NCBI GenBank assembly: GCA_947494205.1 | Contig: CANLUH010000016.1 | Span: 1 to 64,000 of the forward strand | Direction of reading: 5' to 3' | Source of the DNA: an uncultured Flavobacteriaceae bacterium | GTDB taxonomy: Bacteria; Bacteroidota; Bacteroidia; Flavobacteriales; Flavobacteriaceae | Length of the DNA stretch: 64,000 nucleotides | Shown: positions 1-64,000 of the stretch, in pieces | How the letters are laid out: every line of letters begins with the position of its first letter | Numbering within the stretch: the first letter of the stretch is position 1 | Program-made: the position numbers and the translations under genes | Notes under the pieces: generated by a model | What the model was told of the DNA's origin: nothing | Databases searched by the model: none | What the model saw: the letters and a program-made list of their open reading frames with translations, nothing else

Positions 1-84
1 TGGTTAGTGGTTAGTGGTTAGTGGTTAGTGGTTAGTGGTTAGTGGTTAGTGGTTAGTGGTTAGTGGTTAGTGGTTAGTGGTTAG
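1..84. repeat. 12 perfect copies of a 7-bp tandem repeat (TGGTTAG)
   Basis: The window opens inside a perfect array of the heptamer TGGTTAG, 12 uninterrupted copies; the array may continue to the left. It contains no gene. Perfect identity of the copies points to recent slippage. A second heptamer array (ATAGCCA) lies at 17861-17909. Confidence 0.95.
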
Positions 85-576
85 AAATAATAAAAAACCA
101 TTTTACTTTAACGACATTAGAGTATAAAATATATTCAATAATATAAATTCATTTTAAACTCTATTTGAGACATTGGATTTCTTTTCTGCTTTCGCAGGAA
201 TGACAAGCTAAGTTTAATTATAAGATCGAATATTTTTTCAGTTTATCTATCTATTAACATTTCATAATTATTTACTAAATACATTTACTTTTAAACGAAC
301 CGTTTGATACTTGTACATGCGTTAAGGATTGAAAGGTTTGTTTGAGCTCTTTTTTGACTTTTATAATTGTTATTTAATGGTTTAAAAACATTATTATTTC
401 TAAAAACTGAATTAAAACTCGATATTTACTCACAAAAAAAGCGAGCCTTGAAAGCCTGACAATCTGTAGCTTAAGCGAAAGATTGGAACGCCCTTAAAAA
501 TATTTTATTAAAATAGTGTAACTTCTTTTATTTTTATGCTACTTACATGTATAACCAAACCATCGATACTGAATAA
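85..576. other. Gene-free region upstream of the sigma factor
   Basis: About 490 bases without a credible ORF. It holds a short imperfect palindrome (169-204) and a small hairpin-containing segment (about 441-490). The rest is AT-rich sequence in which I see nothing further. Confidence 0.6.
169..204. repeat. Short dispersed-repeat-like palindrome around CTGCTTTCGCAG
   Basis: On the minus strand this reads GTCATTCCTGCGAAAGCAG followed by AAAAGAAATCCAATGTC. It contains a hairpin (CTGC-TTTC-GCAG). I recall near-identical intergenic motifs as dispersed repeats in many Bacteroidota genomes. Only one copy is apparent here, so the repeat status rests on memory, not on this window. Confidence 0.4.
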
Positions 577-1071
577 TTGAATAAAGAACTTGAACATAAT
601 TTTGTTGAATTACTAGAGAAGCATCAGAACATTGTACATAAGGTTTGCCGATTGTACACAAATAATTATGATGCTCATAATGATTTATTCCAAGAAATTA
701 CGATACAGCTCTGGAGAGCGTTTCCTAAGTTTCGTGGGGATTCAAAATTTAGTACATGGATGTATCGTGTGGGGTTAAATACCGCTATTACTCTGTACCG
801 CAAATCTAAGCGGTCTATAAGAACTCAGGAATTTGATAGTGTTCAGTTTAAGATTTCGGCTGAAGATTATGATGATACCGAGGAGGAACAGTTAAAGTTA
901 TTATACAAAGCTGTGCACCAATTAAACGACATAGAAAAAGCGCTTGTTTTTCTGTATTTAGAAGACAAGAACTATAAAGAAATAAGTGAAACAATGGGGA
1001 TTACTGAGGTTAATGCACGTGTGAAAATGAACCGAGTGAAGACCAAATTAAGAACCATTTTAAATCCGTAA
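577..1071 (+). CDS. ECF-type RNA polymerase sigma factor
   Basis: A 164-residue sigma-70 family factor of extracytoplasmic-function size. Region 2 is visible at about residues 25-70 (DLFQEITIQLWRAF, then FSTWMYRVGLNTA), and region 4 with its helix-turn-helix at about 115-160 (YKEISETMGITEVNARV). It should direct RNA polymerase to a small regulon. The start is a TTG: the codon just before it is a TAA stop in the same frame and the first internal Met is far into region 2, so no ATG start is possible. The next gene begins 4 bases after the stop and encodes a four-helix membrane protein, the usual place for an anti-sigma or sensor partner, although that protein shows no recognisable zinc anti-sigma motif. 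Confidence 0.93.
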   Translation: MNKELEHNFVELLEKHQNIVHKVCRLYTNNYDAHNDLFQEITIQLWRAFPKFRGDSKFSTWMYRVGLNTAITLYRKSKRSIRTQEFDSVQFKISAEDYDDTEEEQLKLLYKAVHQLNDIEKALVFLYLEDKNYKEISETMGITEVNARVKMNRVKTKLRTILNP

Positions 1072-1075
1072 CATT

Positions 1076-1708
1076 ATGGATGAATTAGAATTATTAAAAA
1101 AACACTGGCAAAAAGATGCCGTAGACGATAAGCAATTAACGTCTAAGCAGATTTACCCAATGCTACTAAAAAAATCATCGTCTATTGTAAAAACTCTATT
1201 TTACATTAGTATTGCAGAGCTTCTATTTTGGATAGCTCTTAGCTCCTTACCTCTAGTATCGTCTAGCTACCAAGAAAAAGTAGAACATGCCGCCATTAAT
1301 GGCCCTTTAATGACCTCTCTTACTGTATTTACGTTTGTAGTTATTGCTATTTTTATTTTTTTATTATTTAAAGCGCATAGAAATATCTCTGTAACTGATA
1401 GCGCTAAAAAATTAATGGAAAGCATTATTAAAACACGTAAAATAATTAAATATTACGTGTTATATAATTTAATTATGGTACCCATTTCTATGCTATTGGC
1501 ATTGTATTATATTACTAAAGAAGATAGTGAGATTGCCGAAAAAATTGCTCATTTTACAACACCACAGCTATTAGTTGGCTTAGGTATATTCTTAGTCTTT
1601 ACCATAGTATTTGTAGTAATCATCTGGTTATTTTATAAGCTTATTTATGGTATTTTAATGAAGCGTTTAAATAGAAACTACGAAGAGCTTAAAAAACTAG
1701 AAGCCTAG
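1076..1708 (+). CDS. Four-helix membrane protein, probable partner of the ECF sigma factor
   Basis: A 210-residue protein with a cytoplasmic-looking N-terminus of about 38 residues and four hydrophobic segments at roughly 39-60, 80-98, 123-144 and 164-192, ending in a charged tail. It lies 4 bases behind the sigma factor and is surely co-transcribed. That position suggests a membrane sensor or anti-sigma role, but this is inference from context: no HxxxCxxC zinc motif or known anti-sigma domain is visible. Similar sigma-plus-membrane-protein pairs are common in Flavobacteriia. Confidence 0.8.
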   Translation: MDELELLKKHWQKDAVDDKQLTSKQIYPMLLKKSSSIVKTLFYISIAELLFWIALSSLPLVSSSYQEKVEHAAINGPLMTSLTVFTFVVIAIFIFLLFKAHRNISVTDSAKKLMESIIKTRKIIKYYVLYNLIMVPISMLLALYYITKEDSEIAEKIAHFTTPQLLVGLGIFLVFTIVFVVIIWLFYKLIYGILMKRLNRNYEELKKLEA

Positions 1709-1770
1709 ATAACACCATTTTATTTTAATTCCTTTTAATTTATATTATTATAAAAAGTACAACTTTTTAT

Positions 1771-2172
1771 GTGGGCGAGAACACCATAAATTTTACTAAC
1801 GATTGGAATGGAAATGAGTCGGTTATTTTAAATAACGAAGTCGTTTCTGCACAGTTTTCATGGTTTGGAACGTCTCATGTATTTACTTTAGAGCATAATG
1901 GTGTACTACAAACAATAACAGTAAAATCTGGTGTAAGTTTTACTCGTAGTATTGTTGTTAAACTTTATATAGCTGATGCTCTAGTTGAGACTAAGTATAT
2001 GGGGTTATCTATAGGTAATTCTACCTCAACAAAAAACACTTATTTAATTATAGGCGTTATGTATATTATTTTGTCTTTAACAGTATTTAGTAAGTTCTTT
2101 TTACCTATTGGTATTGTCTTTTTTGTTCTAGGCTTAACTAATACTAACGAAGAAACATCTTGTAATTTGTAA
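1771..2172 (+). CDS. Hypothetical protein with C-terminal membrane segments
   Basis: A 133-residue protein starting at GTG; the overlapping ATG at 1769 is in another frame. The first 90 residues look beta-rich and soluble (many V, T, S, F and N). The C-terminal 40 contain one or two strongly hydrophobic stretches (YLIIGVMYIILSLTVF, then FFLPIGIVFFVLGL), so it is probably a tail-anchored membrane protein. I do not recognise the family. It lies 62 bases downstream of the sigma operon and may be transcribed with it. Confidence 0.65.
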   Translation: MGENTINFTNDWNGNESVILNNEVVSAQFSWFGTSHVFTLEHNGVLQTITVKSGVSFTRSIVVKLYIADALVETKYMGLSIGNSTSTKNTYLIIGVMYIILSLTVFSKFFLPIGIVFFVLGLTNTNEETSCNL

Positions 2173-2216
2173 TACAGAAAACGACATTAAACGTTTAGAA
2201 TAGACTTAATTGTCGT

Positions 2217-3020
2217 TTAGCTTAGCCACTCGCGTTGTTTATTCAACTCTTCTTGCGCTGCTAATTCTTCTTTAGAAATAACTTTTAAAAATGAAGGATG
2301 TTGTTCTATAGCGTATTCTATTTTTTCTACAATTTCGGCAATAGTTTCATTATCGTAATCAATTTTTAAAGGCGCTTTTATTTCGAAGCTTTGGTATACG
2401 TTTTTCTTTTTAATACGTAGTCCTTTTTTATCGAACGAGCGTCTAAAACCATCTATTACAATAGGTACAACAATAGGTTTATAGCGTTTTATAATATGCG
2501 CAGTTCCTTTTCTAATAGGTTTAAATGGTGTTGTGGTACCTTGTGGGAAAGTAATTACCCAACCATCGTCTAGCGCTTTACTTATGTTAGAGATGTCACT
2601 CATTTTAACTTGTCGGTTAACATCTTTTCCTTCGCTTCTCCATGTACGCTCTATACTTATAGAACCAACATAGGCTAAAATTTTTGGTAGCAATCCAGAT
2701 TTCATAGTTTCCTTAGCTGCTACATAATACATGTTTAACTTAGGATTCCATAAATAGCCAACATTTTTAATATTATCGTCTCTTCCACTTAAACTAGCAT
2801 TAAACACATGAAACATAGCGACTACATCTGCAAAATAAGTTTGGTGATTGGAAATAAATAAAACGTTAGTCTCTGGTAAGTCTTTTATAATTTCTGACCC
2901 CTCTATTTGTAAATCGTTAAATCCACGAAAGCGACGGTGCGATAGCCCACCTAAGATTCTGATGAGCCATTTTTTAATGAAAAGATTATGTCCGAAAGGA
3001 TTTTTTGTAAATAATCCCAT
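2217..3020 (-). CDS. 1-acyl-sn-glycerol-3-phosphate acyltransferase family (PlsC-like)
   Basis: A 267-residue membrane-associated acyltransferase of the PlsC/LPLAT family, which transfers fatty acyl groups to lysophosphatidate or related lipids. The catalytic HX4D motif is NHQTYFAD (H59, D64). The acceptor-binding block III is FPQGTTT at 158-164, where the canonical form is FPEGTRS, so the usual Glu is Gln and the Arg is Thr. That may mean a changed acceptor, for example an ornithine- or amino-lipid pathway, but this is inference. It stands alone, facing the sigma operon tail to tail, with the Nudix gene behind it on the same strand. Confidence 0.88.
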   Translation of the reverse strand: MGLFTKNPFGHNLFIKKWLIRILGGLSHRRFRGFNDLQIEGSEIIKDLPETNVLFISNHQTYFADVVAMFHVFNASLSGRDDNIKNVGYLWNPKLNMYYVAAKETMKSGLLPKILAYVGSISIERTWRSEGKDVNRQVKMSDISNISKALDDGWVITFPQGTTTPFKPIRKGTAHIIKRYKPIVVPIVIDGFRRSFDKKGLRIKKKNVYQSFEIKAPLKIDYDNETIAEIVEKIEYAIEQHPSFLKVISKEELAAQEELNKQREWLS

Positions 3021-3151
3021 AGATTTTTTAATAGTTTAATAATTATATTACTCTAATTTGGCTACTGTAACTATTATAGTTCATGTACTTACTTCATATT
3101 ACGCTAATTCCAAATTATAGTACTGTTGCAAATGTAAAAAAACAGAACTAG

Positions 3152-3790
3152 TTAATGCACTGTTTTTAATAAGTCTTTTATTTCACTAAGCATCATTGCT
3201 GTAGCGCCCCACACTAAATGGTTGTTTAAATTATAGGCTGGCACTTCTACTTTTATATTCTTAGCAGTTGTAACTGTTTTAGTTACTACATTATCTTCGT
3301 TTAAAAAGTCGCTTAATTTTACTTCTAAAAGCGCTTCTACCTCAGCGTCTTGTTTTACAAATTTTGGGGTTATGTTGGAGATTCCCATGTAGGGTTGAAC
3401 AAAAAAATTACTCGGTGGAATATAAATTTGTGTCATTTCTTTTAAAACTGTTACAGTATCTATAGCAACACCAACTTCCTCATTTGCCTCTCTTAGTGCT
3501 GCTTCTTCTAATGTTTCGTTTGCTTCTAATTTTCCTCCTGGAAATCCTACTTGTGCAGAGTGTACACCTTTATAGGTTTTACGTAGTATTAAAATAATAT
3601 GAGTTTCGTTTGTTTCATCTGGATAAAACAAAGCCAAAACGGCAGACTTTTTTGCTGTTTTTATTAACTCCTTTTGCTTGCTCACAAGATCAGCTCTGTA
3701 AGGTGGCGACATTTTAAACTGTGACGCTTCTGCAGGGAGTGGAGCATTTTCTATGCCTTCTATAGATTTAACAAACGTATTAAAATTCAT
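3152..3790 (-). CDS. Nudix hydrolase, CoA pyrophosphatase-like (NudL type)
   Basis: A 212-residue Nudix protein. The full Nudix box GX5EX7REUXEEXGU runs from G86 to G107 (GGKLEANE ... REANEEVG). The preceding FPGGK stretch and the HSAQVGFPGG lead-in match the CoA-diphosphatase branch (NudL/YeaB), which cleaves CoA to phosphopantetheine and 3',5'-ADP. It begins 131 bases upstream of the acyltransferase start, and both act around acyl-CoA chemistry, but a shared transcript is not certain. The tail WGATAMMLSEI is also typical of the branch. Confidence 0.9.
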   Translation of the reverse strand: MNFNTFVKSIEGIENAPLPAEASQFKMSPPYRADLVSKQKELIKTAKKSAVLALFYPDETNETHIILILRKTYKGVHSAQVGFPGGKLEANETLEEAALREANEEVGVAIDTVTVLKEMTQIYIPPSNFFVQPYMGISNITPKFVKQDAEVEALLEVKLSDFLNEDNVVTKTVTTAKNIKVEVPAYNLNNHLVWGATAMMLSEIKDLLKTVH

Positions 3791-4009
3791 ATTTATGCGT
3801 TAAACAATGTAAAATATTAGTCATTCAATTTTATATAAATATACACATAAATTGTGTATTTCTTTTCGCACATAATTACGATAAGTGTAATAAAACACAC
3901 AAAAATCAAAAAGTTATTAACTCGAAAACGTTGTAGTAAGCATAGTGATTAAAAAAAGCGTTAATTAATTCCTACTTTCATAATCTACTAATTTAAAAAC
4001 CCTCAAAAA

Positions 4010-6112
4010 ATGAAAGTAACAAACCCTCATTTTTACAAAAAATCAGCAACTACTTCCCTACTCGTTTGCTCGCTTTTTTTAGCCTCTTTATTAAGTATAA
4101 AGAGTAATGCACAACAAGCTAACGACGACCGCGTTATGCTACAAGGATTCTACTGGGAGTCTGCAGCCAATAATCCAGACAATTGGTACAATATTGTTTC
4201 TAATTTAAGTCAGGAAATATCAGATATTGGTATAGACCTAATTTGGCTACCACCGCCAAGTGATGCTGGTTCTTTAGAAGGTTATTTACCAAGAGAATTC
4301 AACAATTTCAGTAATAGTTATGGTAGTTTAACAGACCACCAAAACATGTTAAACAATCTTAATAGCAAAGGCATTGAACCTATTGCAGACATTGTTATTA
4401 ACCATAGAGTTGGTTCTACAAATTATGTAGATTTCACCAACCCCACTTGGCCTACAGATGCTATTACTTCTAATGATGAAGTTTGGAGTGTACCCGAATA
4501 TTTTAACACTTTCCCCCGTGGGAATAATGATACAGGTACATCGTACGAAGCTGCACGAGATATTGATCATACCAAAACGTATGTACAGAATAGTATTATT
4601 CAGTTTTTAAATAACCTTAAAGCATTAGGTTATAAAGGCTGGCGTTATGATTTTGTTCATGGCTTCGACACCTATTATTTCACTTTGTATAATAATGCGA
4701 CAAACCCAACGTATTCGGTAGGTGAAAACTACACTTCTAATAAACAGGTAATACAGGATTGGATTGACAACACAGGATCAGCCGCTTTCGACTTCCCTAC
4801 TTATTTTACTTTAAAGTCTGTAGTAAGAGATAATAACTATTCGTACTTAAACAATAACGGTAGTGCGTCTGGTGGTATTGGTTGGGATCCTAAAAACAAT
4901 ACAACTTTTGTAGAAAACCATGACACACCACGATACGATTTACCTAATAATGTTTTAAATGCTGGTAATGTTGCACAAACCTATGCCTATTTATTAACGC
5001 ATCCTGGTGTACCCTGTATTTACTGGCCACATTTATTTGATTGGGGAAACACTGTAAAAACAGAAATTACAGATCTTGTTGGCATTAGAAAAGCTGCGGG
5101 TATACACAGCCAAAGTAACCTAACGATAGAAACGGCTCAAAATGGTGTTTACGCAGCTATTATTAACGGTGACAATTATGATGTTGCTATGAAAATGGGA
5201 CCTAACGACTGGAGTCCTCAAGGTAATGGTTGGACTTTAGCTGCTTCTGGAAACAACTATGCCGTTTGGACCAAAACAACGGTTACACCTAACCCGGATA
5301 CGTTTACTGTTTTTGTACAAAATTATAGTACTATTTACAGCTGGGACGCTAATTTGAATGCCACTAATGGCGGCTGGCCAGGAAATACTTTAACCGATTT
5401 AGGTAATGGTTGGTTCTCTGCAACAGTTTCGGGTACGTGTTCTAATATCATTTTTAGTAATAATGGTGCGAACCAAACTGCAGACCTTTATACATGCAAC
5501 AATACGCCTTACTATTACCAAGGGAATTGGTATGCAAATGACCCTACTGGAAATAATAACACAAATTCATTTACAGTATACGTACAAGGTTATTCTCATG
5601 TGTATACTTGGGATGATAATTTAAATGCAACTAACGGTAATTGGCCTGGTGCTACATTAGAAAGTGCTGGTAATGGTTATGTCTCTAAAACTGTAACAGG
5701 AAATTGCTCTAACGTTATTTTTAGTAATAACGGCAGTAACCAAACAGCTGACCTTTATACTTGTAGCGACAAACCTTATTTTTATAATAACACATGGCAT
5801 AGTAATCCTGCGAGTTCTAGATTACAAAATACTGCTTTAGAAGCTATAATGGCTAAATCTATACGTATAGCACCAAATCCTATTAGTAATACTACAGAAA
5901 TAACACTAGAAATAACTACTGAAGAAACACCTGTATCTATTACGTTAACAGGGCTTCGTGGTACTAGACATTCTGTTTTTAATGGTGTATTAAAAAAGGG
6001 AATACACCATATTAAATTAAACACTGACAACTATAGTCTACAACCTGCGTTGTATTTATGTCAAATAAACATCAATGGTAACATTACGAATAAGAAGCTT
6101 ATGAAGTTGTAA
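4010..6112 (+). CDS. Secreted GH13 alpha-amylase with two starch-binding modules and T9SS tail
   Basis: A 700-residue secreted enzyme cleaving internal alpha-1,4 bonds of starch. A signal peptide covers about residues 1-34 (ends SNAQQ). The catalytic barrel at about 40-425 shows all four GH13 regions: DIVINH (127-132), the nucleophile in WRYDF (D214), the acid/base in VGEN (E239) and ENHD (D305). Two homologous modules at about 431-508 and 519-598, both with a TWD/SWD-xNLNATNG-xWPG core, resemble CBM26-type starch-binding domains and look like a tandem duplication. Residues about 612-700 form a type A T9SS sorting domain ending in a basic tail. No Sus transporter genes flank it, so it appears to be a stand-alone extracellular amylase. 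Confidence 0.95.
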   Translation: MKVTNPHFYKKSATTSLLVCSLFLASLLSIKSNAQQANDDRVMLQGFYWESAANNPDNWYNIVSNLSQEISDIGIDLIWLPPPSDAGSLEGYLPREFNNFSNSYGSLTDHQNMLNNLNSKGIEPIADIVINHRVGSTNYVDFTNPTWPTDAITSNDEVWSVPEYFNTFPRGNNDTGTSYEAARDIDHTKTYVQNSIIQFLNNLKALGYKGWRYDFVHGFDTYYFTLYNNATNPTYSVGENYTSNKQVIQDWIDNTGSAAFDFPTYFTLKSVVRDNNYSYLNNNGSASGGIGWDPKNNTTFVENHDTPRYDLPNNVLNAGNVAQTYAYLLTHPGVPCIYWPHLFDWGNTVKTEITDLVGIRKAAGIHSQSNLTIETAQNGVYAAIINGDNYDVAMKMGPNDWSPQGNGWTLAASGNNYAVWTKTTVTPNPDTFTVFVQNYSTIYSWDANLNATNGGWPGNTLTDLGNGWFSATVSGTCSNIIFSNNGANQTADLYTCNNTPYYYQGNWYANDPTGNNNTNSFTVYVQGYSHVYTWDDNLNATNGNWPGATLESAGNGYVSKTVTGNCSNVIFSNNGSNQTADLYTCSDKPYFYNNTWHSNPASSRLQNTALEAIMAKSIRIAPNPISNTTEITLEITTEETPVSITLTGLRGTRHSVFNGVLKKGIHHIKLNTDNYSLQPALYLCQININGNITNKKLMKL

Positions 6113-6130
6113 ACAATCTAGTTTACTTAT

Positions 6131-6270
6131 AAAAGGGTGATCTGAAAAGTCATTATAATTCACTTTGTCAAGTTTTGAGGGTGTCGAAACTGATATTGAT
6201 TATCAATAAGATAAAATATTTCGACAAGCTCAATATGACATAGAACTATACTTTTCAGACCACCTCTTTT
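6131..6270. mobile_element. MITE-like inverted-repeat element, copy A
   Basis: A 140-base non-coding element with imperfect terminal inverted repeats of about 20 bases: AAAAGGGTGATCTGAAAAGT (6131-6150) and the complement of 6250-6270. It has an internal self-complementary core (GTGTCGAAA ... TTTCGACA). It is clearly homologous, in opposite orientation, to 11418-11549. No transposase is encoded. It sits in the 3' region between the amylase and the cyclophilin gene. Confidence 0.75.
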
Positions 6271-6331
6271 ATTTTGTATTATTATCAAATGACTTAACAT
6301 TTTTACAGGAAAATAAATACAGTGCTTTTTT

Positions 6332-6339
6332 TATCTTTG
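6332..6339 (+). promoter_or_regulatory. Probable -7 box (TATCTTTG) of the cyclophilin gene
   Basis: TATCTTTG matches the Bacteroidota TAnnTTTG -7 element and lies 20 bases before the ATG at 6359. A clear -33 TTTG partner is not obvious. Confidence 0.6.
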
Positions 6340-6358
6340 CGCATACAAAATCTATTTT

Positions 6359-7072
6359 ATGCGCGTATTCCTAACGTTATGTTTAACATTACTTTTTATG
6401 AGTTGTAATGACACCAAACCAACTCCTAAAAAAAAGACTGTTGTTAAAACCGAAGTCAAACAAAAAAAAGAAACGCCTAAAGTTATTGCAATTGATAGTT
6501 CTAAATTAACATTAGAAGAACGCTTTTTACCTTTAAATGATGATAACGCAATGGATTTCTTTTTGGAATACGAAAAGGAACATAAAGAGAATAAAGTGCG
6601 TATTTATACTAGCTTTGGTAACATCGAATTACTTTTATTTGATAAAATTAAATTTCACCGTGCTAATTTTATTTTTCTAGTAAAGAATAAAGTCTTCGAT
6701 GGCACACAGTTTCATCGTGTGGTTAAAGATTTTGTAATACAAGGCGGAAGCTCGGACAGTAAAAAAATAGTTAGAAAAAGACGAAAAATCGGTAGTTATT
6801 TGCTACCTCCAGATGCCAAAAGAGGATTTAAACACCATCGTGGCGTTATTTCTATACCAAGTAGTGAAATTGAAAATGCTTATAAATTAGCCTCGCCTTT
6901 CGAGTTTTTTATAACAGTAACCAACCAATACCATTTAGATAATGAATATACCGTTTTTGGTAAAGTTACTAAAGGCATGGACGTTGTAGATATCATTTCG
7001 CAACAAGAAACCGATGCTGGCGATTGGCCAAAACATAATGTTTATATTACTAAGGTTGAAGTTATAGAGTAA
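6359..7072 (+). CDS. Peptidyl-prolyl cis-trans isomerase, cyclophilin type (lipoprotein)
   Basis: A 237-residue lipoprotein: the signal ends in LLFMSC with the lipid-anchored Cys at 16, followed by a Lys/Thr-rich linker. The cyclophilin fold fills about residues 78-237, with the substrate-site block FHRVVKDFVIQGG (near residue 120) and the late FGKVTKGMDVVD block. It should catalyse proline isomerisation during folding of periplasmic proteins, attached to a membrane. It is transcribed alone from its own promoter. Confidence 0.92.
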   Translation: MRVFLTLCLTLLFMSCNDTKPTPKKKTVVKTEVKQKKETPKVIAIDSSKLTLEERFLPLNDDNAMDFFLEYEKEHKENKVRIYTSFGNIELLLFDKIKFHRANFIFLVKNKVFDGTQFHRVVKDFVIQGGSSDSKKIVRKRRKIGSYLLPPDAKRGFKHHRGVISIPSSEIENAYKLASPFEFFITVTNQYHLDNEYTVFGKVTKGMDVVDIISQQETDAGDWPKHNVYITKVEVIE

Positions 7073-7095
7073 TCGTCTTTTAGTATCTTTAGATA

Positions 7096-7173
7096 ATGAA
7101 ACCTTTTTTAAAACTCTTCTTTATTATCTTTTTGTTAGATATTTTAATTGGATTTATTTTAGCACTTATCTAG
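7096..7173 (+). CDS. Possible 25-residue hydrophobic micro-protein
   Basis: An ATG-to-TAG ORF of 25 codons just downstream of the cyclophilin gene, encoding MKPFLKLFFIIFLLDILIGF and five more residues: one basic N-terminus and one transmembrane-length helix with a central Asp. The composition is that of real small membrane proteins, but the ORF is too short for coding statistics. Confidence 0.3.
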   Translation: MKPFLKLFFIIFLLDILIGFILALI

Positions 7174-7458
7174 CAAGAAACTTCCAGCATTAATTATATT
7201 TTCTCCTTTTAAAACCTCATTATTTCTATTCCATTAAGTTTTATTAGTAAAGATTACCCTTATTATGCTAATGGGTAAAACCTATTTATAATAATGTTAG
7301 TTTTAATTAATACATTTTTGCAATCCCTTTTCATTTATTTAATTTGGAAATTCTTAAGAAAACACAAAGCCTAATAACACTCCAAAAATTTATGATTTCA
7401 TTATCAAGTCTAAAGACTCAAATTCATTATCTTACTGCATCCAAAAATAAGACTAATT
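7174..7458. other. Intergenic region before the M3 peptidase
   Basis: No conventional gene. A second tiny hydrophobic ORF (7294-7374, 26 codons, MLVLINTFLQ...KFLRKHKA) is present and may be chance. I see no terminator hairpin or repeat here. Confidence 0.4.
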
Positions 7459-9618
7459 ATGAAACCAAAACAGTTGCTAAGCACAACACTTCTATGTGCT
7501 GTTATTGCTTTTACAGGTTGTAACGAAGACAAAAAAACGGAGACTGAATCTGATATTTCGAAAATGAGCGACAACATATTACTACAACAATGGAGCGGCC
7601 CTTACGGTGGCGTTCCTGCTTTCGATAAAATGAAAGTTGAAGACATTAAAGAAGCCATGGAAACGGGTATGGCTTTAAGTTTAAAAGACATTGATGCTAT
7701 TGCAAATAATACAGAAGCGCCTACGTTTGAAAACACCATTGCAGAAATGGAACGCTCTGGTAAAGTATTAAACGATGTGTTTAGTTACTATGGTATTTTA
7801 GGGAGTAATATGAGTACTCCAGAATTTAGAACAATTGAAAGTGAATTAGCGCCTAAATTATCGGAATACCGTTCTAAAATAGACCAAAACCCTAAACTAT
7901 TTAAACGTATAAAAGCGGTTTACGATGCCTCTAAAACAACTCCTTTAGATCCCGATCAACAACGCGTCGTAGATTTAATTTACAAACGTTTTGAAATGAA
8001 TGGCGCGGAGCTTAGCGACGACAAAAAAGCACGTTATGCAGCTATAAACAAAGAACTATCTTCATTATACAGTACCTTTTCTAATAATACATTACATGAT
8101 GAAGAAAACTACATTACGTATTTAACCAAGGATCAATTAGATGGTTTATCGGAAGGCTTTGTAAAATCGGCAGCTAAAATTGCTAAAGATAATGGGCAAG
8201 ATGGTAAATACGCTATTACAAATACCCGTTCGTCTATGGATCCGTTTTTAACCTACTCTACACATCGCGAACTACGTAAACAAGTTTGGACAAACTATTA
8301 TTCTCGTGGTGATAATAATGATGAGTACGATAATAAAAAACTGATTGCTAACATTTTAAAACTACGTAGAGAACGTGTAGCATTATTAGGCTATAAAAAT
8401 TATGCAGAATGGCGTTTACAAGATAGAATGGCAAAAACACCAGAAAATGCGATGCACTTAATGGAAGCCGTTTGGCCAGCTGCTATTGGTAGAGTTACCG
8501 AAGAAGTTGCAGACATGCAAGCTATAGCTAATAAGAACGGAGATAATATTACCATAGCACCTTGGGACTACCGTTTTTACGCCGAAAAAGTACGTAAAGC
8601 AAAATACGATTTAAACAGTGACGAAGTAAAACAATACTTACAATTAGATAAATTAACACAGGCCTTGTTTTATACTGCTGGACGTTTATTTAATTATAAC
8701 TTTAAACCCGCTCCAGAAGGCAGTGTTCCTGTATTTCATGAAGATGTAAAGGTTTGGGAAGTTACCGATAAAGATTCGGGTGAACATGTAGGTTTATGGT
8801 ACTTAGACCCTTTTGCTAGAACAGGAAAACGTTCTGGTGCTTGGGCGAATACATATAGAAGTCACACCACTTTTGATGGTAAAAAAACCGTATTAGCCTC
8901 TAACAATTCAAACTTTGTAAAACCCGCACCAGGCGAAGCCGTTTTAGTCTCTTGGGATGACGCTGAAACGTTTTTCCATGAGTTTGGCCATGCACTACAT
9001 TTTTTCTCTTCTAATGTAAAATACCCTACATTAAATGGAGGTGTTAGAGATTATACCGAGTTTCAATCGCAATTGCTAGAACGTTGGTTATCTACAGACG
9101 AAGTTATTAATCAGTTTTTAGTACACTATAAAACGGGGGAAGCTATTCCGCAGGCTTTAGTTGCAAAAATTAAAAAGGCCTCCACGTTTAATCAAGGCTT
9201 CGGAACTACAGAATATTTAGCTTCGGCTTTAATGGATATGAAACTGCATTTAGCAGATCCGGAAAATATTGATATTGCCGCTTTTGAACGTGAAACTTTG
9301 GCCGAATTAAAGATGCCTAAAGAATTACCGATGCGCCATAGAACACCTCATTTTGGACATGTATTCTCTGGTGAAGGTTATGCAACTGCATACTACGGTT
9401 ATATGTGGGCAGATGTTTTAACAAGTGATGCTTCGGAAGCTTTTAAAGAAGCACCAGATGGGTTTTACGACACAGCAGTAGCCGATAAATTAGTGAAGTA
9501 TTTATTTGCGCCAAGAAACTCTATGGATCCAGCTGAAGCTTACCGAAAGTTTAGAGGTCGTGATGCTAAAATTGAAGCATTAATGCGAGATCGTGGTTTT
9601 CCTGTTCCTACAGAATAA
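7459..9618 (+). CDS. dcp: M3 family metallopeptidase (peptidyl-dipeptidase Dcp-like lipoprotein)
   Basis: A 719-residue zinc peptidase of the thimet oligopeptidase/Dcp family, which trims dipeptides from the C-termini of short peptides. The zinc motif HEFGH is at 507-511, followed by the third-ligand block DYTEFQSQLLERW. The C-terminal substrate pocket GEGYATAYYGYMWADV is present. The N-terminus has a lipobox (AFTGC, Cys21), so the enzyme is probably a membrane-anchored periplasmic or surface protein. Full family length with all blocks intact. It is a single-gene unit ended by the strong hairpin at 9722-9760. The symbol is by family only. Confidence 0.93.
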   Translation: MKPKQLLSTTLLCAVIAFTGCNEDKKTETESDISKMSDNILLQQWSGPYGGVPAFDKMKVEDIKEAMETGMALSLKDIDAIANNTEAPTFENTIAEMERSGKVLNDVFSYYGILGSNMSTPEFRTIESELAPKLSEYRSKIDQNPKLFKRIKAVYDASKTTPLDPDQQRVVDLIYKRFEMNGAELSDDKKARYAAINKELSSLYSTFSNNTLHDEENYITYLTKDQLDGLSEGFVKSAAKIAKDNGQDGKYAITNTRSSMDPFLTYSTHRELRKQVWTNYYSRGDNNDEYDNKKLIANILKLRRERVALLGYKNYAEWRLQDRMAKTPENAMHLMEAVWPAAIGRVTEEVADMQAIANKNGDNITIAPWDYRFYAEKVRKAKYDLNSDEVKQYLQLDKLTQALFYTAGRLFNYNFKPAPEGSVPVFHEDVKVWEVTDKDSGEHVGLWYLDPFARTGKRSGAWANTYRSHTTFDGKKTVLASNNSNFVKPAPGEAVLVSWDDAETFFHEFGHALHFFSSNVKYPTLNGGVRDYTEFQSQLLERWLSTDEVINQFLVHYKTGEAIPQALVAKIKKASTFNQGFGTTEYLASALMDMKLHLADPENIDIAAFERETLAELKMPKELPMRHRTPHFGHVFSGEGYATAYYGYMWADVLTSDASEAFKEAPDGFYDTAVADKLVKYLFAPRNSMDPAEAYRKFRGRDAKIEALMRDRGFPVPTE

Positions 9619-9721
9619 TTCTATCGCTATGAATTTGTGGTAATTTGTGCGATTGTGTCAAAAACATTTGGGCACATATAATTCAAACTATGCCTCAGGT
9701 TAATAAAATATTCTTATAAAT

Positions 9722-9760
9722 AAAAAGCGTTTTCTAAAACAGCTTTAGAAAACGCTTTTT
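9722..9760. terminator. Bidirectional intrinsic terminator
   Basis: A perfect 17-base-pair stem (9722-9738 with 9744-9760) and 5-base loop, with A-runs on one side and T-runs on the other. It lies between the convergent M3 peptidase and the minus-strand gene ending at 9769 and can end both transcripts. Confidence 0.9.
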
Positions 9761-9768
9761 TATTAAGA

Positions 9769-10884
9769 TTAATCATCAAAATAGTTAATCTTTAGTGTTG
9801 TAGATTTATCTAAATATTTTCCTTCAGCATCTATAATATACGATTTAATGTCAACAGGATTTTTTAAAGCGTCATAACTATACTCGTATTCTAAATCCTG
9901 ATGTAATAGTGTTTCATAATCATACTCCTTATAATAATCTGTTACCATTTTTATGGTAAATCCATTATTGGTATAATCTACTATATAGGATTCTGATTCC
10001 TTATTATTTTTCTCTAACTGATGCTTTATTATTCTGCCTTTTACATCGTACGCATAGCTACCTTTTACTTCTTCAAAAAAGATATCTATTAATCCATCCG
10101 TTTCAAATTTCCATGTTTCAGGTTTTGAATAGACGTCTATCGTTTCGGCATAATAACGATTATATACTAATGTGTAATTTTCTAATTGCCCTTCGTTATT
10201 ATAGGTATAACGGTTCTCTTGTACTTCTACGATATCAGGATTTGGTGCATAATGACTATAAGTTGCCATTAACCCTAACTTAGTATAGGTTATTTTAGTG
10301 TAAGATGCCACTTCAAACTCTGAAAACAACATATAGCTTTCATCAACATCACCTTCATCATCGACTTCAAATGCTCCCATTGAGGTATAATGTATTTTCT
10401 CTGTAAGCTTTCCTTTTTTGTATTTAAAAGTAACACTATCCATAACGCCATCATCAAAATTCTGCGTTTCTTTAACCATTAACAGTCCCTTTTTATAGGT
10501 GTACTTAGTAGTATTGCTAGATATTACGGTATCTATTTTTTCTATTTTAAATGTTGTATTAACAGCAAAATTCTCCACTGTCATATCATCGTACTCTAAA
10601 TCGCTTCTATAATCTGTAACGGTATGATTTTTATCTAAAGTATAACTGTAATGGTCTGTATATTCTTTTTCAGAATATGGCGATTTATGCTGAGTAAACG
10701 TTCTCATCACAGTATTTACATTTCCATTTAAATGTAATGGGTTTGTTACTTTTTCAGCATCGTAAAGTGCATTAAACTGATCTTGAGGTAATGTTATATA
10801 ATCTTCTAACACCCCTTCGTTTTGACTGTATAAACACTGAATAGTAGTTATAAATACGAGTAACAAATAGGTTTTTAATTTCAT
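9769..10884 (-). CDS. Secreted hypothetical protein with YD/RHS-like repeats
   Basis: I place the start at 10884 (371 residues) because MKLKTYLLLVFITTIQCLYS is a clean signal peptide; the frame stays open for 37 more codons upstream, but that segment is charged and unlikely. The mature part consists of irregular beta-rich repeats rich in Tyr and Asp of the form YTYNNEGQLENY or YAYDVKGRIIKH, reminiscent of RHS/YD-type repeats. No catalytic motif is visible and there is no T9SS tail. Such proteins are probably periplasmic or outer-membrane surface proteins of unknown role. Transcribed alone. Confidence 0.75.
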   Translation of the reverse strand: MKLKTYLLLVFITTIQCLYSQNEGVLEDYITLPQDQFNALYDAEKVTNPLHLNGNVNTVMRTFTQHKSPYSEKEYTDHYSYTLDKNHTVTDYRSDLEYDDMTVENFAVNTTFKIEKIDTVISSNTTKYTYKKGLLMVKETQNFDDGVMDSVTFKYKKGKLTEKIHYTSMGAFEVDDEGDVDESYMLFSEFEVASYTKITYTKLGLMATYSHYAPNPDIVEVQENRYTYNNEGQLENYTLVYNRYYAETIDVYSKPETWKFETDGLIDIFFEEVKGSYAYDVKGRIIKHQLEKNNKESESYIVDYTNNGFTIKMVTDYYKEYDYETLLHQDLEYEYSYDALKNPVDIKSYIIDAEGKYLDKSTTLKINYFDD

Positions 10885-11134
10885 ATAAATGGTTAAGTCT
10901 GGGTTAATACTTAGTGCTAAGTTAAACGATTTAGAACTAAACTTATTACTTCTTTGCCATCTTTCATTATAGTATATAATATAAACATGTAACACATTTG
11001 GCTTATTTATAAATCTGGTATTCCTTATTTAGAAATAGGAAACCGTATTACTTGCTGTGAACTCTTTTTTTAGATTCCTTTGACAAAAATCAGCTGATAT
11101 ACAATACTTTACATTTTAATTTAAAATAACAACA

Positions 11135-11338
11135 ATGAAAAAATTAAAAATTACAAGCCTAATTTGCGCTATGACTTTAGGTTTAATGAGTTTTGCTTCA
11201 ACCGAAGAAGCCCTTATTGGATGCCGAAACATTCAGGATCGTGATCAATGTATAGAATGTTGTGATTTTGCCTATTCAACTTGCGTAAGATCATCAACAA
11301 ATTCTGAACAGTATTGTAGTGATATTAGATTTTTCTGA
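11135..11338 (+). CDS. Small secreted six-cysteine peptide
   Basis: A 67-residue precursor. The first 22 or so residues form a typical signal peptide (MKKLKITSLICAMTLGLMSF, then AST). The mature part of about 45 residues has six Cys in the pattern GC-x8-C-x2-CC-x6-C-x10-C, suggesting up to three disulfides. I do not recognise the family. It is free-standing with its own upstream region and is followed by a MITE-like element. It could be a secreted peptide of the small Cys-rich kind found in Flavobacteriia; no export protease or immunity gene lies beside it. Confidence 0.65.
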   Translation: MKKLKITSLICAMTLGLMSFASTEEALIGCRNIQDRDQCIECCDFAYSTCVRSSTNSEQYCSDIRFF

Positions 11339-11417
11339 AAATTAAGCTGTCCTAATTAAGTAATAGTATTTTTTCTTAATAGCTATAAAGAAGAATCGCT
11401 TACTTTATGGCTTCTTT

Positions 11418-11549
11418 AAAGGGGTTTGAAAAGTGTAATTCTATGTTATATTTGGCTTGTTAATATTGTATTACATTAAAAATTTATATCAGTTTCAATA
11501 AGCTTAACTTAACAAAATGAATGATAATCACTTTTCAAACAACCTTTTT
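11418..11549. mobile_element. MITE-like inverted-repeat element, copy B
   Basis: A 132-base relative of the element at 6131-6270, read in the opposite orientation. The terminal repeats are AAAGGGGTTTGAAAAGTG (from 11418) and its near complement ending at 11549. Shared blocks with copy A include TTCTATGTnATATT, GCTTGT, ATATCAGTTTC and the run CTTnACAAAnTGAATnATAATnACTTTTCA. It lies between the six-Cys peptide and the TRIC gene. Confidence 0.75.
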
Positions 11550-11559
11550 ATATAATATA

Positions 11560-12162
11560 TTACGCTTTATATAAACTTGGTAAACTAATTTTAAATTTAA
11601 CAGCTATTAATCTTGTTATAATAACTACAATACCCGCCAATACAAAAACAATGTCGCTTTCTATGGGTAATTTTCTTATTAAGAAATAAGAAAAACCACC
11701 TAAAATACAAGCCGTTGCATAGACTTCTTTTCTAAAAATTACAGGGATTTCATTACATAAAATATCTCTAATAACACCACCAAAACAAGCAGACATGGTA
11801 CCGAGAGCAATACAAATTATGGGGTGTAAATCGGCAGAAAGTCCTTTTTCTACACCAACAACAGTATATAAACCAATACCAATAGTATCGAATAAAAATA
11901 ACGAAGTACGTAAATAATCGATTTTACTTTTAAAAATAATAGCAAAAACGGTTGCCGCAGAAATAACATAGACAAAGGTCATATCTTTCATCCACCCTAC
12001 TGGTGTCTGCCCAATAAGCACATCTCTTAAAGTACCACCTCCTACAGAGGTTACAAAAGCAATAATAAGAATTCCAAAAGGATCCATTTTCTTATCTAAT
12101 GCTACTAAAACACCAGAAATAGCAAATGCTACAGTTCCTAAAATATCTATTATATAAAACAT
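11560..12162 (-). CDS. Trimeric intracellular cation (TRIC) channel family protein
   Basis: A 200-residue protein with about seven transmembrane helices and two copies of the UPF0126/TRIC signature: SVGGGTLRDVLIG (about 39-51) and ACFGGVIRDIL in the second half. Prokaryotic TRIC homologues form trimeric K+-permeable channels; similar proteins have also been linked to glycine transport, so the substrate is open. Its start codon touches the stop of the RDD gene upstream (one-base overlap at 12162), so the two are translationally coupled. Confidence 0.9.
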   Translation of the reverse strand: MFYIIDILGTVAFAISGVLVALDKKMDPFGILIIAFVTSVGGGTLRDVLIGQTPVGWMKDMTFVYVISAATVFAIIFKSKIDYLRTSLFLFDTIGIGLYTVVGVEKGLSADLHPIICIALGTMSACFGGVIRDILCNEIPVIFRKEVYATACILGGFSYFLIRKLPIESDIVFVLAGIVVIITRLIAVKFKISLPSLYKA

Positions 12163-12878
12163 TACATGTTTTGTGTATAGTAATTATAATCTTTTAAAAC
12201 GGTATCTATAAACTGTGTATCTGTACCACTTTGGTTTTTAATCTCTGTAACCTCTATAATTTTTGACCTTAATTTTATTAAGGTTGTATAATCTTTAGAT
12301 GCTCTAACATTATTAAACGTTTCTTTAATAATTCGAGCATCGTTATCAGACAGTTTTATAACACTAGGATATGTTGGTTTGTAATCTGCTTTTAAATCCT
12401 CTAAAATGGTATGACTAATATCTACTTTATCTCTTAAAGAAATCACTGCTGTTCCTGCTGCCATATCACCAAAACGTTGCCCTTTCTTACTAAAAGCAAT
12501 GCTAAAAAAACCTAGTCCGAAAATGTAAATATCTACAATTCTAAAAAACCAACGCACTAAATAATCGGATATTGACGCTTGATAGCCATCAATTTTAACA
12601 ACTCTTATTTTCAATACTTTCTTACCAAGTGTTTGTCCTTCTAATAATGCTTCTTGCACCAAGGTATAAAATACTACAGGTAGACTTATAAGTGTATTCA
12701 AACCTATTTCAGACCATTCATCCATACCATCAAAGGCATCAAAAATGCTGCCCATAACCGTTAAGTATGCCACTTTTATAATTGTATCTAATATAAATGC
12801 TAATAATCGTTCGCCTACTCCCGAGGCTTCGAACTTTATTTTTACATTTTGTGTGGTGTTAATTTGTAACTCTGACAT
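12162..12878 (-). CDS. RDD family membrane protein
   Basis: I choose the start at 12878 (MSELQINTTQ). A longer frame begins at 12929, but it would overlap the divergent gene at 12903 and adds a non-conserved N-terminus. The 238-residue protein carries an RDD domain at about 20-155: GVGERLLAFILDTIIK, two or three helices, and the GQTLGKKVLKIRVV loop. The soluble C-terminal 90 residues are unassigned. In Bacteroidota a RDD gene regularly stands next to SpoIIM, DUF4129, MoxR and DUF58 genes, as here, where it diverges from that operon with only 24 bases between the start codons. Confidence 0.88.
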   Translation of the reverse strand: MSELQINTTQNVKIKFEASGVGERLLAFILDTIIKVAYLTVMGSIFDAFDGMDEWSEIGLNTLISLPVVFYTLVQEALLEGQTLGKKVLKIRVVKIDGYQASISDYLVRWFFRIVDIYIFGLGFFSIAFSKKGQRFGDMAAGTAVISLRDKVDISHTILEDLKADYKPTYPSVIKLSDNDARIIKETFNNVRASKDYTTLIKLRSKIIEVTEIKNQSGTDTQFIDTVLKDYNYYTQNM

Positions 12879-12902
12879 TTTATATTTTATTTTATCAAAT
12901 AT

Positions 12903-13883
12903 ATGAGAGAAGTAGCATTTATCAAGCAAAATAAAGAAAAATGGTTAAGTTTTGAAAACGCTATTTTTAATAATGACTTTAAAAACCCCGATGAATTAGC
13001 CTCGCAGTACATTCATTTAATAAACGATTTAGCGTATGCACAAACGTATTACCCTAAAAGTAAGGTTATTATATATCTAAATCAGTTAGCAGCTAAAGCG
13101 TTTCAAAAAATTTATAAAACCAAACGACAAGATACCAACAGAATTATTGGATTTTGGAAAACCGAAGTTCCGTTAATATGTTATCAATATCGAAAATACA
13201 TTTACATCGCTTTTATTATTTTTTCACTCTTTACTTCTATCGGTGTTATCTCTGCTGCAAACGATGGTGATTTTGTACGTTCCATTTTAGGAGACGATTA
13301 TGTAAATATGACCTTAGAAAACATTGCTGCAGGAGACCCTGTTGCCGTTTATAAAAGTGGCAGTAATTGGGGGAGTTTCATAGGTATTACCGCTAATAAT
13401 ATAAGAGTGGGGATTATTGCTTTTGTTATGGGTATTTTTGGAGGTGCTGGAACCGTATGGGTTTTATTTAAAAACTGTATTATGCTAGGTTCTTTCCAAT
13501 ACTTTTTTTACGAAAAAGGGGTACTTTGGGAAAGTGTTCGTGGTATTTGGATTCACGGTGCCATGGAAATTTTTGCTATAGTTATAGAAGCTGCTGCTGG
13601 TTTAATTATGGGATTAAGTATATTATTTCCAGGCACGCATTCTAGATATACATCTTTTAAACAAGGCGCTAAAACTGGTATAAAAATATTATTAAGTACC
13701 TTTCCTTTTACATTTTCTGCTGGATTTTTAGAAGGTTTTATTACAAGATATTCTAATATTATGCCCAATTGGTTATCTGTAGGTATTATATTAGCAACAT
13801 TAAGTATTATAAGCTATTACTATTTAATTTATCCTTTTGTTGTTCAGAAAAAAGTAACACAAATACCTTTGCCGCCAAATTAA
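12903..13883 (+). CDS. Stage II sporulation protein M (SpoIIM) family membrane protein
   Basis: A 326-residue protein of the SpoIIM family, found in non-sporulating Bacteroidota as part of the MoxR/RDD cluster. A basic, soluble N-terminal part of about 95 residues is followed by about five hydrophobic segments; typical family blocks are NNIRVGIIAFVMGIFGGAG, GIWIHGAMEIFAI and the late AGFLEGFITRY. Its exact role is unknown: probably an envelope partner of the MoxR ATPase. It heads the operon running to 19253; the next gene follows after 3 bases. Confidence 0.88.
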   Translation: MREVAFIKQNKEKWLSFENAIFNNDFKNPDELASQYIHLINDLAYAQTYYPKSKVIIYLNQLAAKAFQKIYKTKRQDTNRIIGFWKTEVPLICYQYRKYIYIAFIIFSLFTSIGVISAANDGDFVRSILGDDYVNMTLENIAAGDPVAVYKSGSNWGSFIGITANNIRVGIIAFVMGIFGGAGTVWVLFKNCIMLGSFQYFFYEKGVLWESVRGIWIHGAMEIFAIVIEAAAGLIMGLSILFPGTHSRYTSFKQGAKTGIKILLSTFPFTFSAGFLEGFITRYSNIMPNWLSVGIILATLSIISYYYLIYPFVVQKKVTQIPLPPN

Positions 13884-13886
13884 TAT

Positions 13887-14630
13887 ATGAAACGACATTA
13901 CAGCGCTTTACCATTATTATATCTCTTTTTGATGCTTTTTAGTTATCAAAGCATTGCTGCTGTATGCGTACTTCAAGAACCAGATAAAGAGCGTGTATTC
14001 GAAGACGATTTTAAAGAACGTTATTCTGGAAGAAAATATAATTATGATGGTAAAAAAATTGTAAATAAAACGCCAGAGTTTGATGGCGAATATGCCGATT
14101 ACGAAGCTAAACGGCGAGAAAAAAAATTAAAAGAGAAACAGGAGAAAGAAAAAAATAATGATTTTAACCTCAATCTAGGACCTTTTTCTTTTGTATTCTA
14201 CGGCATACTTATAATTGCAGTAGTCTACCTTGTTTACGTATTATTAAACGATGGTAGCTCTGGCTTATTCTCTAGAAGACAGCATCAAAAGTTAGAAGAT
14301 TCCGAAGAAATAACTGCCGAAAATATAGAACGTACAGATATCGGTTACTTAATAGAATCTGCAGAAAACAATGCAGATTACAGGCTAGCCATTCGTTATT
14401 ACTATTTATCAATTCTAAAAACTTTAAGTTTAAAAAAACTTATTCAAATTGAAGACGATAAAACAAATTCGGAATATTTAAGTGAAATTTTTAATACACC
14501 CTATAAAGACAAATTTCAATACACGTCCTATCTATACGACTATATTTGGTATGGCGAATTCCCTCTAAATGCAGAAAAATACGAAGCTGCAAAAATTCAT
14601 TTTCAACAACTTATAAAACAAGTAAAGTAA
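13887..14630 (+). CDS. DUF4129 domain-containing membrane protein
   Basis: A 247-residue protein: signal or first helix at about 6-24, a charged Lys/Glu-rich stretch (about 70-95), a transmembrane helix at about 100-122 (FVFYGILIIAVVYLVYVLL), and a soluble C-terminal DUF4129 domain with RLAIRYYYLSILKTLS and YIWYGEFPLN. DUF4129 proteins occur with DUF4350, MoxR and DUF58 partners in the envelope-stress-like Bat/MoxR clusters. Start and stop abut the neighbours (3 bases before, 1 base after), so it is one transcript. Confidence 0.85.
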   Translation: MKRHYSALPLLYLFLMLFSYQSIAAVCVLQEPDKERVFEDDFKERYSGRKYNYDGKKIVNKTPEFDGEYADYEAKRREKKLKEKQEKEKNNDFNLNLGPFSFVFYGILIIAVVYLVYVLLNDGSSGLFSRRQHQKLEDSEEITAENIERTDIGYLIESAENNADYRLAIRYYYLSILKTLSLKKLIQIEDDKTNSEYLSEIFNTPYKDKFQYTSYLYDYIWYGEFPLNAEKYEAAKIHFQQLIKQVK

Positions 14631-14631
14631 A

Positions 14632-15855
14632 ATGAAGAAAATTGCACCTATACTTATCATAATCATAGCAATTATTATTGCTATAGCATTCTCTTTAAAA
14701 CCAAGAAACAATACTGTTGTAGATTGGGAAGAAACCTTTGACGAACGCAGTACAAAACCCTATGGTTTAAGTGTGCTCTACAAAGAATTACCAAAGCTGT
14801 TTAAGGACAAAAGAATACGCACCGTTTACCATACACCTTCTAGTTACTTATTTGCTAACTCCGAGGATAATTATGGAGACCATATTGCCAAAGGTAGTTA
14901 TATTATTATAGGAAACTCAGATTACTTATATGATACATCCATAAATCAATTACTAAGTTTTGCAGAAAATGGTAATGCGCTTTTTATTTCAGATTATGGG
15001 TACCTACAAACATTAACAGACACTTTAGGGTTAGATATAGATTACAAGGCTAATAAAATGGATAGCATTTCTACCTATAGTTTTAAAGATAGAGCGTTAG
15101 AGTCTAAAAACACGATAATAGATAAAAACGAGGGGGACTATTATTTTGCGCGTTTCGATAGTACCACAATAAACATTCTTGGGTACACAAAATCGCATGA
15201 AAAACGTGCTAATTTTATAGATATACCCTACGGAGAAGGTCATATATTTTTACATCTAGAACCTAAGGCTTTTACCAACTATAATATTTTAAAAGACGAG
15301 CGTTATAAATACGTAGAAGGGGTTTTATCTTACCTTCCAGACGATAATATTTATTTCGATTCTTACACCAAATTCTCAACGTCCTACAATTCCTATAATA
15401 ATGGAGACGTAGAAGAAGATTCTAATTTAGGTTGGTTTTTAGAGCAACCCGCTTTTAGATGGGCATGGTATTTAGCATTACTATTATTACTTATATTTAT
15501 TATTTTTAATGCCAAACGTAGACAACGTATTATACGTATTATAAAGCCTCTACAAAATACCACAGTAGCGTTTGTAAAAACAATATCTAACCTCTATTTT
15601 GAAACGCAAGACCATAAAAATTTAATAGATAAAAAAATCACTTATTTTTTAGCTAAAATACGTACCGATTACAATATGGAAACGGCTGTTTTAGATGAAG
15701 ATTTTATTACAAGATTAGCCTCTAAAGCAGGTAAAAAAGAAGACGACATAAAAACAACTATAGAGTATATTAACTGGTTACGCAGTAAAAACGTATTTTA
15801 CGAAGACAATTTAATTACTCTAAATAAATACATAGAAGCATTTTATTCTAAATAA
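14632..15855 (+). CDS. DUF4350 domain-containing protein
   Basis: A 407-residue protein with an N-terminal anchor helix (KIAPILIIIIAIIIAIAFSL), a DUF4350 domain at about 40-215 (TKPYGLSVLYKELPKLF, then NALFISDYGYLQTL), a second helix near 275-292 (WAWYLALLLLLIFIIF) and a cytoplasmic C-terminus of about 110 residues. DUF4350 resembles the class I glutamine amidotransferase-like fold often seen in these clusters and is without proven activity. It is located between DUF4129 and MoxR, with 1-2 base spacers. Confidence 0.85.
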   Translation: MKKIAPILIIIIAIIIAIAFSLKPRNNTVVDWEETFDERSTKPYGLSVLYKELPKLFKDKRIRTVYHTPSSYLFANSEDNYGDHIAKGSYIIIGNSDYLYDTSINQLLSFAENGNALFISDYGYLQTLTDTLGLDIDYKANKMDSISTYSFKDRALESKNTIIDKNEGDYYFARFDSTTINILGYTKSHEKRANFIDIPYGEGHIFLHLEPKAFTNYNILKDERYKYVEGVLSYLPDDNIYFDSYTKFSTSYNSYNNGDVEEDSNLGWFLEQPAFRWAWYLALLLLLIFIIFNAKRRQRIIRIIKPLQNTTVAFVKTISNLYFETQDHKNLIDKKITYFLAKIRTDYNMETAVLDEDFITRLASKAGKKEDDIKTTIEYINWLRSKNVFYEDNLITLNKYIEAFYSK

Positions 15856-15857
15856 TT

Positions 15858-16961
15858 ATGGAAGACTATATAGACGACAACGGCATGATAGGAAACACTT
15901 CAGATAAACCTGAAGAACATACAACACCTACAGAAGCTAATACAGACGAGAAAGCTAACGCTACAGAAAGTACTTCTGAAACCAATAACGATTTACAATT
16001 TAAAAGTCGTTTAGATTTAACCGAACTGCAAAACAGTGTTTTAAAAATAAAACAAGAAGTCGGTAAAGTTATCGTTGGGCAAAAAGATATGGTAGACATG
16101 CTTATTGCATCACTTTTAGCTAAAGGGCATTCGCTTATTGAAGGGGTTCCTGGAGTTGCAAAAACGGTAACAGCAAAATTACTAGCCAAGTCGTTAAGTG
16201 TCGATTTTAGTCGTATTCAATTTACACCAGACTTAATGCCTAGTGATATTTTAGGAACTTCTATCTTTAATTTAAAGGCTTCGGAATTTGAATTTAAAAA
16301 AGGACCTATATTCTCTAATATGGTGCTTATTGATGAAATTAATAGAGCACCCGCAAAAACACAAGCTGCTTTATTTGAAGTTATGGAAGAACAGCAAATA
16401 ACTATAGATGGTAATCGTTTTAAATTAGACTCTCCATTTATGGTTTTAGCTACCCAAAACCCTGTTGAGCAAGAAGGAACCTATAGACTTCCTGAAGCAC
16501 AATTAGACCGTTTTCTGTTTAAAATAGATGTTGATTATCCTAATCTTGAAGAAGAAATAGAGATTTTGTCTAGAGAGCATAACTTAAAAGACAAAACAAA
16601 AACCGAAACCATTACTTCGTTTTTAACTGCAAAACAAATAGCCGATTACCAAAGTCTAGTGACTGAAATTTTAGTAGAATCTCATTTACTAAAATACATT
16701 GCTGAGTTAATTATTGCGACTAGAAATAATCAGTTTTTATACTTAGGAGCTTCACCAAGAGCCTCTATAGCCATATTAAAAGCAAGTAAGGCTTTTGCAG
16801 CTATGTCTGGACGCGATTTTGTAACGCCAGAAGATATTAAGCGTGCGGCAATACCTGTATTACACCACAGAGTTATTGTAACACCAGAACGTGAAATGGA
16901 AGGCATTACAAGTAAAGAAATTATAAAGCAGATTATAGAAACTGTAGAAATACCAAGATAA
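15858..16961 (+). CDS. MoxR family AAA+ ATPase
   Basis: A 367-residue cytoplasmic AAA+ chaperone-like ATPase. An acidic, Thr-rich leader of about 48 residues precedes the core. Walker A is GVPGVAKT (96-103) in the AKT form diagnostic of MoxR, Walker B is MVLIDEINRAP, and the sensor/arginine region is LPEAQLDRFLFKIDV. Such ATPases work with von Willebrand-type or DUF58 proteins to assemble or activate envelope complexes, and the DUF58 partner lies at 17922. Unusually, two small membrane-protein genes sit between them. Confidence 0.95.
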   Translation: MEDYIDDNGMIGNTSDKPEEHTTPTEANTDEKANATESTSETNNDLQFKSRLDLTELQNSVLKIKQEVGKVIVGQKDMVDMLIASLLAKGHSLIEGVPGVAKTVTAKLLAKSLSVDFSRIQFTPDLMPSDILGTSIFNLKASEFEFKKGPIFSNMVLIDEINRAPAKTQAALFEVMEEQQITIDGNRFKLDSPFMVLATQNPVEQEGTYRLPEAQLDRFLFKIDVDYPNLEEEIEILSREHNLKDKTKTETITSFLTAKQIADYQSLVTEILVESHLLKYIAELIIATRNNQFLYLGASPRASIAILKASKAFAAMSGRDFVTPEDIKRAAIPVLHHRVIVTPEREMEGITSKEIIKQIIETVEIPR

Positions 16962-16964
16962 TTT

Positions 16965-17330
16965 ATGTTTAAAAATATATTTTCATATAAAGGAAGAATT
17001 AGAAGATTAGAATATGGTTTAACTTATTTGGGCTATATATTGTTAACTAATTCTTCAAATTACTTATCAGATTTTTCTGATTCTGTTTTTATAGATATTA
17101 TAAACCTAGCTGTACTAGTATTAATCATTTGGATTATAATAGTTCAAGGTGCGAAACGTTGCCACGATAGAGGAAATAGCGGTTGGTACCAGATAATCCC
17201 TTTTTATATATTTTGGATGCTTTTTGCAGATAGCGACCACGGACCTAACGAATATGGAGATAATCCTAAAGGAATAGGTAACCACAGTGAACTAGAAGAG
17301 ATTGGTAAAGAAGTAACAAATTACGATTAA
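16965..17330 (+). CDS. DUF805 family membrane protein
   Basis: A 121-residue inner-membrane protein with the DUF805 hallmarks: the N-terminal FSYKGRIRRLEY, two or three hydrophobic segments, the GAKRCHDRGNSGWY loop, and a C-terminal GPNEYGDNPKG. Function unknown. It starts 3 bases after moxR and so shares the operon transcript, but DUF805 is not a usual member of the MoxR/DUF58 set, which suggests a later insertion. Confidence 0.9.
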   Translation: MFKNIFSYKGRIRRLEYGLTYLGYILLTNSSNYLSDFSDSVFIDIINLAVLVLIIWIIIVQGAKRCHDRGNSGWYQIIPFYIFWMLFADSDHGPNEYGDNPKGIGNHSELEEIGKEVTNYD

Positions 17331-17347
17331 CCAAAAGTATTTAAACC

Positions 17348-17878
17348 ATGAATAATTCCAACCATTGTGTGCTTTGCGATAACAAAATTGCAGATTTTAA
17401 AACAGGAGCTATTTGTAGTTTAACCAATAAAAAGCCTGATTTTCAAGGTAAGTGTAATGTTATAAAATTAGACAATACGTTTAAGTCGAAAATCACAGAA
17501 AAAAACATAGAATACGAAGCAGTATTAAAAACAAGAGTAGATGCTTACGGTATGTTCACTTTTTACCTAATTGTAGCTATTTTAATTTTTGTTGGTAGCT
17601 ATTTATTAGGAAAATATATTTTTGATGCTGGTTATATTTCAACAATACCGCTAATAGTAACGGGAGTAGGCATAGTACCTTTAGGAGTAGCATTTGGAAC
17701 GCTTAATAGTTATAGGTCATCATTAAAAATTGCAACAAAGAGAAAACAAGAACTTGATAACATAATAAAACTCTATGGTTACGCTTACGATATTACAATT
17801 AAACACTTTAAGGATAGCTTAGAAAATAAATCCTACGAAACAGATTTAAACATTAGAAAAATAGCCAATAGCCAATAG
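17348..17878 (+). CDS. Hypothetical membrane protein with N-terminal zinc-ribbon-like Cys
   Basis: A 176-residue protein, family not recognised. Four Cys in the first 36 residues (C8, C11, C23, C36; CVLCDNK then AICSLTNKKP) could bind a metal. Two transmembrane segments follow at about 72-95 and 99-122, then a charged helical tail. The last codons and the stop lie inside a 7-bp tandem repeat (17861-17909), so repeat copy number sets the C-terminal end. It lies between the moxR-DUF805 pair and DUF58 on the same strand. Confidence 0.75.
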   Translation: MNNSNHCVLCDNKIADFKTGAICSLTNKKPDFQGKCNVIKLDNTFKSKITEKNIEYEAVLKTRVDAYGMFTFYLIVAILIFVGSYLLGKYIFDAGYISTIPLIVTGVGIVPLGVAFGTLNSYRSSLKIATKRKQELDNIIKLYGYAYDITIKHFKDSLENKSYETDLNIRKIANSQ

Positions 17879-17909
17879 CCAATAGCCAATAGCCAATAGC
17901 CAATAGCCA
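17861..17909. repeat. 7 perfect copies of a 7-bp tandem repeat (ATAGCCA)
   Basis: Seven uninterrupted heptamers overlapping the end of the 17348 gene and filling most of the gap to the DUF58 gene (start 17922). Seven is not a multiple of three, so the repeat offers a TAG stop in every frame. Confidence 0.95.
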
Positions 17910-17921
17910 AAATTAAAACAC

Positions 17922-19253
17922 ATGAACTTTTTTAAACCATTTTACATTCAACATCGCTTTTTTTATGCAGGAATTGGCATTGTTGTACTTTTTGGTTTAA
18001 GTTATTTTATTCCTATTCTATTTAATATTGCGCAGCTCTGCATTTTGGTATTATTACTGTTTTTCTTTTTAGATTTTTTAATTGTTTTTATTGGAAAAAA
18101 TAGAATTGAAGGTAAGCGTGTATTACCAGAAAAATTTTCTAACGGAGACCCTAATAATGTAACATTAGAAATTAAAAACAACTATCCTATTCTTATACAC
18201 ATTGATATTATTGATGAAATTCCAGAGCAATTTCAAGTAAGAGATTTTAAAATAAGTAAAAAACTGTCTCCAAAGAAAACTGAGGCTTTAAAATATAATT
18301 TACGCCCAACGTCTCGTGGCGAATATCATTTTGGATCACTTAACGTCTATGCAAGCTCTATTTTAGGATTAGTAGCCAAACGCTTTACGTTTAATAGCGA
18401 TGCTATGGTGCCAACCTACCCTAGTTTTAAACAATTAAAAAAATTCGAACTTCTAAATATTAATAAAAATGCATTAGAATATGGCGTGAAAAAAGTACGC
18501 AGATTGGGGCATACTATGGAGTTTGAGCAAATAAAAGAATACGTTACAGGAGACGATTTACGTACCATAAACTGGAAAGCAACTGCCAAACGTAATCAGT
18601 TAATGGTAAACCAATACCAAGACGAAAAATCGCAACCTATTTATTCTATAATAGATAAAGGACGTGTTATGAAAATGCCTTTTGAAGGCTTAAGTCTTCT
18701 AGATTATGCTATAAACGCAACACTTGTTATAAGTAACGTAGCTTTAAAAAAACACGATAAAGCGGGTATGTTATCGTTCTCTAAACGTGTAAACAATGTT
18801 GTAGTTGCTCAACGTAGAAGCTCGCAAATGCGCTTAATTCTAGAATCACTTTACAACGTTAAAACCGATTATTTTGAAAGTGATTATAGCAGGTTATATG
18901 CTAATATAAAACGAAGCATTACACACAGAAGTCTTATTTTATTATATACTAATTTTGAAACTATGGACGCTTTAAATAGGCAACTCCCTTATTTAAAGGC
19001 CATATCGAAAAGTCATTTATTAGTGGTCATCTTTTTTAAGAACACCGAGCTGGATACTTTAATAAAAGACAAAGCAGATACTGTACAACAGGTTTACGAT
19101 AAGGTAATTGCAGAAAAGTTCGATTTCGAAAAACGATTAATCGTTAACGAACTTAAAAAGTATGGTATTCATTCTATACTAACTACTCCAGAAAACTTAA
19201 CCATAAATACTATTAATACCTATTTAGAGATTAAGGCGAGAGGCTTGTTGTAA
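17922..19253 (+). CDS. DUF58 domain-containing protein
   Basis: A 443-residue protein with two N-terminal membrane helices (about 12-60), a beta-rich middle, and the DUF58 core around GHTMEFEQIKEYVTGDDLRTINWKA in parts (about residues 190-215), continuing as a vWA-like fold. DUF58 proteins are the usual partners of MoxR ATPases. This is the last conserved member of the operon starting at 12903. Its start is 12 bases after the heptamer array, so array length could alter spacing and any translational coupling from the gene before. Confidence 0.92.
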   Translation: MNFFKPFYIQHRFFYAGIGIVVLFGLSYFIPILFNIAQLCILVLLLFFFLDFLIVFIGKNRIEGKRVLPEKFSNGDPNNVTLEIKNNYPILIHIDIIDEIPEQFQVRDFKISKKLSPKKTEALKYNLRPTSRGEYHFGSLNVYASSILGLVAKRFTFNSDAMVPTYPSFKQLKKFELLNINKNALEYGVKKVRRLGHTMEFEQIKEYVTGDDLRTINWKATAKRNQLMVNQYQDEKSQPIYSIIDKGRVMKMPFEGLSLLDYAINATLVISNVALKKHDKAGMLSFSKRVNNVVVAQRRSSQMRLILESLYNVKTDYFESDYSRLYANIKRSITHRSLILLYTNFETMDALNRQLPYLKAISKSHLLVVIFFKNTELDTLIKDKADTVQQVYDKVIAEKFDFEKRLIVNELKKYGIHSILTTPENLTINTINTYLEIKARGLL

Positions 19254-19272
19254 TCCTAAAAATAAATATAAA

Positions 19273-19806
19273 GTGGAAAAACTAAAGAAAAACTGGAAGC
19301 TTTACTTCATTATTACACCAATCGCTACTTTATATTTTACACTATCCCACCAATACAATTATTACCTAGAAGAAGATATTATTTCATTTAACATAACAGA
19401 AAAATTGATTATTGCTGGATGCCTGTTTTCAATAGCTATAGTTACATTATTTCTAATATTCTCTTCAGAAACCGATGGATTCATTCGTGTAGCGCAATCT
19501 TTTGCTTATTCTGTTTTTATTACAATTTTTGGGTTTTCCATCCTTCAAGAAGTTATTATTAGTGGAGGTTTACTTATAAATAGATTAGAAAACAAACCTG
19601 CTGCCAATCAAATATTAGAGATTACTTTCGTAAGTACTAATGGTACAATAAGAGCACGTAAGGCAAAAAACAGAAATGCTGACGTCACGCTTTACAACTT
19701 TTCAAAAGCCGATTTAAAAAAAGCTAAAAGAGGAGGTTATGTCTTTCTTGAATTTAAAAGAGGTGTGTTTGGCATTAAGTATATTAAATCTAAAGAGATT
19801 CGTTAG
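19273..19806 (+). CDS. Hypothetical membrane protein
   Basis: A 177-residue protein starting at GTG (MEKLKKNWKLYF). Three hydrophobic stretches (about 12-28, 42-62 and 72-98) are followed by a basic soluble C-terminus (IRARKAKNRNADVTLYN). No family recognised. It lies 19 bases after the DUF58 gene and may be a distal operon gene. Confidence 0.65.
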   Translation: MEKLKKNWKLYFIITPIATLYFTLSHQYNYYLEEDIISFNITEKLIIAGCLFSIAIVTLFLIFSSETDGFIRVAQSFAYSVFITIFGFSILQEVIISGGLLINRLENKPAANQILEITFVSTNGTIRARKAKNRNADVTLYNFSKADLKKAKRGGYVFLEFKRGVFGIKYIKSKEIR

Positions 19807-19855
19807 AAATAAAACTTAAAAGCAATGTTTTATTATAGAATAGCGTTTTTGAATT

Positions 19856-20548
19856 ATGAAAAAAGTATTAAATCAATTGTTAGTAATAGTAATCCTATTT
19901 ATTCCCTTAACTAGATGTAACCAATCTTCACATAATTATATCGATAACTCTATAGAAGTAGATGCATTGAATATTCCTATCGATTCTACTCAAGCATACT
20001 TTCCACGAGAGATGTTTCCAGAAGTAAAGATAAGATACATAGAAAATAGTGACTCCACATACACCTTAAAAAAAGACATTATAAAGGATTCTTATGAAGA
20101 CTATAAAATTGAATGGTACTCTGAATTCCTTTACGAAATAAGAGAGCCTTTATTATTTAACCGTAAGATAGAAAAGGAAATTTATAGATTTTCTTGGCTC
20201 CCTTCATTTAATAACTCAATGATTTTTAGAATTGAAGCACAGAACAAAAAGTATATACTTTACTGGAAAACATTAGATTTTAAAGTACAAGATAAGGTTC
20301 ATGAAGATTCTAAAACGATATCAGAAACTGAATGGTTAAATTTAAAAAAACTGCTAAAAGCTGCAGATTATTGGAATATAGAACTAGGAGGAAATGAGAG
20401 AGGTGTCGATGGTTCTGAATGGATTCTAGAAGGAGTAACTACTACAAAATACAAAGTCATTTCAGTTTGGTCTCCTAATAAGGGGGCTTTTCGTGAAGTT
20501 TGCAGTTTCTTAACAGAACTATCTGGTTTAAAACTCGATTTATATTAA
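19856..20548 (+). CDS. Hypothetical lipoprotein
   Basis: A 230-residue protein whose N-terminus is a lipoprotein signal (LLVIVILFIPLTRC, Cys22). The mature part is soluble and charged, rich in Tyr, Trp, Glu and Lys, with no motif I recognise. The start ATG is clear and the gene follows the previous one by 49 bases. Probably an envelope protein; function unknown. Confidence 0.7.
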   Translation: MKKVLNQLLVIVILFIPLTRCNQSSHNYIDNSIEVDALNIPIDSTQAYFPREMFPEVKIRYIENSDSTYTLKKDIIKDSYEDYKIEWYSEFLYEIREPLLFNRKIEKEIYRFSWLPSFNNSMIFRIEAQNKKYILYWKTLDFKVQDKVHEDSKTISETEWLNLKKLLKAADYWNIELGGNERGVDGSEWILEGVTTTKYKVISVWSPNKGAFREVCSFLTELSGLKLDLY

Positions 20549-20662
20549 ATAACAACAACTCATCCTCAAAAAACCACAACTCAGTAACAACGATTAGTAT
20601 ACACTCTGCTTTTGTGTGATATTTGAATCATCAATAACAAATAACACATAAACACTATACTC

Positions 20663-21118
20663 ATGACAACACCAACAACACACAGAAACAACTCTTTAAA
20701 AGTAATAATGCTTAATATCGTTTTTGCATTTTGTACACTATTAGGTTTCTCTCAAGACACAAAAACAGAAGGACAAACCATTACAGTAACTGTAGATAAT
20801 GTAAAAAACAGTAATGGAAATGTAATGGTTGCCTTACATAGCGAAGACACTTTTTTAAAAGGACAAGGCATACAAAACCTAGAAAGCGACATAAAAGATG
20901 GTAAAATAACGGTTACTTTTAAAAACGTAGCTTCAGGTAGCTATGCTATTATGGTATTACACGATGAAAACAAAAATAAAAGAATGGATTTTGAAAACGG
21001 TATGCCTCTAGAAAGCTACGGCATGTCTAACAACCCAATGAGCTACGGACCGCCACAATTTAGTGAAGCAAAATTTGAAGTCGCAGCAGAAAACTTAGAT
21101 TTAAACATCAGGTTATAA
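20663..21118 (+). CDS. DUF2141 domain-containing secreted protein
   Basis: A 151-residue protein with a longish N-terminus and signal sequence (VIMLNIVFAFCTLLGFSQ, cleavage near residue 30), then one DUF2141 domain: VDNVKNSNGNVMVALHSED, GSYAIMVLHDENKNKRMDFE and PMSYGPPQFSEAKFEV. DUF2141 proteins are small periplasmic beta-sandwich proteins of unknown role. The Asp/Asn-rich DENKNKRMD loop resembles a calcium site. The gene is followed by a strong terminator. Confidence 0.9.
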   Translation: MTTPTTHRNNSLKVIMLNIVFAFCTLLGFSQDTKTEGQTITVTVDNVKNSNGNVMVALHSEDTFLKGQGIQNLESDIKDGKITVTFKNVASGSYAIMVLHDENKNKRMDFENGMPLESYGMSNNPMSYGPPQFSEAKFEVAAENLDLNIRL

Positions 21119-21143
21119 CCCTCAAAAAATCAATCAAAAAACA

Positions 21144-21181
21144 AAAACCCCAGTTAGAACAATTGTTTTAACTGGGGTTTT
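21144..21181 (+). terminator. Intrinsic terminator after the DUF2141 gene
   Basis: Stem AAAACCCCAGTTA (21144-21156) with TAACTGGGGTTTT (21169-21181), enclosing a smaller palindrome (AACAATTGTT). It could also serve the minus-strand dps transcript that ends at 21249. Confidence 0.88.
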
Positions 21182-21248
21182 GATAGTAATTTACATTTTA
21201 AAATTATACTTACTTATAGATTACCACCTTTGCAGGAATAACTATACA

Positions 21249-21728
21249 CTATATACTCTCTTCCAACCAAGCACTCATCATCCAAACGGTCTTTTCTTGT
21301 TCGGTAATAAAGTCGCTCATCATAGAGTTTGTACCTTCATCGTTAGCTTCACCAGCTTTCTCCAATATTTGTCTTTCAATTTTTAATAATTCGGTTAACG
21401 ACTCTACAATTAAACGCACCGCTTTATCATCTTTAGAAATGTTTTTCCCTACAGGTACTTTGGTAATAGCACTGTAATCTTCAAAGGTGTGTAAAGGTGT
21501 TTCGCCTAATGTTAAAATACGTTCGGCTAATAAATCAACCTTCATATTAGCATCGGTGTATAACTCTTCAAACTTAACATGTAAATCGAAAAAATTCTTT
21601 CCTTTTATATTCCAATGAATACCTCTTAAGTTTTGGTAATACGTCTGAAAATTAGCTAATAATGTATTTAAATCGCTCGCTAATTCTTTTGTTATTTCTG
21701 TTCCTAGTCCTAGGCTATTATATTTCAT
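21249..21728 (-). CDS. dps: Dps family ferritin-like DNA-protection protein
   Basis: A 159-residue Dps/miniferritin. The dodecamer oxidises and stores iron with hydrogen peroxide and shields DNA. The inter-subunit ferroxidase ligands are all present with correct spacing: H38, H50, D65 and E69 (in GIHWNIKGKNFFDLHVKF and MKVDLLAERIL). It is transcribed divergently from an OxyR-type regulator at 21850, the expected control arrangement. Its -7 box reads TACTTTTG on the minus strand (21764-21771). Confidence 0.95.
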   Translation of the reverse strand: MKYNSLGLGTEITKELASDLNTLLANFQTYYQNLRGIHWNIKGKNFFDLHVKFEELYTDANMKVDLLAERILTLGETPLHTFEDYSAITKVPVGKNISKDDKAVRLIVESLTELLKIERQILEKAGEANDEGTNSMMSDFITEQEKTVWMMSAWLEESI

Positions 21729-21763
21729 ATCTCTTATTTTTATTTGATTTTTTTAATCTTCCA

Positions 21764-21771
21764 CAAAAGTA
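21764..21771 (-). promoter_or_regulatory. Probable -7 box (TACTTTTG) of dps
   Basis: On the minus strand this octamer fits TAnnTTTG and lies 35 bases before the dps start codon, leaving the OxyR-like sequences just upstream of it. Confidence 0.55.
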
Positions 21772-21785
21772 AATCACAATTAAAT

Positions 21786-21840
21786 ATTAAAAACTATAAG
21801 TTTTATTGATGGTTTTTATATTTTTATAGTCTAAAACTAT
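21786..21840. promoter_or_regulatory. OxyR-like operator region between dps and oxyR
   Basis: ATAG-N7-CTAT at 21826-21840 matches the core of the known OxyR half-site (ATAGnTnnnAnCTAT) except at one inner position. A second CTAT at 21794-21797 with AT-rich flanks may be a degenerate second site. The better box ends 9 bases before the oxyR ATG, which would suit autorepression. Confidence 0.5.
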
Positions 21841-21849
21841 AAACCAACA

Positions 21850-22788
21850 ATGACTATAACGCAATTATCGTATGTTCTTGCCGTGGCAGAGCATCAAAAC
21901 TTTACAAAAGCTGCTGCAAAATGTTTTGTTACACAGCCAACGTTAAGTATGCAAATACAGAAATTAGAAGATCAGTTAGATATTTTAATTTTCGATAGAA
22001 GTAAAAAACCTATAGAGTTAACCGAAGTCGGTAAAAAGATAGTAACACAAGCTAGAAATATTGTAAACGAATCGAATAGAATTCAAGATATAGTAGACCA
22101 ACAAAAAGGATTTATTGGTGGTGAATTTAGATTAGGTATTATTCCTACTATTATGCCTACGTTGCTACCTATGTTTTTAAAAACCTTTATAAAAAAACAC
22201 CCTAAGGTAAAGTTGATTATTGAAGAGTTAACGACCGAAGAGATTATTTCTAGAATTAACGATGGACATTTAGATGCCGCAATTGCTGCGACACCTCTGG
22301 AAAATGAAAATATTAAGGAACGTGTTCTGTATTTTGAACCTTTTGTAGCTTACATACCTAATAACCATAGATTGTCTGACAAGAAGAAAATTGATGTTTC
22401 CGATTTAGATATTGAGGATATGTTATTATTAGAAGATGGACATTGCTTTAGAGACGGAGTTATTAACCTTTGTAAGGTGTTTAAAGATCATACAGACGAT
22501 ACTTTTCAATTAGAAAGCGGAAGTATAGAAACCCTTATGAAACTCTCTAACGAAGGTTTAGGAATGACTTTACTACCTTATTTACACACCTTAGATGTTG
22601 GTGATAAAACGAAAGACAATCTTCGCCACTTTAATAGTCCCTCTCCTGCACGAGAAGTTAGTATTATTTATCATAAAAGTGAATTGAAAATGCAAATTAT
22701 CGAAGCCATGCAAGATGTTATCTCTGGTATTATAAGAGGTGCTATTGCATTTCAAAATGTAGAAATCATAAGTCCTTTGGCTAAATAA
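21850..22788 (+). CDS. oxyR: LysR-type hydrogen-peroxide regulator OxyR
   Basis: A 312-residue LysR-type regulator. The winged helix-turn-helix fills about residues 1-60 (TQLSYVLAVAEHQNFTKAAAKC). The redox pair is visible: C199 in EDGHCFRD and C208 in INLC, the same numbers and spacing as the peroxidatic and resolving cysteines of E. coli OxyR. It should sense peroxide and activate antioxidant genes, first of all the divergent dps. A perfect hairpin terminator follows. Confidence 0.95.
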   Translation: MTITQLSYVLAVAEHQNFTKAAAKCFVTQPTLSMQIQKLEDQLDILIFDRSKKPIELTEVGKKIVTQARNIVNESNRIQDIVDQQKGFIGGEFRLGIIPTIMPTLLPMFLKTFIKKHPKVKLIIEELTTEEIISRINDGHLDAAIAATPLENENIKERVLYFEPFVAYIPNNHRLSDKKKIDVSDLDIEDMLLLEDGHCFRDGVINLCKVFKDHTDDTFQLESGSIETLMKLSNEGLGMTLLPYLHTLDVGDKTKDNLRHFNSPSPAREVSIIYHKSELKMQIIEAMQDVISGIIRGAIAFQNVEIISPLAK

Positions 22789-22812
22789 TATAGCTTAGGT
22801 ATTAAAATATGT

Positions 22813-22850
22813 AAAAGCGCTATGTAAAATATATTTTACATAGCGCTTTT
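22813..22850. terminator. Bidirectional intrinsic terminator (oxyR / 22870 gene)
   Basis: A perfect 38-base palindrome (AAAAGCGCTATGTAAAATA and its complement) between two convergent genes. Confidence 0.9.
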
Positions 22851-22869
22851 TATTAATAATTAAAGATAA

Positions 22870-23382
22870 TCATTTATTAGGTACTGGGTGTAATAATACA
22901 GCACCTGCGGCTAAAATAGCAGCTGGTCCTCCAGGAAGTGCTGCAACTATTCCTGCCCACTGTAACCAAGTTATAGGAAAATGCACCCCTTTTCCTTGAT
23001 TAACAATTTTCATTTGTGCAATTTTAATAGCAAATATAGCGGCTATACCAGCACCAATTACTGTCGCTGCACCACCTGTAATTACACCTGCTGCTCCTAA
23101 GGCTGAAGCCACAAAACCTGCTACAACACCACTTCCAGTAGTACCAGCAATTAAGTCTTGTGTTACTTTTTCGTCAAGTATAAAATTAATACCCCACCAG
23201 TTCGTTTCTATTTTTACTGGGTTAGCGGCACGTCTTGCTGATACATTAGTAGGCTCTCCTTCTGCTATAGAATCTCCTGAAAATGCCACTCCCATTTTAT
23301 TAAGTTCAGGTATAGATTGGTCTAATGTTGCTTTTAATTCTTCAAGCGCTTTCTCGAAATTTGCTTCTTCTTTTGTACTCAT
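22870..23382 (-). CDS. Gly/Ala-rich hydrophobic protein, unknown function
   Basis: A 170-residue protein. Residues 1-75 are soluble and acidic (a short coiled-coil-like N-terminus, then VSARRAANPVKIETNWWG). Residues 76-125 are a Gly/Ala-rich hydrophobic stretch with glycine-zipper-like spacing (GSGVVAGFVASALGAAG). A second hydrophobic hairpin ends the protein (WAGIVAALPGGPAAILAAGA). No signal peptide. Pore-forming toxins and bacteriocins share such composition, but no immunity or export gene adjoins, so function is open. Own upstream region. Confidence 0.7.
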   Translation of the reverse strand: MSTKEEANFEKALEELKATLDQSIPELNKMGVAFSGDSIAEGEPTNVSARRAANPVKIETNWWGINFILDEKVTQDLIAGTTGSGVVAGFVASALGAAGVITGGAATVIGAGIAAIFAIKIAQMKIVNQGKGVHFPITWLQWAGIVAALPGGPAAILAAGAVLLHPVPNK

Positions 23383-23601
23383 AATGTAAGTTTAATTAAT
23401 AAAAGGTTAATAGTTTAGCAAATTTACAATGAGTGTTTTACCTATTTAAGCGTACAAGTACTTCAAGAAAAATACAAGTAGAAACCCTTGCTTTTGTAAA
23501 CAGAAATTCAATTTAACAAATTGATTTACAACAACATTAAGTGTTAACATGAAGTCGCTTTTTATATAATAAAGGACGTATTTAGAAATGTTTTTAACTA
23601 A

Positions 23602-23627
23602 AAAAAGCGACTCGCAAGTCGCTTTTT
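23602..23627. terminator. Hairpin terminator (AAAAAGCGACT stem)
   Basis: An 11-base-pair stem (23602-23612 with 23617-23627), loop CGCA, with a T-run on either strand. It ends the minus-strand gene at 23630. The right arm AGTCGCTTTTTAT also occurs alone at 23553-23565. Confidence 0.85.
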
Positions 23628-23629
23628 AT

Positions 23630-23827
23630 TTATGATTTTAAATAGATTAGACACTGGTCTAAATCTGGATTTTCTTGTATTAAAGATTCTATGTAAATCT
23701 TCAACTCTTTTATTTCGTAAGGTAATAACCTTTCTAGTGCTTTTTGCACTTCCCTGCAAAATAAGTTAGCATCAAAACTTACTTTATTGAGTATAGTTTT
23801 GGTGTACTCGAACATTGCTCTTGCCAT
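23630..23827 (-). CDS. Small conserved-looking hypothetical protein
   Basis: A 65-residue, mostly helical protein with no signal peptide and two Cys (MARAMFEYTKTILNKVSFD at the start, PYEIKELKIYIESLIQ in the middle). I recall similar 60-70 residue proteins in other Flavobacteriaceae but no function. It has its own terminator, and the long gap upstream suggests its own promoter. Confidence 0.7.
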   Translation of the reverse strand: MARAMFEYTKTILNKVSFDANLFCREVQKALERLLPYEIKELKIYIESLIQENPDLDQCLIYLKS

Positions 23828-23974
23828 AATTAAGTATTAGGGTTTAGTTAATAAAAAAAAGTAATGTTATCTATAGGCGAATGGTTTATTATTTCGATTA
23901 AAGGTAATAAAAAATTAAACTCGAAATACATTATACCGTTTTTTTAACAGTTAAAAAAACCTTAATTTTTAAGT

Positions 23975-24772
23975 TTAAAATCTATTATCGCCATCTAATA
24001 TATCGCCTAAACCTCCTAAAATACTACCTTCTCCTTTACTATTTCCTCCTCTAGGCAAACTAGCTAAAACACGTCCTGCTAATCTACTAAATGGTAACGA
24101 TTGTATATAAACAACTCCTGGTCCTTGTAATTTAGCAAAGAAAAGACCTTCTCCTCCAAAAATAGTGTTTTTAATGCCTCCTATAAATTCTATATCGTAA
24201 TCTATATCTTGCGAAAAGCCTATAATACAACCAGTGTCTACACGAAGTGTTTCTCCTGCTTTTAACTCTTTTCTAGCTGTAGTTCCTCCTGCGTGTACAA
24301 AGGCCATACCATCTCCTTCTAACTTTTGCATAATAAAACCTTCGCCTCCAAACAATCCTCTTCCTAATCGTTTACTAAATTCTATACCTACACTTACCCC
24401 TTTTGCTGCGCATAAAAAGGCATCTTTCTGGCAAACAAATTTACCACCGTACTCCATTAAATCTATTGGTATTATTTTACCTGGATAAGGCGAAGCAAAC
24501 GAGACATTACGTTTTCCTGTTAAATCATTATAAAAAGCTGTCATAAACAAGCTTTCTCCTGTAAGAATTCGTTTTCCTGCTCCTAAAATTTTACCAAGAA
24601 ATCCAGAATCTTTTTGTGAGCCATCTCCAAAAATGGTTTCCATTTTTATGCCATCGTCCATCATCATAAAACTTCCTGCTTCTGCAACTACTCCTTCTTG
24701 AGGGTCTAACTCAATTTCCACGTATTGCATTTCTTCTCCGTAAATTCTATAGTCTATTTCGTGTGCTGTCAT
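23975..24772 (-). CDS. TIGR00266/AIM24 family protein
   Basis: A 265-residue protein of the AIM24/TIGR00266 family. Gly-rich beta-helical repeats are plain: [43 protein letters not shown] and [21 protein letters not shown], ending in a Gly-rich tail. The bacterial proteins are cytoplasmic or membrane-associated, and their biochemical role is not settled. No partner gene is adjacent except a DUF4442 gene 70 bases upstream on the same strand. Confidence 0.92.
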
Positions 24773-24842
24773 GTTTTCGTTTTTAGATTAATATAGCTGT
24801 TAGTATCTACTCTTTGCAATTTGTTACAAACTACTAATAAGG

Positions 24843-25304
24843 CTATTTTTTCTTTTTAAGTCTTACTGACCATTCAAAATTAAAAGTAGAAACAACTATA
24901 CCGTCTTCATTTGTCCCCACTGCTTTCATCCAGACTATTTGTCCTTCTCCGGTCTCAATTGTTCTTTCTAAAGCTTCATCTATTAAATGTCCGTCATTAC
25001 AAACAAATGTAATTCTGCCAGTTGCTTTTTTAGTAAACGTAGCATTATTAGTAGTTACTAACATAGAAATAGGCTTACCACTTTCTCTAATTTTCATTAA
25101 TACTAAAGCACCAGTTGCTAACTCGGCTGCCATACCTTGTACTGCCCAAAACATAGATTTAAAAGGGTTTTGATTTATCCATCTGTGTTTTACAGCAACA
25201 GAACAACTCTCTTTTGTAATAGATTTTACACGTACGCCAGTAAAATAAACTGCGGGTAACTTAAAAAGGTTGAAAGTATTTATTTTCTTAGGTGTTAGCT
25301 TCAT
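24843..25304 (-). CDS. DUF4442 domain protein (hotdog-fold, thioesterase-like)
   Basis: A 153-residue protein matching DUF4442, a hotdog-fold family related to acyl-CoA thioesterases (PaaI/YiiD-like). Blocks seen: HRWINQNPFKSMFWAVQGMA near residue 40-60, AELATGALVLMKI and the Lys-rich C-terminus. The usual thioesterase nucleophile or base cannot be assigned by eye. It could share a transcript with the AIM24-like gene downstream. Confidence 0.85.
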   Translation of the reverse strand: MKLTPKKINTFNLFKLPAVYFTGVRVKSITKESCSVAVKHRWINQNPFKSMFWAVQGMAAELATGALVLMKIRESGKPISMLVTTNNATFTKKATGRITFVCNDGHLIDEALERTIETGEGQIVWMKAVGTNEDGIVVSTFNFEWSVRLKKKK

Positions 25305-25593
25305 TTTGTTTCTCTATTTATAATCGAAATATATTATTTGATAAAACCAAATGTACATTTTTTATACTGTTTCTTATAATTCATCATAGCTTTATCCTTA
25401 TTACCATTATTTTATTAATGTACTTAATCGTATCGTTTTTTCATTCTTAGACGTATCCTTTCATTTAATTCTGAAGCTATTATAATTGTTATGCGCTAAT
25501 GGGTAACAAAAAATAGCTTTACTCTCTAACTAACAACAATAGCGCAAGCCAAAAAGCTATAATAGAGTAGGCATTTATTAAATATTATTTTTT

Positions 25594-26151
25594 ATGAAAA
25601 AATCATTAGCACAAAGCAGTAAATTATTAGTAATTACAAGTGTTCTTTTTTCTTTCTTCATTTTTATTTCTTGTGATAAAGAAGAAGAACAACTAAATCC
25701 TGAAAATCAAAATTTAAGCGAATGGACAAAAAAGTTTTCTGAGCAAATGCATAATAATGATAATAATTCCTCTTTTAAAATGATGGATTGCGATTGTGAG
25801 TTTATCCTTCAAGCAGATGTAAATGGGAGTGGAACAATTAGTACATTAGATTTAGTTATGATACAAAGAATAATATTGTTTCTTGATTTTGATGGAGATG
25901 GTTGTATACAATTATTTAATGATCAGCACAATGGTTTTTCAGATGATGTTATGGGATGGTTTAATAATGGACAAGTAGTACCAACTGGGTTTCATGATTT
26001 CAATCTTAATGGTACTGTAAACTCTGGTGATATACAAGCAGCTTTTCAAATTGCCGACCAATTAGGTCGTATTACTGGTGATAATGCTTTGTGTACAGAT
26101 GACTTAGATTGTATACGTAAACAAATTTTAGGAGTTATTGCATGCGAATAA
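25594..26151 (+). CDS. Lipoprotein with dockerin-type calcium-binding repeats
   Basis: A 185-residue lipoprotein (FFIFISC, Cys27) with a short linker and then a dockerin type I-like region: DVNGSGTISTLDL (about residues 73-85), DFDGDGCIQ and DFNLNGTVNSGDI, each with Asp/Asn at calcium-ligand positions 1, 3, 5 and 12. Six Cys lie around the repeats. Dockerins normally dock enzymes to cohesins, but here no catalytic module or cohesin is attached, so it may be a calcium-binding surface module of unknown partner. A clean terminator follows. Confidence 0.8.
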   Translation: MKKSLAQSSKLLVITSVLFSFFIFISCDKEEEQLNPENQNLSEWTKKFSEQMHNNDNNSSFKMMDCDCEFILQADVNGSGTISTLDLVMIQRIILFLDFDGDGCIQLFNDQHNGFSDDVMGWFNNGQVVPTGFHDFNLNGTVNSGDIQAAFQIADQLGRITGDNALCTDDLDCIRKQILGVIACE

Positions 26152-26182
26152 ATAATATCTCTACAAAAACATAAAACTTCTT

Positions 26183-26210
26183 ACTCCTGTCTCGGCAGGA
26201 GTTTTTTTTT
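26183..26210 (+). terminator. Intrinsic terminator after the dockerin-like gene
   Basis: Stem ACTCCTG (26183-26189) with CAGGAGT (26196-26202), followed by nine T. Confidence 0.92.
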
Positions 26211-26510
26211 ATTAATACCTCCTTCCAAAAGAAGACAATTGTTATCATTAATTACTAATCTCTCTGCTTTATTCTCTAAAAAATACTGTTATTTAAATCG
26301 TAGTATCAAACATACTTACACACCTACTCTCTTCAAAATAAAAAATAGTAAGGTTTTACAAAAAACACACTAAACACCTATAAACAAAAGAATTAAACCA
26401 ACTTAAAAGTATAATTTATGTTCGAAATAATTAATATAAATCAATTTTAAAAATGTTAATATTTTGTTAATTTTTAGTACTATGCGTTACATAATACCTT
26501 TTTTTAGACA
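26211..26510. other. Intergenic region upstream of the DUF4870 gene
   Basis: About 300 AT-rich bases without an ORF, hairpin or repeat that I can support, ending in the promoter box at 26511. Confidence 0.6.
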
Positions 26511-26518
26511 TATATTTG
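26511..26518 (+). promoter_or_regulatory. Probable -7 box (TATATTTG) of the DUF4870 gene
   Basis: An exact TAnnTTTG match 27 bases before the ATG at 26546. A TTG codon inside it could be read as a start, but the promoter match makes 26546 the better choice. Confidence 0.65.
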
Positions 26519-26545
26519 CATAGGAAACTATTATATACTTTTAAA

Positions 26546-26992
26546 ATGACCAAAAATAATCACAACAATATTGCAACATTTATACACTTATCTACCTTTT
26601 CTAGATTTGTAGTTCCATTTGGAAATTTTATAGGCCCTCTTGTATTATGGTCTGTTAATAAGGATAAGTCTGAATTTATAGATGAACATGGTAAAGAGGC
26701 TATTAACTTTCAAATTAGCATTTTATTATATGCGTTAATAATAGGCTTATTAACGATTCCATTTTTTGCCTTTAGTTTATTTAATAATCTAGATTTTATG
26801 GATTTCAACTTTTTTGATAGTATCCATATTAACATAAACAAACCTTCTCCTCTATTTTACATTGGAGGCTCTTTAGGCTTTTTAGCGTTTATAGGTTTCA
26901 TTTTAGAAATCGTATTTATTATAACTGCTAGTATAAAAGCTAGAGACGGTATTTTTTACAAATACCCTTTAACTATTAGGTTTTTAAAGTAA
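26546..26992 (+). CDS. DUF4870 domain-containing membrane protein
   Basis: I start it at ATG 26546 (148 residues) because the in-frame TTG at 26516 lies in the promoter. DUF4870 hallmarks: ATFIHLSTFSRFVVPFGNFIGPLVLW, DEHGKEAINFQI and three or four membrane helices, ending with the basic KARDGIFYKYPLTIRFL. These proteins are small inner-membrane proteins of unknown role, often near PspC/GIN stress genes, as here. Confidence 0.9.
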   Translation: MTKNNHNNIATFIHLSTFSRFVVPFGNFIGPLVLWSVNKDKSEFIDEHGKEAINFQISILLYALIIGLLTIPFFAFSLFNNLDFMDFNFFDSIHININKPSPLFYIGGSLGFLAFIGFILEIVFIITASIKARDGIFYKYPLTIRFLK

Positions 26993-27021
26993 ACTATTTA
27001 AACACGAAATAATAAAAAATA

Positions 27022-27567
27022 ATGTCTAATATCACTCAAAAAATAAGCATTAAATATATTGGTATCTGCGTACTAGCTGTGCTTATATCTTTTGTTTTAC
27101 ATGAAGGCGCTCATTTTTTAATGGGGAAAGCATTGGGTTATGACATGTGGATGGATTTAAACTCTGCAGGCATTGTTGGCAAGGGAACTTTTAATACAGA
27201 ATGGGAAAGACATTTAGTTAGCGCAGCAGGACCAATCTTTACCATTATACAGAGTATTATTATTGTTTACTTACTACAAAAATCTAAAAATTTAATGTGG
27301 TACCCCTTTTTGTTTACTGCTCTACTCATGCGTTTTTTCGCTGCAGTAGTTAGTTATGTTGGTGAATCTAACGACGAAGCCAGAATTAGCGAATGGCTAG
27401 GCATAGGTAAAATGACACTTCCAATATTAGTTAGTGCTTTTTTAATTTACTTAACCGTAATGGTTACAAAGCGAAACAAAATATCATGGCAGTTTAATAT
27501 AGTAACCTTTGTTTTAATATCTATCAATATTACTGCATTGGTTTACATCAATCAATTTTATTTATAA
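27022..27567 (+). CDS. Membrane zinc metalloprotease-like protein (M50-like HEGAH)
   Basis: A 181-residue membrane protein with HExxH-type HEGAH in the first helix (VLISFVLHEGAHFLMG, about residues 20-35) and a SAAGPIFTI segment in the next, as in site-2-protease/M50-like folds. Four to five further hydrophobic stretches. It is shorter than canonical site-2 proteases and lacks a PDZ domain, so an M50-like putative protease is as far as the sequence goes. It is 29 bases after DUF4870 and probably co-transcribed. Confidence 0.7.
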   Translation: MSNITQKISIKYIGICVLAVLISFVLHEGAHFLMGKALGYDMWMDLNSAGIVGKGTFNTEWERHLVSAAGPIFTIIQSIIIVYLLQKSKNLMWYPFLFTALLMRFFAAVVSYVGESNDEARISEWLGIGKMTLPILVSAFLIYLTVMVTKRNKISWQFNIVTFVLISINITALVYINQFYL

Positions 27568-27570
27568 TAT

Positions 27571-27613
<43 letters not shown>

Positions 27614-27614
27614 A

Positions 27615-27650
27615 ATGAACAGTTTAAAATTTAATCTATTTAAAGTATGA
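27615..27650 (+). CDS. Possible 11-codon leader peptide coupled to padR
   Basis: ATG-to-TGA ORF MNSLKFNLFKV whose stop overlaps the padR start as ATGA. It begins 4 bases after the TCAA array. This could be translational coupling, or chance; too short to judge. Confidence 0.25.
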   Translation: MNSLKFNLFKV

Positions 27651-27991
27651 AAATAGAAAACACAAAAGCACAAATGCGAAAAGGTGTTTTAGAATATTGC
27701 ATTTTATCGGTTTTAAAAGATGATGATGCATATGTTGCCGAAATTTTGGGCACTCTAAAAGACGCCAAACTACTTGTTGTAGAGGGTACCATTTACCCGC
27801 TATTAACACGGTTAAAAAATGCAGGACTTCTTAATTATCGTTGGGAAGAGTCTACATCGGGACCACCAAGAAAATATTACGGATTAACCGAAACAGGAAA
27901 ATTATTTTTAAAAGAACTAACCACCACTTGGGACGAATTACAAAACGCAGTTAACATAGTAACAAGCTCAAAAACAACAAAAAATGAATAA
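27647..27991 (+). CDS. PadR family transcriptional regulator
   Basis: A 114-residue winged-helix regulator: MRKGVLEYCILSVLKDDDAYVAEIL, the VVEGTIYPLLTRLKNAGLL recognition region and the wing SGPPRKYYGLTETGK are the PadR signature. In Bacteroidota this regulator heads a conserved unit with a PspC-domain protein and GIN proteins, which it probably represses. It overlaps the pspC gene by 8 bases, so the two are translationally coupled. Confidence 0.95.
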   Translation: MKIENTKAQMRKGVLEYCILSVLKDDDAYVAEILGTLKDAKLLVVEGTIYPLLTRLKNAGLLNYRWEESTSGPPRKYYGLTETGKLFLKELTTTWDELQNAVNIVTSSKTTKNE

Positions 27992-29846
27992 AACAGTCAA
28001 CATAAATTTAGCAGGTATATTTTTTCATATAGATGAAGATGCGTACTCAAAATTACAACGCTATCTTGAGGCTATAAAACGTTCATTTACAGATTCGCAA
28101 GGGCGTTCGGAAATCATTTCGGATATAGAAGCCAGAATTGCAGAATTATTTACAGAGCGTGTTAAGCATGATAAGCAAGTAATTGGTATTAAGGAAGTGG
28201 ACGAGGTTATTACCATTATGGGACAACCCGAAGATTATTTAGTAGATGATGAAATTTTTGAAGATGAGCCTAGCACTAAACAAAGGAGACCGTCTTCTAA
28301 TCACAGAAAGTTTTTTAGAGATACAGATAACTCATACGTTGGTGGTGTATCGTCTGGTTTAGGACACTATTTTGGTATCGATGCGCTTTGGATTCGTATT
28401 GCATGGTTACTTTTAATATTTGGTGCTGGTACTGGTATTATTTTATATATCATATTATGGATTTTAATTCCTGAAGCGGTTTCTACTTCCGATAAAATTA
28501 CGATGACAGGAAAGCCTGTTAATATTAGTAATATCGAAAAAAAAATTCGTGACGGCTTTCAAAATGCGTCCGAAAATGTAGGGACACATTTAGATAAAGC
28601 AGGAAATAAAATTAAAGAAGGTATTGGTAATGCTAGCGATAGTATTTCCGAAGGTGTTAAAAATGTAGATTTTAACAAACAAGGTAACCGTATAAAATCG
28701 AGTTCTAAAACGTTTTTCGATACTATAGCAGATGTTATAATGTTCTTTTTAAAGTTATTTGCAAAGTTTATTGGTGTTATTTTAATTATCACTGGAGCAA
28801 GTACTATAATTGGTTTATTCGCAGGTTTTTTAACTTTAGGTTTAGTAGATTCTATACATTTTCCAGGAGTAGACTGGCTAGACATTGTAAACTCTACAGG
28901 AATACCTATTTGGGGAATGTCTATTATTCTATTCTTCTTTTTTGGAATCATGGCCTTTTTTGTACTGTATCTAGGCTTAAAAATTCTAATTAATAATTTA
29001 AAATCTATAGGTGTATTTGCAAAATCTGCATTGTTAGGTGTATGGTTAATTTGTTTAGTAAGCCTTATTGTTTTAGCAACTAAACATGGTATGTCTTACA
29101 AAGAAGAGGGCGCTTTTATAACAACACAGAAGTACGATACTATTAAAGCTAACGATACTTTAGTAATTACGATGAAAGGTAACGATTACTTTTCTGAAAG
29201 ATTTAGAAGAAGTTATGGGTACCGTCATGGTTTTAGTGAAAACGGAGACAGGGTAACGTACTCGCAAGACATTAGAATATCTATAAAATCTACAAGAGAT
29301 AGCGTTGCCAAAGTAAAAGTAACAAAAACGGCAAGGGGAAGCGATTACGAGGTAGCTAAAAACAGAGCTGAAGGTATTAGTTATGACTATACATTAACAG
29401 ATAATGTTTTAGAACTAAACAATTACTTTTTAATCTCTAATGACGAGCCCTTTAAAGATCAAGAAATAGTAATTACAGTATACCTACCAAATGGTGTTAC
29501 AATTTTCCCAGATAAAAGTGTACATCACTACCATATATATAGAGGATTACTATCTAAAGTTCAAGAAGGTTATTATTACAAATTAGATAACGACAGCTTA
29601 GATTGTATAAATTGCCCAGAAGAAGATATAGAGGATGAAGATGACGAATTTAAAGTAAGAGTAGATTTAAACGGTGACACTTCTAAATTGAAAATTAACG
29701 AGGATGGTTTAGAAGCAAAAACGGATAACTTAGAACTTACTATAGAAAATAACAGTGTAAAAGCTGAAGGTGAAAACGTAGATGTTAAAATAGATGACGA
29801 TGGTATAGAAATAACATCGAAAAAAGACAAAAAGAGTGACGAATAG
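27984..29846 (+). CDS. PspC domain-containing membrane protein
   Basis: A 620-residue protein. Residues 1-95 hold the Bacteroidota-specific leader (NLAGIFFHIDEDAYSKLQRY, then ISDIEARIAELF). The PspC domain follows at about 112-165 (KFFRDTDNSYVGGVSSGLGHYF, paired with an aromatic helix). An amphipathic segment and three more membrane helices come next, then a beta-rich, very acidic C-terminus (about 400-620) like the GIN/toast-rack folds. It likely senses membrane state. A 10-base-pair hairpin spans its stop codon. Confidence 0.9.
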   Translation: MNKTVNINLAGIFFHIDEDAYSKLQRYLEAIKRSFTDSQGRSEIISDIEARIAELFTERVKHDKQVIGIKEVDEVITIMGQPEDYLVDDEIFEDEPSTKQRRPSSNHRKFFRDTDNSYVGGVSSGLGHYFGIDALWIRIAWLLLIFGAGTGIILYIILWILIPEAVSTSDKITMTGKPVNISNIEKKIRDGFQNASENVGTHLDKAGNKIKEGIGNASDSISEGVKNVDFNKQGNRIKSSSKTFFDTIADVIMFFLKLFAKFIGVILIITGASTIIGLFAGFLTLGLVDSIHFPGVDWLDIVNSTGIPIWGMSIILFFFFGIMAFFVLYLGLKILINNLKSIGVFAKSALLGVWLICLVSLIVLATKHGMSYKEEGAFITTQKYDTIKANDTLVITMKGNDYFSERFRRSYGYRHGFSENGDRVTYSQDIRISIKSTRDSVAKVKVTKTARGSDYEVAKNRAEGISYDYTLTDNVLELNNYFLISNDEPFKDQEIVITVYLPNGVTIFPDKSVHHYHIYRGLLSKVQEGYYYKLDNDSLDCINCPEEDIEDEDDEFKVRVDLNGDTSKLKINEDGLEAKTDNLELTIENNSVKAEGENVDVKIDDDGIEITSKKDKKSDE

Positions 29847-29855
29847 TCACTCTTT
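29831..29855 (+). terminator. Hairpin across the pspC stop codon
   Basis: AAAGAGTGAC (29831-29840) pairs perfectly with GTCACTCTTT (29846-29855), loop GAATA. The T-run after it is short, so it may be only a weak terminator or an mRNA-stabilising hairpin between pspC and the next gene. Confidence 0.55.
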
Positions 29856-29890
29856 AATTTAAAATCAATCAAAAAATCAAATCAATCAAA

Positions 29891-30679
29891 ATGAAACCAA
29901 CCCAATCCATTGTCTTTTTATTATCTATTTTAACTCTAGGTTTTTCTACTATAACTTATGGACAAGTTGCGAAAGATTCAGAATTATTTAAAGCGTTAAA
30001 AACTAACGATAGTTTATTATTTAATGTAGGGTTTAATACCTGCGACATTAGCCAGTTTGAAACGTTTATTGCAGACGATTTAGAATTTTATCATGATAAT
30101 TCGGGAGTTTCTAACTCTAAAGAAGCCTTTATGCAATCCATGAAAAATGGTATTTGCTCTCCTAACAATACTGTAACTGTACGTAGAACATTAGTACCAG
30201 AAAGTTTAACTGTATTCCCGCTATATGATAATGGTACATTATATGGTGCTATACAAACTGGAGAACATACATTTGATGAGCTCGCTAAAGATGGTAATAA
30301 ATCGCAAGGCAGTCTTGCTAAATTCACCCACCTTTGGATAAAAGAAAACGAAAACTGGAAAATTAAACGTGTATTAAGTTACGACCATAAAGCGCAGCTT
30401 AATACAGAAGAAACTACAGTTATTATTAAAGATTTAAACCGTTATACTGGTGTCTACAATTCTAATAAAAAACAGAATGTTACCATTCGTTTAAAAGCAG
30501 ATAAGCTAGAAATAGATATTGGTAAAAAACAAGCCATATTACATGCAAAATCTAAAACCGAATTTTTTATAGAAGAAGCTCCTGTTACTTTCGAATTCGT
30601 TTCGAACGCAGAAGGCAGTATAGAAAAGTTTCTAGTTAAAGAAAATGGTAAAGTTGTAGACGAAGCCATAAAGCAGTAA
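29891..30679 (+). CDS. DUF4440-like (NTF2-fold) secreted protein
   Basis: A 262-residue protein with a signal peptide (IVFLLSILTLGFSTITYGQ, cleaved near 25). Residues about 35-160 form a SnoaL/DUF4440-type NTF2 fold (FIADDLEFYHDNSGVSNSKEAF, then FTHLWIKENENWKIKRVLSYDH). The remaining 95 residues are an extra beta domain. Function unknown; NTF2-like domains bind small ligands. It lies 44 bases after pspC, preceded by a TCAA-rich stretch, within the padR-pspC-GIN unit. Confidence 0.82.
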   Translation: MKPTQSIVFLLSILTLGFSTITYGQVAKDSELFKALKTNDSLLFNVGFNTCDISQFETFIADDLEFYHDNSGVSNSKEAFMQSMKNGICSPNNTVTVRRTLVPESLTVFPLYDNGTLYGAIQTGEHTFDELAKDGNKSQGSLAKFTHLWIKENENWKIKRVLSYDHKAQLNTEETTVIIKDLNRYTGVYNSNKKQNVTIRLKADKLEIDIGKKQAILHAKSKTEFFIEEAPVTFEFVSNAEGSIEKFLVKENGKVVDEAIKQ

Positions 30680-30827
30680 AATATTAATCCATAACAACCA
30701 AAAACAATGATAGTTCTAGTTAAATTTATCATCACAATAATTACGGCAATACTATTATAATCAACCAAAAAACTAATAGTTAATAAACCATTTTAAGCTT
30801 TTAATTAAGTTTGGGATGGTTTTTGTT

Positions 30828-30835
30828 TATATTTG
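30828..30835 (+). promoter_or_regulatory. Probable -7 box (TATATTTG) of the GIN gene
   Basis: Exact TAnnTTTG match 24 bases before the ATG at 30860, with TTTG at 30810-30813 upstream, somewhat close for a -33 element. It overlaps the alternative TTG start at 30833, which I therefore reject. Confidence 0.6.
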
Positions 30836-30859
30836 TTTGTAATAAAATTAAACCCAAAA

Positions 30860-31690
30860 ATGAATAAAAAATTAACGCTTTTCCTACTTACTATTCTAAT
30901 ATCCTTTAGCAGTTTTTCGCAAAAAAAACCAAAAATAAAAGGGAGTAGAAATGTTACTAACGTCATTACAGAAATAGATACTTTTAATCGTATTGTTATT
31001 GGAGAATCTTTCGAAATTAAATTAACTCAAGGTTTAACACCTTCTGTAGAAATTAATGCCGATGATAATTTACATGACGTTATTGAATTTGCAGTGCAAG
31101 ATGGTAGTTTAAAATTTAGCACCTCTAAGCGTATTGCTGCACACAAAAAACTAGAAATTATTGTTACTGCTCCAGAATCTTTAAATACTATAGAATTAAA
31201 AGATGATGCAGAAATTAGTGACCTCAGCACTATTAAAGTTGACGATTTAACATTAATAACTAAGGGATCATCTAAAGCACTTTTAACATTACGTGCTAAC
31301 TTATTTAAGTTAGTAAGTGGTGACAAGGCCGATTCTAAATTAAATATAACGGCAGACAATGCTACTTTAGAATTAAGCGAGAACAGTGATACTGAAGCTT
31401 TAATAAACGCACCTAAAGTTGAGATTGATATGTATCAAAATACATTTGCTAAAATTGAAGGTGATACAGATGAACTAGAATTACGTCTAGACAATGCTTC
31501 AAAATTTAAAGGAAGTAAATTAACTGCTAAGAATTGTTTACTTACTATTGAAACTAAAGCAAATGCTGAAATTGAAGTGACTAAATCATTAACTATTGAA
31601 GCTTCTGGTTCTACAGAGACTGCTATTTACGGAAGTCCAGAAATAGAGTTAAAATCATTTCAAGACAAAGCTGTTTTAAGAAAGAAATAA
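30860..31690 (+). CDS. GIN domain (DUF2807) secreted protein
   Basis: Started at ATG 30860 (276 residues), giving a clean signal peptide (KLTLFLLTILISFSSFSQ). The mature protein is a head-GIN-type right-handed beta-helix: FNRIVIGESFEIKLTQG at the start, then repeated short strands (LNTIELKDDAEI, LTLITKGSSKALL). GIN proteins are exported adhesin- or envelope-type proteins that accompany PspC-domain proteins. Own promoter, so it can be expressed separately from the padR operon. Ends before a convergent terminator. Confidence 0.9.
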   Translation: MNKKLTLFLLTILISFSSFSQKKPKIKGSRNVTNVITEIDTFNRIVIGESFEIKLTQGLTPSVEINADDNLHDVIEFAVQDGSLKFSTSKRIAAHKKLEIIVTAPESLNTIELKDDAEISDLSTIKVDDLTLITKGSSKALLTLRANLFKLVSGDKADSKLNITADNATLELSENSDTEALINAPKVEIDMYQNTFAKIEGDTDELELRLDNASKFKGSKLTAKNCLLTIETKANAEIEVTKSLTIEASGSTETAIYGSPEIELKSFQDKAVLRKK

Positions 31691-31725
31691 GTCTTTATTA
31701 TACAAAGACCAATACTTTATAATTT

Positions 31726-31763
31726 AATACCATTTAAAAGGTTTGTGCTTTTTAAATGGTATT
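31726..31763. terminator. Bidirectional terminator between GIN gene and histidine kinase
   Basis: AATACCATTTAAAA (31726-31739) pairs with TTTTAAATGGTATT (31750-31763). The right arm overlaps the stop codon of the minus-strand kinase. Confidence 0.8.
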
Positions 31764-33972
31764 ATTGTTTTATAGCGTTTGCCAAAGTTGTATATAACTT
31801 TTCTATTTCTATAGGTTTTAATAAAATACCATCAAACAAATTAAGTCCTTCCTTGTTTTCATTTGTCATAACATCTGCGGTAACAGCAAATACAGGTGTT
31901 TTACTATTAAAATTCTTTTCAGTTTTTATTAAGTGAGTAGCGTCTAAGCCATTCATTTCTGGCATATGTATATCCATTAAAATAAAATCGTAGTGTTTTT
32001 GCTTTGCAAACTTAAAAGCTTCTTTACCATTCACAACATGATCTGTTATCACGCCCCAATTAGACAATAGCTTTTTAATAAGCATAGAGTTTATAGGTGT
32101 ATCTTCTGCTAATAACACAAGTTTACCTTTTAACTCATTGTAACTGTTACTGCTTTTTATAGTAACACTTTTCACTTTTTCTAATTCTACAATAAAATAA
32201 AACTCAGACCCTTTATGTTCTTTACTTTTTACTTTTATATCACTACCATGCAATTTAACCAAGCGCTTTACAATAGCTAATCCTAAACCTGTTCCTCCTT
32301 GCTTACGCGTCATTATTGGTTTTACTTGCGTGAAACTTTCAAAAATCTCGGTAATATCTTTTTCTAAAATACCTTCTCCGGTATCTTTTACACTTAACTT
32401 AATAACATCGTGTGTTCTTTTTTCTTCTAATAATTCTGCACTAATAGTTACGCCACCTTTATCTGTAAACTTAATAGCATTATTTATTAAGTTACTCAGT
32501 ATTTGAGTCATCTTAGTCTCATCTATAAGGTAATTTTGTGCTTTAGAAATATCATTTTCTAACACAATGTCTAACCCCTTATTGTGCGCTACATTTAAGT
32601 GTAAGTTTAAAATTTTATCGCATAGATTATAAAAATTTGAATTATCTGGTTCTAGTTTAGACTTTCTAGAATCTAGTTTTGTAAAGTCTAATATATCGTT
32701 AACAATATTAATTAAATTGTTAGATGCAAATTGAAGACTTTGTAATAGTTCTTTATTCTCCCCAGTTACTTTTTTCTCTAGAATAGAAACAATAGTTGTA
32801 ATAGCATTAAGCGGTGTTCTTATCTCATGACTCATTATAGATAAAAACTGTTGTTTTAATTGAACTGTACGTTGCTCTTCTTTATTTTTTTTATCTATAC
32901 TTTTTTGTTTTACACGCTGTAACTCTGCTTCATTTTCTAATTTATTCATTTTGTTAATTAAGTCGTAATCTTCCATCACCTTAAGTGTTTGGGCATTAAT
33001 TACTGACTCTTTCTCAGATAAATAAATCTCTAGATAGTCTAAGGCTTTTTCTATGTTTTTGTTCTGTTTGTATATTAAATATAGAATATGATAATTTTTA
33101 ATTTTTATCATAGACATATTATGTGTGCGGCTTAACTCTAAAGATTCTTCTAAAACAGCAATTGCTTCCTCTAATGCACCTAATTTAAAATAAAGCACTC
33201 CTAGTTTATGAAGCCCCATTGCTGTTCCTAAATATTCAACTGTATCCTTATGGATATCTATAGCTGTTAAAAAATCTGATTTCGCACTTTCATAATCCTC
33301 TTTATAATAGAATACTTTACCTCTACCATAAATAGCAAAACCTAATCCTCTAATATCATTTGTTAATCTTTTCTTGCTAATAGAATGCTCAATAATTTGC
33401 ATTGCAAATAGAGGCTTTTTCTTTTTTAACATTAACCCCGAGAGATTATTACAAACGTTTGTTTCTAAGTTAAGGTCTGGTATTTTTCTAGCAATCTTTA
33501 TAGAGCTTTTATAAGATTTAAAAGCATTATCATGATCACCCATATACTCGTAAATGGTTCCTATAGCTTTTTCTACTTTAGATTGGTTGTGTAAGTCGTT
33601 ATACTTTCTATAGATTCTAAGAGATTCTAAAAGGTATTTTAGTCCAGTATGATAATTATTAGTTTTATAGTGTATACTCCCAATACTGTAGTTAGCATCA
33701 GCGATGCCTTGCTCATCATTTACTGGCTTAAAATAGGTTATAGCTTCTTTAGAGTAATTTTTCGATAGTTCGAAATCACTAATAATCATGTGATATAGCG
33801 CTAACTGATTTAAGCTTCTACCAATGTATGTTTTATTGGCAATAGCTTTACTCATTTTAAGCGCTCTATTTGCTGTTTTTATACTATTATATATGTTACT
33901 GGTTCGTTCAGAATAGGCATCTTCTAACAGTAATTTAATAGTATCTATATCTTGTAGGTTACGTATAGTCAT
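31762..33972 (-). CDS. TPR-containing hybrid sensor histidine kinase
   Basis: A 736-residue cytoplasmic hybrid kinase. Residues about 20-325 are tetratricopeptide repeats (for example GIADANYSIGSIHYKTNNYH). A coiled coil at about 330-370 leads to HisKA with H382 in MSHEIRTPLNA. The HATPase domain covers about 485-600 (LINNAIKFTD, DTGEGI, GGTGLGLAIV), and a receiver at about 620-735 has the phospho-acceptor D667 in LMDIHMPEMNG. No membrane helix or signal peptide is seen, which is unusual for this TPR class where an N-terminal signal and a helix after the TPRs are common; the start could lie further upstream. No response-regulator gene adjoins. Confidence 0.92.
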   Translation of the reverse strand: MTIRNLQDIDTIKLLLEDAYSERTSNIYNSIKTANRALKMSKAIANKTYIGRSLNQLALYHMIISDFELSKNYSKEAITYFKPVNDEQGIADANYSIGSIHYKTNNYHTGLKYLLESLRIYRKYNDLHNQSKVEKAIGTIYEYMGDHDNAFKSYKSSIKIARKIPDLNLETNVCNNLSGLMLKKKKPLFAMQIIEHSISKKRLTNDIRGLGFAIYGRGKVFYYKEDYESAKSDFLTAIDIHKDTVEYLGTAMGLHKLGVLYFKLGALEEAIAVLEESLELSRTHNMSMIKIKNYHILYLIYKQNKNIEKALDYLEIYLSEKESVINAQTLKVMEDYDLINKMNKLENEAELQRVKQKSIDKKNKEEQRTVQLKQQFLSIMSHEIRTPLNAITTIVSILEKKVTGENKELLQSLQFASNNLINIVNDILDFTKLDSRKSKLEPDNSNFYNLCDKILNLHLNVAHNKGLDIVLENDISKAQNYLIDETKMTQILSNLINNAIKFTDKGGVTISAELLEEKRTHDVIKLSVKDTGEGILEKDITEIFESFTQVKPIMTRKQGGTGLGLAIVKRLVKLHGSDIKVKSKEHKGSEFYFIVELEKVKSVTIKSSNSYNELKGKLVLLAEDTPINSMLIKKLLSNWGVITDHVVNGKEAFKFAKQKHYDFILMDIHMPEMNGLDATHLIKTEKNFNSKTPVFAVTADVMTNENKEGLNLFDGILLKPIEIEKLYTTLANAIKQ

Positions 33973-34045
33973 TAGGGCTAACTAATTTATAATGTGCAAA
34001 ATAATGATTTCTAAGTAATGATTTTAGGTTTTTATATTAAAAACA

Positions 34046-34076
34046 AAAAAACCGAAGCGTTAAACTTCGGTTTTTT
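34046..34076. terminator. Terminator downstream of trxB
   Basis: AAAAAACCGAAG (34046-34057) pairs with CTTCGGTTTTTT (34065-34076); T-runs on both strands. It ends the minus-strand trxB transcript, separating it from the kinase gene. Confidence 0.9.
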
Positions 34077-34096
34077 CAATAATTATATTTTTTATT

Positions 34097-35059
34097 CTAA
34101 GCTTCTACTGGCGCTTCTTTTGCTGCTAAATAACGTTCTGCATCTAAGGCTGCCATACACCCTGTTCCTGCTGCTGTAACAGCTTGACGGTATACATGAT
34201 CTGCAGCATCTCCACTTACAAAAACACCTTCTATATTTGTTTTAGATGTTCCCGGTACATTAATAATGTATCCTGTTTCATCTAAATCTAAATACCCTTT
34301 AAAGATGTCTGTATTTGGTTTATGTCCAATAGCTACAAAGAATCCTGTTGCTGGAATATCGTGTGTTTCTTGTGTTTGGTTATTTTTAACCTTTACACCT
34401 GTAACAACTTGTCCGTCTCCTAATACTTCTTCAGTTTCGGTATTGTATAAAATGTCTATGTTTTCTGTATTTTTTACTCTGCTAGCCATAATTTTAGATG
34501 CTCTAAACTCATCTCGTCTAACTAACATAGTTACTTTAGTACATAATTTAGATAAATAGTGTGCTTCTTCGCATGCACTATCTCCTGCTCCTACAATAAC
34601 TACTTCTTGATTTCTGTAAAAGAAACCATCACAAACTGCACATGCAGAAACGCCTCCACCTAATTTTAAATATTTTTGTTCAGAATCTAATCCTAAATAT
34701 TTAGCAGATGCTCCTGTAGATATAATAACTGTATCACAGTGAATTTCTTTTGTTTCGTTTACCCATACTTTATGTACATCTCCTGTAAAATCTACTTTAG
34801 TAATCCAACCATCACGTACATCTGTTTCAAAACGCTCTGCTTGCGCTTGTAACTCCATCATCATTGCTGGTCCTGTGATTCCTTCTGGATATCCTGGGAA
34901 ATTTTCAACTTCATTAGTAGTTGTTAATTGTCCGCCTGGCTGAGTTCCTTGATATAACACAGGTTTCATATTAGCTCTAGCGGCATAAATAGCTGCAGTA
35001 TATCCTGCGGGTCCAGATCCTATTATAAGGCATTTTACTTTTTCTATTGTATCAGACAT
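34097..35059 (-). CDS. trxB: Thioredoxin-disulfide reductase
   Basis: A 320-residue flavoprotein that uses NADPH to reduce thioredoxin. FAD-binding GSGPAG at 14-19, redox pair CAVCDG (C140, C143), NADPH site VGAGDSA near 156-162, and the C-terminal FAD block EGVFVSGDAAD. Length and all motifs are canonical. It has its own -7 box and terminator and is a single-gene unit. Confidence 0.97.
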   Translation of the reverse strand: MSDTIEKVKCLIIGSGPAGYTAAIYAARANMKPVLYQGTQPGGQLTTTNEVENFPGYPEGITGPAMMMELQAQAERFETDVRDGWITKVDFTGDVHKVWVNETKEIHCDTVIISTGASAKYLGLDSEQKYLKLGGGVSACAVCDGFFYRNQEVVIVGAGDSACEEAHYLSKLCTKVTMLVRRDEFRASKIMASRVKNTENIDILYNTETEEVLGDGQVVTGVKVKNNQTQETHDIPATGFFVAIGHKPNTDIFKGYLDLDETGYIINVPGTSKTNIEGVFVSGDAADHVYRQAVTAAGTGCMAALDAERYLAAKEAPVEA

Positions 35060-35078
35060 AATTATTTATTTAATACAA

Positions 35079-35086
35079 CAAAAGTA
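35079..35086 (-). promoter_or_regulatory. Probable -7 box (TACTTTTG) of trxB
   Basis: Minus-strand TAnnTTTG match 19 bases before the trxB start codon; same octamer as upstream of dps. Confidence 0.55.
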
Positions 35087-35201
35087 GTTTTTTTGACAGA
35101 AACCTTACAGTTAAGTTATCAACAGAAATTATAGAGTAATAACTGCTATTTATTAACGTAAAAAAAGAGGTTAACTATCTGTAAATTCCTATTACCAATA
35201 G

Positions 35202-35534
35202 TTATGCTGTTTTTTGTAATTTTTTATTCTTTTCTTTTAAAACCGCCAGTTGCTTCTCTAAAAAAGTAATAGCATTTTCCGTTTTATAACTTGCACTAGA
35301 TGCAAAATTTTCAAGATTTTTTTCTAAAGCTTCCTTGCCAGAAACGGCAGATTTAACAAGGTCTTCTTTAACCTCTGTAACATCTTTAGTTAATTGGTCT
35401 TTTACATTTTTAGCCTCGTCTTTTAGTTTTTGCCTTGTATCACTTCCTTTTTCTGGCGCTAATAAAACACCTAAAGAGACTCCTATTGCTGTTCCTAATA
35501 TTACGCCTAAAGCTATTGTTCCTTTATTAATCAT
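35202..35534 (-). CDS. YtxH domain-containing protein
   Basis: A 110-residue protein of the YtxH/gas-vesicle-like family: one Gly-rich membrane helix at the N-terminus (GTIALGVILGTAIGVSLGVL), the conserved LAPEKGSDTRQKLKD, and a long Lys/Glu-rich amphipathic helix to the end. Such proteins are membrane-anchored stress proteins of unknown mechanism, often induced under general or envelope stress. Free-standing. Confidence 0.9.
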   Translation of the reverse strand: MINKGTIALGVILGTAIGVSLGVLLAPEKGSDTRQKLKDEAKNVKDQLTKDVTEVKEDLVKSAVSGKEALEKNLENFASSASYKTENAITFLEKQLAVLKEKNKKLQKTA

Positions 35535-35662
35535 AATTCTTCTTTTTAATTAAACTTGTTATCTATAAGTATAAAAACTTAACTATTTGTTACAAACAAA
35601 CTCTGTACCAATTACATAGATTAAATTAAGATTCTTTTAGAGCAATACTTTTCTGCATAAAA

Positions 35663-35687
35663 AAAGCTTCAGCAATGCTGAAGCTTT
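35663..35687 (-). terminator. Terminator of the tRNA-Pro gene
   Basis: Stem AAAGCTTCAGC (35663-35673) with GCTGAAGCTTT (35677-35687), followed on the minus strand by a T-run. Right after the tRNA 3' end. Confidence 0.9.
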
Positions 35688-35690
35688 AAG

Positions 35691-35765
35691 TCGGGGTGGC
35701 AGGATTCGAACCTGCGACCTCCGCGTCCCAAACGCGGCGCGATAACCGGGCTACGCTACACCCCG
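35691..35765 (-). tRNA. tRNA-Pro (anticodon TGG)
   Basis: On the minus strand, a 75-base cloverleaf: acceptor CGGGGTG pairs with CACCCCG, discriminator A, anticodon loop GTTTGGGAC in a CGC-rich stem giving anticodon TGG, and T-loop GGTTCGAATCC. The CCA end is not encoded. It lies between the YtxH gene and the sugar dehydrogenase; nothing integrated beside it is evident. Confidence 0.96.
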
Positions 35766-35885
35766 AATAGGTTATCTTGTTTCCAAATCTAACATCTGTT
35801 TCGATTTTGGAAGTGCAAATATACATTATTATTTAAACTTGAAACTATTTTTTATTGTAAATTGTAAAAACTTTTTTTCTCGTTT

Positions 35886-36998
35886 ATGAAATCAAAAATA
35901 TCCATCTGTTTTTCAATTCTTCTTCTAAGTTTATTCAGCTGTGCTCAAAATAAGAATGAAGTAAAAAAAACAACTTCTAAAATAAGTTATGAAGTCGTTG
36001 TATCTGAGCTAGATAATCCTTGGGGGTTTACTTTTCTACCAGATAACTCTATGCTTATTACAGAAAAAGAAGGCAAGCTTATTCATTTTAAAAACAATAC
36101 AAAAACTGAAATTTCTGGTTTACCAGAAATATATGTTAGAGGTCAAGGCGGTCTTCTAGATATTGCTATACATCCCAATTATAAAGACAATGGTTGGATT
36201 TACTTCTCTTATGCTTCACCAAAAGGAGAAGGCAAAGGGGGAAATACGGCTATCATGCGAGCTAAAATAAAAGAGAACACCTTAATAGAAAAACAAGTAT
36301 TATACAAAGCTACCCCAAATACCACAAAAGGACAGCATTTTGGCTCTAGAATTGTCTTCGATACAAATGGTTATTTATTCTTTACTATTGGGGAACGTGG
36401 CAATAGAAATAGTAATCCGCAAGATTTAACAAGAGATGGCGGAAAAGTATATCGATTACATGATGATGGTACAATTCCCGAAGACAATCCTTTTGTAAAT
36501 ACAACAGGTGCAAAAACTGCCATTTACTCTTACGGGCATAGAAATCCACAGGGAATGGAATTACATCCTGTAACCAAAGCGATTTGGACACACGAACATG
36601 GTCCAAGAGGTGGAGACGAAATAAACATTATTAAACCTGGACTAAATTATGGTTGGCCAGTAATTACTTATGGTAAAAATTATAGTGGCACAACTATAAC
36701 CGATGAAACAGCTAGAGAGGGCATGGAACAGCCTTTGCATTATTGGGTGCCCTCTATTGCACCTAGCGGGATGGCTTTTATAGCATCAGATAACTATGGA
36801 AATTGGAAAGGCAACTTACTCGTAGGGTCTTTAAAATTTAATTACCTTCACCTTTGTATCTTAAAAGATAATACAGTAATAAAAGAAGAGCGCTTACTAG
36901 AAAACATTGGGCGCGTTCGTTCGGTAGAAGCTGGACCCGATGGCTATATTTATGTTGGCGTAGAAGACTTAGGTATAATAAAACTTAAAAGAGATTAA
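35886..36998 (+). CDS. PQQ-dependent sugar dehydrogenase (lipoprotein)
   Basis: A 370-residue beta-propeller dehydrogenase of the soluble glucose/aldose dehydrogenase (GdhB/YliI) family, oxidising sugars with pyrroloquinoline quinone. Lipobox at LFSC (Cys19). Family blocks: LDNPWGFTFLPDNSML, GGLLDIAIHP, YSYGHRNPQGMELHP and HEHGPRGGDEINI. It sits 7 bases before a cytochrome c lipoprotein that would accept its electrons. No PQQ biosynthesis genes are in the window; many Bacteroidota must import PQQ. Confidence 0.93.
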   Translation: MKSKISICFSILLLSLFSCAQNKNEVKKTTSKISYEVVVSELDNPWGFTFLPDNSMLITEKEGKLIHFKNNTKTEISGLPEIYVRGQGGLLDIAIHPNYKDNGWIYFSYASPKGEGKGGNTAIMRAKIKENTLIEKQVLYKATPNTTKGQHFGSRIVFDTNGYLFFTIGERGNRNSNPQDLTRDGGKVYRLHDDGTIPEDNPFVNTTGAKTAIYSYGHRNPQGMELHPVTKAIWTHEHGPRGGDEINIIKPGLNYGWPVITYGKNYSGTTITDETAREGMEQPLHYWVPSIAPSGMAFIASDNYGNWKGNLLVGSLKFNYLHLCILKDNTVIKEERLLENIGRVRSVEAGPDGYIYVGVEDLGIIKLKRD

Positions 36999-37005
36999 AT
37001 AATAT

Positions 37006-37425
37006 ATGAAACTAAACGGTATAATCATTCTACTATGCATAGCGCTATTAATGTCCTGTAATTCTGAAAAAAAAGAAACAAACTCTAATGCAGCTGCCTC
37101 TAAAGAGTTTGCTTCTGGAAAACAGATTTATGATGATTTTTGTATTAGCTGTCACATGTCAAATGGTAAAGGCGTACCTAGTGCTTTTCCGCCATTAGAT
37201 AATTCAGACTATTTAAAAAATAAACGTACGGCAAGTATTAGAGCTATTAAATATGGGCTAAAAGGCGAAATCACTGTAAATGGAAAAACATATAACAGTG
37301 CCATGGCAAAGCAAGGACTTTCTAATGAAGAAATTGCAGATGTAATGAACTACATTACAAATAGTTGGACAAACGAAAACAAATTGCTAATAACAGTAGA
37401 CGAAGTTTCAAAAGTGCAACCATAA
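37006..37425 (+). CDS. Class I cytochrome c lipoprotein
   Basis: A 139-residue lipoprotein (LLMSC, Cys18) with one heme c site C46-I-S-C49-H50, the following MSNGKG and PPLDNSDYL loops, and a likely axial Met in NSAMAKQG. Placed 7 bases after the PQQ dehydrogenase, it is the likely electron acceptor that hands electrons on to a terminal oxidase. Probably anchored in the outer leaflet of the inner membrane or the periplasmic face of the outer membrane. Confidence 0.93.
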   Translation: MKLNGIIILLCIALLMSCNSEKKETNSNAAASKEFASGKQIYDDFCISCHMSNGKGVPSAFPPLDNSDYLKNKRTASIRAIKYGLKGEITVNGKTYNSAMAKQGLSNEEIADVMNYITNSWTNENKLLITVDEVSKVQP

Positions 37426-37466
37426 ATAAGTGTGGACTCATTTAAACTTTTTCGATTACAAATTCC

Positions 37467-37474
37467 TAAATTTG
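37467..37474 (+). promoter_or_regulatory. Probable -7 box (TAAATTTG) of the udk operon
   Basis: Exact TAnnTTTG match 22 bases before the udk ATG. Confidence 0.6.
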
Positions 37475-37496
37475 TACCGTTAAAAAACAATATAAT

Positions 37497-38105
37497 ATGC
37501 TAATAATAGGAATTGCAGGCGGAACAGGATGTGGAAAAACAACAGTAGTAAATCAGATATTAAACGAACTTCCAGAAGGTGAGGTTGGTATAATTTCTCA
37601 AGATTCTTATTATCAAGACACAACACACCTATCGTTTGAAGAACGTAAAAAAATAAATTTCGATCACCCTAGATCTATAGATTTTGATTTATTAGGGCAA
37701 CACTTAGAAACATTAAAAAAAGGAGAACCTATAAATCAACCCGTTTATTCGTTTGTAAAACATAACAGAACAGGAGATACCATTACTACAAACCCTAGAA
37801 AAGTAATGATAGTAGAAGGCATTTTAATTCTTACAAACAAAGAATTAAGAGATATGTTCGATATTAAAATATTTGTTCATGCCGATAGCGATGAGCGTTT
37901 AATTAGACGTTTAAAGCGTGATATTGCAGAACGTGGTAGAGATATAAATGAAGTATTAACACGTTACCAAAACACGTTAAAACCAATGCATCAGCAATTT
38001 ATAGAACCAATGAAAGAGTATGCAGATATTATTATACCTAACAATAAATACAATACAGTAGCGGTTAACATTGTGCGTACCATTATAAATGAAAAATTAA
38101 ATTAA
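37497..38105 (+). CDS. udk: Uridine kinase
   Basis: A 202-residue P-loop kinase that phosphorylates uridine and cytidine for pyrimidine salvage. Walker A GGTGCGKT (8-15), the base-binding SQDSYYQD, NFDHPRSIDFD and the LID-type RRLKRDIAERGRD. Canonical length. First gene of udk-divIC-mutA; its stop overlaps the divIC start by one base. Confidence 0.97.
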   Translation: MLIIGIAGGTGCGKTTVVNQILNELPEGEVGIISQDSYYQDTTHLSFEERKKINFDHPRSIDFDLLGQHLETLKKGEPINQPVYSFVKHNRTGDTITTNPRKVMIVEGILILTNKELRDMFDIKIFVHADSDERLIRRLKRDIAERGRDINEVLTRYQNTLKPMHQQFIEPMKEYADIIIPNNKYNTVAVNIVRTIINEKLN

Positions 38106-38407
38106 TGCCTAAATTTCTTAAAAATAAATTCTTAATTATCACTATAATTTTTGCCGTTTGGATGGTATTTATAGATGATAATTCTTTGCTATTACACCGT
38201 GAATTAAATAAGGAGAAAGAAGCAAAGTTGAATGAAATTGAGCATTATAAAGAAGAATACAGAAAAGACCAAAGCGCCATAAAAGAATTAAGTAAGCAAA
38301 ACGGTCTAGAGAAATTTGCACGAGAAGAATATTACATGAAGCGAGATAATGAAGATATTTATATTATAGAATATCAAGACAGTCTAAAAACAAAAAATAA
38401 TGAGTAG
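38105..38407 (+). CDS. FtsB/DivIC-type septum formation protein
   Basis: A 100-residue bitopic protein: one N-terminal helix (FLIITIIFAVWMVFI), a coiled coil (about 35-70, LNKEKEAKLNEIEHYKEEY) and the conserved C-terminal GLEKFAREEYYMK. It belongs to the FtsB/DivIC group that forms a trimeric complex with FtsL and FtsQ in the divisome. It overlaps udk by 1 and mutA by 8 bases, indicating tight translational coupling. Confidence 0.92.
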   Translation: MPKFLKNKFLIITIIFAVWMVFIDDNSLLLHRELNKEKEAKLNEIEHYKEEYRKDQSAIKELSKQNGLEKFAREEYYMKRDNEDIYIIEYQDSLKTKNNE

Positions 38408-39761
38408 TAATTTATTTGATGGCTTTACGCCTGTAAATGCTAAAGCTTGGAAACAAAAAATACAAGCAGATTTAAAAGGGGCTGACTATAACGATACTTT
38501 AGTTTGGAACACTAACGAAGATATTAATGTTAAACCATTTTATCATAGCAATCATTTTGAAGACAAAACGTTACATCACATTCCTACTTCTCAGTGGTTT
38601 GTAGGACAATCTATTTTTGTCGCTAATGCTGATGCAGCTAATAAAAAAGCTGTAAATGCTATAGAAAGAGGTGCCGAAAGTATTCTATTTACTATTGCAG
38701 AACCCTCAATTGCTATTGAAACATTATTACAAAACATAGACCTATCCTCTACTCCTATTTATATAAAAACACAATTTTTAGATGCCGAGTTCACTAATGC
38801 ATTGAACAAACTACCTAATGCAGATAAAATAAGTGTACAAACAGATATTATAGGCCACTTAGCAGAAACAGGAAACTGGTTTACAGATTTATCTAAAGAC
38901 CACGAACACTTAAATACTATAGTAAACCAACAAACACAACTTAAAAGCACATTAAGTGTAGATGTTAGCTTGTACCAAAATGCAGGCGCAACTATTGTAC
39001 AACAATTAGCTTATGCTTTAGCACACGCTAATGAGTATTTAAATCATTTTAATGATACTCTTAAACAAGACATTACATTTACCGTTTCGGTAGGAACCAA
39101 TTACTTTTTCGAAATTGCTAAACTAAGAGCATTGCGCTTATTATGGAGCACATTAGCTTCAGAATATAATATTCCGCAAACCTGTAATATTGTAGCATAC
39201 CCTACTAGACGTAATAAGACGATTTACGATTACAACACTAATATGCTTCGTACATCTACAGAATGTATGAGTGCTATTTTAGGTGGAGCAAACACGGTTT
39301 GCAATTTACCATATGATGCATTGTACCATAAAGACAACGAATTTGGCGAACGTATTTCTAGAAACCAATTACTAATATTAAAGAAAGAGAGTTATTTTGG
39401 TGATGTTACAAATGCTTCAGACGGAAGTTATTATATAGAAAACCTAACCGAACAACTTGCCGAAAAAGCACTAGACATTTTTAAATCTATTGAAAACGGT
39501 GGTGGTTTTTTACAACAGTTAAAAGATGGAACCATTCAGAAAAAAATAAAAATAGCTGCAAACAAAGAACAAGAACAGTTTAATACTGGTGAATTGGTTT
39601 TATTGGGTACTAATAAACACCCAAATGCAAATGACAGAATGAAAGACGATTTAGAATTGTACCCTTTCTTAAAAACAAATGCTCGAAAAACGTTAATAGA
39701 GCCTATTTTACAAAAACGTTTAGCGGAACAAATAGAACAAGATCGATTAAAAACAGAATAA
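38400..39761 (+). CDS. mutA: Methylmalonyl-CoA mutase, small (beta) subunit
   Basis: A 453-residue protein related to the barrel part of methylmalonyl-CoA mutase but lacking the B12-binding C-terminus, as expected for the non-catalytic small subunit. Mutase-type blocks include VSVGTNYFFEIAKLRALRLL, the ECMSAILGGANTVCNLPYD loop and DASGSYYIENLTEQLAEK-like DGSYYIENLTEQ. It pairs with the large subunit at 40574, with one lipoprotein gene between them. Together they interconvert succinyl-CoA and methylmalonyl-CoA. Confidence 0.93.
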   Translation: MSSNLFDGFTPVNAKAWKQKIQADLKGADYNDTLVWNTNEDINVKPFYHSNHFEDKTLHHIPTSQWFVGQSIFVANADAANKKAVNAIERGAESILFTIAEPSIAIETLLQNIDLSSTPIYIKTQFLDAEFTNALNKLPNADKISVQTDIIGHLAETGNWFTDLSKDHEHLNTIVNQQTQLKSTLSVDVSLYQNAGATIVQQLAYALAHANEYLNHFNDTLKQDITFTVSVGTNYFFEIAKLRALRLLWSTLASEYNIPQTCNIVAYPTRRNKTIYDYNTNMLRTSTECMSAILGGANTVCNLPYDALYHKDNEFGERISRNQLLILKKESYFGDVTNASDGSYYIENLTEQLAEKALDIFKSIENGGGFLQQLKDGTIQKKIKIAANKEQEQFNTGELVLLGTNKHPNANDRMKDDLELYPFLKTNARKTLIEPILQKRLAEQIEQDRLKTE

Positions 39762-39784
39762 CTAATTTTTAAACTTTTAAAATA

Positions 39785-40498
39785 ATGAAAACAACATTTT
39801 TTAAACTTTTTGCAATCACAACACTAATCACTTTTGTAAGCTGTAAAAAAGAAGCTACTATAGACTATAAGTATGCAGAGCAACCTAAAGTATTAGCTTG
39901 CGATTTTCCTAAAGGCGATTTATATAAAGAAGCTGTTTTTTCTTTTGAAGAAGACATTAAAAACTTTTACGATAGCAAAGGAAAATCTGTTACAAAATCA
40001 TATCTATCGTTTCTTACAAATGCAATGAACGGGAGAGTGAAAGTAGAAGATGTGGCATCTAAACATAGTTATGATATTGCACAATTATTAAAGAACGACG
40101 CTACTATCTGGAATATGTCTAATAAAAATGTAACGCTTAACTATACAGCGCCTTTTATGGATTGTATAGCAAACAACATAAAACTGTCGGGTATTAAAAC
40201 AACATTTAACGCTCTTTTATCTGCAAACAGTATGCGCCCTAATTTAATTTTAACACCTTTAAGAGGTGTTGGAAGACAAGTAGCAGCAGATGGTAGTTTA
40301 AAAACTTTTGTAGCGTTCGAATATTATTATGCCAAATTAATGAATATAGACCCTGCATTATTAAAAAAGCCAGCTCCAGCTCCAGCAGAAGCAGCTAACA
40401 GCAATGTTAACTTTAATAACGTTCCTAAAAAAGACACCGATATTAAACGTGCAGAGCCAAATACAAAAAGAGACGACCACGCAGGACATAATCACTAA
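39785..40498 (+). CDS. Hypothetical lipoprotein with His-rich tail
   Basis: A 237-residue lipoprotein (TFVSC, Cys20). The mature part is helical with two Cys (LACDFPKGDLY and FMDCIANNIKL), followed by a Pro/Ala-rich stretch (PAPAPAEAA) and a charged tail ending RDDHAGHNH, which could bind metal. I do not recognise the family. It lies inside the mutA-mutB unit, 23 bases after mutA, so it is co-transcribed, but a link to B12 or propionate metabolism is only positional. Confidence 0.75.
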   Translation: MKTTFFKLFAITTLITFVSCKKEATIDYKYAEQPKVLACDFPKGDLYKEAVFSFEEDIKNFYDSKGKSVTKSYLSFLTNAMNGRVKVEDVASKHSYDIAQLLKNDATIWNMSNKNVTLNYTAPFMDCIANNIKLSGIKTTFNALLSANSMRPNLILTPLRGVGRQVAADGSLKTFVAFEYYYAKLMNIDPALLKKPAPAPAEAANSNVNFNNVPKKDTDIKRAEPNTKRDDHAGHNH

Positions 40499-40573
40499 TA
40501 TCCTAATAAAGGATAGTTTTTAAATATTAACTTATTTTAAACACTTTTATATAAGTGAACAAATAACACTGTA

Positions 40574-42697
40574 ATGCAAAGAAAAAACATACAACATATA
40601 GACTTAAAATCTTCGGAAAACAAAACTCAGTCTTCTACAGCTGAGACCTTTAAAACAGCCGAAGACATTACAGTAAAATCTAAATACTCTAAAGACGATA
40701 TTGCTAATTTAAAGCACTTAGATTTCGTTGCAGGTATTGCTCCAAATTTACGTGGTCCATATAGTACAATGTATGTGCGTAGACCTTGGACAATACGCCA
40801 ATACGCAGGATTTAGTACTGCCGAAGACAGTAACGCCTTTTACAGACGTAACCTAGCAGCTGGACAAAAAGGACTTTCTGTAGCTTTCGATTTAGCAACA
40901 CACAGAGGTTACGATAGTGATCACGAACGCGTCGTTGGAGATGTTGGAAAAGCTGGTGTAGCCATAGATAGTGTTGAGGATATGAAAATACTATTCGACC
41001 AGATACCGTTAGATAAAATGTCGGTTTCTATGACTATGAATGGAGCTGTACTTCCTATACTTGCATTCTACATTGTAGCGGCCGAAGAACAAGGTGTAAA
41101 ACCAGAATTATTAGCTGGAACTATTCAAAATGATATTTTAAAAGAGTTTATGGTTAGAAACACATACATCTATCCACCAACGCCTTCCATGAAAATCATT
41201 TCTGATATTTTTGAGTACACCAGTAATAACATGCCTAAATTTAATAGCATTAGTATTTCTGGATACCACATGCAAGAAGCAGGCGCTACTTGCGATATTG
41301 AATTAGCATATACCCTAGCAGATGGTTTAGAATATATTAGAAAAGGACTAGCTGCTGGTATGGATATAGATACCTTTGCACCACGCTTATCGTTTTTCTG
41401 GGCGATTGGAATGAATCATTTTATGGAAATCGCAAAAATGCGAGCAGCCAGAATGTTGTGGGCTAAATTGGTAAAACAATTTAATCCTAAAAATCCTAAA
41501 TCGCTAGCCTTAAGAACACACTGCCAAACCAGCGGTTGGAGTTTAACAGAACAAGATCCTTTTAATAATGTTGCTAGAACTACTATTGAAGCAGCAGCAG
41601 CAGCCTTTGGAGGAACACAAAGTTTACATACCAATGCATTAGACGAAGCCATTGCATTACCTACAGACTTCTCTGCAAGAATAGCACGTAATACACAAAT
41701 ATTTTTACAAGAAGAAACACATATTACTAAAACCGTAGACCCATGGGCAGGTAGTTACTATGTAGAATCGTTAACAAATGATATTGCTGAAAAAGCATGG
41801 TCTTTAATTGAAGAAGTTGAAGAACTTGGCGGTATGACGAAAGCTATTGAAGCTGGAATACCCAAATTACGTATTGAGGAAGCTGCGGCAAGAAAACAAG
41901 CCAGAATAGATTCTGGACAAGACATTATTGTTGGTGTAAATAAATATGTTTTAGACGAAGAAGACCCCTTACATATTTTAGAAGTAGATAACCAAACAGT
42001 TAGAAACCAACAAATAGAGCGCTTAAACAGTATTAGAGACAAACGCGACTCTAAAAAAGTACAACTAGCATTAGATAATTTAACGGAAGCGGCAAAGACT
42101 GGTACAAATAATTTATTAGCTTTAGCAGTAATAGCGGCAAGAGAGCGTGCTAGTTTAGGAGAAATTAGTGATGCTTTAGAAGTAGAATTCGGGCGTTATA
42201 AAGCACAAATTAAATCATTTTCTGGCGTGTATAGTAAAGAAATAAAAGACGATAAAAGCTTTAAAAAAGCACAAGAGTTAGCCAATACATTTGCAGAGCA
42301 AGACGGGCGAAGACCACGTATTATGATTGCTAAAATGGGGCAAGACGGACACGACCGTGGCGCTAAAGTAGTAGCTACTGGTTATGCAGATGTTGGTTTC
42401 GATGTAGATATTGGGCCATTATTTCAAACCCCTGAGGAAGCAGCCAAACAAGCAGTAGAAAACGATGTACATATTTTGGGAGTTTCCTCTTTAGCTGCTG
42501 GACACAAAACTTTAGTTCCACAAGTAATAGAAGCACTTAAAAACTATGGCAGAGAAGATATTATGGTTATTGTAGGTGGTGTAATACCGAAACAAGATTA
42601 CCAATATTTATTTGATGCTGGTGCTGTAGCCGTTTTTGGACCAGGTACTAAAATTAGTGATGCAGCAATTAAGATATTGGAGGTTTTGATAGAATAA
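40574..42697 (+). CDS. mutB: Methylmalonyl-CoA mutase, large (alpha, catalytic) subunit
   Basis: A 707-residue adenosylcobalamin enzyme. The barrel (about 40-560) has the substrate blocks [18 protein letters not shown] and HYMQEAGA-like [12 protein letters not shown], and [13 protein letters not shown] with [10 protein letters not shown]. The C-terminal B12 domain (about 575-705) has the GQDGHDRG motif with the cobalt-coordinating His593, then the [10 protein letters not shown] loop. Canonical length. It completes the heterodimer with mutA and is followed by a small terminator. Confidence 0.97.
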
Positions 42698-42725
42698 TTT
42701 TAAATATTTTAAAACTAATATGAAT

Positions 42726-42749
42726 CTGCAATAATTTGCAGGTTTTTTT
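42726..42749 (+). terminator. Intrinsic terminator after mutB
   Basis: CTGCAA (42726-42731) pairs with TTGCAG (42736-42741) and is followed by a run of seven T. It ends the mutB transcript just before the accessory gene, which therefore needs its own promoter. Confidence 0.82.
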
Positions 42750-42777
42750 ATTTTAAATTGTAAATAAATTTAAAATA

Positions 42778-43455
42778 ATGAGTTTAAAAACACAACTAGA
42801 TGAACTAGACGAAATATTATCAGAGTTAGTAAGAAAAATTCAATCAGATAATAGTCGAAATGATACTTTTATCAATTTTCTATGTGAAGGTATTTTCTCA
42901 TTAACATTTAGCAAAATTTTTAAAAAAGATTTTATTAATACAAATATAGATAACCCAAACTCTCCAGCAGTAGATTTATGCAGTAAAGACAAAAAAATCT
43001 ATATCCAAGTTACTTCTAGTGGAACAACTGCAAAGTTGTATCGTACATTAAGAACTTTTCTAAAAAAAGAAGACTATAAAAACAGTAGTGAACTATATTT
43101 ATTCATTCTTGGTAGTACTAAAGATACGTTTAGTCAAGCTCAGGAAACAGTCAATAAAATTTTAAAAGAATCTGATAATAAAAAAAATGATTTAGAATTT
43201 GATATTAATAAAAATATCTTTGAGATTAAAGATGTTGTAAATAAAGTACAAAACAACTTCGAAAATATCAATAACAGTATCAGAGTTTTAGACCCAATTG
43301 AAATAGAACAAATAATATCAGATTTAAAAAAATCAATCAGGAAAGTAGAATACAAAAAAAAATCTATAGAACTATCAGAAAAACCTTCTTACTTACAAAA
43401 CATAAATGATATTGAAAATAACACATTTATTAATAGAATTTTAATAGAATTTTAA
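42778..43455 (+). CDS. N-terminal fragment: SMEK domain (nuclease-like)
   Basis: A 225-codon reading frame ending at a TAA inside the 11-bp repeat. Residues about 10-130 match the SMEK domain as I recall it: an N-terminal helix pair (LDELDEILSELVRKIQ), then SPAVDLCSKDKKIYIQVTSS and TAKLYRTLRTFLKK. The AVDL Asp followed by a beta strand with IQVTS resembles the D...(E/Q)xK core of PD-(D/E)xK nucleases, with Thr-Ser where Lys would be. As it stands the product is a free SMEK domain with a linker. Confidence 0.82.
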   Translation: MSLKTQLDELDEILSELVRKIQSDNSRNDTFINFLCEGIFSLTFSKIFKKDFINTNIDNPNSPAVDLCSKDKKIYIQVTSSGTTAKLYRTLRTFLKKEDYKNSSELYLFILGSTKDTFSQAQETVNKILKESDNKKNDLEFDINKNIFEIKDVVNKVQNNFENINNSIRVLDPIEIEQIISDLKKSIRKVEYKKKSIELSEKPSYLQNINDIENNTFINRILIEF

Positions 43456-43459
43456 TAGA
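43430..43459. repeat. 11-bp tandem duplication (TTAATAGAATT x2 plus partial third copy)
   Basis: Perfect units at 43430-43440 and 43441-43451, then an 8-base partial copy at 43452-43459. It lies in the linker between SMEK and NACHT domains. With one unit the gene is in frame, with two it is not; two more units would restore it again. Confidence 0.93.
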
Positions 43460-46400
43460 TAGTAAAGGAAAAGAATTTGGTATCACTGAATTAATTAAAA
43501 ATGATACTCATAAATATTCATTTGTTATAGGGGATGCTGGGTTAGGCAAAACTTATTCTCTACAAAAACTTGCTAATGATTTATTTATTAAATCTACTCA
43601 AGACATTGAGAACTATGCAGTTACTTATTTAAATGCTAAAGAGATAAAATTAAATATCGAATTTAAAAAGAATTTTATTGACCTATTTGATGAAAGATTT
43701 AAATCAGTTTTAATTATAGATGGGTTTGATGAAATTTTTCAAAAAGAACAACACTCTTTAATAAATCATCTTAAACTTTATTTATTAGGTAATAAACGTG
43801 TAAGATGTATAATTGGCAGTAGAATACCATTTGAAAATGAAAAGGAAAAGAAAAATGAAAATGAAAATGAAAATGAATTCCAAAACAATTACATTCAGTC
43901 ATTTACAAAAGAAAACATATTAGAATACTTAAATTCTATAAAAATTGACCGTTCGTTTTTTGAAGATCATAATTATTCCAAACTGGAAAAATATTTTAAA
44001 AATCCTTTTTATCTAAAGTCAATTACAAACTATTATAAAGAAACTGCAATACTTCCTTCTAATATTTATTTCATTTTAAATAAAACATTAAATAGAGATT
44101 TACTAAAAGGTAGTAATGAAAGAATGTTAGCACTTCTTACAAGAGAATATTTCGAAAAATTAGTTTTCATTTATTATTTAGTTGAAACCAATACTCTTTC
44201 CGATAGTTTCATTGCTAAACTCATTCAATACAATAAGGATGTTTATCGTTTAATAGTAAAACACTCTTTATTTAAGTACAAAGAAGCTGAAGAGACATGG
44301 TCCATTTCTAATATAGATAAAAAAACTGAAGACTATTTGTTCTTTTCGTTTTTAAAAAAACTCCCAGAAGAGTCATTATTTGAAATATTAAACGAAGAGG
44401 ACAAAATGCTCCCACCTAGTTGGTATAATTCATTACTAATGTTAACAGATGACGAAAATATTAATACTAATGTAAAGGAAAAAATAAAAAATAAATTCCC
44501 TTCCATATTCATAAAATCATACGCAACTTATAATGAAAATGAATTCATAAATGAGGCCATTAAAAAGGAAATATTTCAAAAAATATTTGAAGAATACGAA
44601 AATTTAAACATATGGATTGATGAACAAAAATATCCTCTAAGAGATCTCGTTAAATTTGGAGATTCAACTACTAATTTCGATTATTTAATTACTAAAATAA
44701 AGACCACAGATAATATAAGAACAAAAAATAAGGCAATTAATTTATTATCAATATTTATTCCTTCTAAAGAAAGAAGCATTATTATACTTAAAACTTTAGA
44801 GAAAGAACTTTCTACTCAACAAGAAGAATATGGAATCGTTTGGGTATCTTATTATTGCTTGTCTAACTATAACGAATACTACACTAAAGAACAAAGAATA
44901 AAATTAATAAATTTATCTACAACTAATATTAAATCTATAAAAAATCATTCATACATAAGAGCAAGCGTCTATTATTACATAAACAAATGTGATTTGCATG
45001 ATAATTATATCGATTATATGTTGGAAGGTTTAACATTGTTAAAGTTATCTCATGATGTTAACGCAAAAGAAAACCAATCTAGATTATTAGATGAAAGTAT
45101 AAACTTAGAGCTATTGTTTTTTAAGATCTCAAATAAAAAAAACCTACTAACCATAATTAAAATATTATTAATAAACTATAAAGACTACAACACTTATGAC
45201 GTTGAAAAAACTGTTAATGAGCTTTTAACAAAAGCTACAAAAATTCTTAATAATGAGAAGAATATAAAACAGTTTAAATCTAGATTAATTTCTATTTTTT
45301 CTAATTACAATTCTAAGCTTGATAATTGGTTTTATTGGACCGAAATGTTTAGTATTAGCCAATTAGAAGCTTTCATAATTAATACACTTAAAGCTGAACA
45401 AGAAATATTACATAAACTAATTTACGATAGTAATATTTTTAAAGAAAGATTCTCCATTTCTATTGAAGGTATCGAAAAACTTATTACTAAGAACTCTTAT
45501 AAGGAGATTTTTAATGGTGTAGATAATGAATTAATTGAAATTGAACAAGCAAAGGAAATCTATCACTTTTTAGATAAGCGAAAAACAGAAATTCTCATTT
45601 TATATAAACAAGAATTATTAAAAAGAAACATAGATATTAGTCAAGAAATAAATACTCCTAATACACACGAAATAGAACAATTCAAGATAGAACAATTCAA
45701 TTTACTTTTTAATGTCTCGAAATTTAAACAAGAAGTCTTACATTTTTTTAAAGATAGGAATAATATCAAATTTTCTTGGAAAGAAGTTCCTGAATGGTAT
45801 AAAGACAAATTCTACTTTAATGATGATTTAAGACTTAACTTTCTAAGAAATTTAGACTATGGTAATTTACAAACGGTAATAGAGAAAACTCAAATAATTA
45901 AGCACTTTGAGAAAATTAATCTAAAAAATGTTTTAAATAAATTAATATTTCAACAACTACACAGAAAAAAATATAAATTAAACGATACTCAAAAAGAATA
46001 TTTAATTGAATGGCTAAAAGAAGAAAGTGAAAAAGTAAACTTTAAAAATGCTTTAAAAACAGATGGAACTAGTTTAAAACTAAACTCTAGGCTATTAGAC
46101 TTAATTAAATACAAAAACTATTTAGGGATTTCTTTTAGCAAAACAACATCTCTTGATTTACTTTCTTTCGATGATTTGCAGAACATAAATTTACCTTACG
46201 AAGATAGATATGACACTTATTTTATGAAGTTGATTAATGATATCAATAATTTAGAATTAGTAAAAAAAAGAGTATTTAATAATTTACAAGAACAAATTTC
46301 ACATCCTCCAATACTAACAAATCACATCATTTTTTCTGTTGAAAACAATTTAATAGAAAACTACCCACTTATAAAGCAAAACTTAATATCTATCCTGTCT

Positions 46401-47057
46401 AGATTACAGGACGTTTATTATAATGGTAATCCTTACTTAGTTTATTTTTTAATGACTAAGGATTTTGATTTTTTTAAGAAATACTTTCCTAAAGAATTAA
46501 CTGAGCTTTTTTGGAATTCAATACAACTATTAATTCAGTACGATTCATACAATTCTTTTGTTGAAGAAAGATTAAATGAACAATTTAATCTTTCAGAAAA
46601 TTATAATGATAAAGTAAGAATTAGTAATTTACTCATAGAAAATAATTCTCAAAATGCCTTAACAAAACTCTCTTCAACTATACGAAAGGCAATGGTTGAA
46701 TCAATCCCTTTAAATTCCTATGTTAAAGAATCTGCTTTATTAAAATATACACATATAGAAATAAAAGCAGCTATAGACATAATCAAACTACGATATGAAT
46801 TTAATCTTATAGGTATAGACAATCCAACAAGAGCAATAATTTTATACTTTAAAGAACTTATTCTAAATAATAAAGAAACTTTTACTGAAATAGTTCAAAA
46901 ACTTGAAGAATTATTAAAAAAAGAAAAAAGTACAATCACTAATATTGAGTTTTTAAAGATAGAAATTGATCAATTAAAAAACTTTTTTTATAAAAACTAT
47001 AAATCCAACTACTCTATAAAAGATGCATTAAATTACATTGAAAAAACAGGTTCTTAA
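43437..47057 (+). CDS. C-terminal fragment: NACHT NTPase plus large repeat/sensor region
   Basis: Open in the other frame from 43437 (after a TAG at 43434) to 47057, with no ATG before 44124, which is already past the NTPase motifs; so this half cannot be expressed intact alone. Walker A GDAGLGKT is at 43530-43553 and the NACHT-type Walker B LIIDGFDE at 43710-43733, followed by a CIIGSRIPF sensor strand. An acidic NE-repeat (hexamer AAAATG array, about 43843-43881) follows. The rest, nearly 980 residues from 44124, is Leu/Lys/Asn/Glu-rich and helical, with no motif I recognise; in NACHT proteins this part senses the trigger. Confidence 0.82.
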   Translation, partial: NFNRILIDSKGKEFGITELIKNDTHKYSFVIGDAGLGKTYSLQKLANDLFIKSTQDIENYAVTYLNAKEIKLNIEFKKNFIDLFDERFKSVLIIDGFDEIFQKEQHSLINHLKLYLLGNKRVRCIIGSRIPFENEKEKKNENENENEFQNNYIQSFTKENILEYLNSIKIDRSFFEDHNYSKLEKYFKNPFYLKSITNYYKETAILPSNIYFILNKTLNRDLLKGSNERMLALLTREYFEKLVFIYYLVETNTLSDSFIAKLIQYNKDVYRLIVKHSLFKYKEAEETWSISNIDKKTEDYLFFSFLKKLPEESLFEILNEEDKMLPPSWYNSLLMLTDDENINTNVKEKIKNKFPSIFIKSYATYNENEFINEAIKKEIFQKIFEEYENLNIWIDEQKYPLRDLVKFGDSTTNFDYLITKIKTTDNIRTKNKAINLLSIFIPSKERSIIILKTLEKELSTQQEEYGIVWVSYYCLSNYNEYYTKEQRIKLINLSTTNIKSIKNHSYIRASVYYYINKCDLHDNYIDYMLEGLTLLKLSHDVNAKENQSRLLDESINLELLFFKISNKKNLLTIIKILLINYKDYNTYDVEKTVNELLTKATKILNNEKNIKQFKSRLISIFSNYNSKLDNWFYWTEMFSISQLEAFIINTLKAEQEILHKLIYDSNIFKERFSISIEGIEKLITKNSYKEIFNGVDNELIEIEQAKEIYHFLDKRKTEILILYKQELLKRNIDISQEINTPNTHEIEQFKIEQFNLLFNVSKFKQEVLHFFKDRNNIKFSWKEVPEWYKDKFYFNDDLRLNFLRNLDYGNLQTVIEKTQIIKHFEKINLKNVLNKLIFQQLHRKKYKLNDTQKEYLIEWLKEESEKVNFKNALKTDGTSLKLNSRLLDLIKYKNYLGISFSKTTSLDLLSFDDLQNINLPYEDRYDTYFMKLINDINNLELVKKRVFNNLQEQISHPPILTNHIIFSVENNLIENYPLIKQNLISILSRLQDVYYNGNPYLVYFLMTKDFDFFKKYFPKELTELFWNSIQLLIQYDSYNSFVEERLNEQFNLSENYNDKVRISNLLIENNSQNALTKLSSTIRKAMVESIPLNSYVKESALLKYTHIEIKAAIDIIKLRYEFNLIGIDNPTRAIILYFKELILNNKETFTEIVQKLEELLKKEKSTITNIEFLKIEIDQLKNFFYKNYKSNYSIKDALNYIEKTGS

Positions 47058-47152
47058 TACTATCTTTTACACTTTAACCAACTGTTAACAACTTCCATTT
47101 TCAAAACCCATAAATAATTGTATTTTTACACATATTAAAACCAAATCATTTA

Positions 47153-47917
47153 ATGGGTAAAATCATTGCAATTGCCAATCAAAAAGGAGGTGTCGGTAAA
47201 ACGACTACTTCAGTTAACTTAGCAGCGTCTTTAGGTGTTTTAGAGAAAAAAGTATTATTAATAGATGCCGATCCACAGGCAAATTCAACATCTGGTTTAG
47301 GTATCGATGTTGAAGCTGTAAAAGTAGGCTCTTATCAACTATTAGAGCATACTGTTTCTGCACAAGAAGCCACTGTTGAGACAAGTACACCCAACCTACA
47401 TATTATACCTGCTCACATAGATCTTGTTGCTATAGAAATAGAATTAGTAGATAAAGACCAACGTGAATATATGCTAAAAAAAGCATTAGCAGATATTAAA
47501 GACGACTACGACTATATACTTATAGATTGTGCGCCTTCATTAGGATTATTAACATTGAATGCTTTAACAGCTTCCGATGCCGTGATTATTCCTATTCAAT
47601 GTGAATATTTTGCATTAGAAGGTCTTGGTAAATTATTAAACACTATAAAAAGTGTTCAAAAAATACACAACCCAGAATTAGATATAGAGGGCTTATTACT
47701 AACCATGTACGATGCCCGTTTACGTTTATCTAATCAAGTAGTAGAAGAAGTACAAAAACACTTTAACGATATGGTATTTAAAACCATAATACAACGTAAT
47801 GTCCGTTTAAGTGAAGCACCAAGTTACGGTGAGAGCATTATTAGCTATGATGCTTCAAGTAAAGGCGCTAGCAATTATTTAAGCTTAGCAAAAGAAATAA
47901 TAAATAAAAATTCCTAA
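47153..47917 (+). CDS. parA: Chromosome-partitioning ATPase ParA (Soj)
   Basis: A 254-residue Walker-type ATPase: deviant Walker A KGGVGKTT (11-18) with the signature lysine, DADPQANSTSGLG, and Walker B DYILIDCAPSLG. It binds DNA nonspecifically in its ATP state and, with ParB, separates chromosome origins. Chromosomal type by length and partner. It is followed after 3 bases by parB. Confidence 0.97.
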   Translation: MGKIIAIANQKGGVGKTTTSVNLAASLGVLEKKVLLIDADPQANSTSGLGIDVEAVKVGSYQLLEHTVSAQEATVETSTPNLHIIPAHIDLVAIEIELVDKDQREYMLKKALADIKDDYDYILIDCAPSLGLLTLNALTASDAVIIPIQCEYFALEGLGKLLNTIKSVQKIHNPELDIEGLLLTMYDARLRLSNQVVEEVQKHFNDMVFKTIIQRNVRLSEAPSYGESIISYDASSKGASNYLSLAKEIINKNS

Positions 47918-47920
47918 ACA

Positions 47921-48835
47921 ATGGCGAAGGCAACAAAGAAACAGGCTTTAGGTAGAGGATTATCTGCATTATTAAAAGACCCAAGTAACGATATAAAATC
48001 TGTACAAGATAAAAACGCAGATAAAGTAATAGGAAATATTGTAGAGTTAGAATTGGATAGTATTGAAATGAATCCATTTCAACCTCGTACTAACTTTAAT
48101 GAAGAATCATTACGCGAATTAGCGTCTTCTATAAAAGAATTAGGTGTTATACAACCTATTACAGTAAGAAAATTAGAATTCGAAAAATACCAATTAGTTT
48201 CTGGAGAACGTCGTTTTCGTGCATCTAAATCTATAGGTTTAAAAACGATTCCTGCATACATTCGTATAGCGAACGATCAGGAAAGTTTAGAGATGGCATT
48301 AGTTGAAAACATTCAACGCCAAGATTTAGACCCAATAGAAATAGCATTATCATACCAGCGTTTAATAGATGAAATTCAATTAACGCAAGAACAAATGAGC
48401 GAACGTGTAGGAAAAAAACGTTCTACAATTGCTAATTACCTTCGTTTATTAAAGTTAGATCCAATCATTCAAACAGGAATGCGAGATGGTTTTTTATCTA
48501 TGGGACACGGTCGTGCTATGATAAATATTGAAGACCCAACCATTCAGCTAGAAATCTACGAAACCATTTTAACTAAAAAACTATCGGTAAGAGATACTGA
48601 AGCTTTGGTTAAAAATTATAATGAAACTAAAGAAGTACAAGTACCAACTAAAAAGGCTGCTACACCAGAATTGCCAAAATATGTTAAAAAGGGAATGACA
48701 GCATTTTCTGAATACTTTGGGCATAAAATAGACGTTAAAGCTTCTAGTAATGGAAAAGGAAAAATTATTATCCCGTTCCATTCCGAAGAAGATTTTAACC
48801 GAATTAAAAAATTAGTAGAAGGTGGTTCTAAATAA
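47921..48835 (+). CDS. parB: Chromosome-partitioning protein ParB
   Basis: A 304-residue CTP-dependent DNA clamp that loads at parS sites. The N-terminus KKQALGRGLSALL is the ParA-interacting segment; the nuclease-like domain has IEMNPFQPRTNF and the CTP-binding GERRFRAS; a helix-turn-helix follows (TQEQMSERVGKKRSTIANYLRL in parts). The C-terminal dimerisation part is intact. I did not notice a parS palindrome in this window. Confidence 0.97.
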   Translation: MAKATKKQALGRGLSALLKDPSNDIKSVQDKNADKVIGNIVELELDSIEMNPFQPRTNFNEESLRELASSIKELGVIQPITVRKLEFEKYQLVSGERRFRASKSIGLKTIPAYIRIANDQESLEMALVENIQRQDLDPIEIALSYQRLIDEIQLTQEQMSERVGKKRSTIANYLRLLKLDPIIQTGMRDGFLSMGHGRAMINIEDPTIQLEIYETILTKKLSVRDTEALVKNYNETKEVQVPTKKAATPELPKYVKKGMTAFSEYFGHKIDVKASSNGKGKIIIPFHSEEDFNRIKKLVEGGSK

Positions 48836-49427
48836 AAGTAGCATACTATGTTTAGTCTTTTTATGTTTTAGTGTTTTTGCTTTAGCTCAAGACGATAAGG
48901 ATAATAAAACAGAAGACAAAGAGACGTCTAAAACGGAAGAAGTAACCGTAGTAATAGATAGTACACAATTAAGAAAACCAATAGATCCGCTATCCCCTTC
49001 TCGTGCTGCATTCTACTCGGCTGTATTACCAGGATTAGGACAAGCTTTCAATAAAAAATATTGGAAAATCCCTATTGTATATGCTGCTTTAGGTACAGGG
49101 ATTTATTTCTACACTAAAAACAATAAAGATTACAATCGTGTTAGAGATGCCTATAAAAGGCGTTTAGCTGGTTTTAGTGATGATGAGTTTCAAGGCCGTT
49201 TAACCGATGATGGTTTAAGAAACGCTCAACAAACACTACGACGTAATAAAGAATTATCGTTATTAATAACCGTGGGCCTATACGCACTAAATATTATTGA
49301 TGCTAATGTAGATGCGCATTTACTACAATATAATATAGATGATAATCTAACCTTAAAACCCCATTACATAATAGATGAAATGGATAATAAAGGACGTGTT
49401 GGATTAACATTAAATTTCGGGTTCTAA
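48822..49427 (+). CDS. DUF5683 domain-containing membrane protein
   Basis: A 201-residue protein starting at GTG and overlapping the parB end by 14 bases; no in-frame ATG precedes the signal peptide (KSSILCLVFLCFSVFALAQ), so GTG is the start. An acidic linker is followed by the DUF5683 core: PSRAAFYSAVLPGLGQAFNKKYWKIPIVY and a second helix near TVGLYALNIIDANVDAHL. Function unknown; the position after parB and before dapB is common in Bacteroidota. Confidence 0.9.
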   Translation: MVLNKSSILCLVFLCFSVFALAQDDKDNKTEDKETSKTEEVTVVIDSTQLRKPIDPLSPSRAAFYSAVLPGLGQAFNKKYWKIPIVYAALGTGIYFYTKNNKDYNRVRDAYKRRLAGFSDDEFQGRLTDDGLRNAQQTLRRNKELSLLITVGLYALNIIDANVDAHLLQYNIDDNLTLKPHYIIDEMDNKGRVGLTLNFGF

Positions 49428-49469
49428 AAATATAAATGATGTCCTATAAAAAGGACAAAATATCGTCTT

Positions 49470-50171
49470 ATGAAAATAGCTTTATTAGGGTATGGAAAAA
49501 TGGGAAAGACCATTGAAAGAATTGCATTAAAACGCGGCCATACTATAGTTATAAAAGCAAATGCAGATACTACTTACACTATTAAAGATGCAGATATCGC
49601 TATAGATTTTAGTCTACCAGATGTCGCCTTTAATAATATTTCTAATTGTATAAACAATAATGTACCTGTTATCTCAGGTACTACAGGCTGGCTAGACGAT
49701 TATAACAAAATAGAAACGCTTTGTAAAGCACAACAAGGCGCCTTTATATATGCTTCTAATTTTAGTTTAGGTGTTACTGTTTTTTTTGAGCTTAATAAAA
49801 CATTAGCAAAAATGATGTCAACCTTACAGCAATATAATGTTAGTATGGAAGAAATACACCATACCCAAAAATTAGACGCTCCCAGTGGTACAGCAATATC
49901 ATTAGCAAACGATATTATAGAAGAGCATAAAGATTACAACTCGTGGACTTTAGAAACCACAAAAGCCAATAGCATTCCCATTACTGCAAAGCGAATAGAG
50001 CATGTTCCTGGAACGCATACTGTTACTTATAAAAGTGAAGTAGATACTATAGATATAACACATACAGCACATAATAGAGAAGGTTTTGCGCTTGGAGCAG
50101 TAGTTGCTGCAGAATGGCTTATTGGAAAAACTGGTGTTTTTACAATGAAAGATGTGTTAAATATTGGTTAA
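49470..50171 (+). CDS. dapB: 4-hydroxy-tetrahydrodipicolinate reductase
   Basis: A 233-residue NAD(P)H-dependent reductase of the lysine/diaminopimelate pathway. Dinucleotide site LLGYGKMGKTIE at the N-terminus, IDFSLPDVAF, SGTTGW, the catalytic-region block MEEIHHTQKLDAPSGTA, and a C-terminal GFALGAVVAAEWL. The Bacteroidota form is a little shorter than E. coli DapB. Provides diaminopimelate for peptidoglycan. Confidence 0.96.
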   Translation: MKIALLGYGKMGKTIERIALKRGHTIVIKANADTTYTIKDADIAIDFSLPDVAFNNISNCINNNVPVISGTTGWLDDYNKIETLCKAQQGAFIYASNFSLGVTVFFELNKTLAKMMSTLQQYNVSMEEIHHTQKLDAPSGTAISLANDIIEEHKDYNSWTLETTKANSIPITAKRIEHVPGTHTVTYKSEVDTIDITHTAHNREGFALGAVVAAEWLIGKTGVFTMKDVLNIG

Positions 50172-50240
50172 CTAAAAATAAAAACGTAACATTTGTATAA
50201 GGAGAAATACTTATAACAATATTATAAAAAACAACGAATT

Positions 50241-51971
50241 ATGTCTGGAAATGAATGGTTAATATTTTTCTTAGTAATACAAGTTATTCATGGTTTAGCC
50301 ACATGGAAACTATACATTAAAGCTGGAAGACAAGCTTGGGAAGCTTTTGTTCCTGTTTACAATGCTGTTATTTTAATGAAAATAATAAATAGAGAATGGT
50401 GGTGGACTATTCTTTTATTCCTTCCTATAGTAAACCTTATATTATTTCCAGTAGTTTGGATTGAAACTGCTAGAAGTTATGGTAGAAATTCTAATTTGGA
50501 TACCGTATTAGCAGTTATTACTTTAGGTTTTTTCAACTTCTATTTAAACTACGTTGCAGATGTAAAATATATTGAAAATAGAGACTTAAAACCACGAACA
50601 GGTTTAGGAGATTGGGTAAGTTCTATCGCTTTTGCAGTTGTTGCGGCAACAATAGTACATACTTATTTTATACAACCATTTGTTATTCCGTCATCATCTT
50701 TAGAAAAATCTTTATTAATTGGAGATTTCCTATTTGTAAGTAAGTTTCATTATGGGGCCCGTTTACCTATGACTACTGTTGCATTACCAATGGTACACGA
50801 CTCTATTCCATTAACAAAACAAAAATCATATTTATTTAGCGATGATTATGAAGCTCGCAAAAGTTCTTGGTTAAACAAGCTGCAGTTACCGTACATGCGA
50901 TTACCTGCTTTTGAAAAAATTGACAGAAACGAAATTGTTGTTTTCAATCAGCCAGCAGATACTTTGTTAGACATGAATGTCTTTACACCAGACAGAAACT
51001 ACTACAAACCTATAGATAAAAAAACAAACCTTGTAAAGCGTTGTGTTGGAACGCCTGGTGATTCTTTAGAAATTAAAGATGGTTACGTATACATTAACGG
51101 AAAGAAAAACGAATTACCAGATCGTGCTAAATTACAATTTTATCATACTATAGAGCCTCAAACTATGGCTCAAACTTTGTCTAACAAGTATGGGCTTAAT
51201 GAAACACAGCAACGTCAAATTTTTGCTATAGAAAATAGATTTTGGGACAACCCGCAACTACAATCTTACTTAAGAACTGAAGGTATCATACTAAACGTTG
51301 AATCTAAAGACTCTTTAAGGACTTTAGTAACTGGAGGCATGACTCAGAAACTTTTTAATCAGTTAAAAGTAAAAGTGGCCAGTTCTATCTTAAATGTTAA
51401 CATGACAGAAGAGATGGCTGAGCAAATACGTAAAGAAAACGGCGTCACTTCTGTAACAAGAATAAATTCTAAAATTCCAGATTTTTCATTATTCCCACAA
51501 GATAGAAGCTACAGAAACTCCACAGATAACTTTGGCCCTCTATACATTCCAAAAAAAGATGCTACAGTAGATTTAAATGTAGACGTTTTACCATTATACA
51601 AACGTATTATTACAGAATATGAAGGCAATACGCTTTCTGTAAATGGTAACCAGATAAAAATTAATAATGAAATAGCGACTAGCTATACTTTTAAACAAGA
51701 CTACTACTGGATGATGGGAGATAACAGACAACGCTCTGCCGATTCTAGATTCTGGGGATTCGTACCGCATAATCACGTTGTAGGAAAACCCGTTTTAATA
51801 TGGATGAGTTGGGATACCAATGGCTCTGGACTGAATAAAATACGTTGGAATAGATTATTTACAACAGTACATGGTGGAGGAAACCCTGTATCTTACTTTA
51901 TTCCATTTTTAGTAGTATTGGCTGGCCTTATTGGATTTAACAAATGGAGAAAGCGTAAGAAAGCTGCTTAA
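50241..51971 (+). CDS. lepB: Signal peptidase I with fused N-terminal membrane domain
   Basis: A 576-residue protein, much longer than E. coli LepB. Residues 1-115 form a DUF5684-like four-helix membrane module (AGRQAWEAFVPVYNAVILMKI). The S26 peptidase begins near 123: VIPSSSLEKSLLIGD with the catalytic Ser most likely S153, then the Lys block LVKRCVGTPGDSLEI and the C-terminal GDNRQRSADSRFWGFVP. The canonical SxM is SSL here. A final helix ends the protein. It removes signal peptides at the outer face of the inner membrane. Confidence 0.94.
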   Translation: MSGNEWLIFFLVIQVIHGLATWKLYIKAGRQAWEAFVPVYNAVILMKIINREWWWTILLFLPIVNLILFPVVWIETARSYGRNSNLDTVLAVITLGFFNFYLNYVADVKYIENRDLKPRTGLGDWVSSIAFAVVAATIVHTYFIQPFVIPSSSLEKSLLIGDFLFVSKFHYGARLPMTTVALPMVHDSIPLTKQKSYLFSDDYEARKSSWLNKLQLPYMRLPAFEKIDRNEIVVFNQPADTLLDMNVFTPDRNYYKPIDKKTNLVKRCVGTPGDSLEIKDGYVYINGKKNELPDRAKLQFYHTIEPQTMAQTLSNKYGLNETQQRQIFAIENRFWDNPQLQSYLRTEGIILNVESKDSLRTLVTGGMTQKLFNQLKVKVASSILNVNMTEEMAEQIRKENGVTSVTRINSKIPDFSLFPQDRSYRNSTDNFGPLYIPKKDATVDLNVDVLPLYKRIITEYEGNTLSVNGNQIKINNEIATSYTFKQDYYWMMGDNRQRSADSRFWGFVPHNHVVGKPVLIWMSWDTNGSGLNKIRWNRLFTTVHGGGNPVSYFIPFLVVLAGLIGFNKWRKRKKAA

Positions 51972-52020
51972 AAGTAATTTAGTCTTAAAAACAAACTATT
52001 TTTTAACATCATAAAATATT

Positions 52021-52047
52021 AAGCAGCTATCATTAAAGTAGCTGCTT
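52021..52047 (+). terminator. Hairpin terminator after lepB
   Basis: AAGCAGCTA (52021-52029) pairs with TAGCTGCTT (52039-52047); T-rich sequence after it is modest, so strength is uncertain. Confidence 0.65.
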
Positions 52048-52081
52048 AGTTGTTTAAACAAAATAACCTTTTTATTTAGTA

Positions 52082-52699
52082 ATGCACATTTTAATCCATC
52101 CAACATACTTTCCTAGCATTGCTACTTTTGTTACTATTTCAAAAGCAGAAACTGTTACTTTTGAAATGATGGATAATTTCCAGAAGCAAACCTATAGAAA
52201 CCGAAGTTATATTTATGCCGCAAATGGAAAACTACAATTAAGCATACCTGTTATTTATTCACAAAAAAATAGACAACACTACAAAGATGTTAGAATTGCG
52301 AATGATTATCATTGGCAGGACATTCATTGGAAGTCTTTAGAGTCTGCCTATAGAACATCTCCTTTTTTTGAATTTTATGCAGATGAATTAGAACCTCTTT
52401 TTAAAACATCTTTTGACACTATTTTAGAATTTAACTTAAAATGTTTCGAAGTGATTTGTGAGTGTCTTCAATTAGATTTAGAGCCTAAGAAAACGCATAC
52501 TTACAAAAAAGAGCTAGAAGACATAGTAGATTATAGACTTTTGGTAAATGCTAAAAAAGAACCTGCTTATAATTTTGATAATTACACTCAAGTGTTTTCA
52601 GAAAAACATGGATTCATTTCTAATTTAAGTATTTTAGATTTACTCTTCAACGAAGGTCCTAATGCATTATCTTATTTAGAATCTCAGCAGCTTCCCTAA
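52082..52699 (+). CDS. WbqC family protein
   Basis: A 205-residue protein with the WbqC-type N-terminus (LIHPTYFPSIATF) and the block NRSYIYAANGKLQLSIPV. WbqC proteins occur in glycan and O-antigen clusters and are thought to act in sugar modification; the activity is not proven. In Flavobacteriia the gene regularly follows lepB, as here. Its stop overlaps the next start by one base. Confidence 0.88.
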   Translation: MHILIHPTYFPSIATFVTISKAETVTFEMMDNFQKQTYRNRSYIYAANGKLQLSIPVIYSQKNRQHYKDVRIANDYHWQDIHWKSLESAYRTSPFFEFYADELEPLFKTSFDTILEFNLKCFEVICECLQLDLEPKKTHTYKKELEDIVDYRLLVNAKKEPAYNFDNYTQVFSEKHGFISNLSILDLLFNEGPNALSYLESQQLP

Positions 52700-53010
52700 T
52701 GTTACAATCTATATTACATTATGGTATTCATTTTATACTACCATTTATAGTAGCACTTCTATGCTTCAAAAAACATTGGATAAAAGCGTATTGTATTATG
52801 GTTTTAGGAATGTTAATAGATTTTGATCATCTATTAGCAACTCCAATTTTCGATAGTAATAGATGTAGTATTAATTTTCATCCACTTCACTCCTATTATG
52901 CTATTGTAGTGTATCTCCTTTTATTACTTCCTAAACAGACAAGACTTATTGGTTTGGGTTTAGTCATTCATATTATTGCAGATAGTGTAGATTGTTTGTT
53001 TATGACATAA
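52699..53010 (+). CDS. DUF6122 family membrane protein
   Basis: A 103-residue protein with three or four hydrophobic segments and conserved-looking His/Asp in LIDFDHLLATPIFD and FHPLHSYY, with a late IHIIADSVDC. The spread of His and Asp resembles a YdjM-type membrane metal-dependent hydrolase, but activity is inference. Coupled to the WbqC gene by a one-base overlap. Confidence 0.8.
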   Translation: MLQSILHYGIHFILPFIVALLCFKKHWIKAYCIMVLGMLIDFDHLLATPIFDSNRCSINFHPLHSYYAIVVYLLLLLPKQTRLIGLGLVIHIIADSVDCLFMT

Positions 53011-53027
53011 CCTCTATTATCTATCAC

Positions 53028-53474
53028 TTATGTCTTCCACATAGATATAATCAAGTTTAAAAAATCAATAATATCATAAGCAATTAATAATGTTAAAATT
53101 CCTAATTCGTTACTATTAGATTTTAGTTTTCTAAAACTAAATATATAACATAGTATAGGTAGTATTAACAACAGTCTAAATATACTCCAATAAGTATATT
53201 CCATTAATTTGAATAGAAAAGACATAAAAGTAAATAAACCAATCACCAAGTTTAACCATTTCTTATTTAATCCACTCATTATAGTGTATATAAAACTTAA
53301 TATTCCAAAAGTGAAGAATGTGATGGTTACAAAATATTGAATTCCAGTAAACTTTAGTAAGTAACATAGTATTACCCCCACTACTATAACTTTCAATAGT
53401 TTTGGTTTTGTTTCTTTATAAAATCGAATACTAGCAATAATTGCTGTTAATAATATAATTCTTTCGTAAATCAT
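53028..53474 (-). CDS. Hypothetical multi-pass membrane protein
   Basis: A 148-residue protein made almost wholly of five hydrophobic segments with basic loops (ILLTAIIASIRFYKETKPKLL at the start). I do not recognise it. It is convergent with the DUF6122 gene and separated by only 17 bases, without a visible hairpin. Confidence 0.6.
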   Translation of the reverse strand: MIYERIILLTAIIASIRFYKETKPKLLKVIVVGVILCYLLKFTGIQYFVTITFFTFGILSFIYTIMSGLNKKWLNLVIGLFTFMSFLFKLMEYTYWSIFRLLLILPILCYIFSFRKLKSNSNELGILTLLIAYDIIDFLNLIISMWKT

Positions 53475-53580
53475 TTTATGTTTTAAACATCATAGACATT
53501 ACAGATAAGAATCAAAATCAATAAAAAAGTTACATTGATAAAATATAATTAAAAAAAATAGAGTACAAGAAGTTATCCCG

Positions 53581-54603
53581 TTACTCTAAACTAACCTTAG
53601 TCATAATTGGGTAATGATCAGAGTACTCAACATCATAGGTTTTAAAGCTATTAACATTAAACGCTTTATCTGTTAAGATAAAATCGATACGCATAGGAAA
53701 AAATTTAAAGTTATACGTTCTTCCAAAGCCATTGCCGCCTTCTTTAAACGTATCGTTTAAATCGGCTCTTATCGCTTTATAAACATAAGAGAATGCTGTA
53801 TTATTGAAATCCCCACAGATAATCATTTTATGCTTGCATTTAGCTTTATGCTTTAAAAATAATTCTGCTTGAGAATGCTGCATTTTAAATGTTTTACCAA
53901 CGCCTTTAAATAGCTTTTCAGATTCTTCTCTCGTTAAATTTTCTACTTTAGGGTCTATTCGTAAAGACTCTAAATGAATGTTATATACTCTAACAGTATC
54001 TTTTCCTTTTAAAATATCTACATAAATAGCATTATTAGGCGTATTAGGAAATGCTACAGAGCCTGAATTTACTATAGGATACTTAGAGAAAATAGCTTGT
54101 CCGTATTTTGTTTTTTTACCTTCTAATTTTTCATATTTATATTTAAAAAAAGAAAGATCGATGTTCTTATGAGGATGATATTCTTGTAAGGACAGCACAT
54201 CTGGCGATTCAGTTTTTATAAAATCGACTAACTTTGTTTCTATACCTTCTCCTTCTATCCAATTATATAAATTAAACAATCTTACGTTGTAATTCATTAT
54301 AGACAAATCATCACCTTTATCAACTGCTTTAGACTCAGAAAACTTATATAACGAACCAAATGAGAAATACCCAATAGCTAAAACAACTAAAGACAATAGT
54401 AATTGTTTCTTTATTTTAACGAGCCAGTATAATAGAAATAATACATTTAATACAATTAAGAAAGGTACGCCTAAACCTAATACAGAAAGTGCAGAGAATG
54501 TTTTTGGTGGTAAGAAAGGTAAAATATAAGATAGTAATAGTATGAATGCTCCAACCGAATTGAAGAAAAACACTACTTTCTCAAAAAACTTTAATCCTTT
54601 CAT
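53581..54603 (-). CDS. Endonuclease/exonuclease/phosphatase family membrane protein
   Basis: A 340-residue protein with three N-terminal membrane helices (about 10-90) and an EEP domain at about 95-340: MNYNVRLFN, LSLQEYHP (Mg-binding Glu), ICGDFNN and the terminal YSDHYPIM with the catalytic Asp-His. Members hydrolyse phosphodiesters in nucleic acids or lipids; the substrate here is unknown. Three-helix EEP proteins downstream of rhomboid genes are a standard Bacteroidota arrangement. Confidence 0.92.
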   Translation of the reverse strand: MKGLKFFEKVVFFFNSVGAFILLLSYILPFLPPKTFSALSVLGLGVPFLIVLNVLFLLYWLVKIKKQLLLSLVVLAIGYFSFGSLYKFSESKAVDKGDDLSIMNYNVRLFNLYNWIEGEGIETKLVDFIKTESPDVLSLQEYHPHKNIDLSFFKYKYEKLEGKKTKYGQAIFSKYPIVNSGSVAFPNTPNNAIYVDILKGKDTVRVYNIHLESLRIDPKVENLTREESEKLFKGVGKTFKMQHSQAELFLKHKAKCKHKMIICGDFNNTAFSYVYKAIRADLNDTFKEGGNGFGRTYNFKFFPMRIDFILTDKAFNVNSFKTYDVEYSDHYPIMTKVSLE

Positions 54604-54647
54604 ATTTATTTCACGCGCTTATAAAATCTTATACATTAAAATTACAC

Positions 54648-55511
54648 TTATTTACCAGCTTTAAATAAAAATTCTTTTTCTTCAGCAGTTAAACTATCAT
54701 AACCACTTTTACTAATTTTATCTAGAATGAGGTCTACTTTTTTCTGATTATTAAACTGATTAAATTCACCTTTAGTATACCCTCCTACTTTAGTTTTATC
54801 TTTATAAACGGTTTTCATGTTAGAAGATTTCTTTGGTATTATAAACCAACCCGCAAGCCAATCCATTACTTTTTCGAATCCACTACCAATATCATTTCCT
54901 TTTAATAATTGCTTAGCATAGACATAACCTAACAAAACACCTCCTAAATGTGCTAAACTCCCACCTTGATTATCTTGTCCAAAAACACCTAAAACATCTA
55001 TCACAACAAAAAAAGCACCTAAATACCATAGCTTTAATTTGAAAGAAAATAGCTGCACTTCTTTATTAGGTGAATAGGCACATAGAAAAATAAATAATGC
55101 TCTAACACCTGCCGAAGCTCCAATTAAATAACCACTTCCTTTAAAAAAGTCTGGAGCAATTGTATAACCTAATTGAAAAAACAAACCACCAACTATAGCT
55201 CCTAAGAAATAGATATTTAAAGCTGTTTTAGGTCTAAAAAGGGTTAAAAATATTCGTCCTATAAAATATAACCATAGCATATTAAATAGTAAATGAACAA
55301 AACTATAATGCAAGAATGCATAACTTATGATAGTCCATGGTTTAATAATATAACTATTAAAATCGCTAGGTAATTCAAACCATGTTAAAACACCAGTTAA
55401 AACTGGTTTTAAAATAGAGACTACTAAAAAAATAATAACATTAATAACTATTATTTTTTCAAGAATATTAAGCTTTCCTAATCTATATTTTATGTCATCG
55501 GTAAAACTCAT
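54648..55511 (-). CDS. Rhomboid family intramembrane serine protease (second copy)
   Basis: A 287-residue rhomboid with six or seven helices: SFVHLLFNMLWLYFIG, the nucleophile block YLIGASAGVRALF (GxSx) and the partner His in SLAHLGGVLLG. The C-terminal 80 residues are cytoplasmic and charged. Start and the stop of the first rhomboid share one base (55511), so the pair is translationally coupled. Substrates unknown. Confidence 0.93.
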   Translation of the reverse strand: MSFTDDIKYRLGKLNILEKIIVINVIIFLVVSILKPVLTGVLTWFELPSDFNSYIIKPWTIISYAFLHYSFVHLLFNMLWLYFIGRIFLTLFRPKTALNIYFLGAIVGGLFFQLGYTIAPDFFKGSGYLIGASAGVRALFIFLCAYSPNKEVQLFSFKLKLWYLGAFFVVIDVLGVFGQDNQGGSLAHLGGVLLGYVYAKQLLKGNDIGSGFEKVMDWLAGWFIIPKKSSNMKTVYKDKTKVGGYTKGEFNQFNNQKKVDLILDKISKSGYDSLTAEEKEFLFKAGK

Positions 55512-56335
55512 TAATCGACTCTGTATTTGTTAAATGAATTCTTTTTCCAATACCACATAATTAAGAATCCTATTACAGCTCCACCTACGTGTGCCATGTA
55601 TGCAGTATTACTAGGGCTAAAGAAAGATTGTCCCGAGATAGCAGAAATAATATCTAAAATAATAATACCAGGAATAAAGTACTTTGCTTTTACAGGAATT
55701 GGAAGAAAAATCATCATTAGCTTGGCATCAGGGTTCATAACTCCAAATGCAGCCATAACTCCCATGATACAACCAGAAGCTCCAACCATAGAGCTACGAG
55801 CAACTACATTCATTTCAAATAAAGATTTAAATGCATTGGAATCTATTAAATCTGGATTGAAATTAAATTCATTAAGTAAAGGAAGCATTTTTCTATGTAA
55901 AATTTCTCCTTTTATTAAATCCCCTTCTCCAGCATTAATAGACACTATTTTATTTAATAGTTCATTACTTATATTTAAATCTGCAATACCTTGATATGCT
56001 GTATAAAAATCATAATAATGGTAACCTAATTGAAATAAAACAGCTCCTAAACCTGCTGATAAGTATAAGAAAATGAATTTTTTACTTCCCAAGTTATGTT
56101 CTACAGCAGTTCCAAACATAAAAAGAGCGAACATATTAAAAAACAAGTGCATAAAACCGCCATGCATAAACATGTGTGTAAAAATCTGCCAAGGTTGAAA
56201 GGCTTCATTTTTTGGAAAGTACATAGCAAACCATTCATAAAACAACTTCCCATCTCCTACTAAAGATGTCCCGATAAACATTATAACATTAATAATTATT
56301 AAATGCTTTACCGTATCTGTTAATCTGTTCATCAT
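55511..56335 (-). CDS. Rhomboid family intramembrane serine protease (first copy)
   Basis: A 274-residue rhomboid: MHGGFMHLFFNMFALFMFG, nucleophile block MVGASGCIMGVMAA (GxSG), catalytic His in MAHVGGAVIGF. A soluble insertion of about 65 residues lies between helices, longer than in GlpG. It begins with two Met codons, 3 bases after mutL. Together with the next gene it forms a tandem rhomboid pair common in Flavobacteriia. Confidence 0.93.
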   Translation of the reverse strand: MMNRLTDTVKHLIIINVIMFIGTSLVGDGKLFYEWFAMYFPKNEAFQPWQIFTHMFMHGGFMHLFFNMFALFMFGTAVEHNLGSKKFIFLYLSAGLGAVLFQLGYHYYDFYTAYQGIADLNISNELLNKIVSINAGEGDLIKGEILHRKMLPLLNEFNFNPDLIDSNAFKSLFEMNVVARSSMVGASGCIMGVMAAFGVMNPDAKLMMIFLPIPVKAKYFIPGIIILDIISAISGQSFFSPSNTAYMAHVGGAVIGFLIMWYWKKNSFNKYRVD

Positions 56336-56338
56336 AAT

Positions 56339-58216
56339 TTACACAAACTTTCTATCTAATTCATCAACTGTCATTGTAATAAATGTAGTTCTATTTGTTG
56401 GGGAAACATTAGGTTCCTTACACGCAAACAAACTATTTACTAAATGCTCTTGCTCTACTCTATTTAAACTTTGCCCTGTTTTAATAGCTAAACTCTTTGC
56501 CATAGATTTAGCTAACAAATCTGTAGCACTAAAGTTACTATCGGGCACTTCGTTTTCTACATCACTAATGAGCTGTTCTAAAATAATAGACACCTCACTT
56601 TCTGGAACACTAACAGGAACTCCTGTAATTTCTACGAGCTCTTCTTTAACACTTTTAAAAACAAAGCCTGTATGCTCTAAATCGTTTTTTAATTGATTTA
56701 TTATTTCTATTTCTTGTGGCGAAAAATGCAATTCTAATGGAAATAATAATTGCTGGCTCATCGCTTCTTGCACTGTTATATTTTGCAAAAACTGCTCGTA
56801 AAGCACACGTTGATGTGCTTTATTTTGATCTATTACCAACATCCCAGATTTTATTTTACTAATAATATACTTATTATGTACCTGGTAAGTGGTTTGCTTT
56901 TGTTCTACTTGATTAGCTTCATCGAAAATAGAGGTCTCAACTGGAGCACTTTCAAATTGGACTTCGCTAAACCCTTGCTGTGTTTGTGTGCCTTTAGACT
57001 CTAAACCTACATATAAACTTTCCCAACTTGGACCTTTCTCTTTTTTATACGACGGTATAGATGACGATGCATTAGAAGTTACTCCAGAACTTGAACTTCG
57101 CATCGGTTTATCCTCTTGAAATGGATTAAAGCTTCTATCCACTTCTACACTTGGCATTTTTGCTTGTGTTTTATTATAAGGCGTATCTAGATTAGCATCG
57201 CGTTCAAAATCTAAAACTGGCGCAATATTAAATTGCCCTAAACTATGCTTTACTGCCGAACGTATTATAGCATATAGCGTATGTTCATCATCGAACTTAA
57301 TCTCTGTTTTAGTAGGATGAATATTAATATCTATTGTTTGTGGATCTACGGTTAAGTTTAAAAAGTAACTGGCATGCGTTCCTTCTTTAAGTAAGCCTTC
57401 GTAAGCCGAACCTATAGCATGATTTAAATAAGCACTTTTTATATAACGGTTATTTACAAAAAAGAACTGCTCTCCTCTTGTTTTCTTAGCAAATTCAGGT
57501 TTTCCTATAAAACCTGAAACAGTCAACACCTCTGTATCTTCATCTACTGGCACTAATTTTTCATTCGTTTTTACTCCAAAAACATTAACTATACGTTGTC
57601 TGTAATTACTTTCTGGTAGGTTAAACGATTCGCTACCATTATGAAACATCACAAAACTAATATTTGGATGTGCCAAAACCACACGATGAAACTCATCTAT
57701 AATATGGCGTGTTTCTACTGGATTCGATTTTAAGAAATTTCGTCTAGCAGGAATATTAAAAAACAAGTTTTTTACACCTATAGAAGTCCCTTTAGGCGTT
57801 ACTACAACTTCTTGAGACACAACATCGCTTCCTTCTATTTCTATACAAGTACCAACATCGTCTCCCTCTTGTTTTGTTTTTAACTCTACATGAGCAATGG
57901 CTGCTATACTTGCTAGTGCCTCTCCTCTAAATCCTTTGGTATGTAATTGAAATAAATCGTCTGCCGATTTTATTTTTGAAGTCGCATGACGCTCAAAACT
58001 TAAACGCGCATCTGTTTCACTCATTCCTTTTCCGTTATCTATAACTTGAATAAGTGTTTTACCTGCGTCTTTTATTATTAATTTTATTTTACTTGCACCT
58101 GCATCTATTGCATTTTCTAGTAATTCTTTTACTACAGAAGCGGGTCTTTGTACTACTTCTCCTGCTGCAATTTGGTTAGCAACATGATCGGGTAATAGTT
58201 GAATAATATCTGCCAT
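56339..58216 (-). CDS. mutL: DNA mismatch repair protein MutL
   Basis: A 625-residue GHKL ATPase coordinating mismatch repair after MutS. N-terminal blocks VVKELLENAIDAGA, DNGKGM and KGFRGEALASI; a Ser-rich linker near 375-395; the C-terminal dimerisation part with IDQNKAHQRVLYEQF and a final FACKEPN...TMTVDELD. The DQHA(X)2E(X)4E endonuclease motif is not intact (DQN, Gln for the first Glu), so nicking activity is doubtful by eye, though flavobacterial MutLs often read like this. Confidence 0.96.
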   Translation of the reverse strand: MADIIQLLPDHVANQIAAGEVVQRPASVVKELLENAIDAGASKIKLIIKDAGKTLIQVIDNGKGMSETDARLSFERHATSKIKSADDLFQLHTKGFRGEALASIAAIAHVELKTKQEGDDVGTCIEIEGSDVVSQEVVVTPKGTSIGVKNLFFNIPARRNFLKSNPVETRHIIDEFHRVVLAHPNISFVMFHNGSESFNLPESNYRQRIVNVFGVKTNEKLVPVDEDTEVLTVSGFIGKPEFAKKTRGEQFFFVNNRYIKSAYLNHAIGSAYEGLLKEGTHASYFLNLTVDPQTIDINIHPTKTEIKFDDEHTLYAIIRSAVKHSLGQFNIAPVLDFERDANLDTPYNKTQAKMPSVEVDRSFNPFQEDKPMRSSSSGVTSNASSSIPSYKKEKGPSWESLYVGLESKGTQTQQGFSEVQFESAPVETSIFDEANQVEQKQTTYQVHNKYIISKIKSGMLVIDQNKAHQRVLYEQFLQNITVQEAMSQQLLFPLELHFSPQEIEIINQLKNDLEHTGFVFKSVKEELVEITGVPVSVPESEVSIILEQLISDVENEVPDSNFSATDLLAKSMAKSLAIKTGQSLNRVEQEHLVNSLFACKEPNVSPTNRTTFITMTVDELDRKFV

Positions 58217-58219
58217 TTA

Positions 58220-58507
58220 TTAGCTCTTGAAAAAGACACTTAAATTAAAATCCATAAACCATAAAAAAATAAAGACTAGTATTAAAACAATATAAAGTAT
58301 ACGTCTATTAACTTGTTTATCTGAATCGTTTACATATTCTCCCCAAGCCGATTTAAATTTTTGTATTACGTTTTTATTAGCACCAACTGTAGAACGATAC
58401 TCATCAAACTTATGCTTCATTTCAAACGGGCTACCTTCACCGTCATTTTTATAATAACGTGGTGTATAGCTGTAGCGTTTGTTCTTTCGTAATTTAAATA
58501 ATCCCAT
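58220..58507 (-). CDS. Small tail-anchored membrane protein (RKNK...PRY family)
   Basis: A 95-residue protein with an N-terminal basic motif LRKNKRYSYTPRYYK, a charged helix and one C-terminal membrane segment (RILYIVLILVFIFLWFMDF). It lies 3 bases upstream of mutL. Databases sometimes call it riboflavin synthase subunit beta, from its nearness to ribH; nothing in the sequence supports that. It is paralogous to the gene at 58519-58719. Confidence 0.82.
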   Translation of the reverse strand: MGLFKLRKNKRYSYTPRYYKNDGEGSPFEMKHKFDEYRSTVGANKNVIQKFKSAWGEYVNDSDKQVNRRILYIVLILVFIFLWFMDFNLSVFFKS

Positions 58508-58518
58508 AACGTCTTATT

Positions 58519-58719
58519 TTAAGTTATTTTGGTTTCTAGATAATACATAAATATAATTATCAATGCCAAAACAACAATTAGTATTGGTAAAGTAGATGCC
58601 TTACGTTTACGTTTGCCTTCAAAACGATTCGAAGACGGTTTTATATTAGAATTGTTCTCTTCGGTATTAGAATATCTAGGTTTATAATTAAAACTTCTAT
58701 TTTTTCGATTTTTGAACAT
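58519..58719 (-). CDS. Small tail-anchored membrane protein, paralogue
   Basis: I start it at 58719 (66 residues, MFKNRKNRSFNYKPRYSN) because this gives the same beginning as its neighbour; the frame runs open to 58788 but the extra part is not similar. The basic RKN-x-(F/Y)-x-Y-x-PRY motif, an Asn/Ser/Lys-rich middle and a C-terminal helix (LPILIVVLALIIIFMYYL) repeat the plan of the 58220 gene, 11 bases downstream. Function unknown. Confidence 0.75.
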   Translation of the reverse strand: MFKNRKNRSFNYKPRYSNTEENNSNIKPSSNRFEGKRKRKASTLPILIVVLALIIIFMYYLETKIT

Positions 58720-58859
58720 AAATTCTATTGCATGATTTATTGCTGTGCAAAAAACATTCCAAAAAAACATATCTAACACAACACTCAAAAATACTTAAAA
58801 TACTGTAGAGTTGGTAAAGAGTAATGCTAAAAATTGTTAACAAAAATGCGCATTAAAAA

Positions 58860-58895
58860 AGGTGTAAAATCGTCTTAAAAGACCATTTTACACCT
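58860..58895 (-). terminator. Terminator downstream of ribH
   Basis: AGGTGTAAAATCGTCT (58860-58875) pairs with AGACCATTTTACACCT (58880-58895) with one mismatch; on the minus strand a T-run follows. It separates ribH from the small-protein/mutL unit. Confidence 0.85.
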
Positions 58896-58914
58896 AAATA
58901 TAAGTTTTATATAG

Positions 58915-59400
58915 CTAAGCGTTTTTTCTAAGCTCTGCCATTTTAATTGCTGCAACAGCTGCTTCAGTACCTTTATTACCATGCTTACCACCAGAGCGTT
59001 CTATTGCTTGTTGTAAATTATTATCTGTTAATACACAGAAAATAACTGGGACATCATGTATAATATTTAAATCCTTTATTCCTTGAGCAACACCTTCGCA
59101 AACAAAATCGAAATGTTTTGTTTCGCCTTGTATAACACTACCAATAGCTATAACTGCATCTACATTTTGAGTTTGCATTTTTTTGCTACCGTAAATAAGT
59201 TCGTAACTTCCAGGAACATTCCAACGTATTATATTTTCAGGATTAACGTTGTTTTCTACAAGTGTATTGTAGGCTCCGTTAAAAAGACCTTCTGTAATAT
59301 TGTCATTCCATTCTGAAACAACAATCCCAAACCGAAAGTTTTTCGCGTTTGGGATTGATGCTTTATCGTATTCCGATAAATTATTATTTTTTGTTGCCAT
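58915..59400 (-). CDS. ribH: 6,7-dimethyl-8-ribityllumazine synthase
   Basis: A 161-residue lumazine synthase, the penultimate step of riboflavin synthesis, assembling into large shells. Active-site blocks: VSEWND, WNVPGSYELIY (60-70), GSVIQGETKHFD with catalytic H96, and the C-terminal GGKHGNKGTEAA phosphate-binding loop. Canonical length. It follows the TPR gene after 27 bases. Confidence 0.97.
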   Translation of the reverse strand: MATKNNNLSEYDKASIPNAKNFRFGIVVSEWNDNITEGLFNGAYNTLVENNVNPENIIRWNVPGSYELIYGSKKMQTQNVDAVIAIGSVIQGETKHFDFVCEGVAQGIKDLNIIHDVPVIFCVLTDNNLQQAIERSGGKHGNKGTEAAVAAIKMAELRKNA

Positions 59401-59427
59401 ATTTAATTTCCGTTATAGCGGAAAATA

Positions 59428-60195
59428 TTAGTTAGACATTGCTTGCGCCTTACCTATAAACACATCTACTGTAGAAGCTTCTGCTGCGTCTGGGTAATTT
59501 TCTTTTATTTTATTAAAGTAACCTAAAGCTTCGCTAGCTTTACCTAGTTCTAAAGCTGCAATTCCAGCTTTCTTTAAATAAACAGGAGCAGTATAATCGT
59601 TTGCTCTCATCTCAGCTGCTTGCTTGTAATACTTTAAAGCTTGATCTACTTGCTCTAATTGCATATATGCATCTCCAATTAAACCTCTAGATTTAGCTGC
59701 GTGTACTTGATCATCTATAGAAAATGCATCTAAATATTTTACTGCATTTTTATAATCTTTTAAATTTAAGTAAGCTAATCCAGCGTAATAGTTTGCTAAA
59801 TTTCCAGCAGGAGTTCCTTTGTGTTCTTTAATAATATCTAACATTCCAAATTTACCACCACTACCATTTAAAGATAATGTGTAAAGAGAATCTGGTGCTA
59901 TACCAGCCACTGCATCGTTAAAGTGCTTTTGTGCAGGGAACATATCGTTCATTGCTTTTTCTTGAGCTGGTTTGCTTACAAACTCACTGTATCCTAAATA
60001 TCCTAAAACTAATGCTGCAGCAACACCAATAATTATGAATATATATTTTTGATTTTTTGCAACGAAGTCTTCTGTTCTAGAAGCAGTTTCATCTAATGTA
60101 TTAAAAACCTCGGCAGTTGTTGATTGCTCTTCCGTTTCTACTATTACTTCTTCTTTCGTTTTTGGTTTATAACCTCTTTTCTTGTAAGTCGCCAT
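59428..60195 (-). CDS. Tetratricopeptide-repeat membrane protein (YfgM-like)
   Basis: Started at 60195 (255 residues, MATYKKRGYKPKTKEE); eight more codons to 60219 are possible but lack support. A basic N-terminus, one membrane helix at about 48-66 (IFIIIGVAAALVLGYLGYS), then TPR repeats to the end (LANYYAGLAYLNLKDYKNAV, YLKKAGIAALELGKASEAL). The plan resembles YfgM, a periplasmic-facing TPR protein that works with the translocon and chaperones; this role is inference. Upstream of ribH and divergent from recF. Confidence 0.88.
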   Translation of the reverse strand: MATYKKRGYKPKTKEEVIVETEEQSTTAEVFNTLDETASRTEDFVAKNQKYIFIIIGVAAALVLGYLGYSEFVSKPAQEKAMNDMFPAQKHFNDAVAGIAPDSLYTLSLNGSGGKFGMLDIIKEHKGTPAGNLANYYAGLAYLNLKDYKNAVKYLDAFSIDDQVHAAKSRGLIGDAYMQLEQVDQALKYYKQAAEMRANDYTAPVYLKKAGIAALELGKASEALGYFNKIKENYPDAAEASTVDVFIGKAQAMSN

Positions 60196-60319
60196 GAATT
60201 GTATATTTATGCGTCGCAAAAATAAAATTTTTATCCATATATAAAAGGTAATTTATTTGTTATTTTGCAAGACTTATTCTTAATGGATAAAACTTGGATC
60301 ACTTTTGTGCTAATTCTAT

Positions 60320-61399
60320 ATGATTTTAAAATCTCTTTCTTTATTAAATTATAAAAATTTCGATAGTAAAACATTCAATTTTAATGATACCATTAATTGC
60401 TTTGTTGGTAATAATGGCGTAGGTAAAACCAATGTTTTAGATGCAATTTATCATTTATCGTTTGGAAAAAGTTATTTTAATCCTATAGCGTCTCAAAATA
60501 TAAAACACAACGAAGATTTTTTTGTTATTAATGGAGACTATGAAAAAGAAAGTAAATCTGAAAAAATAGTTGTTAGCCTTAAACGCGGTCAAAAAAAAGT
60601 AATTAAACGTAATAGTAAAGCATACGACAAGTTTAGCGAACACATTGGTTTTTTACCTTTAGTTATTATTTCTCCAGCAGATCGCGATTTAATTGTTGAA
60701 GGTAGCGATGTCCGTAGAAAATTTATAGATAACGTCATCTCGCAAAGTGATAAATTGTATTTAAACGACTTAATTAAATATAATAAAATATTGGCTCAGC
60801 GTAATTCGCTATTAAAATACTTTGCGCTAAACAATACTTTTAATAATGATACTTTAGAAGTTTATAATAGTCAATTAACAGATTTTGGCACTCGTATTTT
60901 CGGAAAAAGAGCAGCCTTTCTAGAGGTTTTTGTTCCTATTTTTAAAGCACGTTATAATGCCATTAGTAATGAGAGCGAAACAGTAAACCTAGCTTACAAA
61001 AGTGATTTATTTACTACAGATTTACATACGTTATTAAAACAAGTAGTGAATAAAGATAAAGGACTACAGTATACTAGTGTTGGTATACATAAAGATGATT
61101 TACAATTTAATATTGGCGACTATCCTATTAAAAAGTTTGGTAGCCAAGGCCAACAAAAATCATTTTTGGTTGCTTTAAAATTAGCACAGTTCGATTTTAT
61201 AAAACAACAAAGCGGTGTTAATCCTATTTTATTACTCGATGATATTTTTGATAAATTAGATGCTCAACGTGTGTCTCAAATTATAAAGTTGGTAGACGAC
61301 GAAAATTTCGGGCAATTGTTTATTAGTGATACGCATGCTGAAAGAACTGAACAAGCTGTAAAACAGGTGCATCAATCTTATGAGATTTTTAATTTATAA
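60320..61399 (+). CDS. recF: DNA replication and repair protein RecF
   Basis: A 359-residue SMC-like ATPase that helps load RecA at gaps through RecOR. Walker A GNNGVGKT (30-37), the signature GSQGQQKSF, Walker [13 protein letters not shown], and the D-loop after it. Full length. The next gene's frame overlaps its end, but its likely start lies 34 bases after recF. Confidence 0.96.
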
Positions 61400-61433
61400 A
61401 AATCTTTGCATAATTTATTTAAAACCAAAACAC

Positions 61434-61856
61434 ATGAAACGTTACGTTTTTATACTTATAATAGTATTTCTTTTTAATAGTTGCTCTAGTAATCCTGAAA
61501 CCTTTATACCCAATCTAGGAGGCTATTGGGAAATAGAAAGTGTTACACTTGCAGATGGCACTAAACGCGATTATAAAGTAAGCACAACTGTAGATTATAT
61601 TTCTGTAGGTGATAGTTTAAAAGGATTTAGAAAAAAAATGAAACCACTTTTTAATGGTAATTTTGAAACCTCTAAAGATGCTGAACGATTTACACTAAAA
61701 TTAGAAAACGATAGTTTAAACATTTATTACAAAACGGCCTACTCGACTTGGAAAGAAACTATTTTATCTGCGACTAAAGACCATTTAAAAGTTGTAAACC
61801 AAAATAACCATGTATATTTGTATAAACGATTCTCCCCTATAAATATTAATGAATAA
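61434..61856 (+). CDS. Lipocalin-like lipoprotein
   Basis: Started at ATG 61434 (140 residues), because MKRYVFILIIVFLFNSC is a lipoprotein signal (Cys17); a longer frame from 61380 would overlap recF. The mature part begins LGGYWEIESVTLADGTKRDY and looks like a small lipocalin-type beta barrel. Function unknown. Its stop overlaps the DUF721 start by one base; recF-lipoprotein-DUF721 is a common order in Flavobacteriia. Confidence 0.82.
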   Translation: MKRYVFILIIVFLFNSCSSNPETFIPNLGGYWEIESVTLADGTKRDYKVSTTVDYISVGDSLKGFRKKMKPLFNGNFETSKDAERFTLKLENDSLNIYYKTAYSTWKETILSATKDHLKVVNQNNHVYLYKRFSPININE

Positions 61857-62152
61857 TGGCAAAACGTACTAAAGATTTATTAAACATATCGGACGTATTA
61901 AAAGATTTTGTTGAAACTAACAATTTAGAAAAAGGTTTAGACAAAGTTAATGTTAGAGACGCATGGTCTTCTTTAATGGGAAATGGTATAAATAATTATA
62001 CCGAAGCTATAGAATTAAAAAATGAAACACTTTATGTAAGACTTAGTTCTAGTGTTTTAAGAGAAGAATTAAGCTATGGGAAAGATAAAATAATAAGCAA
62101 TCTTAATGAAGAACTTGGCAAAGCTATTATAAAGAAATTAGTACTACAATAG
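61856..62152 (+). CDS. DUF721 (DciA-like) protein
   Basis: A 98-residue DUF721 protein: IKDFVETNNLEKGLDKV-type N-terminus and the core DAWSSLMGNGINNYTEAIELKNETLYVRL, then VLREELSYGKDKI. DciA proteins with this domain help load the replicative helicase DnaB where DnaC is absent; the short Bacteroidota version is probably related, and the recF neighbourhood fits a replication role. Inference beyond family. Confidence 0.88.
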   Translation: MAKRTKDLLNISDVLKDFVETNNLEKGLDKVNVRDAWSSLMGNGINNYTEAIELKNETLYVRLSSSVLREELSYGKDKIISNLNEELGKAIIKKLVLQ

Positions 62153-62274
62153 GCTAATGTTTTTTAATAGAACACATTAAAGCAACTGCTCTTTCAGAAA
62201 ATAAAAAAATAAACAAAGCTATTCTTAGAATAAAATATTATATTTGAATTCAAATAAATTTAAATTTTTTAAAA

Positions 62275-62466
62275 ATGGCTCAAGGTACAGTAAAATTTTT
62301 CAATGATTCTAAAGGATTCGGTTTTATAACAGAAGAAGGATCAGACAAAGACCATTTCGTACACATCTCTGGATTAATCGACGAAGTTCGTGAAGGAGAT
62401 ACAGTAGAATTCGACCTTCAAGAAGGAAGAAAAGGTATGAACGCAGTAAACGTAAAAGTAGTATAA
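62275..62466 (+). CDS. Cold-shock domain protein (first copy)
   Basis: A 63-residue CspA-type protein: RNP1 KGFGFIT and RNP2 DHFVHIS on the five-stranded barrel, binding single-stranded RNA or DNA and melting mRNA structure. Long AT-rich leader (about 120 bases), as usual for cold-shock genes. A terminator hairpin (62502-62525) follows, so the two csp genes are separate units. Confidence 0.96.
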   Translation: MAQGTVKFFNDSKGFGFITEEGSDKDHFVHISGLIDEVREGDTVEFDLQEGRKGMNAVNVKVV

Positions 62467-62501
62467 TTATATATATATTCTATTTAACAATTTACAAGAT
62501 T

Positions 62502-62525
62502 AGCCTATCATTTATTTGATGGGCT
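62502..62525 (+). terminator. Terminator after first csp
   Basis: AGCCTATCA (62502-62510) pairs with TGATGGGCT (62517-62525, one G-T pair), then a T-run. Confidence 0.88.
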
Positions 62526-62617
62526 TTTTTTATTTTTAAAATTAATTGATTTATAGGCTCTTTTGTTAATTATTGGATCTACCTTTGCCGCATTAAATAA
62601 TTAATAAATTTATTACA

Positions 62618-62809
62618 ATGAGCAAAGGCACAGTAAAATTCTTCAATGACACTAAAGGATTTGGTTTCATCACAGAAGAAGGTGTAAGTAAAGACCATTT
62701 TGTACACATCTCGGGTTTAATCGACGAAGTTCGTGAAGGTGACGAAGTAGAATTCGATTTACAAGAAGGTAAAAAAGGATTAAACGCAGTAAATGTAAAA
62801 GTAATATAA
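62618..62809 (+). CDS. Cold-shock domain protein (second copy)
   Basis: A 63-residue paralogue of the upstream gene, differing at only about ten positions (starts MSKGTVKFFNDTKGFGFITE) with the same RNP motifs. The two genes are a tandem duplication kept under separate leaders and terminators. Ends before a G-T-containing hairpin at 62841-62865. Confidence 0.96.
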   Translation: MSKGTVKFFNDTKGFGFITEEGVSKDHFVHISGLIDEVREGDEVEFDLQEGKKGLNAVNVKVI

Positions 62810-62840
62810 GTATATATTTCTATTAAACTTTTTTAAGTAA

Positions 62841-62865
62841 AGACCTATTCTAATCGAATGGGTCT
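62841..62865 (+). terminator. Terminator after second csp
   Basis: AGACCTATTC (62841-62850) pairs with GAATGGGTCT (62856-62865, one G-T pair); T-rich after. Confidence 0.85.
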
Positions 62866-62875
62866 TTCTATTTTA

Positions 62876-62917
62876 AATAACAAAGGCTATCTAAACATTT
62901 AGATAGCCTTTGTTATT
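62876..62917. terminator. Long bidirectional hairpin before the CAP-domain gene end
   Basis: A 19-base-pair near-perfect stem (62876-62894 with 62899-62917) with a 4-base loop, 11 bases after the csp terminator. It mainly serves the minus-strand gene ending at 62937. Confidence 0.9.
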
Positions 62918-62936
62918 AATATATTTTTTTAAGGTT

Positions 62937-63458
62937 TTATTTTTCTCTTGCAATAACTAGAGTGTAATACTCCCCTACTTTTCCTAATCCCATAAAAGTA
63001 TTCTCATCATATTGTTCTGTTAGAATTCTATTATAGTAACCAGATGATTTCCATATGTTAATTAAATCTTTCTCATTAGATGTTTTAGCAGTAATAGAGG
63101 CTACGATAGTAAATGCTCCTTTCGAAAACTTATTAGTTGGCATATTGTAAAGGTAATCTGCATTAGACATATTTTTAGAATGTAACCTAGCCGCATATAC
63201 CATAGCTCCTTTTACTTCTAGCTTTGGTAATCCACTATTTACTCTAAACGCATTAATGCGATTGTAAGTTATTGTTAAATCTTCGCTACCTAGGTCTTTC
63301 TTGTTCTCTAATTTAATGTTATCTAAATAAGATAATGTATTTACTGTTTGTGCACTTTTTTGTGTCAATACTTTTTCAATACCATTACTAGTATTTCCAA
63401 AAAATGAATACACTGTAAATGAACCAAATATTAATAATTTAAAGAGTCCTAATTTCAT
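62937..63458 (-). CDS. CAP/SCP-domain secreted protein
   Basis: A 173-residue protein with a signal peptide (LGLFKLLIFGSFTVYSFFG). Residues about 65-173 show a CAP (SCP/PR1) pattern: INAFRVNSGLPKLEVKGA, AARLHSKNMSNADYL and the final TFMGLGKVGEYYTLVIAREK. The second His/Glu of the CAP tetrad is not clear, so it may be a non-catalytic ligand binder. Transcribed alone with a long upstream region. Confidence 0.78.
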   Translation of the reverse strand: MKLGLFKLLIFGSFTVYSFFGNTSNGIEKVLTQKSAQTVNTLSYLDNIKLENKKDLGSEDLTITYNRINAFRVNSGLPKLEVKGAMVYAARLHSKNMSNADYLYNMPTNKFSKGAFTIVASITAKTSNEKDLINIWKSSGYYNRILTEQYDENTFMGLGKVGEYYTLVIAREK

Positions 63459-63861
63459 AATTAATACGTTTTAATGTTTTTAATAATTATGTCGATGCAT
63501 CAACAATTTAACCTCTATTCTATTTTATTTCTTTAATAATCAAGAGACACATCAATTACGATGTTAATTTGCTATATGGACTTTTTTAGATTCATTTTAC
63601 TCTCAAAAAAACAACTATTTCAATTAACACAAAATAGAAAACGCTTTTCAAAAACAAACATAAACACCTAAAAAACAAACATTTAAACCAACACTATATT
63701 CCTGTTAGTTTTTATTAAAAACCATTATGTTAATTATATGTTAAAGCAAAAAATCAAACTTATAAAATGAACATAATTATCTTAAATAAGGGTATAAAAA
63801 AGCCTGTGATAAAATATCACAGGCTAATTATTGTATTATAATTTATTACAGAATCCTGTAA
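63459..63861. other. Intergenic region at the right edge
   Basis: About 400 bases without a gene: AT-rich upstream region of the CAP gene, then a terminator at 63801-63825 that belongs to the minus-strand gene at the window end. I see no repeats. Confidence 0.6.
63801..63825 (-). terminator. Terminator of the edge-truncated T9SS cargo gene
   Basis: AGCCTGTGATA (63801-63811) pairs with TATCACAGGCT (63815-63825); a T-run follows on the minus strand. Confidence 0.9.
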
Positions 63862-64000
63862 CTATTGTTTTATAAGTTTTACAACTCCTTTAGAGTTTTC
63901 CGATGTAATGGTCATAAAATACATTCCAGAAGCTGCTTGAGATAAATCTATAGCTTTAGTAGTACTCATATTAGATAAATCTAACGCTTTAATAAAACGC
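63862..64000 (-). CDS. C-terminal end of a T9SS-secreted protein (partial)
   Basis: The minus strand is open from the window edge to a TAG at 63862-63864, 46 codons. The sequence reads LDLSNMSTTKAIDLSQAAS, GMYFMTITSENSKGVVKLI and KQ, a typical type A T9SS sorting domain (beta strands, the SGMY turn, basic end). The catalytic or binding part of the protein lies beyond 64000. Partial: product unknown. Confidence 0.85.
   Translation of the reverse strand, partial: RFIKALDLSNMSTTKAIDLSQAASGMYFMTITSENSKGVVKLIKQ

What the first reader, a model, noticed from the sequence alone, without database searches (positions are those of the whole stretch)
6131..11549. Two diverged copies of one MITE-like inverted-repeat element, in opposite orientation
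6131-6270 and 11418-11549 both have terminal inverted repeats around CTGAAAAGT/TTGAAAAGTG and share long blocks (TTCTATGTnATATT, ATATCAGTTTC, ACAAAnTGAATnATAATnACTTTTCA). Both lie just after a gene end. Size of about 135 bases, palindromic ends and no coding capacity fit a non-autonomous transposable or REP-type family. I recall similar sequences scattered in marine Flavobacteriia, but I know of no formal description.
Basis: partly seen in the sequence, partly recalled or inferred. Interest (0 to 1): 0.6.

Follow-up and report, generated by a model that had tools for sequence, protein, structure and literature searches.

The report
Palindromic repeats that replace transcription terminators
The two repeats belong to a widespread family of about 131-base palindromes in Bacteroidota bacteria that sit just after genes, look like two-way stop signals for transcription, and appear to have taken the exact place of the ordinary stop-signal hairpins found at the same sites in related species.

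Summary
The copies (6134-6266 and 11418-11546) are 76% identical in inverted orientation and belong to a dispersed family: about 40 places in this genome and about 35 in a second one (G261, an uncultured Algibacter). A scan with exact 17-base ends found 58 more stretches across Bacteroidota, none in viral, plasmid or phage records. The anatomy is modular: ends (GAGGCTGTCTAAAAAGT/ACTTTTTAGACAGCCTC between an A-tract and a T-tract), length (mode 131) and a central TTGATAATCAA-like motif persist, while at least four kinds of inner arm alternate. Copies sit 3' of genes (exact-end set: 37 convergent, 17 tandem, 0 divergent; median 25 nt from stop codons) and their stems covary. They have the form of bidirectional intrinsic terminators. 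No target-site duplication is enriched in 104 copies. No DDE_Tnp_1 or Y1 transposase with matching ends was found; other transposase families were not searched. Orthologous sites in congeners carry short, unique terminators at the same distance from the stop codons (13 sites, median difference 2 nt, permutation p=5e-5), so the element seems to replace the hairpin in situ. Closest known: pneumococcal SPRITE. Termination is untested and the exchange mechanism inferred. MITE membership: target-site duplication tested, not met.

The parts
6134..6266 (.). Copy 1 of the palindromic repeat (133 bases between and including the outer arms)
   Evidence: 91% identical to the family consensus; sits 21 nt after the stop codon at 6110-6112
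6131..6134 (+). A-tract in front of the outer stem (T-tract of the reverse-strand terminator; 6134 is also the first base of the outer arm)
   Evidence: sequence
6134..6150 (+). Outer left arm, AGGGTGATCTGAAAAGT (consensus GAGGCTGTCTAAAAAGT)
6167..6189 (+). Inner left arm, GTCAAGTTTTGAGGGTGTCGAAA
   Evidence: inner helix covaries in the family
6196..6206 (.). Conserved centre TTGATTATCAA
6219..6239 (+). Inner right arm, TTTCGACAAGCTCAATATGAC
6250..6266 (+). Outer right arm, ACTTTTCAGACCACCTC
6267..6270 (+). T-tract after the outer stem
   Evidence: sequence
11418..11546 (.). Copy 2 (129 bases), diverged
   Evidence: 79% identical to the family consensus
11418..11434 (+). Outer left arm, AAAGGGGTTTGAAAAGT
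   Evidence: changes TTTGAAAAGTG/CACTTTTCAAA are matched on both arms
11445..11467 (+). Inner left arm, GTTATATTTGGCTTGTTAATATT
11491..11513 (+). Inner right arm, AGTTTCAATAAGCTTAACTTAAC
11530..11546 (+). Outer right arm, ACTTTTCAAACAACCTT, whose last bases run into a T-tract to 11549
4010..6112 (+). Gene (700 aa, resembles a secreted alpha-amylase by inspection) whose 3' end copy 1 follows
   Evidence: name from inspection, no family search run
11560..12162 (-). Gene (200 aa membrane protein) whose 3' end copy 2 follows on the other strand, 13 nt away
   Evidence: orthologous genes in G001 and G002

Best explanation
The two sequences are members of a modular family of about 131-base palindromic repeats that act as bidirectional intrinsic (Rho-independent) transcription terminators and spread by taking the place of the terminator hairpins already present after genes. 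Shown here by sequence: the dispersed family, its shape (A-tract, 17-bp outer stem, inner arms, T-tract), its place 3' of genes, covariation of its stems, absence of target-site duplications, and orthologous sites where congeners hold a short unrelated terminator at the same distance from the stop codons. Inferred: that it terminates transcription, and how the exchange happens. The most likely route is copying or recombination between hairpins through the A- and T-tracts that all intrinsic terminators share, either directly (template switching) or as insertion beside the resident terminator followed by slippage deletion of it between two A-tracts. Selection for a strong two-way terminator may fix it.
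For: Family: 54 blastn matches in G000, one weak (coding) match in congener G001 and none in G002; 30 of 299 Flavobacteriaceae genomes with hits at E<=1e-7. Discrete unit: 30 of 58 exact-end stretches are exactly 131 bases, 48 within 129-132, with 122-152 allowed. Position: exact-end set 37 convergent, 17 tandem, 0 divergent against baseline intergenic bases of 8% convergent and 39% divergent; 104 flanks A-rich before and T-rich after. G000: 17 convergent, 23 tandem, 1 divergent. G261: 22, 9, 1, median 24 nt to stop codons. Covariation: 11 pairs and 20 cells changed on both sides, 0 of 500 shuffles. Replacement: (13 sites, gaps match, permutation p=5e-5, Spearman 0.90 left and 0.93 right); in G000 two similar tandem units at C5:99.2-99.4 kb differ in that one holds CCACC..GTGG and the other the element, between matching flanks; at L008 and L011 congeners have a different hairpin. 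Control: 8 of 18 ordinary terminators keep a recognisable stem (score >=0.6) between G261 and G036, none of 5 element sites in that sample do.
Against: Termination was not measured. At L248 and L229 (G261) the element is an addition without loss of a terminator, so plain insertion also happens. At L251, L243 and L232 the gaps do not match well. More than half of the 18 ordinary control terminators also diverge beyond my threshold, so some replacement could be ordinary turnover. The 13 sites were those with a readable syntenic neighbour in the part of G036 that was fetched; two further loci (L239, L249) were unclear. Up to 91% identity between genera with patchy distribution suggests transfer or a mobilising enzyme that was not found; only PF01609 (4 genomes) and PF01797 (9 genomes) were searched.
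Confidence: 0.72

Rival explanations
1. Classical MITE: a non-autonomous transposon moved in trans by an IS with the same ends, which tolerates only 3' intergenic sites, and whose ends happen to make a terminator. Old terminators decay afterwards because they are redundant.
For: 17-bp terminal inverted repeats, constant length, many copies, lineage-specific amplification, patchy spread across genera. L248 and L007 hold both an element and a native terminator.
Against: No target-site duplication at any of 9 offsets and lengths 2-10 in 104 copies; no IS-length pair of these ends among the listed hits (the list was cut for several genomes); no PF01609 transposase in G000, G261 or single-contig G249; matching gaps mean the old hairpin is gone with few or no extra or missing bases.
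Confidence: 0.17
2. REP/BIME-type element moved by a Y1 (RAYT/TnpA) transposase: the inner arms are REP-like hairpins in inverted pairs.
For: Inner arms match dispersed GTCA-type repeats that also occur outside the element; absence of target-site duplications; Y1 genes in G249, G164, G008 and G177.
Against: G210, G223 and G036 have no Y1 match, G000 only a decayed IS200-type tnpA with unrelated hairpins, and G261 only a Y1-like domain fused to HemF; no element directly flanks the Y1 genes examined.
Confidence: 0.06
3. Not mobile: independent terminators converging on similar sequence, or inherited terminators homogenised by gene conversion.
For: Nearly all copies are at terminator positions; terminators are strongly constrained in shape.
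Against: About 140 bases shared at up to 91% identity between genera, exact 131-bp length, absence in congeners at the same loci.
Confidence: 0.05

Closest known systems
[quoted passage not shown] Croucher et al. 2011, PMC3049150)
   Same: Dispersed short AT-rich repeat with AAAA/TTTT ends, terminator-like fold, enriched near 3' ends of genes; its authors could establish no target-site duplication or comparable empty site.
   Different: SPRITE has one 18-bp duplex and a long U-rich tract, in pneumococcus and S. mitis. Here the unit is a 131-base modular palindrome with exchangeable inner arms in Bacteroidota, and orthologous sites indicate that it replaced other terminators.
MITEs (for example BOX, RUP, Correia elements; review PMC10969869)
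   Same: Small, non-coding, terminal inverted repeats, many copies, patchy.
   Different: No target-site duplication, no partner transposase found, almost only at 3' ends, loss of the resident hairpin.
REP/BIME with RAYT (PMC2817692)
   Same: Palindromic intergenic repeats, inner arms as inverted pairs.
   Different: 131-base unit with long outer stem; no consistent Y1 partner.
Inverted DNA uptake sequences forming terminators (mentioned in PMC3049150 and PMC2267715)
   Same: Repeats that double as terminators.
   Different: About 30-60 copies with fixed 131-base length, against about a thousand or more 10-12-base copies with short spacing (the latter from general knowledge).
Ype and Efa stem-loop repeats (PMC1590033)
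   Same: Repeat families near 3' ends of genes.
   Different: Different hosts; sequence not compared; no terminator replacement reported in the passages read.

Membership tests
MITE | Terminal inverted repeats and short non-coding body | tested here: met
MITE | Target-site duplication | tested here: not met
   104 copies, 9 offsets, lengths 2-10: observed about equal to expected; also G261 alone
MITE | Parent IS or transposase with matching ends | tested here: inconclusive
   no IS-sized end pairs in the listed hits, no PF01609 in three carriers; other transposase families not searched
MITE | Empty sites in relatives | tested here: met
   element absent at orthologous sites, though mostly with another terminator in its place
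REP/BIME | Associated RAYT (Y1) gene flanked by the repeat | tested here: not met
Intrinsic terminator | Stable stem followed by a T-tract just after the stop codon | tested here: met
Intrinsic terminator | Stops RNA polymerase | not testable with these tools
   needs Term-seq or a reporter assay
SPRITE | Sequence of the pneumococcal SPRITE model | not tested
   no SPRITE sequence was compared; similarity is of form and position only
Known RNA family (Rfam) | Match to a covariance model | tested here: not met
   no match up to E 5 in 5500-12200

The most novel reading that the evidence does not exclude
A transposase-free 'selfish terminator': a long palindrome that spreads within and between Bacteroidota genomes by converting resident intrinsic terminators, using only the A- and T-tracts common to all of them as homology, and that exchanges its own inner hairpins by the same route while keeping ends, centre and length.
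Probability: 0.3. Interest if true: 0.85.

Novelty: new variant of a known kind. Interest (0 to 1): 0.62.

Why it matters
Terminator-like repeats such as SPRITE were suspected to be co-opted transposable elements, but no comparable empty sites had been found (PMC3049150). Here orthologous sites show that the repeat stands where a different terminator stands in the congener, at the same distance from the stop codons. That makes a question directly testable: can intrinsic terminators be swapped as units, and by what enzyme or replication error? If exchange runs through A/T-tracts, it would be a way for regulatory hairpins to spread that I did not find described. It also gives an annotation rule for 3' ends in Bacteroidota.

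Tried and rejected
Rfam search: nothing. PF01609 transposases: none in G000, G261, G249; 14 matches in G008, whose flanks were not examined because three carriers lack the family. PF01797: no fitting partner. Target-site duplications: not enriched. Viral contigs, plasmids, phages: no match. Single matches GAGGCTGTAGAAAAAGT in C29 and C40 have no facing end and read like coding sequence. The only weak match in congener G001 looks coding. DNA uptake sequences rejected on fixed 131-base length and low copy number. Literature: no paper with the end sequence in an evident relevant context among the 20 listed of 186; searches for terminator repeats in Bacteroidetes or Flavobacterium were empty or off-target.

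Full report
Check of the observation. The two sequences exist and match each other at 76% identity over 134 bases in inverted orientation. Their outer arms are 6134-6150/6250-6266 and 11418-11434/11530-11546. Both are long imperfect palindromes; copy 1 folds at -46 and -54 kcal/mol on its two strands (shuffles about -22), copy 2 at -33 and -25 (shuffles about -17). The short motif alone is not enriched in the window, so the evidence is the length of the match and the family behind it.

The family in this genome. blastn with each copy finds many further copies; a consensus query gives 54 matches in G000 (both orientations of the palindrome counted), but only one weak match in congener G001, apparently coding, and none in congener G002. 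The end pattern GAGGCTGTCTAAAAAGT gives 61 matches with up to 3 mismatches against 21 for the reversed control, mostly as facing pairs 45-155 bases apart; no pair at IS distance was seen. Reading these places shows other interiors between the same ends, and short hairpins with the same ends (L078, L076, L070, L072) that look like plain terminators or internal-deletion derivatives.

The family elsewhere. Among 299 Flavobacteriaceae genomes 30, this one included, have a match at E<=1e-7, up to 91% identical across genera. A scan of one genome per species with exact 17-base ends and a spacer of 88-118 finds 58 stretches in Bacteroidota (Flavivirga, Kordia, Aquimarina, Winogradskyella, Tamlana, Maribacter, Mesonia, Gramella, Galbibacter, Dysgonomonas, Prolixibacteraceae, Marinilabiliaceae and others; one MAG each is labelled Chlorobiota and Sulfurovum). 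Thirty are exactly 131 bases and 48 lie within 129-132. Their inner arms are of at least four kinds (GTCA..TGAGCTTGTCGAA, GTCATTCTGAACTTGTTTCAGAATCTCAT, GTCATTACGAACGAAGTGAAGTAATCT, CTTTGTGTTCTTTGTGGT), while ends, length and often a central TTGATAATCAA-like motif persist. The exact-end pattern was not found in viral contigs, and the consensus had no match in plasmids or phages.

Position. In G000 41 places are 17 convergent, 23 tandem and 1 divergent; in a 384-kb sample divergent gaps make up 21% and convergent 12% of intergenic bases (p=7e-4 for depletion of divergent, 2e-6 for excess of convergent). In G261 the counts are 22, 9 and 1, with a median of 24 nt to the stop codon. In the exact-end set they are 37, 17 and 0 against a baseline of 8% convergent and 39% divergent, median 25 nt to the stop codon; bases before the left end are mostly A and after the right end mostly T. 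These sets contain several copies per genome, so the p-values overstate independence. Genes were called by a simple ORF rule, not curated.

Structure under constraint. In 42 aligned copies of one interior type, 95% of cells of the named stems are standard pairs; 11 pairs and 20 cells show changes on both sides (shuffles 3.9 and 4.8; 0 of 500 reach the observed values; slid controls 3-9 pairs with 31-51% paired). Copying of one arm from the other could also give such paired changes, so this supports the hairpin but does not by itself prove RNA function.

Orthologous sites. For G000, congeners lack the element at the loci compared; at L008 and L011 they hold another terminator hairpin. At C5:99.2-99.4 kb G000 has two similar tandem units; between the flanks TTTAATAAAAAA and TTAGT..TCATGAAGTTT one holds the native hairpin CCACC..GTGG, which is also in G001, and the other holds the element. 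For G261 against its congener G036, the element is missing in G036 at the syntenic sites that could be read; in most of them G036 has a short terminator unique to that site. In 13 sites the gaps from the flanking genes to the stem agree (mean difference 3.3, median 2 nt, permutation p=5e-5; Spearman 0.90 and 0.93), and at L226, L241 and L242 the flanking sequence aligns best within 0-3 bases of the stem edge. These 13 are the sites with a readable syntenic pair in the part of G036 that I fetched. L229 and L248 are additions without loss, L239 and L249 were unclear. As a control, 8 of 18 ordinary syntenic terminators keep a recognisable stem between the two species (0 for random pairings), while 0 of 5 element sites in that sample do. 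The direction is from ordinary terminator to element, because the congener stems are unlike each other and unlike the element.

Mobility. No target-site duplication is enriched in 104 copies. PF01609 transposases were not found in G000, G261 and the single-contig G249. Y1 genes are not consistently present and do not carry matching ends. An unknown enzyme remains possible, since only these two transposase families were searched.

Mechanism. Shown: the form and place of a bidirectional terminator, and exchange of hairpins with A- and T-tracts kept. Inferred: termination itself, and the route. Two routes fit: direct template switching or recombination through the A- and T-tracts, or insertion beside the resident terminator followed by slippage deletion between two A-tracts. 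The latter would pass through states like L248.

Comparison with the known. The nearest relative in kind is SPRITE of pneumococcus, for which neither target-site duplications nor comparable empty sites could be found. The present family differs in size, modularity and hosts (sequence was not compared), and adds the orthologous-site evidence. It has the form of a terminator and spreads like a repeat. As a MITE it fails the target-site test; as a REP system it lacks a partner gene.

Unexplained: why length stays at 131 while interiors differ, how copies about 90% identical come to sit in different genera, and why congeners lack them.

Noticed in passing
L363:1477-2964 (G249) and L356:1483-2958 (G261): A Y1 (RAYT-like) transposase domain fused in front of what reads as HemF (coproporphyrinogen oxidase) in one open frame, in two genera; perhaps a domesticated transposase.
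   Followed up: no
G261 contig ends C4:1, C5:294059, C23:1 (L262, L260, L264): Sequence with ends GGCACTTTCAGAAGT (probably an insertion sequence) interrupts three elements, two of them near the palindrome centre, which may be a target site.
   Followed up: partly
L081:1486-1890 (G000 C26:3165-3524): The only Y1 transposase found in the window's genome is an IS200/IS605-type tnpA with an in-frame TGA, flanked by hairpins CCACCGTC..GACGGTGG.
   Followed up: partly
G000 C5:125789-126006, C3:68912 and L068 left flank: Inner-arm type repeats (CTGAGCTTGTCGAAG, GTCATTCCCATGAAGATGGGAATCT) were also hit at places not recognised as elements; probably dispersed repeats of their own.
   Followed up: partly
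L069, L070, L072, L076 (near 93962 of C9), L078 in G000: Short terminators of about 45 bases or less with the same outer arm sequence, possibly internal-deletion derivatives of the element.
   Followed up: partly
L318 and L331: Exact-end elements in contigs labelled Sulfurovum and Chlorobiota MAGs; either transfer beyond Bacteroidota or binning errors.
   Followed up: no
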